Source: Rhodobacterales bacterium HKCCE4037
GTDB taxonomy: Bacteria; Pseudomonadota; Alphaproteobacteria; Rhodobacterales; Rhodobacteraceae
DNA: 34,106 bases
NCBI GenBank assembly: GCA_015689645.1
Contig: WVSM01000018.1
Span: 1 to 34,106, forward strand
Reading direction: 5' to 3'
Shown here: positions 1 to 34,106 of the stretch, piece after piece
Numbering within the stretch: position 1 is the first letter of the stretch
Layout: the number at the start of each line of letters is the position of its first letter
Notes under the pieces: model-generated
Told to the model about the DNA's origin: nothing
Seen by the model: only the letters and a program-made list of their open reading frames with translations
The model's database searches: none
Made by a program: the position numbers and the translations under genes

Positions 1-1
1 C

Positions 2-313
2 GCGACCCCTGCGGATGCGGACGCTGGCACCCGCCCCGCGGCGCTGGACGGCCCGCGCGGCGGGCAGGCCGACGACCTCAAGCGGATCAAGGGCGTCGGA
101 CCGAAGCTGGAGAAGCTGTGCAACGAGCTTGGCTTCTACCATTTCGACCAGATCGCCAATTGGTCGGCGGACGAGGTGGCTTGGGTCGATGCGAACCTGC
201 AGGGCTTCAAGGGCCGGGTCAGCCGCGACAACTGGGTCGAGCAGGCGCGCCTTCTGGCCGCAGGCGGCGAGACCGAGTTTTCCAAGAAAGTGGATGACGG
301 CGACGTATATTGA
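2..313 (+). CDS. nuoE: NADH-quinone oxidoreductase subunit E, C-terminal part (5' end outside window)
   Basis: The frame is open from the window edge to a TGA at 311-313 and gives 103 residues. After an Ala/Gly/Asp-rich linker (about residues 1-23) comes a compact domain starting DDLKRIKGVGPKLEKL (24-39), which has the look of a helix-hairpin-helix motif, then FYHFDQIANW and a Trp/Asp-rich end. From memory, NuoE of Rhodobacterales carries such a C-terminal extension after the thioredoxin-like [2Fe-2S] domain; the Fe-S domain itself lies outside the window. Position directly upstream of the nuo cluster supports the assignment. It could instead be a separate small gene or a fusion, which cannot be decided here. 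NuoE is part of the NADH-oxidising arm of complex I on the cytoplasmic side. Confidence 0.75.
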   Translation, partial: ATPADADAGTRPAALDGPRGGQADDLKRIKGVGPKLEKLCNELGFYHFDQIANWSADEVAWVDANLQGFKGRVSRDNWVEQARLLAAGGETEFSKKVDDGDVY

Positions 314-373
314 CCGGCGGGCCCCCAAGGCCTGACCGGTGACACGCTGCTAAGATGAGAAGCTGCGCGGCCC

Positions 374-458
374 GGTCGCGCAGTTTCCGCATGTCCGGGG
401 AGCGCAAAACCGGTGCCCACTTTTGCGCGACATGTTTCAGGTCGCGCAGTTTACGCAT
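374..458. repeat. Intergenic repeat cluster: 19-bp direct repeat flanking a hairpin
   Basis: A 19-bp sequence at 374-392 recurs at 440-458 with one mismatch. Between the copies is an inverted repeat, GCGCAAAA (402-409) and TTTTGCGC (421-428), with an 11-nt loop. The 16 bases at 420-435 recur exactly at 6397-6412, inside a lipoprotein gene. The block resembles short intergenic repeats common in alphaproteobacteria, but no family can be assigned from this window. It lies in the gap between nuoE and the next gene, so it could affect mRNA processing or translation there; that is inference. Confidence 0.55.
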
Positions 459-471
459 TCAAGGGACTGAC

Positions 472-705
472 ATGCCTGAGAAAAAACCCGTCCCCGAGGC
501 CGAGCGCCGCCGCGTCCGCCAGATACGCCTCGCCGCGATCGTCATGGCGGCGACCATGGTGCTGTGGATGGGAGCGCAGCTTCTGGGCGGCCGACTTGGG
601 CTGCCGGTGCAATATGCCTTCCTCTTCGATCTTGCGGCGATTGGAGCACTGGTCTGGGCCCTTGTGGTCACGTATTGGGTGTGGAAAGAGCGTAGGCAAA
701 GCTAG
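472..705 (+). CDS. Small membrane protein, DUF5337-like, between nuoE and nuoF
   Basis: Encodes 77 residues. A charged N-terminus (MPEKKPVPEAERRRVRQIR) is followed by two hydrophobic helices (about 20-38 and 47-68), joined by a loop with GGRLGLPVQY, and a basic end. The start at 472 is preferred over in-frame codons further upstream, because those would run through the repeat cluster and give a non-conserved N-terminus. It resembles the DUF5337 family found beside nuo genes in Rhodobacteraceae; this is recall, not a search. Location inside the nuo cluster suggests an accessory or assembly role for complex I or simple co-expression. No catalytic motif is visible. Confidence 0.75.
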   Translation: MPEKKPVPEAERRRVRQIRLAAIVMAATMVLWMGAQLLGGRLGLPVQYAFLFDLAAIGALVWALVVTYWVWKERRQS

Positions 706-750
706 GAGAGCGGCGCGAGCCCCCCAAGCGCGGACCGAGGAATTAGGCCC

Positions 751-2046
751 ATGTTGCAGGACAAAGACCGGATCTTCACCAACATCTACGGCATGCACGA
801 CCGCACCCTCGCCGGTGCGAAGGCGCGCGGCCATTGGGACGGGACGAAGGACCTGATCGGTCTGGGCCGCGAAAAGATCATCGAGATCATGAAGGCCAGC
901 GGCCTGCGGGGCCGGGGCGGCGCCGGGTTCCCGACCGGTCTCAAGTGGTCCTTCATGCCGAAGGAAAGCGACGGGCGTCCGGCCTACCTCGTGGTCAATG
1001 CCGACGAATCCGAGCCGGGCACCTGCAAGGACCGGGAGATCATGCGCAATGATCCCCATACGCTGATCGAAGGCTGCCTGATCGCGTCCTTCGCGATGAA
1101 TGCCAACGCCTGCTACATCTACATCCGCGGCGAATACATCCGCGAGCGCGAGGCGTTGCAGGCCGCCATCGACGAAGCTTACGAGGACGGGCTTCTGGGC
1201 AAGAATGCCGCGAACTCGGGCTGGGATTTCGACCTCTACCTGCACCACGGGGCAGGGGCCTATATCTGTGGCGAGGAAACCGCGCTTCTCGAAAGCCTCG
1301 AAGGCCGCAAGGGCATGCCCCGGATGAAGCCGCCGTTCCCGGCGGGCGCGGGCCTCTACGGTTGCCCGACCACGGTGAACAATGTCGAATCCATCGCTGT
1401 CGTGCCGACGATCCTGCGGCGGGGCGCGGACTGGTTCGCCGGCTTCGGCCGTCAGAACAACGCGGGCACGAAGCTGTTCGCCATCTCGGGCCACGTGAAC
1501 CAGCCTTGCGTCGTGGAAGAGGCGATGAGCATCACCTTCGAGGAGCTGATCGAGACCCATTGCGGCGGCATTCGCGGCGGGTGGGACAACCTCAAGGCGG
1601 TGATCCCGGGTGGCTCCTCCGTGCCCTGCGTGCGCGGCGAGAACATGCGCGACGCGATCATGGATTTCGACTACCTGCGCGGCGAGTTGGGCTCGGGCCT
1701 CGGCACGGCGGCGGTGATCGTGATGGACAAGTCCACCGACATCATCAAGGCGATCTGGCGGCTGTCGGCCTTCTACAAGCACGAAAGCTGCGGCCAGTGC
1801 ACGCCTTGCCGGGAAGGCACCGGCTGGATGATGCGGGTGATGGACCGGCTGGTGCGCGGCGACGCGCAGGTCGAGGAAATCGAGATGCTGTGGGACGTGA
1901 CCAAGCAGGTCGAGGGCCACACGATCTGCGCGCTCGGCGATGCGGCGGCCTGGCCGATCCAGGGCCTCATCAAGAACTTCCGCGACGAGATCGAGGACCG
2001 AATCAAGGTGCGCCGCGACGGCACCGCGCATATCGCTGCGGAATGA
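751..2046 (+). CDS. nuoF: NADH-quinone oxidoreductase subunit F (NADH- and FMN-binding)
   Basis: Encodes 431 residues, the usual NuoF length. The glycine-rich NADH/FMN site [10 protein letters not shown] lies at about 54-63, followed by [14 protein letters not shown] and the [19 protein letters not shown] segment typical of the flavin pocket. Four cysteines for the N3 [4Fe-4S] cluster are present: C347, C350 and C353 in [13 protein letters not shown], and C393 in TICALGD. It accepts hydride from NADH and passes electrons through FMN and N3 into the peripheral arm of complex I. A purine-rich GAGG lies upstream of the ATG with long spacing. Its stop overlaps the start of the next gene (ATGA at 2043-2046), so the two are probably translationally coupled. 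Confidence 0.98.
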
Positions 2047-2420
2047 GGGGACTGGCTGCCATCGGTCTGCTGGCGCTGGCGGGCTGTGTTTCGCAACCGT
2101 CGGGCGTGCAGGCGCAATTCGGGGCGTTTGCCGGGAATGCCGCGACGGCGGACATCATGGCGGGGTTCTGCCCGCAATACGAGATGCGCAACTCGCTTGA
2201 GGAGCTGACGCAGGGCTTCATCGACCAGATGCTGGCCGCCGGTTACTCGGAGATCGAGGTTCTGGACGCGATCCAGGCGACCTCGGAAGAAGCGATCATC
2301 GAGGAGGTGATCGTCGAAATGGGCCAGCAGGGCGTGACGCCGGGCGACGAGGCCGCCCTGTGCGCCTATGCCGACCGGGAAGTGGCCGCCGGAAGCCAGA
2401 TCGGGCGGTTCCTGCGATAG
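2043..2420 (+). CDS. Small lipoprotein, distant relative of the DUF5333-type protein
   Basis: Encodes 125 residues and starts inside the nuoF stop codon (ATGA overlap). The N-terminus [15 protein letters not shown] ends in a lipobox (LAGC), so the mature protein should be membrane-anchored in the periplasm. The rest is mostly acidic and helical. Its end, [24 protein letters not shown] over several residues, matches the end of the protein at 3604-4035 (SLCRVGRDEISAGSTIGRML), including an equivalent Cys and the GSxIGRxLR ending, and both have an earlier Cys near the start of the mature region. The two look like diverged paralogs on either side of an insertion in the nuo cluster. Function is unknown. 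Confidence 0.8.
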
Positions 2421-2426
2421 GAACAC

Positions 2427-2609
2427 TCACTTGGTGTGGGTCGTGTCCTTGAGGTTTTCCTCGTTCTTCTCCGGCATGCCCTCGGCGATGTCGTCGCTCG
2501 AATCCTTGGTCTTTTTCTCGCCGACCTTGTCTTTCTCGACGTAATTCTTCGTCAGGTCGTCGGCCTTGGTGGTGGCCTTGCCGATGTCGTCTTTTTTCGC
2601 GTCGCTCAT
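2427..2609 (-). CDS. Small, highly charged hydrophilic protein, possibly stress-induced
   Basis: Encodes 60 residues, MSDAKKDDIGKATTKADD onward, rich in Lys, Asp, Glu and Thr, with no hydrophobic segment and no Cys. The start at 2609 is chosen because GGGAGGACC lies just upstream of this ATG at good spacing; an in-frame ATG at 2627 would place that ribosome binding site inside the gene. Composition suggests a disordered soluble protein, like small stress proteins, but no family is recognised. It is the only - strand gene inside the nuo cluster and meets the lipoprotein gene tail to tail with a 6-bp gap. A GGAAC-N17-CGTT promoter candidate lies about 50 bp upstream. Confidence 0.7.
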   Translation of the reverse strand: MSDAKKDDIGKATTKADDLTKNYVEKDKVGEKKTKDSSDDIAEGMPEKNEENLKDTTHTK

Positions 2610-2664
2610 GGTGGTCCTCCCTTTCATGTGCGTGCAGCGGGCGGTTTCGCCGGCTTGCCTTCAA

Positions 2665-2690
2665 AACGCAGGGTTGGGGGAAACGGTTCC
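2665..2690 (-). promoter_or_regulatory. ECF sigma (EcfG-type) promoter candidate for the 2427-2609 gene
   Basis: Read on the - strand, GGAAC (2690-2686) is followed after exactly 17 bases by CGTT (2668-2665). This matches the GGAAC-N16/17-CGTT consensus of the alphaproteobacterial general stress sigma factor EcfG. Predicted transcription start near 2656 leaves a leader of about 47 nt with a good ribosome binding site. Whether this organism has EcfG cannot be seen here, and it may be absent in many Rhodobacterales, so another ECF sigma factor is an alternative. Confidence 0.45.
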
Positions 2691-2859
2691 GGGTCATCAT
2701 GGGCGGCGACCGTATACCTGTGTGTCCTAACGGACTCAGCAGGATCGCGGTAGATCCTTGCCATCTTGCTGGATTCCCCGGGTTTTCCTATCCTTCCGCC
2801 AAAATGACCGCTTGGGCCATTGGCACCGGGCGGCGGGTTGAGGGCAAAGGGGCGGCACG

Positions 2860-3117
2860 ATGGTTCGTGTTTATTGGTATTCTCTGGCGATCATCTACGT
2901 GACCTGCGCGGTTGTGGGCGCGACGCTCTGCTACCAGCTGTGGGGCGTGGGCGGCGGCATTCTGGGCGCGGTGATGGGCGGAATGGTGGCCTCGGGCGTG
3001 GCGATCCTGCTGAACACGCCGGAACGGATGGAGGCGGCGATCTACATCGTTCTGGCGCTGCTTTTCCTGACGCTTCTGGTCTGGCTCATCATCACCTTCT
3101 GGGGTGTGCGCCTGTGA
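2860..3117 (+). CDS. Small polytopic membrane protein of unknown function
   Basis: Encodes 85 residues almost entirely made of three predicted membrane helices (about 8-28, 31-50 and 59-82), with the short charged loop NTPERMEA between the second and third. The middle helix is Gly-rich (GVGGGILGAVMGGMVASG), which suggests tight helix packing. No catalytic or metal-binding motif is seen. AAGGGG upstream of the ATG may serve as ribosome binding site. Its stop overlaps the GTG start of the next gene (GTGA at 3114-3117). The pair sits between the stress-like gene and the DUF5333-type gene in the nuo cluster. Confidence 0.75.
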   Translation: MVRVYWYSLAIIYVTCAVVGATLCYQLWGVGGGILGAVMGGMVASGVAILLNTPERMEAAIYIVLALLFLTLLVWLIITFWGVRL

Positions 3118-3488
3118 AGGCGTGGCTGGCGGCCCCGCTGGCCACGTTGGCCCCCTTGGCGCTCGCCGCCTGCGTGACGCCACAGGTCTATGTGACCGAG
3201 ATCGGGCCGCTGCGCGTGGAGGCCGACCCGGACGTGGCGATCTACACCCCCGTGACCTTGCCCGATGGCGTCGAGATCGAGCCTACGCCGATTCTGGGCG
3301 GGCTGGTCGTGCGCACGCTGAACGGGCAGGTTGTTCCCTTCGAGGCGCGCGCCGCCGCGCTGGAGGCGCTGGAGGCGCATTGCTTCGCCTATGATCCCGC
3401 GACGGTGCCGCTGTTCTTCGGCTGGCGCAACGTGGGCGACGAAAGCCTCTGGTCCGCCGCAGGATGTGACCTGCCGGGTGCTGCCTGA
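3114..3488 (+). CDS. Small lipoprotein of unknown function, GTG start
   Basis: Encodes 124 residues from a GTG that overlaps the previous stop codon. The signal peptide ends in LALAAC, a lipobox, with the lipidated Cys at about residue 20. The mature part is predicted to be beta-rich (VYVTEIGPLRVEADPD, TPVTLPDGVEIEPTP) and ends with CFAYDPATVPLFFGWRNV and a second Cys near SAAGCDLP, so a disulfide is possible. No recognised family. The GTGA overlap suggests it is made together with the upstream membrane protein. Confidence 0.7.
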   Translation: MKAWLAAPLATLAPLALAACVTPQVYVTEIGPLRVEADPDVAIYTPVTLPDGVEIEPTPILGGLVVRTLNGQVVPFEARAAALEALEAHCFAYDPATVPLFFGWRNVGDESLWSAAGCDLPGAA

Positions 3489-3603
3489 GCGGCGGTTTGG
3501 TGCCGAAAGGCGCGATAACCAATTCGTGACATTGAATAACGCGCGTTCTTGCCCCCATGTCCCGTGTCGGAAACGGGCCAACCTCAATCAGGGAATAAAA
3601 AGA

Positions 3604-4035
3604 ATGCTTACCCCCTTCCGTATTGCCGCAGCCGCAGGCGTGCTGCTGGTTACAGGGCTGTTCACCACGATGGGCCATGCACAGGACGCCCGCTGGCAGC
3701 CCCTGCGCGAGTCGGCCGAGATCGAGAATGGCCTTCTGGTCGTCATGGTCGGCTCCTTCATCGTCGAGGGATGCGATGACATTTCGGTCCGGCGGCTGCG
3801 CTCGACCCCGTACATGATCGGCCTTGCACGGCAGGCCATGGGGCTTGGGTTCAGCCAGGCGGAGGTCGAGGAATTCATCGACGATCCGGTCGAACGGGCC
3901 CGTGTTGAGGCGCGCGCGGATGCCTATCTGGCGCAGAACGGGGCCGCCCGGGGCGATGCCGCGTCGCTGTGCCGGGTGGGGCGCGACGAAATTTCCGCCG
4001 GTTCGACGATTGGCAGGATGCTCCGGCAGGGGTAG
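3604..4035 (+). CDS. DUF5333-type exported protein upstream of nuoG
   Basis: Encodes 143 residues. The N-terminus MLTPFRIAAAAGVLLVTGL is a signal peptide with likely cleavage after GHA (about residue 25), giving a periplasmic protein. The body is helical with one Cys in VEGCDD and another in ASLCRVGRDEISAGS, which fits the DUF5333 family seen between nuo genes in Rhodobacteraceae (from memory). AGGGA at about 10 nt before the ATG decides this start; the frame is open further upstream but without signal-peptide features. The C-terminus matches that of the lipoprotein at 2043-2420. A role in complex I assembly or redox sensing is only a guess from location. Confidence 0.8.
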   Translation: MLTPFRIAAAAGVLLVTGLFTTMGHAQDARWQPLRESAEIENGLLVVMVGSFIVEGCDDISVRRLRSTPYMIGLARQAMGLGFSQAEVEEFIDDPVERARVEARADAYLAQNGAARGDAASLCRVGRDEISAGSTIGRMLRQG

Positions 4036-4040
4036 AAGAC

Positions 4041-4107
4041 GGGCCAAACGCCGGTGCGCTGTCGTGCGCCGGCCCACTTGGATCGGCCGATTATCGGTCG
4101 AGCGAAA
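4041..4107 (+). promoter_or_regulatory. Hairpin-rich leader ahead of nuoG
   Basis: The 84-nt gap before nuoG holds two potential RNA hairpins. GGTGCGC (4052-4058) can pair with GTGCGCC (4063-4069) across a 4-nt loop using two G-U pairs, with GGGCC (4041-4045) and GGCCC (4071-4075) able to extend it. A second short stem, around CCGAT-TATCGG at 4087-4098, sits just before the GAAAGGA ribosome binding site. There is no T-run, so this is unlikely to be a plain terminator. An mRNA processing or stability site is possible. Confidence 0.35.
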
Positions 4108-4119
4108 GGACCGGCCCCC

Positions 4120-6141
4120 ATGAGCGACCTGCGCCAGATCATCATCGACGGCAACGAGATCGAAGTTGATCCAGCCCTGACCCTGATCCAGGCCTGCGAA
4201 CAGGCCGGGATCGAAATTCCGCGTTTCTGCTACCACGAGCGTCTGTCCATCGCGGGCAATTGCCGGATGTGCCTTGTGGAAGTCGTGGGCGGCCCGCCGA
4301 AGCCCGCCGCCTCCTGCGCGATGCAGGTCAAGGATCTGCGGCCCGGGCCGGAAGGCCAGCCGCCGGTCATCAAGACCAATTCGCCGATGGTCAAGAAGGC
4401 GCGCGAAGGGGTGATGGAGTTCCTGCTCATCAACCACCCGCTCGATTGTCCGATCTGCGACCAGGGCGGTGAATGCGACCTGCAGGACCAGGCGATGGCC
4501 TATGGCGTCGATTTCAGCCGCTACCGCGAGCCAAAGCGCGCTGCGACCGAGCTTGAGCTCGGGCCGCTGGTGGGCACCGCGATGACACGCTGCATCTCCT
4601 GCACCCGCTGCGTGCGTTTCATCACCGAAGTCGCCGGCATGCCCGAGATGGGCCAGACGGGCCGCGGCGAGGATTCGGAGATCACCTCCTACCTCGGCCA
4701 GACGCTCGAGTCGGAGATGCAGGGCAATATCGTGGACCTCTGCCCGGTCGGTGCACTGACCTCGAAGCCCTACAGCTTCACCGCGCGTCCGTGGGAGCTG
4801 ACCAAGACCGAATCCATCGACGTGATGGATGCGCTTGGATCGAACATCCGGGTCGATACGAAAGGCCGTGAGGTCATGCGTATCCTGCCGCGCAACAATG
4901 ACGGCGTGAACGAGGAATGGCTGAGCGACAAGTCGCGCTACGTCTGGGACGGTCTGCGCCGACAGCGCCTCGACAAGCCGTATATTCGTGAGAACGGCAA
5001 ACTGCGCCCGGCAAGCTGGGGCGAGGCGATGGGCCTCGCCGCCGAGAAGATCAAGGGCGCGTCGAAGCTGATCGGGCTGGTCGGCGACCTCGCCCCGACC
5101 GAAGCCGCCTATGCGCTGAAGTCGCTGATCGAAGGGCAGGGCGGTGTCGTCGAATGCCGCACCGATGGGGCGAAGCTGCCCTCGGGCAACCGCGCGGCCT
5201 ATGTCGGCACCGGTTCGGTGGAAGAGATCGACAGCGCGAAACGTATCCTGCTGATCGGCACCAACCCGCGCAGCGAGGCGCCGGTTCTGAACGCCCGTAT
5301 CCGCAAGGCATGGTCGGCTGGTGCGGACGTGGCGCTTCTGGGTGACGCCGTTGATCTGACCTATGATTATCACCACCTCGGCACCGGACGGGATGACCTG
5401 GCCAAGCTGGTGAAAGACCCGGGCCTGAGCGAAGGCACTGACACACCCGGCATGGTGATCGTCGGGCAGGCCGCGCTGACCGGTGACGACGGCGCGGCGG
5501 CTCTCGCCCATGCGATGAAGATCGCGGAGCTTGGGAATTCGCGTCTTCTGGTGCTGCACACCGCCGCCAGCCGGGTGGGCGCGATGGACGTAGGCGCGAC
5601 CAACCCGGACGGCATGGCCGCCGTTCAGGACGCGGACGTGATCTACAACCTCGGCGCCGACGAGATCGAGATCGCCGAGGGCGCTTTCGTGATCTACCAG
5701 GGGTCGCACGGCGACCGGGGCGCACACCGCGCCGACGTGATCCTGCCGGGGGCCGCCTATACCGAGGAACAGGGTCTCTTCGTGAACACCGAGGGGCGTC
5801 CGCAGCTTGCGCTGCGTTCGGCCTTCCCGCCGGGTGACGCGCGCGAGAACTGGGCGATCCTGCGGGCGCTGTCGGCGGAAGTCGGCGCGACGCTGCCCTT
5901 CGACACGATCGGCGCGCTCAGGGCCGAGATGGTCAAGGCTGCGCCGCATCTGAAGCTGATCGACGAGGTGGCCGAGAATGAGGGCGAGACGCTCGACCTC
6001 GGCAAGCTCGGAAAGGGCGATTTCGGGCAGGCGGTCACCGACCATTACCTGACCAACCCGATCCTGCGCGCGTCCGCCCTGATGGCGGAACTCAGCGCCA
6101 ATGCGAAGGCGCGCCGCGAAGCGCCGATGGCCGCGGAGTAA
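4120..6141 (+). CDS. nuoG: NADH-quinone oxidoreductase subunit G (Fe-S subunit)
   Basis: Encodes 673 residues, to my recollection the same length as Paracoccus Nqo3. The start at 4120 is chosen for the AAAGGA upstream and the usual beginning [17 protein letters not shown]. The [2Fe-2S] ligands are C37, C48, C51 and C66; the N5-type cluster uses H106, C110, C113 and C119 ([15 protein letters not shown]); a further [4Fe-4S] cluster uses C158, C161, C164 and C208 (CISCTRCVR and DLCPVGAL). The remainder is a molybdopterin-oxidoreductase-like fold without catalytic cofactor binding, as usual. The extra N7 cluster ligands found in E. coli-type NuoG were not seen. It carries electrons along the peripheral arm of complex I. 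Confidence 0.98.
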
Positions 6142-6146
6142 TCCGC

Positions 6147-6557
6147 ATGCGGCGCAGTCGCCTAATCGGCCTGACAGGCGTCTGCGCAGGTGCCCTGGTC
6201 GCGGGATGCGTCGGCGGAACCGAGGGGCCGACCCTCGACGAGGCGCCGCCCGCTTCCTACGATGGAATCCAGACCCGCCTGCTGGACGACGACCTGGTGA
6301 ATTTCCGGGCACAGATGACCGGTGTGGCGACCCGTGCCGACCTCGACGCCTATGCGCGCTGCGCTGCCGCACAATACACCCTGATCCGGGGCTACGCTTT
6401 TGCGCGACATGTGCGCACAAGTATTACGGAAGAGGGTGGCGTTTGGGTCGCAGATGCGGTTTACACCATCTCGCCGGACCTCCCGCGCGGGTTGCAGACG
6501 CTGGAAGCCCAGGTGGTTGCGGCAGATTGCGCGGAGCAAGGGATACCGTCGGTCTGA
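6147..6557 (+). CDS. Small lipoprotein between nuoG and nuoH
   Basis: Encodes 136 residues, 5 nt after nuoG. The signal peptide MRRSRLIGLTGVCAGALVAGC ends in a lipobox, so the protein should be anchored on the periplasmic face. The mature part has a paired Cys in DAYARCAAAQYTL and in VVAADCAEQG, possibly a disulfide, with a predicted mixed alpha/beta fold and no recognised family. Codons for residues 84-89 contain an exact 16-bp copy (6397-6412) of a sequence from the repeat cluster near 420, so this stretch may derive from a repeat. Location suggests co-expression with complex I. Confidence 0.75.
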   Translation: MRRSRLIGLTGVCAGALVAGCVGGTEGPTLDEAPPASYDGIQTRLLDDDLVNFRAQMTGVATRADLDAYARCAAAQYTLIRGYAFARHVRTSITEEGGVWVADAVYTISPDLPRGLQTLEAQVVAADCAEQGIPSV

Positions 6558-6599
6558 AACGGCCATCCAGACGGACCCGAGCCAAGGGACAGACGACCG

Positions 6600-7637
6600 A
6601 TGGACAGCTTTCTTTCGACCACCCCGGGGATGATCCTGATCATCATCCTGCAGTGTCTGCTGATCGTGGTGCCGCTGCTCGTCGCGCTGGCGTTCCTGAT
6701 GTACGCGGACCGCAAGATCTGGGCAGCGGTGATGATGCGGAAGGGGCCGAACGTCGTCGGCGTCTTCGGCCTGCTGCAGAGTTTCGCGGATTTCGGCAAA
6801 TACATCATCAAGGAAATCGTGATTCCGGCCGGCGCGGACCGTCCGGTCTTCCTGATGGCGCCGATGGTCACGCTGGTGATGTCGCTCATCGCGTGGGCTG
6901 TGATCCCGTTCAACGACGGCTGGGTGCTGTCTGATATCAACGTGGCCATCCTGTTCGTTTTCGCCGTCTCCTCGCTCGAGGTGTACGGCGTGATCATGGG
7001 TGGATGGGCCTCGAACTCGAAATACCCGTTCCTGGGCTCGCTCCGGTCGGCCGCGCAGATGATCTCCTACGAGGTGTCGATCGGCCTCATCATCATCGGC
7101 ATCGTCATTTCGACCGGGTCGATGAACTTCGGCGCGATCGTCGAAGCGCAGGACGGCAGCTACGGCCTGTTCAACTGGTATTGGCTGCCGCACCTGCCGA
7201 TGCTGTTCCTGTTCTTCGTCTCGGCGCTGGCCGAAACCAACCGCCCGCCCTTCGACCTTCCGGAAGCGGAATCGGAACTGGTCGCGGGATACCAGGTCGA
7301 ATATTCGTCGACGCCGTTCCTGCTGTTCATGATCGGGGAACTGGTGGCGGTCGTGCTGATGTGTGCGCTGATCTCGCTGCTGTTCTTCGGCGGCTGGCTG
7401 TCGCCGATCCCCGGGCTGCCCGACGGCATCTTCTGGTTCATCCTGAAGATGGGCGCCGTGTTCTTCTGCTTCTCGATGGTGAAGGCCATCGTGCCGCGCT
7501 ACCGCTACGACCAGCTGATGCGCCTGGGGTGGAAGGTATTCCTGCCGTTCAGCCTGTTCTGGGTGGTGTTCGTGGCCTTCATGGCAAAATTCGAAGTGTT
7601 CGGCGGGTTCTACGCCCGCTTCCTGGTGGGGGGCTGA
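6600..7637 (+). CDS. nuoH: NADH-quinone oxidoreductase subunit H (membrane)
   Basis: Encodes 345 residues, as in Paracoccus NuoH. Eight membrane helices are apparent. The highly conserved quinone-site loop [20 protein letters not shown] starts at about E212, and the early loop has [19 protein letters not shown], both diagnostic. NuoH links the Fe-S arm to the proton-pumping membrane arm and forms much of the ubiquinone chamber. The start follows a short gap after the lipoprotein, with AAGGGA upstream at 13 nt. Confidence 0.98.
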
Positions 7638-7642
7638 TACTA

Positions 7643-8137
7643 ATGACCCAGATCGACTACACCCGCGCCGCGAAATATTTCCTGTTTGCCGACTTCTTCA
7701 AAGCCTTCGGGTTGGGCCTGAAATACATGTTCTCGCCCAAGGTGACGGTGAACTACCCGCACGAGAAGGGGCCGCTTTCGCCGCGCTTCCGGGGCGAGCA
7801 CGCGCTGCGCCGCTATCCCAATGGCGAGGAACGCTGCATCGCCTGCAAACTGTGCGAGGCGATCTGCCCCGCGCAGGCCATCACCATCGACGCCGAACCG
7901 CGCGAGGACGGCTCGCGCCGGACCACGCGTTACGACATCGACATGACCAAGTGCATCTATTGCGGCTTCTGCCAGGAGGCCTGCCCGGTCGATGCCATCG
8001 TCGAGGGTCCGAATTTCGAATTCGCCACCGAAACCCGGGAGGAGCTGTTTTACGACAAGCAGAAACTTCTCGATAACGGCGAGCGGTGGGAAGCGGCGAT
8101 TGCCAAGAACCTTGAACTGGATGCGCCCTACCGATGA
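7643..8137 (+). CDS. nuoI: NADH-quinone oxidoreductase subunit I (2 x [4Fe-4S])
   Basis: Encodes 164 residues. Two ferredoxin motifs are complete: C65, C68, C71, C75 ([12 protein letters not shown]) and C104, C107, C110, C114 ([12 protein letters not shown]). These bind clusters N6a and N6b, which pass electrons to N2 near the quinone site. The start at 7643 ([13 protein letters not shown]) lies 5 nt after the nuoH stop, and the N-terminal amphipathic segment is typical of alphaproteobacterial and mitochondrial homologs. The stop overlaps the start of the next gene (ATGA). Confidence 0.98.
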
Positions 8138-8541
8138 CTGACAAGAACCCCTTCGAGGCGCTGTTCCAGCAGACGCAGGACATGACGCAGGACTGGCTGA
8201 AGGCCGTGAACCCGGCCATGGCCTCGTTCAACCCTGCGCAGTTGGACAAGATGTGGCCCACCGTCCCGGCCGAGATGCTGGAGGCGTTCATGGGCAAGCA
8301 GTTCAACCCCGGCGGTCTGGACGCGAAAACCCGGCTTCTGCTGACGCTTCTGGGCCTGACGGTGCAAGGCGCGGTGGCCGAGGCACAGATCCGCCTCACG
8401 GTGCGTCACGCCGCCGAGGCCGGTGCGACCCAGCAGGAGATTGCGGAAACCATCGGTGTCGCCGCGCTGTTCGGCGGGGTGCCCGCGATGAACAAGGCGA
8501 TGTCGCTGGCGCAAGAGGCATTGGGAGGGGACGAGGCATGA
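8134..8541 (+). CDS. Carboxymuconolactone decarboxylase (CMD)-like protein inside the nuo operon
   Basis: Encodes 135 residues, coupled to nuoI and to nuoJ by ATGA overlaps at both ends. The C-terminal two thirds, from [19 protein letters not shown] to [17 protein letters not shown], match the CMD/AhpD-like helical fold, including [18 protein letters not shown]. No Cys is present, so the CxxC peroxidatic pair of AhpD-type proteins is absent and a disulfide-reductase role is excluded by sequence. The N-terminal 50 residues ([27 protein letters not shown]) resemble a phasin-like helix but this is weak. Tight coupling suggests a role tied to complex I; the actual function is unknown. Confidence 0.85.
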
Positions 8542-9155
8542 GTGTCGCCGATTTCACCTTCTACCTGTTCGCCCTGTCGCTGATCACCGGCGGGCTGTTC
8601 ACCGTGGTCTCGAAGAACCCGGTGCACTCCGTCCTGTGGCTGATCCTGTCGTTCCTGAGTGCCGCGGGCCTGTTTGTCCTGCTCGGCGCGGAATTTGTCG
8701 CGATGCTTCTGGTGATCGTCTATGTCGGCGCGGTCGCGGTGCTGTTCCTGTTCGTGGTCATGATGCTCGACGTGGACTTCGCCGAGCTGAAGGCGGAGAT
8801 GGCGAAATACGTGCCGCTTGGCGGGCTGATCGGCGTGGTGCTGATCATGCAGCTGACGCTGGCCTATGGTGTCTGGGACACCGCCGAGGGCGTGGAATTG
8901 AGCACCGTCCCCGTCGGCACGCCGGAGGGCGCGGGCGCGCACAATACCGAGGCGCTCGGCCTGGTGCTTTACGATCAGTATTTCCTTCTGTTCCAGGTCG
9001 CCGGCCTGATCCTGCTGGTGGCGATGGTGGGCGCGATCGTGCTGACGCTGCGCCACCGGGTGGACGTCAAGCGCCAGAACCCGGTCGCCCAGATGATGCG
9101 CGACCCGGCCAAGGCGATGGAGCTGAAGGACGTGAAACCGGGGCAGGGGCTTTGA
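8538..9155 (+). CDS. nuoJ: NADH-quinone oxidoreductase subunit J (membrane)
   Basis: Encodes 205 residues and begins inside the stop codon of the CMD-like gene (ATGA). Five membrane helices are visible, including the conserved helix 3 segment [19 protein letters not shown] that forms part of the proton path and contains a pi-bulge in known structures. The loop between helices 4 and 5 (about residues 115-145) is longer and polar, and the C-terminus is cytoplasmic and basic. Its stop overlaps a possible TTG start of a tiny downstream frame. Confidence 0.97.
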
Positions 9156-9235
9156 ACCGGGGCGTCATCATCGCGCTGATCGTCGCCGTGGGCGTCGGCG
9201 CGTTGGTGGCAAACGGCTATTTCAACGGGCAGTAG
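9152..9235 (+). CDS. Possible 27-residue single-span membrane microprotein between nuoJ and nuoK
   Basis: A TTG overlapping the nuoJ stop codon (TTGA at 9152-9155) opens a 27-codon frame ending in TAG at 9233-9235. The product would be a single hydrophobic helix ([20 protein letters not shown]) with a short polar end, NGQ. TTGA coupling is also used at 30865 in this window, and ATGA or GTGA overlaps are used repeatedly in this operon, which supports real translation. The frame fills the gap up to the nuoK ribosome binding site (GGAGGGA). No family is recognised. It is too short for reliable statistical support. Confidence 0.45.
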
Positions 9236-9251
9236 ACCCGGAGGGACTTGG

Positions 9252-9560
9252 ATGACCATTGGTCTTGAACATTACCTGACGGTGGCGGCGGCGCTGTTCG
9301 TCATCGGGATTTTCGGCATCTTCCTGAACCGGAAGAACGTCATCATCATCCTGATGTCGCTGGAACTGATGCTCCTGAGCGTCAACATCAACATGGTGGC
9401 CTTCTCGTCCTTCCTCGGCGATCTGACGGGACAGGTCTTCACCCTGTTCATCCTGACCGTCGCCGCGGCCGAGGCCGCCATCGGCCTTGCCATCCTCGTC
9501 TGTTTCTTCCGCAACCGCGGCACGGTCGACGTGGAAGCCGTCGACAACCTGAAGGGCTAG
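9252..9560 (+). CDS. nuoK: NADH-quinone oxidoreductase subunit K (membrane)
   Basis: Encodes 102 residues with three membrane helices. The two buried glutamates needed for proton transfer are present at E38 ([15 protein letters not shown]) and E74 ([12 protein letters not shown]). A good ribosome binding site (GGAGGGA) precedes the ATG. NuoK is homologous to MrpC antiporter subunits and lies next to NuoN in the membrane arm. Confidence 0.98.
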
Positions 9561-9564
9561 GCGC

Positions 9565-11853
9565 ATGGAACAAATCCTTCTCTTCGCCCCTCTCGTCGGC
9601 GCGCTGATCTGCGGGTTTTCCTGGCGGCTGATCGGGCAACAGGCGGCCTGCGTGGTGGCGACGCTGTTCTTGGCTCTGTCGTGCCTGCTGTCCTGGATCA
9701 TCTTCCTGACGTTCGACCCGGACGCGCACGCAAACGGCTACTACACCGAAAGCGTGATGACCTGGATCCAGTCCGGCACGCTGTTCACCGACTGGGCGAT
9801 CCGCATCGACCGGCTGACGGCGATCATGCTGATCGTGATCACCACGGTCTCGGCGCTCGTGCACCTTTATTCGTTCGGCTACATGGCCCATGACGAGAAC
9901 TTCAAGGAGGGCGAAAGCTACCGCCCGAGGTTCTTCGCCTACCTGTCGTTCTTCACCTTCGCGATGCTGATGCTGGTGACGGCGGACAACCTGCTGCAGC
10001 TGTTCTTCGGCTGGGAAGGTGTGGGTGTCGCGTCCTACCTCCTGATCGGGTTCTACTACCGCAAACCTTCCGCAGGGGCGGCGGCGATGAAGGCGTTCAT
10101 CGTCAACCGCGTGGGCGACTTCGGCTTCCTACTGGGCATCTTCGCGATCTTCTGGATGACGGATTCGATCCAGTTCGACGTGATCCTGCCGATGGGCGCA
10201 GAACTGGCGGAGATGAGTATCACCTTCCTCGGGATGGAGCTCGACGCCGCCAATACCATCGCCTTCCTGCTGTTCATCGGCGCGATGGGCAAGTCGGCGC
10301 AATTGCTGCTGCACACATGGCTGCCGGACGCGATGGAAGGCCCGACCCCGGTGTCGGCCCTGATCCACGCGGCGACCATGGTGACGGCGGGCGTTTTCCT
10401 TGTCTGCCGCATGTCGCCGATCATCGAATACGCGCCTGTCGCGGGCAATTTCATCGTGATCGTCGGCGCGGTGACGGCCTTCTTCGCGGCGACCGTGGGC
10501 CTGGTGCAGAACGACATCAAACGCGTGATCGCCTATTCGACCTGCTCGCAGCTTGGCTACATGTTCGTGGCGGCGGGTGTGGGTGTCTACTCGGTCGCCA
10601 TGTTCCACCTGCTGACCCACGCCTTCTTCAAGGCGATGCTGTTCCTCGGTGCCGGTTCGGTCATCCACGCGATGCACCACGAGCAGGACATGCGGAACTA
10701 TGGCGGTCTTCGGAAGAAGATCCCCTACACCTTCTGGGCGATGATGCTTGGCACGCTGGCGATCACCGGCGTCGGTATCCCGCTGCTGTACCTTGGCTTC
10801 CCGGTGGGCTTCGCTGGCTTCGTCTCGAAAGACGCCGTCATCGAGAGCGCCTTCGCCTTCGGTCCGGGCCTTGGCGAATTCGCCTTCTGGATGCTGGTCA
10901 TCTCGGCCCTGTTCACCAGTTTCTACAGCTGGCGCCTGATGTTCCTGACGTTCTATGGCGAGGCGCGTGGCAACAAGCACACCCACGACCACGCCCACGA
11001 GAGCCCGAAGACTATGCTTGTGCCGCTTGGCGTCCTGGCCGTCGGCGCGGTGTTCGCGGGCATGGTCTGGTACGGGCCGTTCTTCGGCCACACCGACAGC
11101 GTCGCGCGGTTCTTCGGCGTGCCCTACGCGGAAGAGGGCCACGGCGAAGAGCACGCGGATGAGGGCCACGGCGAGGAGGCGATGGCCGAGGTGGCGGGAG
11201 CCGCCGAGGAAGCGGTCGCCGGAACGGGCGCAGCAGACGAGGCCGAGACAGGCGCAGCCGAAGAGGCTGCAACCGAAATGGCGGCCGCCGACGAAGGCAC
11301 CGGCGCCGAGGAAGAGCATGCCGAGGCTGCGGCGGGTGAAGAAGCCCACGCGATGGACGAGGCCGGCGATCATGGCGAGGCGCATTACGTCTTCACCGGC
11401 GCGCCGGGCGAGGGCGCGATCCACCATGCGCCCGACAACCATGTCCTGAACGACGCCCATTCGGTGCCGGTCTGGGTCAAGCTCGCGCCGTTCTTCGCCA
11501 TGCTGATCGGCTTCGCCACTGCATACCTGTTCTACATCGCGAACCCGTCGATCCCCGGCCGCCTCGCGGCGCAGCAGCGCCCGCTCTACAACTTCCTGCT
11601 GAACAAGTGGTATTTCGACGAGATCTACGACTTCCTGTTCGTGCGGCCCGCGCGGCGTCTTGGCCGGTTCCTGTGGAAGGGCGGTGACGGTGCAGTCATC
11701 GACGGCGGGATCAACGGTCTGGCGATGGGCATCGTGCCGTTCTTCACGCGGAACCTGAACCGGCTGCAGTCCGGCTACATTTTCCACTACGCCTTCGCCA
11801 TGGTTCTGGGGATCGTGATCCTCATCACCTGGATGACGCTGAGCGCAGGATAA
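9565..11853 (+). CDS. nuoL: NADH-quinone oxidoreductase subunit L with a large acidic His/Ala/Glu insertion
   Basis: Encodes 762 residues, about 60 more than I recall for Paracoccus NuoL. The antiporter-like core is intact: E151 in [15 protein letters not shown]243 in [18 protein letters not shown], and [16 protein letters not shown] downstream. Extra length comes from residues about 523-606 (11131-11385), a low-complexity stretch of Ala, Glu and Gly with His pairs ([16 protein letters not shown]), placed between two membrane helices. The lateral helix and final helix follow ([18 protein letters not shown] onward). NuoL is the distal proton-pumping subunit of complex I. The ATG follows nuoK by 4 nt. 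Confidence 0.98.
11131..11385 (+). repeat. Low-complexity Ala/Glu/His-rich coding insertion in nuoL
   Basis: This stretch encodes about 85 residues made mainly of Glu, Ala, Gly, Asp and His. It begins with two near-repeats of [11 protein letters not shown] type and continues with repeated GAAEEA-like units. It is absent from the antiporter fold and probably forms a flexible loop. A further His-rich segment follows ([17 protein letters not shown]). Confidence 0.8.
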
Positions 11854-11859
11854 GAAATC

Positions 11860-13425
11860 ATGGATAACCTGATCTCCATAGTCACCTTCCTGCCCGCGGT
11901 TGCCGCGATCATCATGGCGCTGTTCCTGCGCGGCGATGACGAGGCGGCGCAGTTGAACGCCAAACGTCTGGCTTTCGCCGCGACCTTGGCGACGTTCCTC
12001 GTGTCGCTGTTCCTTCTGATCCAGTTCGATGCCTCCAACACCGGTTTCCAGATGGTGGAGGAGAGCGAGTGGCTGTTCGGCCTGCAATACCGCGTCGGCG
12101 TGGATGGCATCTCGATCCTCTTCGTGATGCTGACCACCTTCCTGATGCCCATCACCATCGCGTCCTGCTGGGGCGTGACGCACCGGGTGAAGGAATACAT
12201 GATCGCAATGCTGGTGCTGGAAACGCTGATGATCGGCGTTTTCGTGTCGCTCGACCTCGTGCTGTTCTACCTGTTCTTCGAAGCCGGCCTGATCCCGATG
12301 TTCCTGATCATCGGCATCTGGGGCGGCGCGAACCGCATTTATGCGTCGTTCAAGTTCTTCCTCTACACCTTCCTCGGCTCCGTCCTGATGCTGGTGGCGA
12401 TGATCGCGATGTATGTCGACGCGGGCACGACCTGCATCGGCGGCTGCGGGGAAGGCGTGCGCGCGCTTCTCAACCACAGCTTCTCGACCGAGACGTTCAG
12501 CGTTTTGGGCATCCAGGTGATCGGCGGGTTGCAGACCATGCTGTTCCTCGCCTTCTTCGCCAGCTTCGCGGTGAAGATGCCGATGTGGCCGGTCCACACC
12601 TGGCTGCCCGACGCGCACGTGCAGGCGCCCACGGCGGGCTCGGTCGTGCTGGCGGCGATCCTGCTGAAGATGGGCGGCTATGGCTTCCTGCGCTTCTCCC
12701 TACCGATGTTCCCGGTCGCCTCGGACCTGCTGGCACCGCTGGTCCTGTGGCTGAGCGTGATCGCCATCATCTACACGTCGCTTGTCGCGATGGTGCAGGA
12801 GGACATGAAGAAGCTGATCGCCTATTCCTCGGTCGCGCACATGGGCTTCGTGACCATGGGCATCTTCGCGGCGAACCAGAACGGTGTCGACGGGGCGATC
12901 TTCCAGATGATCTCTCACGGGTTCATCTCGGGCGCGCTGTTCCTCTGCGTCGGCGTGATCTACGACCGGATGCACACCCGCGATATCGACGCCTATGGCG
13001 GCCTTGTCGTGCGGATGCCGGGCTACGCGCTGATCTTCATGCTCTTCACCATGGCCAACGTGGGCCTGCCGGGCACCAGCGGATTCGTCGGTGAATTCCT
13101 GACGCTGATCGGGGTCTTCCAGGTCAACACCTGGGTGGCGGTCTTTGCCGCGACCGGCGTGATCCTGTCGGCCTGTTACGCGCTGTGGCTGTATCGCCGG
13201 GTTGTCTTCGGCGACCTGATCAAGGAAAGCCTCAAGACCATTCAGGACATCACCCCCCGCGAACGCGCGATCTTCGCGCCGCTGGTGGTGATGACCATCC
13301 TTCTGGGCGTCTACCCGAGCCTCGTGACCGACGTGATCGGCCCGGCGGTGGGGGCCCTTGTCGAAAACTACGACGTCGCCGTTGCCGCCTACGAGCCGCA
13401 CACGACCGTCGCCGCCAACCACTGA
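11860..13425 (+). CDS. nuoM: NADH-quinone oxidoreductase subunit M (membrane)
   Basis: Encodes 521 residues with about 14 membrane helices. The key charged residues are present: E141 in [17 protein letters not shown] and K239 in [40 protein letters not shown] is the conserved stretch of discontinuous helix 7. NuoM is the central antiporter-like proton pump of the membrane arm. A loop near residues 185-205 ([13 protein letters not shown]) carries two Cys not generally expected and may be a local feature. The ATG follows the nuoL stop by 6 nt. Confidence 0.98.
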
Positions 13426-13435
13426 GGGACCCCCG

Positions 13436-14881
13436 ATGATCGGAGCCGACCTTGCCATCCTGACGCCCGAGATCGTCCTGTCGCTGTTCGCGATGGCCGG
13501 ACTGATGGCGGCGGTCTACACGTCGAAGGACGGGCTTGCCCCGGCGCTCACATGGGGCACGGCGCTGCTGTTCGTCATCATGGCCTTCTACATCGGCATC
13601 ACGGGCGAAGGGTCGCGCACGGCCTTCGACGGGATGTTCGTCGAAGACTCCTTCAGTCGCTTCGCGAAGGTCACCATCCTGCTGTCTGCCGCCGCGATCC
13701 TCGCCATCAGCCAGGATTACATGTCGAAGGCCGGCTTGCTGCGGTTCGAATTCCCGATGCTGATCGTGCTGGCCGTCGTCGGCATGATGCTGATGGTCTC
13801 CGCCGGGGACATGCTGGCGCTCTACATGGGGTTGGAGCTGCAATCGCTGGCGCTTTACGTGGTGGCCTCGCTACGCCGCGATTCCGTCCGCTCGACCGAG
13901 GCGGGCCTGAAATACTTCGTGCTCGGCGCGCTCAGTTCGGGCCTTCTGCTTTACGGCGTGTCGCTGACCTACGGCTACACGGGCACCACACAATTCGCGG
14001 GCATCATCGCGGCGTCGGGCGGAGAGATGTCGCTTGGCCTGCTGTTCGGCCTCGTCTTCATCCTTGCCGGCATGGCCTTCAAGGTGTCCGCCGCGCCGTT
14101 CCACATGTGGACGCCAGACGTCTACGAAGGGTCACCCACGCCGGTCACGGCGCTTTTTGCCACCGCGCCCAAGGTCGCGGCCATGGCGCTGTTTGCGCGT
14201 GTCGTGCATGACGCCTTTGGCGGCGTTGTCGGCGACTGGCAGCAGGTCGTGGCGTTTTTGTCCGTGATCTCCATGTTCCTCGGCGCGATCGCCGCGATCG
14301 GGCAGACCGACATCAAGCGCCTGATGGCCTATTCCTCGATCTCGCACATGGGGTTCGCCCTGATGGGGCTGGCCGCAGGCACCGCCGTGGGTGTCGAGGC
14401 GATGCTGATCTACATGGCGATCTACGTGGCGATGAACATCGGCACCTTCGCCTTCATCCTGACGATGGAGCGCGACGGGCGCCATGTGACCGACATCTCG
14501 TCGCTAGGCGCCTTCGCCTCGAAAGAGCCGGGCAAGGCCATGGCGATCCTCGTGCTGATGTTCTCGCTCGCCGGTGTGCCGCCGCTTCTGGGCTTCTTCG
14601 GCAAATACGCGGTGCTGACCGCTGCCGTCGATGCCGAGATGATCTGGCTGGCGGTGGCGGGCGTCATCGCCTCGGTCATCGGCGCGTTCTACTACATCCG
14701 CATCGTCTACCTGATGTATTTCGGGGAAGAGCGTAAGGGGCTGGACGGGCGCATGGGGCTCGCCACCTACGTGGGCCTGATCGCCATGGCGCTGGTCATC
14801 GGCCTGGGCTGGGTGCCGGGGATCAACCTCTTCGGCATCGAAGGCCCGGCCGAAATCGCTGCCGCGATGCTGACCCGCTGA
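13436..14881 (+). CDS. nuoN: NADH-quinone oxidoreductase subunit N (membrane)
   Basis: Encodes 481 residues. The start at 13436 follows GAGGGA and begins [20 protein letters not shown], as expected for NuoN; upstream in-frame codons overlap nuoM. K216 in [20 protein letters not shown] and the following [19 protein letters not shown] segment identify the antiporter core. MYFGEER is near the end, as in other alphaproteobacterial NuoN. It is the last structural gene of complex I here and is followed directly by birA. Confidence 0.98.
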
Positions 14882-14882
14882 C

Positions 14883-15632
14883 ATGGACGATTGGCCCGCC
14901 GGAGTGGGCCGTCGCGTCCTGCCTGAAACTGACAGCACCATGGCCGAGGCCGCCCGCGCGGCCCCGACGCTTGCGGGGCCGGAATGGGTTCTGGCGCTGA
15001 ACCAGACGGCAGGCCGGGGCAGGCGAGGCAGGGCATGGTCCATGCCGGCCGGGAACTTCGCGGCCTCGCTTACGATGCGTCCGACCGGCCCGGTCGACCA
15101 GATCGCCCTGCGGTCCTTCACGGCCGCTTTGGCGCTGCGCGATGCGCTGATCGCGGTGGGGTGCGCCGAAAGCGCTTTGTCCCTGAAATGGCCCAATGAC
15201 GTGCTGCTATATGGCGGCAAGCTGGCCGGTATCCTTCTCGAAAGCCTCGGCGACGGCAGAAGCGGCGCCAGTCACCTGATCATCGGCTTTGGCGTGAACC
15301 TTGCCGAAGTGCCGGATGCCGCAGCACTCGAGCCGCGCGCCGTCGCCCCGGTCTCGCTGCGCGAGGTCGGTGTAAACGTCACGCCGGAGGCGTTTCTCGA
15401 CGCGCTGGCCCCCGCCTTCGCCCGCCACGAGGCGAGCCTTGCCACCTACGGCTTCGGCCCGACGCGCACCGCTTGGATCGCCCATGCCGCCCGGTTGGGT
15501 GAGGTCATCACCGCCCGCCTGCCGGGCGAAGAGGTGACCGGCACTTTCACGGGCGTGGACGGGACCGGCAACCTTGTGCTTGAAACATCCAAAGGCCCGC
15601 GCCGGATCGCGGCGGCGGATATCTATTTCTAG
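14883..15632 (+). CDS. birA: Biotin--[acetyl-CoA-carboxylase] ligase, catalytic domain only
   Basis: Encodes 249 residues. The biotinyl-AMP binding loop GRGRRGRAW lies at 44-52, the catalytic lysine is K102 in LKWPNDVLLYGGKLAGILLE, and a C-terminal SH3-like domain follows (GEVITARLPGEEVTGTFTGVD). The N-terminal helix-turn-helix of E. coli BirA is missing, so this is a group I enzyme without repressor function. It attaches biotin to carboxylase carrier proteins in the cytoplasm. Start is 1 nt after the nuoN stop, so it is probably co-transcribed with nuo; birA next to nuoN is common in alphaproteobacteria as far as I recall. Confidence 0.95.
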   Translation: MDDWPAGVGRRVLPETDSTMAEAARAAPTLAGPEWVLALNQTAGRGRRGRAWSMPAGNFAASLTMRPTGPVDQIALRSFTAALALRDALIAVGCAESALSLKWPNDVLLYGGKLAGILLESLGDGRSGASHLIIGFGVNLAEVPDAAALEPRAVAPVSLREVGVNVTPEAFLDALAPAFARHEASLATYGFGPTRTAWIAHAARLGEVITARLPGEEVTGTFTGVDGTGNLVLETSKGPRRIAAADIYF

Positions 15633-15644
15633 GGGACCCTGCCC

Positions 15645-16424
15645 ATGCTGCTCTGCATCGACTGCGGCAACACCAACACCGCCTTCTCGATCTGGGATGG
15701 AGAGACCTTTCTCTGCACGCTCACGACCTCGACCCACCATTCGCGGACGGCGGATGCCTATTTCACATGGTTCTCCACCCTTCTGGAGCATTACGGGATC
15801 CAGCCGCAGATCGACGACGTCATCATCTCGTCCACCGTGCCGCGCGTCGTGTTCAACCTGCGCGTCTTCTGCGACCGGTTCTTCAGCCTGCGGCCCTGGG
15901 TCGTGGGCAAGCCCGATTGCGCGCTGCCGGTCGAACCGCGCGTCGATTTCGGCACCGGCGTGGGGCCGGACCGCCTTGCCAATGCCGCCGGCGCCTATGC
16001 GCGCCACGGCGGCGATTGCGTCGTGGTCGATTTCGGCACCGCGACGAACTTCGACGTCGTGGCCGAGGATGGCGCCTACGTCGGCGGCGTTATCGCGCCC
16101 GGCGTGAACCTGTCGCTGGAGGCGCTCGCCATGGGGGCCGCCGCATTGCCCCATGTCGATGTGACCAAGCCCGACAAGGTGATCGGCACCAACACCGTCG
16201 GCTGCATCCAGTCGGGCGTGTTCTGGGGCTACGTCGGGCTGATCGACGGGATCACCAACCGCATCAAGGCGGAATACGGCAAACCGATGAAGGTCATCGG
16301 CACCGGCGGCCTCGCCCCCTTGTTCGCACAAGGTGAACTGCTATTTGACACCATCGAAGGTGACCTCACGATGTATGGCCTGACCGTCATCCACAAGTAC
16401 AACAAGGAACTTGCACCCTCATGA
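15645..16424 (+). CDS. coaX: Type III pantothenate kinase
   Basis: Encodes 259 residues of the ASKHA-fold CoaX family. The phosphate-binding motif DCGNTNTAFSIW starts at D6, the catalytic D129 is in VVVDFGTATNFDVV, and GGVIAPGVNLSLEAL is the pantothenate-site region. It phosphorylates pantothenate with ATP, the first step in coenzyme A synthesis, and unlike type I enzymes is not expected to be feedback-inhibited by CoA. The start lies 12 nt after birA and the stop overlaps the start of the RNase J gene (ATGA). Confidence 0.97.
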   Translation: MLLCIDCGNTNTAFSIWDGETFLCTLTTSTHHSRTADAYFTWFSTLLEHYGIQPQIDDVIISSTVPRVVFNLRVFCDRFFSLRPWVVGKPDCALPVEPRVDFGTGVGPDRLANAAGAYARHGGDCVVVDFGTATNFDVVAEDGAYVGGVIAPGVNLSLEALAMGAAALPHVDVTKPDKVIGTNTVGCIQSGVFWGYVGLIDGITNRIKAEYGKPMKVIGTGGLAPLFAQGELLFDTIEGDLTMYGLTVIHKYNKELAPS

Positions 16425-18097
16425 ATGACCGGAACCGGCTGATGTATCTCCCCCTCGGTGGCGCGGGGGAGATCGGGATGAATTGCTACGTCTATGGCTA
16501 CGGGCCGGAAGGGGCGGAGCGGTTCATCGTGGTCGATATCGGTGTGGCCTTCCCCGACATGGACGGGCAGCCGGGCGTGGACCTGATCCTGCCCGACGTG
16601 GCGTGGCTGGAAGAGCGTCAGGATCGCATCGACGCCATCTTCATCACCCACGCGCACGAGGATCACGTGGGTGCCGTCGGGCATTTGTGGAACCGCCTGC
16701 GTGCGCCGGTCTATTGCCGGACGTTCACGGCGATCCATGCCACCCGCAAGCTGGAAGAGGCGGGCCATGACGCCGACAATGTGCGCATCGTCGGCGCCTA
16801 CCCGGAACGAGTCGAGGTCGGTGGTTTCCGCGTCTCCTTCGTGCCGGTCAGCCACTCGATCCCCGAAGCCTCGGCGCTCCTGATCGAGACGGATGCGGGC
16901 CGCGTCGTGCATTCCGGCGACTTCAAGATCGACCTCAACCCGGTCGTGGGCGAAGCGTTCGACGAGGGGATGTGGCGCGAGATCGGGGCGGAGGGCGTGC
17001 TGGCCTTCGTCTGCGACTCCACCAACGTCTTCAACCGCAACCCGGGCCGCTCGGAAAGCCAGCTGCCCGAACAGATCAACGCGCTCGTGGCGCAGGCGCG
17101 CGGCATGGTCGTGGCGACCACCTTCGCGTCCAACATCGCGCGGGTGAAGACGCTGGCCGAGGCGGGCGTGGCCGCTGGCCGCTCCATCTGCCTGATGGGC
17201 CGCGCGATGCAGCGCATGGTCAAGGCAGGCATCGAATCGGGCGTCCTGACGGATTTCCCCTCCACCATCAGCCCCGAAGATGCGCTGGACGTGCCGCGCG
17301 AGAACCTGATGCTGCTGGTCACCGGCAGCCAGGGGGAACGCCGGGCGGCCTCGGCGGCGCTGAGCCGGGGCAAATACCTGGGCCACGAGTTGAAGGAGGG
17401 CGACACCTTCCTGTTCTCCTCCAAGACGATCCCCGGCAACGAGGTTTCCGTCGCCCATATCCAGAACGCGCTGGCCGAGATCGGGGTCGAGATCGTCGAT
17501 GACAACAGCGGTTTCTACCACGTCTCGGGCCACGCCAACCGGCCTGACCTCGAAGTCATGCATGACGTGCTGAAACCCCAGGTCCTGATCCCCTGCCACG
17601 GCGAATTCCGCCACATCCGCGAACACGCGCGGCTGGCCGCGTCGAAGGGCATGAACGGGGTCGTGGCGCCGAACGGCTCGGTGGTGGAGCTGACGGGCAA
17701 CGCGCCGGGCGTCGTCGAATATGTCGAGACGGGCCGCACCTACCTCGACGGCGAGGCCTTCGTCGGCCAGTTCGACGGCGTGATCCGCGAGCGGATGAAG
17801 ATGGCGCTGAACGGCATGGTCGTGGTGGCGCTGATCGTCGATGAAAGCGACGAGATCCTCGAAGACGCTTGGGTGCAGCTCAAGGGCCTGCCCGAAGTCG
17901 GATCGTCCGGCGCGGACCTTCAGGAGCTGATCGAAGACGACATCGCGCGGCTGCTGCCCCGGCTGGATGCCAAGGTGATCGACGATGACGACAAACTTGA
18001 GGAGGCGATCAAGCGCGTCGTCCGCCAGACCTGCGTGCAGGAGATCGGCAAGAAGCCGGAACTTGCGTTATTGGTCAGTCGGTTGATGGCCGAATAA
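16421..18097 (+). CDS. rnj: Ribonuclease J
   Basis: Encodes 558 residues. The metallo-beta-lactamase signature HAHEDHVGAVGHLW is at 77-90, the metal-bridging Asp is in VVHSGDFKIDLNP, and the beta-CASP domain and its motifs follow (VCDSTN, ATTFASNIARV, SGHANRPDLEVM, IPCHGEFRH). The C-terminal domain (about 450-558) is the RNase J dimerisation region. It acts as 5'-3' exonuclease and endonuclease in rRNA maturation and mRNA decay. Start overlaps the coaX stop (ATGA). The gene ends the long + strand run, 18 nt before a terminator. Confidence 0.97.
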   Translation: MNDRNRLMYLPLGGAGEIGMNCYVYGYGPEGAERFIVVDIGVAFPDMDGQPGVDLILPDVAWLEERQDRIDAIFITHAHEDHVGAVGHLWNRLRAPVYCRTFTAIHATRKLEEAGHDADNVRIVGAYPERVEVGGFRVSFVPVSHSIPEASALLIETDAGRVVHSGDFKIDLNPVVGEAFDEGMWREIGAEGVLAFVCDSTNVFNRNPGRSESQLPEQINALVAQARGMVVATTFASNIARVKTLAEAGVAAGRSICLMGRAMQRMVKAGIESGVLTDFPSTISPEDALDVPRENLMLLVTGSQGERRAASAALSRGKYLGHELKEGDTFLFSSKTIPGNEVSVAHIQNALAEIGVEIVDDNSGFYHVSGHANRPDLEVMHDVLKPQVLIPCHGEFRHIREHARLAASKGMNGVVAPNGSVVELTGNAPGVVEYVETGRTYLDGEAFVGQFDGVIRERMKMALNGMVVVALIVDESDEILEDAWVQLKGLPEVGSSGADLQELIEDDIARLLPRLDAKVIDDDDKLEEAIKRVVRQTCVQEIGKKPELALLVSRLMAE

Positions 18098-18115
18098 CAA
18101 CCTGCCACAACAAGA

Positions 18116-18140
18116 AACGCCCCGCTTTCGACGGGGCGTT
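18116..18140. terminator. Bidirectional rho-independent terminator
   Basis: A perfect 9-bp stem, AACGCCCCG (18116-18124) with CGGGGCGTT (18132-18140), encloses a 7-nt loop. It is followed by TTCTTTT on the + strand, and the - strand reads TTTCTTG after the stem. It lies between the convergent RNase J and helicase genes and should stop transcription from both sides. Confidence 0.93.
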
Positions 18141-18145
18141 TTCTT

Positions 18146-19954
18146 TTACTCTTCAGGGCTTTGCGCGTCGTCGGCTGGCGGCGCCTCCGCCTCGGTTTTC
18201 TTCTTCCGCGGGGCGCGCTTGCGCTTCGGCTTCTCGGCCTCGTCCGCAGCGGGTGCCTCGGCGGCGGCGTCCCCGGCGGGCTCGTCCACCTTCTTCTTGC
18301 GGCGGCGCTTGGGTTTTTCGTCCTCGGTGGGTGCCCCTTCGGGCGCGTCGGCCTTCACCTCGTCGCACGGAGGCGTCTCGGCCTTCTGCTTGGGCTTGCG
18401 GGGCGACCGCTTGCGCTTAGGCTTCTCTTCCGGCGCCGGTGCCTCCTCGGCAGGAGTTTCCTGCTCGACCGTGTCGGCAAGATCGTCTTCCGTCAGGTCT
18501 CGCGCGGGGCCGCCACGGCGTTCGTCGAAGCTGAGCGCCACGAAATCGGGCGTATGATCGCCCATGCCCAGAACCTTCGGCCCACGGTCTCCGCCGCTGC
18601 GCCCACGGCCTCGGCCGCCACGCTCCCGGCGTGGGCCGTCATCCTGTCGCTCGTTGGACCTGGACTCGGCTGCCTGCGACGCAGTATCCTTATCCCCTTG
18701 GAATTCCTCGGGTTTCCCACGTCCACCCCGGCGGCGACCGCGGGGTTTGTCGTCGGATTTCGCGTCATCCCGCTGCTCGTCGCGCGGACGGCGATTGTCC
18801 TCGATCTCCATCGGCGGCGCGGCGCGCGGGATCGGCTGTTCGATCAGGTTCTCGATCGCGCCGAGATACTTCTCGTCCGAGGGAACGCAGAGCGTGATCG
18901 CCACGCCCGTCTTGCCCGCGCGGCCCGTGCGGCCGATGCGGTGCACGTAATCCTCGGCGTGGGAGGGCACGTCGTAGTTGATGACATGGCTCACGTTCGG
19001 AATGTCGAGGCCACGGGCGGCGACGTCGGAGGCCACCAGCAGCTTGATGGAGCCGTTGCGGAACCCGTCAAGCGTGCGCATCCGGTGCGATTGATCCAGG
19101 TCGCCATGGATCGGCTCGGCGTTGAAGCCGTGCTTTTTCAGGGACTTGGCGACGATATCGACGTCCACCTTGCGGTTACAGAAGATGATCGCGTTGTTGA
19201 ACTTCTCACCCTCGCCCTCGATCGCGGCGCGCAGCATGTCGCGCTTGTTCTTGGCGGCCGTGTCGCGCCGGGTCGGCTTGAATTCGATCAGGCGCTGCTC
19301 GATCGTGTCGGAGGTCGTCGACTGGCGCGCCACTTCGATCTTGGCGGGATTTGACAGGAAGGTGTTGGTGATCCGCTCGATCTCGGGCGCCATGGTGGCC
19401 GAGAAGAACAGCGTCTGCCGGGTGAACGGCACGAGGCCGAAAATGCGCTCGATATCGGGGATGAACCCCATGTCGAGCATCCGGTCGGCCTCGTCGACGA
19501 CCATCACCTTCACGTCGTTCAGGATCAGCTTGCCGCGTTCAAAATGATCGAGCAGGCGGCCCGGCGTCGCGATCAGCACGTCGACGCCCTTGTCGATGGC
19601 AGCGTCCTGTTCCTTGAACGAAACGCCGCCGATCAGAAGGGCCTTCGACAGCTTCACGTGCTTGGCGTAAATGTCAAAGTTTTCAGCAACTTGCGCGGCA
19701 AGTTCGCGGGTCGGGCAGAGCACGAGGCTGCGGGGCATCCGGGCACGCGCCCGGCCTCTCGCCAGCATGGTGATCATCGGCAGCGTGAAGCTCGCCGTCT
19801 TGCCGGTGCCGGTCTGCGCGATGCCGAGCACGTCGCGGCCTTCGAGGGCGGGTGGGATCGCGCCGGCCTGGATCGGCGTGGGATTTTCGTAGCCCGCCTC
19901 GGCGATGGCTTTTTGCACTTTGGGATTGAGCTGAAGCTCGGAAAACGTCGTCAT
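18146..19954 (-). CDS. DEAD-box ATP-dependent RNA helicase (RhlE-like) with basic repeat tail
   Basis: Encodes 602 residues from the ATG at 19954 (MTTFSELQLNPKV); an in-frame ATG at 20044 would add a non-conserved 30-residue leader. Motifs in order: Q motif (PTPIQ, about 25-29), AQTGTGKT (46-53), PTRELAAQ (81-88), TPGR (130-133), DEAD (154-157), SAT (185-187), then the second RecA domain with RGLDIP and HRIGRTGRAG. After about residue 380 comes a long disordered tail of Arg/Gly, Glu/Ala and Lys/Arg blocks with three related basic units (KPKRKRSPRK, KPKRRRKKK, KPKRKRAPRK). It unwinds RNA, probably in ribosome assembly or mRNA decay. Facing RNase J on the other strand, the two may belong to related RNA metabolism. 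Confidence 0.95.
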   Translation of the reverse strand: MTTFSELQLNPKVQKAIAEAGYENPTPIQAGAIPPALEGRDVLGIAQTGTGKTASFTLPMITMLARGRARARMPRSLVLCPTRELAAQVAENFDIYAKHVKLSKALLIGGVSFKEQDAAIDKGVDVLIATPGRLLDHFERGKLILNDVKVMVVDEADRMLDMGFIPDIERIFGLVPFTRQTLFFSATMAPEIERITNTFLSNPAKIEVARQSTTSDTIEQRLIEFKPTRRDTAAKNKRDMLRAAIEGEGEKFNNAIIFCNRKVDVDIVAKSLKKHGFNAEPIHGDLDQSHRMRTLDGFRNGSIKLLVASDVAARGLDIPNVSHVINYDVPSHAEDYVHRIGRTGRAGKTGVAITLCVPSDEKYLGAIENLIEQPIPRAAPPMEIEDNRRPRDEQRDDAKSDDKPRGRRRGGRGKPEEFQGDKDTASQAAESRSNERQDDGPRRERGGRGRGRSGGDRGPKVLGMGDHTPDFVALSFDERRGGPARDLTEDDLADTVEQETPAEEAPAPEEKPKRKRSPRKPKQKAETPPCDEVKADAPEGAPTEDEKPKRRRKKKVDEPAGDAAAEAPAADEAEKPKRKRAPRKKKTEAEAPPADDAQSPEE

Positions 19955-19969
19955 ATGCGTCCAATCTGA

Positions 19970-20019
19970 CCGGCGATTGCCGGAAGGGTGATGGAGCGCA
20001 TGATTTCCTGTCGCGCTCC
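19970..20019 (-). promoter_or_regulatory. Structured 5' leader of the helicase mRNA (two hairpins)
   Basis: Within the predicted leader, GGAGCGC and GCGCTCC (20019-20013 and 19999-19993 on the - strand) form a 7-bp stem with a 13-nt loop. A second stem, CCGGC/GCCGG (19983-19979 with 19974-19970, 4-nt loop), ends 15 nt before the ATG and may cover the ribosome binding region. No clear Shine-Dalgarno is exposed. The arrangement would allow temperature- or helicase-dependent control of translation, but this is inference. Confidence 0.4.
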
Positions 20020-20054
20020 GCGGAGGGCATGGCCGGATCGCCAATGCTTATTGG

Positions 20055-20083
20055 CACATAGACCTTTGGCGGGCCGAGGTCAA
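20055..20083 (-). promoter_or_regulatory. Sigma-70-type promoter for the DEAD-box helicase
   Basis: On the - strand, TTGACC (20083-20078) is followed after 17 bases by TATGTG (20060-20055). The -35 box matches the consensus at 5 of 6 positions and the -10 at 4 of 6. Predicted transcription start is near 20048, which gives the helicase a 5' leader of about 94 nt. Confidence 0.55.
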
Positions 20084-20115
20084 ACAAGCCGGGAGGCAGG
20101 CCGCGCCGGGGCGCG

Positions 20116-20577
20116 TCATTCGGGCAACGTCGGGAAGAGCGAGGCAGGCACGCGGATGTCGATGTTATCGCTCGGCCCGGTCAGACGGGCAGCGAGGCCG
20201 TGGGCGCGCGCATGGCTAAACAATTGATCTGAAAGCAGGATCATGCCGACCGCATTGTCGCGGCAATGGCCATGGGTGCAGCCGTCGAGCCGCCGGGTGG
20301 TGCCGGAGAAGGGGAGGGTGGTGCCGTTCATCCATGCCTGCGTCATGCGCAGGCGGTGCACGCCGTCGAACCGCTGCCCGATGACGAGCGCACGGGTCCG
20401 CACACCGTTCTGCGTGGTCTGGACGAGGTGTCCGGTCAGAACGTGGTGGGCATCGTCCGAGATCACGACCTGCCGGGTGAACTGCCCGCTGATCCCGAGG
20501 TCCGGAGCCACCAATTGCCCCTGCTGCGGCGCGCAGGCCGCGAGAAAGGTCAACAAAAACAGGACAATGACGCGCAT
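20116..20577 (-). CDS. Small lipoprotein of unknown function
   Basis: Encodes 153 residues. MRVIVLFLLTFLAAC is a lipoprotein signal peptide with lipobox LAAC (Cys15). The mature protein has a beta-rich middle (GQFTRQVVISDDAHHVLTGH) and a Cys pair in DGCTHGHCRDNAVGM that could form a disulfide or hold a metal. The C-terminal part (ILLSDQLFSHARAHGLAARL) suggests a helix. No family is recognised. The neighbours on the same strand are an Ada-like Cys protein upstream (34 nt) and the helicase downstream (161 nt). Confidence 0.75.
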   Translation of the reverse strand: MRVIVLFLLTFLAACAPQQGQLVAPDLGISGQFTRQVVISDDAHHVLTGHLVQTTQNGVRTRALVIGQRFDGVHRLRMTQAWMNGTTLPFSGTTRRLDGCTHGHCRDNAVGMILLSDQLFSHARAHGLAARLTGPSDNIDIRVPASLFPTLPE

Positions 20578-20611
20578 GCCCGGATCATGCGCGAATTTGG
20601 TTAACCGAGTG

Positions 20612-21205
20612 CTAAGGCGCGGCGGTGAGGTGGAGTTGGGGGCGGTAACCGGCGGCGAGAATCGCGAGGATACTTGGGGGTGTCAGGGCTATGGTTGCGC
20701 CGTTTGGGCGGGGGCGTGGGGGGCCGTAACCGGCGGGTGAGTAGGGGAGAAGGGCGTCTTCGCGGACCAGCATGGGGGTTTCATCGTGCAGGACTAAGGC
20801 GCCGTCGGGGAGGGTTTCGAGCCGCGTGGGGTGTAGACGTTTCCCTTTATTTTCAAGGCGTTCTGCGTGGAGAATCGTGTCGATTTCGGTGGCTTTCGCG
20901 CCGCCCCAGAGGGTCTTGAACCGGGTGTAATCCGCGCGGCGGCAGACGGCGCAGGGGCGGTGGCCGGCGGCGAGGGCGACGGCCTCGTCTAGGAAGAACA
21001 GCGGCGTCCACGTGCCCGGCGCAGTCAGCGGTTTGCGCCAGTCGCGGAACTGCAAAACGCAGCAAATCCAAGCCTTTGCGGCCCATTGGCGTCCTGTCAT
21101 TCGCCCCTCGCGATCCACCAGGATCCCGCGATTGCCGGTGAGCGTGCCCCGGGCGGGATGGGCGATGATCTCGCCGGTGGGCAGGACGCGGTTGCGGAGG
21201 GTCAT
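20612..21205 (-). CDS. Conserved-looking protein with an Ada-like RPCxxC motif
   Basis: Encodes 197 residues. The segment FLDEAVALAAGHRPCAVCRR (71-90) resembles the zinc-binding part of the Ada DNA-repair protein, where a similar EEA-AxGYRPC-xxC stretch supplies two of the four Cys ligands. Here C85 and C88 are present, and C48-C49 could supply the others. The protein is basic and contains several Trp and Arg residues (GRQWAAKAWICCVLQFRDW). DNA or damaged-base binding is a possibility but is not shown by the sequence. Start ATG at 21205 (MTLRNRVLPTGEI). An array of 11-bp repeats lies upstream. Confidence 0.7.
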   Translation of the reverse strand: MTLRNRVLPTGEIIAHPARGTLTGNRGILVDREGRMTGRQWAAKAWICCVLQFRDWRKPLTAPGTWTPLFFLDEAVALAAGHRPCAVCRRADYTRFKTLWGGAKATEIDTILHAERLENKGKRLHPTRLETLPDGALVLHDETPMLVREDALLPYSPAGYGPPRPRPNGATIALTPPSILAILAAGYRPQLHLTAAP

Positions 21206-21235
21206 GGGGCGCAGTCTAGGGCGAAATGCCGTGTA

Positions 21236-21275
21236 AAGAACCTGTAGTGATCCCGTAGTTATCCCGTAACTACAG
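21236..21275 (-). promoter_or_regulatory. 11-bp tandem repeats and palindrome, operator candidate
   Basis: Units at 21247-21257 and 21258-21268 agree at 10 of 11 positions, and a degenerate third unit is at 21236-21246. The period is about one helical turn. The same stretch contains a palindrome, GTAGTTA (21255-21261) and TAACTAC (21267-21273) with loop TCCCG, and a wider pair CTGTAGT/ACTACAG (21242-21248 and 21269-21275). It is AT-richer than its surroundings and sits about 35-70 bp ahead of the 20612-21205 gene, so a protein-binding site is plausible. Confidence 0.45.
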
Positions 21276-21301
21276 ATTTCGGCGGCCCGGGCGGCAGATC
21301 T

Positions 21302-22044
21302 TCACGCCGTGCGCTGCTGCCGTCGGGCCCGCATCCGGCGCAGGCGGTGAAAGACACCTCTTTCATCTCCCACGAGGTCGGGGATCAGCGACCAGGCCAG
21401 CGCGGCCGCAACAGGATCGCCGTCCGCGCCGCGCAGGATCCGGGTCAAGAGCGCGCGGTCGATATCCCCCTGCGCCAGCCTGAGCGCGGCCTGGTCGAGG
21501 GCCAGCGGCCCGGATTTGGCGCTGCCCCGGAACAGCTCGGTCGGTTCAACACCGGAGAACAGTCGCTCGGTCTCGTAGATCTTCACGGTCTTGCACAGGA
21601 TCGCGAGGGAGAGGCCGGTCCGGCGTTGCGCCTCGGTCGCGCCGTGATCGGCGAAGGTTTCGGCGGCGGAAATGCGCCAGCGTGGATCGAGCGCGCCGAC
21701 CAGACGGTCGGGGTCATGGGACCAGATGCGATTGAACAGATCGGCGGCATGGTCCGGCGGCGCGCGGCGGCGCAACAGGACGACGAGGCTCGCATGGGTC
21801 AGCAGAATCTCCGGCTTCCCGGCCAGCGCGCGGGCAAGATTGCGCGCCTTCGCGCCGAAATCGTCGAAGGGCCCGTCTTCGCGTGGTCCGTCGGGCGCTT
21901 CGATCGCACGGGTCCACAGCGCCCCAGGGTCGCTGTCGGCAGGGGGAACGGCCCCGTCGAAACGCGCGAAGGGCCGTTCGGCCTCTGCCTGAAGGTCGAG
22001 CCAGACACGGATCAGGTCGCTGACCGCAGTGTCCGGCGCGCCGG

Positions 22045-22048
<4 letters not shown>
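21302..22048 (-). CDS. Uncharacterised soluble protein coupled to prfC, GTG start
   Basis: Encodes 248 residues if translation starts at the GTG overlapping the prfC stop (GTGA at 22048-22045); an upstream in-frame ATG at 22117 lies inside prfC and is less likely. The sequence is helical, Arg/Asp-rich and without membrane segments or Cys-rich motifs. Segments such as LLRRRAPPDHAADLFNRIW and ISAAETFADHGATEAQRRTG suggest repeated helices. No family is recognised. The start overlap indicates translational coupling with release factor 3, but nothing in the sequence links it to translation. Confidence 0.65.
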
Positions 22049-23655
<1,607 letters not shown>

Positions 23656-23704
23656 GGCGCCCATATATTGAGCGCGGAGGATGGGGACAATCGCCTTTGG
23701 TGGG

Positions 23705-24031
23705 TCAGTCGTAATCGCAGCCGTATTGGCGGGTGCCTTCGATCTCGTTCCCGTCGGCATCTTCTTCGTACCAATAGAACATCTCGCCATTTCCGCAGAA
23801 AACGGAATTGTCTCCGGCCGCGGTAGGCGCGTTGCCGGCCTGCGCGACGAGGCCGCCGATGCCGGCTGCCGGCCGGGGCGGCACGGCGGCGAAGCCGGGT
23901 GCAACGGGGTCGCCGCCGCCATGGCGCTGGATGAGCACCTGCGGAGCGGATTGTGCCGACGCGAGTGTCGGCGCGAGAGCGGGGGTGAGCGCCAGGAGGG
24001 CGCAGAGGGTCAATTTCGTCATGCGGGTCAT
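23705..24031 (-). CDS. Small secreted protein with one possible disulfide
   Basis: Encodes 108 residues. The signal peptide (about 1-26, cleavage after LASA) is preceded by AAAGGACC at a good distance from the ATG at 24031. The mature part starts Gln/Pro-rich, then a Gly/Ala/Pro linker, and ends in a compact Cys-bounded segment, CGNGEMFYWYEEDADGNEIE to GCDYD, with C79 and C105 as the only mature Cys. The aromatic acidic loop could bind a metal or a partner, but no family is recognised. It is 49 nt upstream of prfC on the same strand. Confidence 0.7.
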   Translation of the reverse strand: MTRMTKLTLCALLALTPALAPTLASAQSAPQVLIQRHGGGDPVAPGFAAVPPRPAAGIGGLVAQAGNAPTAAGDNSVFCGNGEMFYWYEEDADGNEIEGTRQYGCDYD

Positions 24032-24186
24032 CGGTGGGGGTCCTTTCGGTGTTGGCGATGATCCCGTTTCCCGCGTTCAGGATGGCGCGGGGTCGTTCGT
24101 CTGACGATGGAGGTTTCCCGGACTGGTCGGCGAAGGCTTGCCGATGTGCCGCCGGAATGGCGCGATCCGGCCCGGTCCGGGTGCAT

Positions 24187-25182
24187 TCAGGGCTCGGTCT
24201 TGCCCCGGGAGGCGCGCGACAGGCGTTCGACCATGTCGGCCTGTTCGTCGGAAACCTCGCGCGCGGCGGCCTGTGCCGCGGCATTGCTGCCCGGCGTGAC
24301 GGCGAGGTCCTCGGGCAGAAGGGCACGGGTCTGGCCGGTGACCAGCAGCGATTCCACCGCGATGCCCTCGGCATAGATGATCTCGTGCCCGTCGAAGACG
24401 ATCTGGTAGCTGTCGACATGCCCACCTTCCTCGCGCAGGACGGTGTCGCCGTTGACCAGAAGCTCGGCCTTGACCATGACCTCGGCGCGGCCGGTCCCAA
24501 GCTCGTCATGGCGCTGCCAGATGAACAGGCGGTGCTGGGGCGAGAGGCGCAGGTCGCGCGAGGTGTTCAGCGTGCCCTCGGTAATGCGCACGGGGGCGGC
24601 GGCGCCGGTGGCGCGGCGGGTCTGGAAGCCGATCCAGCGGATCGGTTGCGGGCCGTGGTCGCGGGTCAGGAGCATGTCGCCCACGTTGAGATGTTCGACC
24701 GGCACCTGTTTGCCGCTGGCCATGGTCAGATGGGTGCCGGCCAGGAAGCTGACCGAGGCGATGTCGGCGAATTTCTCGGGCGCGGAGGCGGTTTCGGTGC
24801 CCACCAGCTCGTATTCCGTGTCGGGCTTGAGGTCGGACAGCGGCAGGATGAGGAGCGTCGGGCCTTCGGTGGAGGTCAGCGTCAGGATCAGCACCTCGAC
24901 CACTTCGCCGGAGGGGCCCATGAGCATGTGGCAGGCCGAGATGTCGAGTGGATCGCCGGGCGCGCCCACTTCGGAGCCGTCGGCCACGCAGGGCTGCCCG
25001 CCCTCGCCGGCGTCCGAGATCGCGAGGCGGGCTTTGCGGGCGGCGCCGACAAGGCGGTAGATATCGCCGGGAAGGGCCGCGTCCTCCAGCCCGATGCCGT
25101 CGCCCACGTTTGCCCCCGCAATCGCGCGCAGGGCGGCGGCGGGGTAGGTCTGGAACCGCAGAAGGGGCGGGTGGTCGGCCAT
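24187..25182 (-). CDS. Hint-domain protein (Hint_2 type) with Ser at the usual first Cys
   Basis: Encodes 331 residues. The start at 25182 (MADHPPLLRFQTY) has GAGGAT upstream and lies about 20 nt after a predicted transcription start. Residues 1-140 form an unassigned N-terminal domain. From 145 follows SFLAGTHLTMASGKQ, then VPVEHLNVGDMLLTRDHGPQ and PIRWIG, the signature of the intein/hedgehog-like Hint_2 domain common in Rhodobacterales. Later RLSPQHRLFIW supplies the conserved His. In this family the domain usually begins with Cys (CFxxGT); here it is Ser145. Hint domains catalyse acyl shifts and self-cleavage, often in secreted proteins, but no signal peptide is visible here. Actual function is unknown. 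Confidence 0.88.
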   Translation of the reverse strand: MADHPPLLRFQTYPAAALRAIAGANVGDGIGLEDAALPGDIYRLVGAARKARLAISDAGEGGQPCVADGSEVGAPGDPLDISACHMLMGPSGEVVEVLILTLTSTEGPTLLILPLSDLKPDTEYELVGTETASAPEKFADIASVSFLAGTHLTMASGKQVPVEHLNVGDMLLTRDHGPQPIRWIGFQTRRATGAAAPVRITEGTLNTSRDLRLSPQHRLFIWQRHDELGTGRAEVMVKAELLVNGDTVLREEGGHVDSYQIVFDGHEIIYAEGIAVESLLVTGQTRALLPEDLAVTPGSNAAAQAAAREVSDEQADMVERLSRASRGKTEP

Positions 25183-25209
25183 GAAAATCCTCGGGTCTTC
25201 AGCGGGATC

Positions 25210-25238
25210 GTTAGACAGGGGCCGGACGGTCCGGTCAA
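25210..25238 (-). promoter_or_regulatory. Sigma-70-type promoter of the Hint-domain gene with palindrome in the spacer
   Basis: On the - strand, TTGACC (25238-25233) is followed after 17 bases by TCTAAC (25215-25210). The spacer and the end of the -35 box contain a perfect palindrome, CCGGAC-G-GTCCGG (25222-25234). Predicted start of transcription is near 25203. A protein bound to the palindrome would block RNA polymerase, so a repressor operator is likely. The site lies between the divergent Hint and dehydrogenase genes and could affect both. Confidence 0.6.
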
Positions 25239-25303
25239 GGCTGGTGGCCCTTTGCGGTCGCTGGTATGGCTGGGCGAAACCGCAGATCAACAGGGAGATT
25301 GAG

Positions 25304-26083
25304 ATGGATCTTGGAATTGCCGGGAAGCGCGCGCTTGTCTGTGCCTCGTCGAAGGGTCTGGGCCGGGGCTGCGCCGAGCAGCTGGCCGCCGCGGGCGTGA
25401 ACCTCGTGATGAACGCGCGCGGCGCCGAGGCGCTGGAAGAGGCGGCGGAGGCGATCCGCGCCGAGCATGGCGTCGATGTCGTGACGGTGGCCGCCGATAT
25501 CGTCAGCGAAGAGGGCCGCGCCAAGGTGCTGGAGGTCGCGGGCGACGTGGACATCCTCGTGACCAACGCGGGCGGTCCGCCGCCGGGGATGTGGTCGGAT
25601 TGGGGCCGCGAGGAGTTCATCGGCGCGCTCGACGCCAACATGCTGACGCCAATCGCCCTGATGACGGCGCTGATGCCGAAGATGATCGACAAGGGCTGGG
25701 GCCGGGTCGTGAACATCACCTCGCAATCGGTGAAGGCGCCGATCCCGCAGTTGGGCCTGTCGAACGCCGCGCGCACCGGGTTGACCGGCTACGTGGCGGG
25801 CACGGCGCGGCAGGTGGCCCAGTTCGGGGTGAACGTGAACAACCTTTTGCCGGGCATCCACGCGACCGACCGGGCGATCCAGCTCGATGGCGGGGTCTCC
25901 CAGAAAGAGGGCATCAGCATCGACGAGGCGCGCGAGCGGCGGGAGCAGACGATCCCGGCGCGGCGCTACGGCACGCGGGAGGAATTCGGCGCGATGTGTG
26001 CCTTCCTGTGCTCGCAGCACGCGGGCTTCATCGTGGGGCAGAACATCTTGTGCGACGGCGGTGCGACGAACGCCACGATCTGA
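25304..26083 (+). CDS. Short-chain dehydrogenase/reductase (SDR) with altered catalytic residues
   Basis: Encodes 259 residues, classical SDR length. The nucleotide-binding loop is CASSKGLGRG (13-22), the NAG motif is VTNAGG (87-92), and the catalytic serine S140 is in VVNITSQS. At the positions of the usual Tyr and Lys (13 and 17 residues after S140) are S153 and R157 (GLSNAARTG), so the canonical YxxxK is missing. The C-terminus GQNILCDGGATNATI is typical. AGGGAGA precedes the ATG at 25304. It is probably a member of a divergent 3-oxoacyl-reductase-like group; substrate and activity are unknown. It may be non-catalytic or use a different proton donor. Confidence 0.9.
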   Translation: MDLGIAGKRALVCASSKGLGRGCAEQLAAAGVNLVMNARGAEALEEAAEAIRAEHGVDVVTVAADIVSEEGRAKVLEVAGDVDILVTNAGGPPPGMWSDWGREEFIGALDANMLTPIALMTALMPKMIDKGWGRVVNITSQSVKAPIPQLGLSNAARTGLTGYVAGTARQVAQFGVNVNNLLPGIHATDRAIQLDGGVSQKEGISIDEARERREQTIPARRYGTREEFGAMCAFLCSQHAGFIVGQNILCDGGATNATI

Positions 26084-26144
26084 CGGGGTGCACGCTTGCA
26101 CACATGGGTTAAGGGATTGATGGATATGCGTTTTCCATTTTTCC

Positions 26145-26159
26145 TTAACCCTTTCTTAA
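26145..26159. promoter_or_regulatory. Full CtrA-type box (TTAA-N7-TTAA) upstream of the AlkC gene
   Basis: TTAA at 26145-26148 and TTAA at 26156-26159 are separated by exactly 7 bases, the consensus spacing for the cell-cycle regulator CtrA of alphaproteobacteria. A third TTAA lies at 26109-26112, and GGGTTAAGG (26106-26114) is inverted to CCTTAACCC (26143-26151). The 3' half ends only about 25 nt from the preferred start codon of the DNA glycosylase, so CtrA could overlap the promoter. In a GC-rich 34-kb sequence a perfect match is unlikely by chance. Confidence 0.6.
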
Positions 26160-26183
26160 CCTCTGAAAATGGGCGCGAGGGGC

Positions 26184-27305
26184 ATGGCTGAGCGGTTCTC
26201 GCTGAAGGACCACCTGTTCAACGCCGAGAGCCTCGGACAGCTGGCGGCGGAGTTCTCGGTCCTGCCGGGGTTCGACGCGGAGGGCTTCGTTGCCGAGGCT
26301 CTTTCCGGCTTCCCGGAACGCGAATTGATGGAACGGCTGGAATGGATGGCCGATTGCCTTGAGCCGCGCCTCGCCCCGGACTTCCCCACCATGGCCGACC
26401 AGTTGCAGGCGGCGCTGCCCCCGCCGCTCGACCCGAGCCGGACGGACGACGATTTCGGCCGGTTCATCCACGCGGTGCATGGCATCCTGATTGTCCGGCA
26501 CGGGCTGGAGGACCACCGCGACCGCGCGCTGGACCTGCTGGAGGAGGCCACGCAACGCTTCAGCATGGAATTCTACATCCGCCCGTTCCTGAACCGCTGG
26601 CCGGAGGAGACGCTGGCGCGGATGGCGGACTGGGTGGCGCACGGGAATTACCACGTCCGCAGGCTGGTGAGCGAGGGCACGCGGCCGCGCCTGCCCTGGG
26701 CGAAGAACGTGACCATCGACCCGATGGCGCCGCTGCCGTTCCTCGACCGGCTGCACGCGGACCCGACGCGGTATGTCACGCGCTCGGTCTGCAACCACAT
26801 GAACGACCTGAGCCGGGTGGATGCGCACCGGGTCATGGACATGATCGAAGGCTGGCACGCGGACGGGCGGCAGGACGCGAAGGAACTGGCGTGGATGACG
26901 ACCCACGCGCTGCGCACGCTCATCAAGCAGGGGCATCCGAGGGCGATGGCGCTGCTGGGGTTCTCGCCCGACGCGGAGGTCACCGTTGAGCGGCTGACCA
27001 TGGACCCGCCGGCGCCGAAGATCGGCGACAGGGTGGTGGTGGAGATCGTGTTGAGCGCGAAGGCGGAGACGCCGGTCCTGGTGGATTATGCCATCGGGTT
27101 CCTGCGGCCCTCGGGCGCCGTCAGCGACAAGGTGTTCAAGGTGAAGCAGGGGGTCGTGACGCCCGGCAAGCCCTTGGTTCTGAAGAAGACCCAGACGTTC
27201 AAGGGAGACGCCACGACCTATGCGCTGGTGCCGGGGCCGCATCGCTTATCGCTGATGGTGAACGGCGTGGTGCGCGCGGTTCTGGCGTTCGAGTTGCGGG
27301 GGTAG
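26184..27305 (+). CDS. DNA alkylation repair glycosylase, AlkC-like
   Basis: Encodes 373 residues from the ATG at 26184 (MAERFSLKDHLFNAESL), which matches the usual start of this family; an ATG at 26169 is in frame. The N-terminal 270 residues are made of alpha-helical HEAT-like repeats, with FYIRPFLNRWPEETL, HVRRLVSEGTRPRLPW and YVTRSVCNHMNDLSRVDAHRV, as in AlkC/AlkD-type glycosylases that remove 3-methyladenine. The C-terminal part (about 280-373) is beta-rich (KIGDRVVVEIVLSAKAE to MVNGVVRAVLAFELRG) and fits the Ig-like domain reported for AlkC. Both domains are present, so AlkC rather than AlkD. It lies directly behind a CtrA-like box. Confidence 0.88.
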   Translation: MAERFSLKDHLFNAESLGQLAAEFSVLPGFDAEGFVAEALSGFPERELMERLEWMADCLEPRLAPDFPTMADQLQAALPPPLDPSRTDDDFGRFIHAVHGILIVRHGLEDHRDRALDLLEEATQRFSMEFYIRPFLNRWPEETLARMADWVAHGNYHVRRLVSEGTRPRLPWAKNVTIDPMAPLPFLDRLHADPTRYVTRSVCNHMNDLSRVDAHRVMDMIEGWHADGRQDAKELAWMTTHALRTLIKQGHPRAMALLGFSPDAEVTVERLTMDPPAPKIGDRVVVEIVLSAKAETPVLVDYAIGFLRPSGAVSDKVFKVKQGVVTPGKPLVLKKTQTFKGDATTYALVPGPHRLSLMVNGVVRAVLAFELRG

Positions 27306-27323
27306 GGAGGCCTCTGCTCCGGG

Positions 27324-27731
27324 TCAACCGGGCAGGCCGTCGATCCTGTCGACGGATTCGAGGTCATTGTCCCACTCCGCCCGGCTGGACATGCAGATAT
27401 GGGCGTTCGGCCGTATACCGACCGGGGTGTCGAGCGATCCGGCTGGCACGACGATCCCGCTGCCGTCCGCCTGCGCGTAGGGCAGGGCGGAGCCGCATTC
27501 GGTGCAGAAGCATTTCACGTGGCGGGTGCCGGGCAGCTGAAACTCCCGGATGTAATCCCTGCCCGAGAGCCATGTGAGCGTCGCCGTGGAGGAAAAGAGG
27601 TTGGCCGCATGGGCCGAGCCGGTGTCTTTCCGGCAGCGCCCGCAATGGCAGAGGAAGAAGCCCTGGAAATCCCCCTCGATGCGGAAGGTCACGGCGCCGC
27701 ACAGGCATTGTCCGCTTGTCAGGTTATCCAT
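27324..27731 (-). CDS. GFA (glutathione-dependent formaldehyde-activating)-type zinc protein
   Basis: Encodes 135 residues. The Cys pattern of the GFA fold is complete: C9 and C11 (QCLCGAV), C28, C30 and C33 (CHCGRCRKDTGS), C74, C76 and C79 (CFCTECGS). It should bind two zinc ions. The start at 27731 is fixed by GGAGG at 6 nt spacing; the frame is open far upstream but without motifs. Members of this family are mostly of unknown substrate; a link to formaldehyde is known only for some. The gene stands alone on the - strand between alkC and the ABC ATPase. Confidence 0.9.
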   Translation of the reverse strand: MDNLTSGQCLCGAVTFRIEGDFQGFFLCHCGRCRKDTGSAHAANLFSSTATLTWLSGRDYIREFQLPGTRHVKCFCTECGSALPYAQADGSGIVVPAGSLDTPVGIRPNAHICMSSRAEWDNDLESVDRIDGLPG

Positions 27732-27905
27732 TGTCAGCCCTCCGCAAACGCGACCTGTTGGCCGCCGATCCCCGCTGTTGCCCCGGATCGCAGCACCTGT
27801 GCAAGTCCAGGGGCACGGGCGGCGGGGTGCGGCACCTTGGGCTTGGCGCTGGTGCGTGAACCTGCTAGCTGCCATATCCGATTGAAATGATCGGACAACT
27901 GCCCC

Positions 27906-28985
27906 TTGCCTGCGCCTCGCCTTGAACTGACTGACGTTTCCGCCCGGTTCGACGGGCGCGACGTGCTGCACCGGGTCAACCTGTCGGTGGGCGCGGGCGA
28001 AGTGCTGTGCCTGCTGGGCCCGTCGGGCTGCGGCAAGTCCACGACGCTGCGGGTCGTCGCGGGGATCGAGCGGCAGTCCGAAGGCGTGGTGCGCGCCGAG
28101 GGCGAGGTGCTGTCGGATGCCGATGTGCACCTGCCGCCGGAGGCGCGGGGGGTTGGCCTGATCTTCCAGGATTTCGCGCTGTTCCCGCATCTGAGCGTGG
28201 CGAAGAACGTGGGATTCGGGCTGCGCGGCTCGGGCGTGGACGTGAAAGCCCGGGTGGGCGAGCTTCTGGAGCGGGTGGACCTGGCCGGCTACGGCGACAA
28301 GGCGCCGCACATGCTGTCGGGCGGCGAGCAGCAGCGCGTGGCGCTCGCGCGCGCCATGGCACCGCGTCCGCGGATCATGCTGATGGACGAGCCGTTCTCG
28401 GGCCTCGACAACCGGCTGCGCGACGGCATCCGCGACGAGACGCTGGCGCTTCTGAAGGAGGAAGGGACGGCGGTCGTGCTGGTCACCCACGAGCCGGAAG
28501 AGGCGATGCGCATGGCCGACCAGATCGCATTGATGCGCGACGGGGGGATCGTGCAGATCGGCGCGCCCTACAATATCTACGCCAATCCCTGCGACCGGGA
28601 CGCGGCGGCCTTTTTCAGCGATATCAACGTGATACGCGGCAAGGTTCAAGGGGCGCTGATCGACACGGCCTTCGGCCAGTTCCTTGCCCCCGGGGTGCCC
28701 GATGGCGGCGAGGTGGAGATCGTGTTCCGCCCGCAGCACGTCGGCATCGACTTCGACCGGGGTGGCAAGGGGCCGAACCCGACGCCGCAGCAGGGCGCCG
28801 CCGCGCGCGGGCTGGTGGAGCGGGCGCGGTTCATGGGTCACGAGAGCCTCGTGGAGTTCCGCATGGATTTCGACGGCAGCCTCCTGAAGGCCACGGTGCC
28901 CAACGTCTTCCTGCCCGCACCGGGCACGCCATTGTGGCTGACCGTCCGCCGGGATCGCTGTTTTGTTTTCCCTATCCGCAGATAG
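27906..28985 (+). CDS. ABC transporter ATP-binding protein with TOBE-like C-terminus, TTG start
   Basis: Encodes 359 residues from a TTG at 27906; no in-frame ATG exists between the upstream stop at 27888-27890 and this codon. Walker A is GPSGCGKST (38-46), the Q-loop is FQDFALFPHL, the signature is LSGGEQQRVALARAMA, Walker B is RIMLMDEPFSG, and the H-loop is VLVTHEPEEAMRMAD. The C-terminal 120 residues form an OB/TOBE-like domain (VEIVFRPQHVGIDFD), as in iron(III), sulfate, thiamine or spermidine importers. No permease or binding-protein gene is in the window, so the ATPase is an orphan here and its substrate is unknown. It precedes tatA by 114 nt. Confidence 0.92.
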   Translation: MPAPRLELTDVSARFDGRDVLHRVNLSVGAGEVLCLLGPSGCGKSTTLRVVAGIERQSEGVVRAEGEVLSDADVHLPPEARGVGLIFQDFALFPHLSVAKNVGFGLRGSGVDVKARVGELLERVDLAGYGDKAPHMLSGGEQQRVALARAMAPRPRIMLMDEPFSGLDNRLRDGIRDETLALLKEEGTAVVLVTHEPEEAMRMADQIALMRDGGIVQIGAPYNIYANPCDRDAAAFFSDINVIRGKVQGALIDTAFGQFLAPGVPDGGEVEIVFRPQHVGIDFDRGGKGPNPTPQQGAAARGLVERARFMGHESLVEFRMDFDGSLLKATVPNVFLPAPGTPLWLTVRRDRCFVFPIRR

Positions 28986-29099
28986 TTTGCGTTTTTGGGC
29001 TTTGATCTGGCGCCGCGAGACCATACCTATGCAGGGGATTTCAGGAACCAGCGTGCATCGCGCGCCCATGCGGCGCGGGCAGCAGTAGGGAGAGAAACA

Positions 29100-29336
29100 A
29101 TGCTCAACAATATCGGACCGGCCGGTCTTATCCTGATCGCCATCGTCGTTCTGGTCCTGTTCGGCCGCGGCAAGATCGCGGGCCTGATGGGCGAGGTCGG
29201 CAAGGGCATCACGGCGTTCAAGGACGGCGTGCGCAACCCCGACGCAGAGCGCGTCGAGGACGGCACCGAGACCGCGGATGGCTCCACCGCGCGGGACGTG
29301 ACCCCGGAAGAGCGCCGCGAGCGCGACAACGCTTGA
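29100..29336 (+). CDS. tatA: Sec-independent protein translocase protein TatA
   Basis: Encodes 78 residues. One N-terminal membrane helix (GPAGLILIAIVVLVLFG, about 6-22) is followed by the FGRGK hinge and an amphipathic helix (KIAGLMGEVGKGITAFKDGV), then a charged tail. The start at 29100 has AGGGAGA at good spacing. TatA oligomers form the export path for folded twin-arginine substrates in the inner membrane. First of a tatABC set. Confidence 0.95.
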   Translation: MLNNIGPAGLILIAIVVLVLFGRGKIAGLMGEVGKGITAFKDGVRNPDAERVEDGTETADGSTARDVTPEERRERDNA

Positions 29337-29375
29337 GGCGTAACCCCGTTTGACTGACGGCGAGGGGTAGGCGGG

Positions 29376-29996
29376 ATGCCTGACATCGGTATGATGGAGA
29401 TGCTGGTCATCGGGATCGTGGCGTTGATCGTCGTGGGCCCGAAGGACCTGCCGAAGATGTTCCGCAAGCTGGGGCAGTTCACCGGCCGTGTGCGGTCGAT
29501 GGCGAAGGAATTCTCCAACGCGATGAACGAGGCGGCGGACGAGACGGGCATGACCCAGATGAACCGCGATCTGCGGGCGGCCTCGAAATTCACCAACCCC
29601 AAGAAGATGGCGCGCGACATGATGGGCGACGTCATGGATGACATCGACCCGTCGAAATTCGAGGAAGGCAGCGCGACGCGCGCAATCGCCGAGAAGAAGG
29701 CGGCGGCGCAGCAGGCCACCAAGGAACGGATCGCCGCGATGAAGGCACAACGTGCAGCGGAGGAATCCGAAGAGCCGGAGGAGGACGGCGCCGACGAAGT
29801 GGCCGAGGCGCCGCAGGAGCCGGTCTTCGAGACCGACCGCGATGCGCCGGAAGGCCCGGTGAAGGCGATCAAGCCAAAGGCCGCGCCCAAGCCGAAGGCA
29901 AAAGCCAAGCCCAAGGCGAAAACCAAGGCGGACCCGGCAACGGATGATCCCGGCCCGGCCAATGTCGAGCCGGCGACTCAGGCGGAGCGGTCATGA
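29376..29996 (+). CDS. tatB: Sec-independent protein translocase protein TatB
   Basis: Encodes 206 residues, longer than the usual ~170. The N-terminus MPDIGMMEMLVIGIVALIVV with E8, then GPKDLPKMFRKLGQFTGRVR, identifies TatB. The rest is a long amphipathic helix and a disordered, charged tail with KPKAKAKPKAKTKA-type repeats (about 167-190). TatB binds twin-arginine signal peptides together with TatC. The gene overlaps tatC by ATGA. Confidence 0.95.
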   Translation: MPDIGMMEMLVIGIVALIVVGPKDLPKMFRKLGQFTGRVRSMAKEFSNAMNEAADETGMTQMNRDLRAASKFTNPKKMARDMMGDVMDDIDPSKFEEGSATRAIAEKKAAAQQATKERIAAMKAQRAAEESEEPEEDGADEVAEAPQEPVFETDRDAPEGPVKAIKPKAAPKPKAKAKPKAKTKADPATDDPGPANVEPATQAERS

Positions 29997-30868
29997 GCGA
30001 CGTCGGAAAGAGCCCCGAAGACGAACTGGAAGACAGCGCCGCGCCGCTGATCGAACACCTGGCCGAGCTGCGCACGCGCCTGATCCGGTCGGTTCTTGCG
30101 TTCGTCGTCGGCATGGTGGTCATGTTCACGGTGGCCGAGCCCGCCTACAACTTCATCCTCGAGCCGCTGCGCGAAGTCCTCGAAGAGCTGAACCTGCCGA
30201 CCCAGATCGTCTACAACGCGCCGCAGGAATATTTCTTCGTGCTGGTGCGGATCTCGGTGATCCTCGGCTTCGCGATCTCTTTCCCCGTCATCGCCCACCA
30301 GCTGTGGCGCTTCGTGGCGCCGGGCCTCTACAAGTCCGAGAAGAACGCCTTCCTGCCGTTCATCTTCGCCTCGCCCTTCCTGTTCTTCCTCGGCGCCTCC
30401 TTCGCGCATTTCGTGGTGACGCCGCTGGCGATGCGGTTCTTCATCGGGTTCGCCGACGCGATCCCGGCCTTCGCCGCCTTCATCACCGGGCAGGAATTCG
30501 TGCCGTCCGAGAACAGCAACGAATTGCAGACCGTCTTCCTCGGCACCGCGAAGGATTCGCTCGACCTGTCGCTGAAGTTCATCTTCGCCTTCGGCCTGTG
30601 CTTCCAGCTGCCCGTGGTTCTGACCCTGATGGGCAAGGCCGGGCTGGTCAGCGCGGAGGGTCTTGGCAACGTGCGCAAATGGGCCGTCGTGGGCATCCTG
30701 ACGCTCGCCGCGCTGGTGACGCCGCCGGATGTCATCACCCAGGTGATCCTGTTCACCGTGGTCTATGGCCTCTACGAGATCTCGATCCAGCTTGTGCGCT
30801 GGGTGGAATATGCCCGCATCAAGCGCCTGCGCGCCGAAGGGATCCTTGGCGAGGACGAGACGCTTTGA
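29993..30868 (+). CDS. tatC: Sec-independent protein translocase protein TatC
   Basis: Encodes 291 residues with six membrane helices. Family motifs are PLIEHLAELRTRLIRS (about 19-34), FISFP-like FAISFPVIAHQLWRFVAPGLY, KNAFLPFIFASPFLFFLGASF, and VVGILTLAALVTPPDVITQ. It is the main receptor of the Tat translocase in the cytoplasmic membrane. Overlaps tatB by 4 nt at the start and the DUF815 gene at the end (TTGA). Confidence 0.96.
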   Translation: MSDVGKSPEDELEDSAAPLIEHLAELRTRLIRSVLAFVVGMVVMFTVAEPAYNFILEPLREVLEELNLPTQIVYNAPQEYFFVLVRISVILGFAISFPVIAHQLWRFVAPGLYKSEKNAFLPFIFASPFLFFLGASFAHFVVTPLAMRFFIGFADAIPAFAAFITGQEFVPSENSNELQTVFLGTAKDSLDLSLKFIFAFGLCFQLPVVLTLMGKAGLVSAEGLGNVRKWAVVGILTLAALVTPPDVITQVILFTVVYGLYEISIQLVRWVEYARIKRLRAEGILGEDETL

Positions 30869-31707
30869 ACGAAGCGGCGCTGGACCGGATCGCCGCCGCG
30901 CTGGAGCGGCTGCGCCCCGCGCCGGCGGAGGCCCCGAACTGGGACGCCGCCAGCGCCTTCGTCTGGCATGCCGAGCCTGACCACCTTGAACCCGTTCAGG
31001 ACGTGAACCGCGTGCCGCTGCAACTGCTGCTCGGGATCGACCGGGCGCGCGACACGCTGATGGCCAACACCCGCCAGTTCGCCGAGGGCCTGCCGGCCAA
31101 CAACGCGCTGCTCTGGGGGGCGCGGGGGATGGGGAAATCCTCGCTCGTGAAGGCCATTCACGGCGCCCTTGAGGCAGACTATACCGGGCTGAAACTGGTG
31201 GAGATCCAGCGCGAGGACCTGCCCTCGATCGGGCGGCTTCTGGCGCTGCTGCGCGGCGCGGATGTGCGCGTGATCCTCTATTGCGACGACCTGTCGTTTT
31301 CCCACGACGACCAGCATTACAAGAGCCTGAAGGCGGTGCTGGACGGCGGCGTCTCGGGCCGGCCCGGCAACGTGGTGTTCTACGCCACCTCGAACCGCCG
31401 CCACCTGATGCCGCGCGACATGATCGAGAACGAGCGCGGCTCGGCGATCAACCCGTCGGAGGCGGTGGAGGAGAAGGTCTCGCTGAGTGACCGGTTCGGC
31501 CTGTGGCTCGGCTTCCATGCCTGCGACCAGGATGCCTACCTGACGATGATCCGGGGCTATTGCGATGCCTACGGGGTGGAGATTTCCGACGCGGAGTTGC
31601 GCGCGGAGGCGGTGGAATGGCAGGCGACGCGCGGGTCGCGCTCGGGCCGGGTCGCTTGGCAGTACTTCACCGACCTCGCCGGGCGGCGCGGCGTGGCGAT
31701 GGGGTAG
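30865..31707 (+). CDS. DUF815-family AAA ATPase, TTG start coupled to tatC
   Basis: Encodes 280 residues from a TTG that overlaps the tatC stop (TTGA). Walker A is WGARGMGKSSLVKA (84-97) and a Walker B-like stretch is VRVILYCDDLSFSHDD. The segment YATSNRRHLMPRDMIENE and later EKVSLSDRFGLWLGF are typical of DUF815 (a AAA+-like family of unknown function). Tight coupling to tatC suggests co-expression with the export genes; I know of no direct role in Tat export. No transmembrane segment is present. Confidence 0.9.
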   Translation: MNEAALDRIAAALERLRPAPAEAPNWDAASAFVWHAEPDHLEPVQDVNRVPLQLLLGIDRARDTLMANTRQFAEGLPANNALLWGARGMGKSSLVKAIHGALEADYTGLKLVEIQREDLPSIGRLLALLRGADVRVILYCDDLSFSHDDQHYKSLKAVLDGGVSGRPGNVVFYATSNRRHLMPRDMIENERGSAINPSEAVEEKVSLSDRFGLWLGFHACDQDAYLTMIRGYCDAYGVEISDAELRAEAVEWQATRGSRSGRVAWQYFTDLAGRRGVAMG

Positions 31708-32184
31708 GACCTGCAAATCGAGCGTAGCGCCTTTGGGCATGCCGGGTATTTTGCATTTTCATGAAACAAAGATGGGGCGAGGTAACGCTTCCTTAGCCAC
31801 GCCTGTGCCAGCCTCACGGGGCGGCACAGCCGCAGCGTTCCGCGTTCGATCCGATGTATTGGTCGAAGGTGGAACGCCCGCGACGCCTGAATGCAGCGCT
31901 GCGCCCCACCCCAAACCCATTGGCGGGTTTGGCGCGGGACGCTTTGGCATGGCGATGACCGTAAACGAAGATGGCGCATCCTCTGCCCGCGAAGCCCTCT
32001 GGGATAGGGGCGGAGGATGACCTTCTCGCGTGACGACCCTCATCTTTGTTTCATGAAAATGCAAAAAGATGACGCCGGCCAAGCGTGACGGCGGCGCAAG
32101 TGGTGCGCAGCGCCGGACGCGGTCCCGGCGCATCTGCGAGGAGGGAGCGCGCTTTTGCGCGGCTCCGAGGAGCGATCCGCTTTG
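31708..32184. other. Non-coding interval between the DUF815 gene and the palindromic element near alkB
   Basis: About 480 bp without a convincing gene: the frames on both strands lack a ribosome binding site and family features. It contains a perfect 26-bp inverted repeat (31749-31774 and 32041-32066), a hairpin CCAAACCC/GGGTTTGG (31911-31918 with 31925-31932, 6-nt loop), and a GTAA-N7-TTAG sequence (31782-31796) that is a partial CtrA-like match. Short frames such as one ending at 32020 could be translated but cannot be supported. Confidence 0.6.
31749..32066. repeat. Pair of perfect 26-bp inverted repeats around a 266-bp interior
   Basis: Bases 31749-31774 are the exact reverse complement of 32041-32066. 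Each arm contains a TTTTCATGAAA core. The interior has no open reading frame of known family, and no target-site duplication is seen outside the arms (GCCGGGTA on the left, AGATGACG on the right). The arms resemble a short GGGTATTT-type intergenic repeat that, from memory, recurs in roseobacter genomes. They could be a MITE end pair or two separate inverted insertions of that repeat. Confidence 0.7.
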
Positions 32185-32283
32185 AGCGTTTCCGGTTTTG
32201 TATTGAATCGCCAATACCCTGCTACGCCTTCGGCGTTCTCGGGACATTGGCGATATCTTGTTTCAGTGAAATCCGGAAACGCT
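32185..32283. repeat. Palindromic element A, ~99 bp, downstream of the alkane monooxygenase gene
   Basis: Outer arms 32185-32195 and 32273-32283 are perfect 11-bp complements; inner arms 32207-32215 (ATCGCCAAT) and 32246-32254 pair over 9 bp; the centre is ACGCC-TTC-GGCGT (32224-32236). The right end abuts the TAA of alkB (32284-32286). The inner 50 bp closely match element B at 33594-33641. There is no T-run on either side, so it is not a simple terminator. Confidence 0.8.
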
Positions 32284-33516
32284 TTAGCGCGTCGCGGCGC
32301 GGATGGCTTGCAGCATGGCGTCCGTCTCCGGATCGTCGGAGAGGGGCGCAGGCGCTGCGGTGGCCGGTTGGGGCGGCGACGCGGCTGCGGCCCGGTCTTG
32401 TGAAGGGCCCGGCGCGGACGCCTTGACGCGCATCGGCGCAGGGGCGGGCCTGCTGGGCGGTTCCGGGGCCTCGTGAGCGGCCTGCGCCGCCTCCATCACC
32501 TTCAGCGCGCGCTTGTCCATCATGCGGTGCCAGACCGGCGGCACGGTCGCGATCATTGCCATGATCGGCATGGAGAAGGGCAGGGTGGGCACCTTCGCCC
32601 CGGTATCCAGCCGCTCGTAGGGGCGGTCGGGGTGCATGTGATGCTCGGAATGGGCGGGGGCGTTCATCATCAGGTAGGATGAGAAACCCTTGGGCGCGTT
32701 CCAGCTGTGGTGTGCGGCGACCGGCTCCAACCGGCCGCTCGGCAGGATCAGGCGTTGCAGCCCGTAGTGCTGGATATAGTCCGACATCAGGATCTGCGCC
32801 CCGGTCAGCACGCCGAGGCCGATCATCACCAGAAGCCCGCCAAGGCCCGCGTTGGCGACCACGGCCGCGGCAAACAGGATCGTGCCGCCGAGCCAGAGCC
32901 AATAGGGGTTGGAGACATGGTTCGGGCCGCGGCCCTTGCGGTCGAGGCGGTCGACCTCCTGCACGATGCCGGCTTCGAAGGAGCCGCGCCAGGCGCGGGG
33001 CAGGTAGGCCCAGAACGACTCACCGGGCAGGGGGGTGTTCGGATCCTCCTCGGTGCCGACGTATCTGTGGTGGACCAGCCGGTGCGCCGAGACATGGTGG
33101 CCGAAGCCCACGGAGACGTAGACCGCCGCGCCGAGCGCCTTGAGAAGCGGGCTGCGGCGGTGGATCAGTTCGTGCGCATTTGGGTGGCTGACCTGGCCGA
33201 AGAAGCTGGCCGTGGCCAGGAACAGCGCGAGGCTTTGGCCGAGGGTGAGGCTGCCTGTGCCGATCGCGGTGCAGGTGGCGATCAGGAGCAGCAGGTGCCC
33301 GAAGGCAAGCCCGGCTGAGAGCACGTCGTTCCATGGCACCGTCTTTTCCTCGGGCGCCGGAGGAGACGGCGGGTCGAGCAGGCGGTCCGCGACGGCGGCG
33401 ACGATCGTCAGCCACGCCAGCGCGATCCAGGCAAGTCCGCCCCACGCGGTGCCCGCCAGCAGCAGCAGGAGCAGCGGCGGCAGCGTGATGGCGGCGTAAC
33501 GGGCGATGACGGGCAT
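32284..33516 (-). CDS. alkB: Alkane 1-monooxygenase, membrane di-iron hydroxylase
   Basis: Encodes 410 residues. The His boxes that hold the di-iron site are present: HELIH (115-119), HRLVHH (145-150) and HSEHHMHP (289-296), plus H250 in DYIQHYGL, the extra box used in AlkB. About six hydrophobic helices precede and separate them. The enzyme hydroxylates the terminal carbon of alkanes with O2 and electrons from rubredoxin; no rubredoxin gene is in the window. A Pro/Ala-rich tail (about 350-410) is unusual. AAGGA precedes the ATG. The gene is bracketed by two copies of a palindromic element, which may reflect mobility. Similar fatty-acid desaturase-like hydroxylases are the main alternative. 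Confidence 0.88.
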   Translation of the reverse strand: MPVIARYAAITLPPLLLLLLAGTAWGGLAWIALAWLTIVAAVADRLLDPPSPPAPEEKTVPWNDVLSAGLAFGHLLLLIATCTAIGTGSLTLGQSLALFLATASFFGQVSHPNAHELIHRRSPLLKALGAAVYVSVGFGHHVSAHRLVHHRYVGTEEDPNTPLPGESFWAYLPRAWRGSFEAGIVQEVDRLDRKGRGPNHVSNPYWLWLGGTILFAAAVVANAGLGGLLVMIGLGVLTGAQILMSDYIQHYGLQRLILPSGRLEPVAAHHSWNAPKGFSSYLMMNAPAHSEHHMHPDRPYERLDTGAKVPTLPFSMPIMAMIATVPPVWHRMMDKRALKVMEAAQAAHEAPEPPSRPAPAPMRVKASAPGPSQDRAAAASPPQPATAAPAPLSDDPETDAMLQAIRAATR

Positions 33517-33574
33517 CGGCGGGGGTCCTTGGGTGTCCGGCCATGGGGCCGAGTGCGGGGCGTATGTGGCCTGT

Positions 33575-33671
33575 GGCGTTTCGAGAAAAGGTCGAATCGC
33601 AAATACCTTGCCACGCTTCGCGTTCTCAGGACATTTGCGATCGTTTTATCTTGGCCATTTCTCAAAACGCC
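33575..33671. repeat. Palindromic element B, ~97 bp, upstream of the alkane monooxygenase gene
   Basis: Outer arms GGCGTTT (33575-33581) and AAACGCC (33665-33671) pair, then GAGAAA with TTTCTC (33583-33588 and 33658-33663) and GGTC with GGCC (33590-33593 and 33653-33656, one G-T). Inner arms 33596-33604 (ATCGCAAAT) and 33633-33641 pair perfectly, around a centre ACGC-TTC-GCGT (33613-33623). It has the same layout and orientation as element A. Confidence 0.8.
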
Positions 33672-33773
33672 TTAGCAAGGCAATCTGGCGAAAGAATGGC
33701 GGTTTTCGCGGCTCTTTCCAAGCGGGCTGCGGGGTATTAGGTGGGGATGGCAGGCAAAGACAACAGGGTGCCC

Positions 33774-34106
<333 letters not shown>

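Follow-up and report, generated by a model that had tools for sequence, protein, structure and literature searches.

An IS630-type family of miniature palindromic elements in the Roseobacter group that often ends at stop codons

Background

The closest known kind to the element described here is RUP of pneumococcus, a repeat of about 107 bp with a TA target for which mobilisation by IS630-Spn1 has been proposed (PMC2229807). As far as the available part of that source describes it, RUP is likewise non-coding and dispersed, and it has IS630-like ends, a TA target and a stable stem-loop; the comparison is one of descriptions. Unlike RUP as described there, the Roseobacter element has a stop-codon niche and a plasmid hairpin that is kept in place. 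Two alphaproteobacterial intergenic repeats are also similar by description in the accessible text of their sources: CIR of Caulobacter and Brucella, of ~110 bp and with a GANTC site inside (PMC2229807), and Bru-RS, of 103-105 bp (PMC2267715). CIR consists of two arms and a linker (PMC2229807, as excerpted), whereas the Roseobacter element is a single hairpin in which both ends pair. Correia/NEMIS and ERIC are short palindromic MITEs with TA ends that are reported to affect mRNA processing; they occur in other bacteria, and the likeness lies in the excerpted descriptions and not in the end sequences (PMC2229807, PMC10969869). MITEPsy1 of Pseudomonas syringae, with 100 bp and the target CTAG or YTAA, is similar in size and target but, in the portion of the source at hand, is thought to be derived from an IS5-type element and makes a 4-nt duplication (PMC3189936). 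REP sequences are palindromes of 20-40 bp with a GTAG or CGTC tag, according to the part of PMC3733652 at hand; a REP/RAYT palindrome was excluded by the ~100 bp size and TA bounds of our element.

In the titles and abstract openings of the open-licence papers that the searches listed, neither an IS630 MITE of Rhodobacteraceae nor a MITE family with a stop-codon niche is described. The element reported here is an IS630-type MITE family of the Roseobacter group, a new family of a known kind, and its stop-codon niche is unusual. It explains a family of palindromic repeats found repeatedly across this group and unmatched in Rfam.

Two palindromes around the alkB-like gene

The analysed window is a stretch of 34,106 nt from Rhodobacterales bacterium HKCCE4037 (contig WVSM01000018.1). 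The original prediction had placed two like-oriented palindromes in it, and both are found in the sequence. Element A is a full MITE copy of 101 bp (32184..32284, + strand) with outer arms of the GCGTTTCCGG type and inner arms of the TCGCCAAT type; element B, 99 bp long (33574..33672, + strand), lies in the leader of alkB and combines GCGTTTCGAG outer arms with TCGCAAAT inner arms. Their bounds follow from comparison with the other copies. The covariance model R1, which was built from 21 copies of this genome, matches A at G000:C10:32180-32292 (E 1.5e-27) and B at G000:C10:33570-33680 (E 1.9e-21).

Each element folds around an inner hairpin: in A it covers 32207..32254 on the + strand and is built of a 9-bp stem, followed by internal loops and the top hairpin, as given by the fold and the copy alignment, and in B it is folded at 33596..33641 (+ strand). 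A GAATC sequence, which is a GANTC site, marks the junction of the outer and inner arms of A (32205..32209), and another is present in B (33594..33598). In comparison with dinucleotide shuffles, the fold of A has z-scores of -7.25 (+ strand) and -6.90 (- strand), and that of B of -6.82 (+) and -5.50 (-); none of 200 shuffles equalled either element on either strand.

Four pairing-preserving differences between A and B had been cited. Three are correct: that in the central hairpin, 32185:32283 vs 33575:33671, and 32212:32249 vs 33601:33636. The remaining one, at 32219:32241 vs 33608:33628, had been read as a C-G to T-A change and is out of register by one base. In the fold of A, the partner of C32219 is G32242 and that of T32220 is G32241; in the fold of B, T33608 is paired to G33629, and T33609 to A33628. 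The true change from A to B at this site is C-G to U.G plus U.G to U-A. The curated covariance models of Rfam have no match at A or B, and a known structured RNA family was rejected on this ground.

Copies in the genome and their sub-types

The R1 search of this genome yields 22 full-length dispersed copies of ~100 bp, A and B included (E <= 6.4e-12); the weaker R1 rows are mostly the same palindromes read on the opposite strand. The copies are scattered over the genome and not always near alkB, and a search with the sequence of A also finds many of them. All 22 are short, non-coding and dispersed, and carry terminal inverted repeats. Their layout is constant. From the outside inward, the outer arms are followed by a short middle stem, an asymmetric 3'-side bulge and the 9-bp inner stem; this encloses a mid stem, which contains small internal loops, and then the top hairpin. 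The outer arms fall into the sub-types GCGTTTCCGG, GCGCCCGACC and GCGTTTCGAG/GGG, the inner arms into TCGCCAAT, ACACGAAT, TCGCAAAT and TCGAAAAT, and outer and inner types are found in varying combinations.

Among the 21 copies, pairing-preserving double changes are seen in 17 of the 30 base pairs, and in the outer helix 11 of 14 pairs are changed on both sides. The alignment has 87 cells changed on both sides, compared with 32.0 (sd 4.4) in shuffles, and none of 500 shuffles reached this number; paired cells make up 91.9% vs 78.9% in shuffles. These shuffles ignore the relatedness of the copies. The number of further pair types is not above the control, as 137 of 500 shuffles were as high. The original prediction depended on other copies and on covariation: 22 copies are present, and the covariation lies above the shuffle control.

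Some sequences depart from the common pattern. One copy (L047 / L012, C34:74013-74123) is chimeric: its left arm belongs to the GCGCCCGACC/ACACG type and its right arm to the CCGGAAACGC type; its inner stem is mismatched, as if it came from recombination of two copies. Lone outer arms that lack a full element in the model search are located at C12:426605-426622 and C35:160373-160385 of this genome; they are perhaps remnants, or other elements that share those ends.

TA targets, empty sites and IS630-like ends

A and B are in all probability copies of a ~100-bp non-autonomous element (MITE) of the IS630 family. The suggestion of a mobile palindromic repeat is supported by dispersed copies, TA targets, IS630-like ends and empty sites in relatives. 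The target can be read in the relative G022, which has 29 young, little-diverged copies: TA stands at the left end of 27 and at the right end of all 29, the left site is preceded by C or T in 29/29, and the right site is followed by A or G in 28/29. TA is present at both ends of 27/29 copies in G022, 7/8 in G015, 8/12 in G004 and 10/22 in this genome. The last proportion implies that a part of the set here is old, or that its ends are misread. Two copies of this genome (L034 and L039) have CA at both ends, as expected of a copied target.

Both insertions at alkB have empty counterparts. The alkB-like gene (Pfam FA_desaturase; 32284..33516, - strand) is not part of the element, but its stop codon is formed with A: the TA at the right end of A (32285..32286), together with the first base of A on the - strand, gives TAA. 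The same gene end reads CGC-TAG in G001 and CGC-TAA in G006, where the site is empty, and CGC-TA|A here, the last A coming from the element. In G004 an element of a different sub-type occupies the same TA. Where B has the TA at its right end (33673..33674), the sites in G004 (gtggTAcacg) and in G001 (atggTAgacg) are empty and show one TA. The left target copies are decayed, to TT in A (32182..32183) and to TG in B (33572..33573). A further element, flanked by TA on either side, lies upstream of alkB in G007, and for that insertion an empty site is found too.

The 26-nt ends of the copies were compared with those of full-length IS630 elements from the same bacterial family. Twelve of the 44 ends in this genome, belonging to 10 of the 22 copies, match IS630 ends at 19-22 of 26 positions, whereas 500 control TA sites averaged 12.6 and reached 18 at most; the other 32 ends are not above the control maximum. 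Several IS630s of the family are ~1052 bp long, are flanked by two TAs and have the ends AAGCGTTTCGACATTAACCTGAGACA and AAGCGTTTCGGCTTGAACCTGAATCG or CCCGCC variants of these. The GCGTTTC arms have their best matches in L151, L155, L163 and L172, and the GCGCCC arms mostly in L152. A full-length IS630 of the same genus (L143, G007 C83) has ends TA|GAGCACGTCC, near the GAGCACTTTG ends of the G004 sub-type of MITEs.

We propose that an IS630 transposase acting in trans would recognise the outer inverted repeats. The similarity of targets and ends suggests that the element inserts at TA, preferably within YTAR, leaving TA on both sides. Both ends would have to fit one transposase, and the outer arms would then covary.

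A search for the transposase domain PF13358 (DDE_3) found no IS630 transposase in this genome and none in G022, G015 and G004. The domain was present in one of 16 genomes tested (G007) and in 67 of 295 genomes of the family. An orphaned MITE does not need its partner transposase in the same genome. Among six genomes picked for matching IS630s, three have R1 matches; G220 has at least 12 IS630 matches and no R1 match. The co-residence of the MITE with an IS630 partner is weak.

A GANTC site lies within the element in 16/22 copies of this genome, 26/27 in G022, 11/12 in G004 and 4/8 in G015; the background in this genome is 0.13 per 112 nt. IS630 ends such as that of L151 carry GANTC at one end (CTGAATCG). 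GANTC is methylated by CcrM, as stated in the available part of PMC2229807, and transposition may be controlled by this methylation.

Stop codons as insertion sites

In four genomes taken together, 49 of 69 copies have an end that is exactly the stop codon of a gene: 16/22 in this genome (a 17th is 5 nt off), 18/27 in G022, 9/12 in G004 and 6/8 in G015. Genes were called with a simple gene finder based on codon usage that was tried on the window. The count excludes G022 locus L084, which holds two copies, and includes 12 of the 14 G004 matches and 8 of the 9 distinct G015 matches; element B (L043), at a contig end, was inspected visually and scored as not ending at a stop codon. At L027, L029 and L042 of this genome both convergent neighbours end at the element, and at the position of L042 in the relative G001 two genes share one CTAG.

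Of 20 gene ends assembled for this genome, 15 (14 exact ends and the near miss) were compared with orthologues in relatives, whose orthologous stretches had no overlap with R1 matches of their own. For all 15 the protein has the length of its orthologues, in 33 of 33 comparisons. The orthologous stops are TAA or TAG in 24 of the 33; at two gene ends the relatives use TGA exclusively.

The frequency of such ends was weighed against the supply of targets. In a 434-kb sample of this genome, TAA or TAG accounts for 130 of 422 stops, and outside coding interiors stop codons make up 12.6% of TA, 23.2% of YTAR and 47.4% of CTAG sites. Simulated non-coding insertions of element A fell exactly at a gene end in 35 of 300 cases with TA and 40 of 175 with YTAR targeting. 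Against the YTAR rate, the observed 16/22 has a probability of about 1e-6; a P for the pooled 49/69 uses the rate of this genome for the other genomes and is indicative only. Against targeting of CTAG only, the excess is modest (P 0.004, with 17/22 including the near miss). Among full-length IS630s with exact ends, 4 of 12 lie in stop codons; 5 of 12 loci in G220 and 3 of 8 in G102 lack exact ends and were excluded from this count.

These numbers suggest a simple route to a harmless insertion. YTAR sites are scarce outside coding interiors here, and roughly one in four is a stop codon; in a GC-rich genome the YTAR target would steer the transposon to stops. The first base of the element after TA is often A or G, and insertion into TAA or TAG would then rebuild the stop and leave the protein unchanged, as the relatives show. 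The excess at stops may combine target preference with the survival of harmless insertions: probably the preference explains much of it and the surviving insertions the rest.

Compensatory changes and a possible function of the hairpin

The differences between A and B had been called the hallmark of selected secondary structure. This is supported only in part, in that the inner hairpin looks constrained in place on one plasmid lineage; covariation of the outer arms is also expected of two ends recognised by one transposase, and G-U pairs are not more frequent than A-C. In a strand-neutral count over 115 copies, G-U and A-C occur 26 vs 32 times in the inner arms and 24 vs 32 times in the outer arms, so neither is preferred. 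A count fitted to the model gave A-C vs G-U as 18 vs 4 in the inner stem and 37 vs 10 in the outer stem, and G-U vs A-C as 42 vs 11 in the middle stem and 61 vs 2 in the core, nearly all of the latter from one U.G pair. The model-fitted count depends on the alignment and on one recombinant copy, and its core figures also on copies that had been retrieved by their core; the strand-neutral recount is preferred. The former excludes 10 of 47 A3 rows (one truncated, six readings of the other strand, and three other-core copies or readings), and the latter excludes 13 of 47, namely those ten minus two with the other core, plus five duplicate loci. Given no preference for G-U over A-C, and since one transposase fits the covariation of the outer arms, the compensatory changes do not show selection on RNA. 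Such arm changes in mobile palindromes are in themselves no proof of RNA function, and an RNA function of the element is unproven.

One insertion is inherited at a fixed site of Roseobacter plasmids, between a regulator or hypothetical gene and a hypothetical gene, and the hairpin kept in place there offers a direct test of co-option. The site is represented by 33 records, of which 32 cover >=80% of the query and 27 are typed as conjugative; 25 copies (23 distinct) were aligned. The per-site difference among them is 0.011-0.048 in the inner arms and the parts of the mid stem and internal loops and 0.051-0.060 in the outer arms, compared with 0.292 in the bulge and 0.221 in the left middle part; in the flanks it is 0.179 over the 14 nt that end the upstream gene and 0.075 over the 14 nt with which the downstream gene begins. 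Conservation is lower in the top stem (0.146). There, 19 of the 25 copies have G-C as the first pair, 3 have A-T and 3 have A-C; the second pair is G-C in 23, T-A in one copy and C-G in another, and in 4/25 copies the third pair is broken. This pattern suggests that the inner hairpin, which directly follows the stop codon, was co-opted at this one locus, probably as an RNA or DNA hairpin on one plasmid lineage.

The plasmid element spans the gap from the stop codon of the first gene to a AGAAAGGA stretch, similar to a ribosome-binding site, before the second. In L309-L312 and L314-L334 the right outer arm overlaps the AGAAAGGA stretch and pairs with the left arm just past the stop of the first gene, an arrangement that could couple the translation of both genes. 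A wider reading, which we offer tentatively, sees in the element a mobile module of stop codon and hairpin: it would enter TAA or TAG stops, rebuild them and set a conserved hairpin with internal loops directly behind the coding region, and hosts and conjugative plasmids would keep the hairpin for control of mRNA 3' ends or for translational coupling, perhaps through a host protein that reads the ACCCTGCC and TCTCGGGACA strands.

That the element is primarily a functional RNA, a 3'-UTR hairpin acting as stabiliser, processing site or translational coupler and spread by its usefulness, with RNA selection behind the compensation, we consider unlikely. The low divergence of the inner hairpin relative to the bulge in the 25 plasmid copies would agree with it, as would the position of the hairpin immediately past stop codons and a mid-stem U.G pair that is retained on the + strand in 19/21 copies of this genome. 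Yet the 115-copy count has no G-U preference, Rfam has no match, and insertions bounded by TA with IS630-like ends account for the spread without a role for RNA. The absence of strand preference would fit template switching at replication, which corrects quasi-palindromes and would keep the arms complementary with no structural selection; pairing is indeed maintained in sub-types of quite different sequence. On the plasmids, however, unpaired bases of the internal loops are conserved in place as well (the left part is invariant at 7 of its 8 sites), which arm correction would not explain, and we judge template switching an improbable cause. Several copies lie between convergent genes, as a bidirectional transcription terminator would, but A and B have no terminator-like site and B sits in the alkB leader, away from a gene end, so this is very improbable. 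The pair was also thought to have helped to move alkB, and A and B do lie in like orientation on both sides of it, but the chance that they carried the gene as a composite mobile unit is negligible: the upstream neighbour of alkB, read by eye, is the same in 13 of 13 genomes of the genus, 9 of which have no model match, and this constant neighbourhood rules out transport by the elements, which moreover differ in outer-arm type and have separate empty sites.

No intrinsic terminator or sigma-70-like promoter was found at A or B; a terminator-like site lies near A, at 32072-32086. From its N-terminus we take the upstream neighbour of alkB to be ftsY. Near the start of this gene the window contains proline/glutamate-rich repeats of 6 and 12 nt (GAGCCC; 33918-34050).

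Distribution in other genomes and plasmids

The IS630-type MITE family is found beyond this genome, with a patchy distribution that agrees with mobility. R1 matches occur in 11 of 61 genomes, this one included, in 4 of 13 within the genus and in 44 of 248 genomes of the family (one per genus), and in a class-wide sample of 240 genomes in this genome only; samples of more than 40 genomes were searched with stricter filters, by which weak matches are lost. The exact core is present in Sulfitobacter, Ruegeria, Pelagimonas, Aliiroseovarius, Shimia, Tropicibacter, Primorskyibacter, Rhodophyticola and one Rhodobacteraceae bacterium (27 stretches); these stretches were retrieved by the exact core pattern, so that core conservation among them arises by construction and is not counted as evidence. 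The phage records searched have no match to the element. Among plasmids, 27 records match A, of which 21 are typed as conjugative.

In Sulfitobacter sp. DFL-14 another core type (TTCGCTGCCTC...GAACGCGAA) occurs within an unchanged outer layout (L180:5565-5676; L195:2329-2440 and 3758-3869), and this genome contains both core types; similar cores are present in G004, G015 and G017. In Roseovarius indicus, plasmid pRIdsm_01 carries a copy between conjugation genes (L313, 46337-46436); the end of this match coincides exactly with a type IV secretion gene's stop codon.
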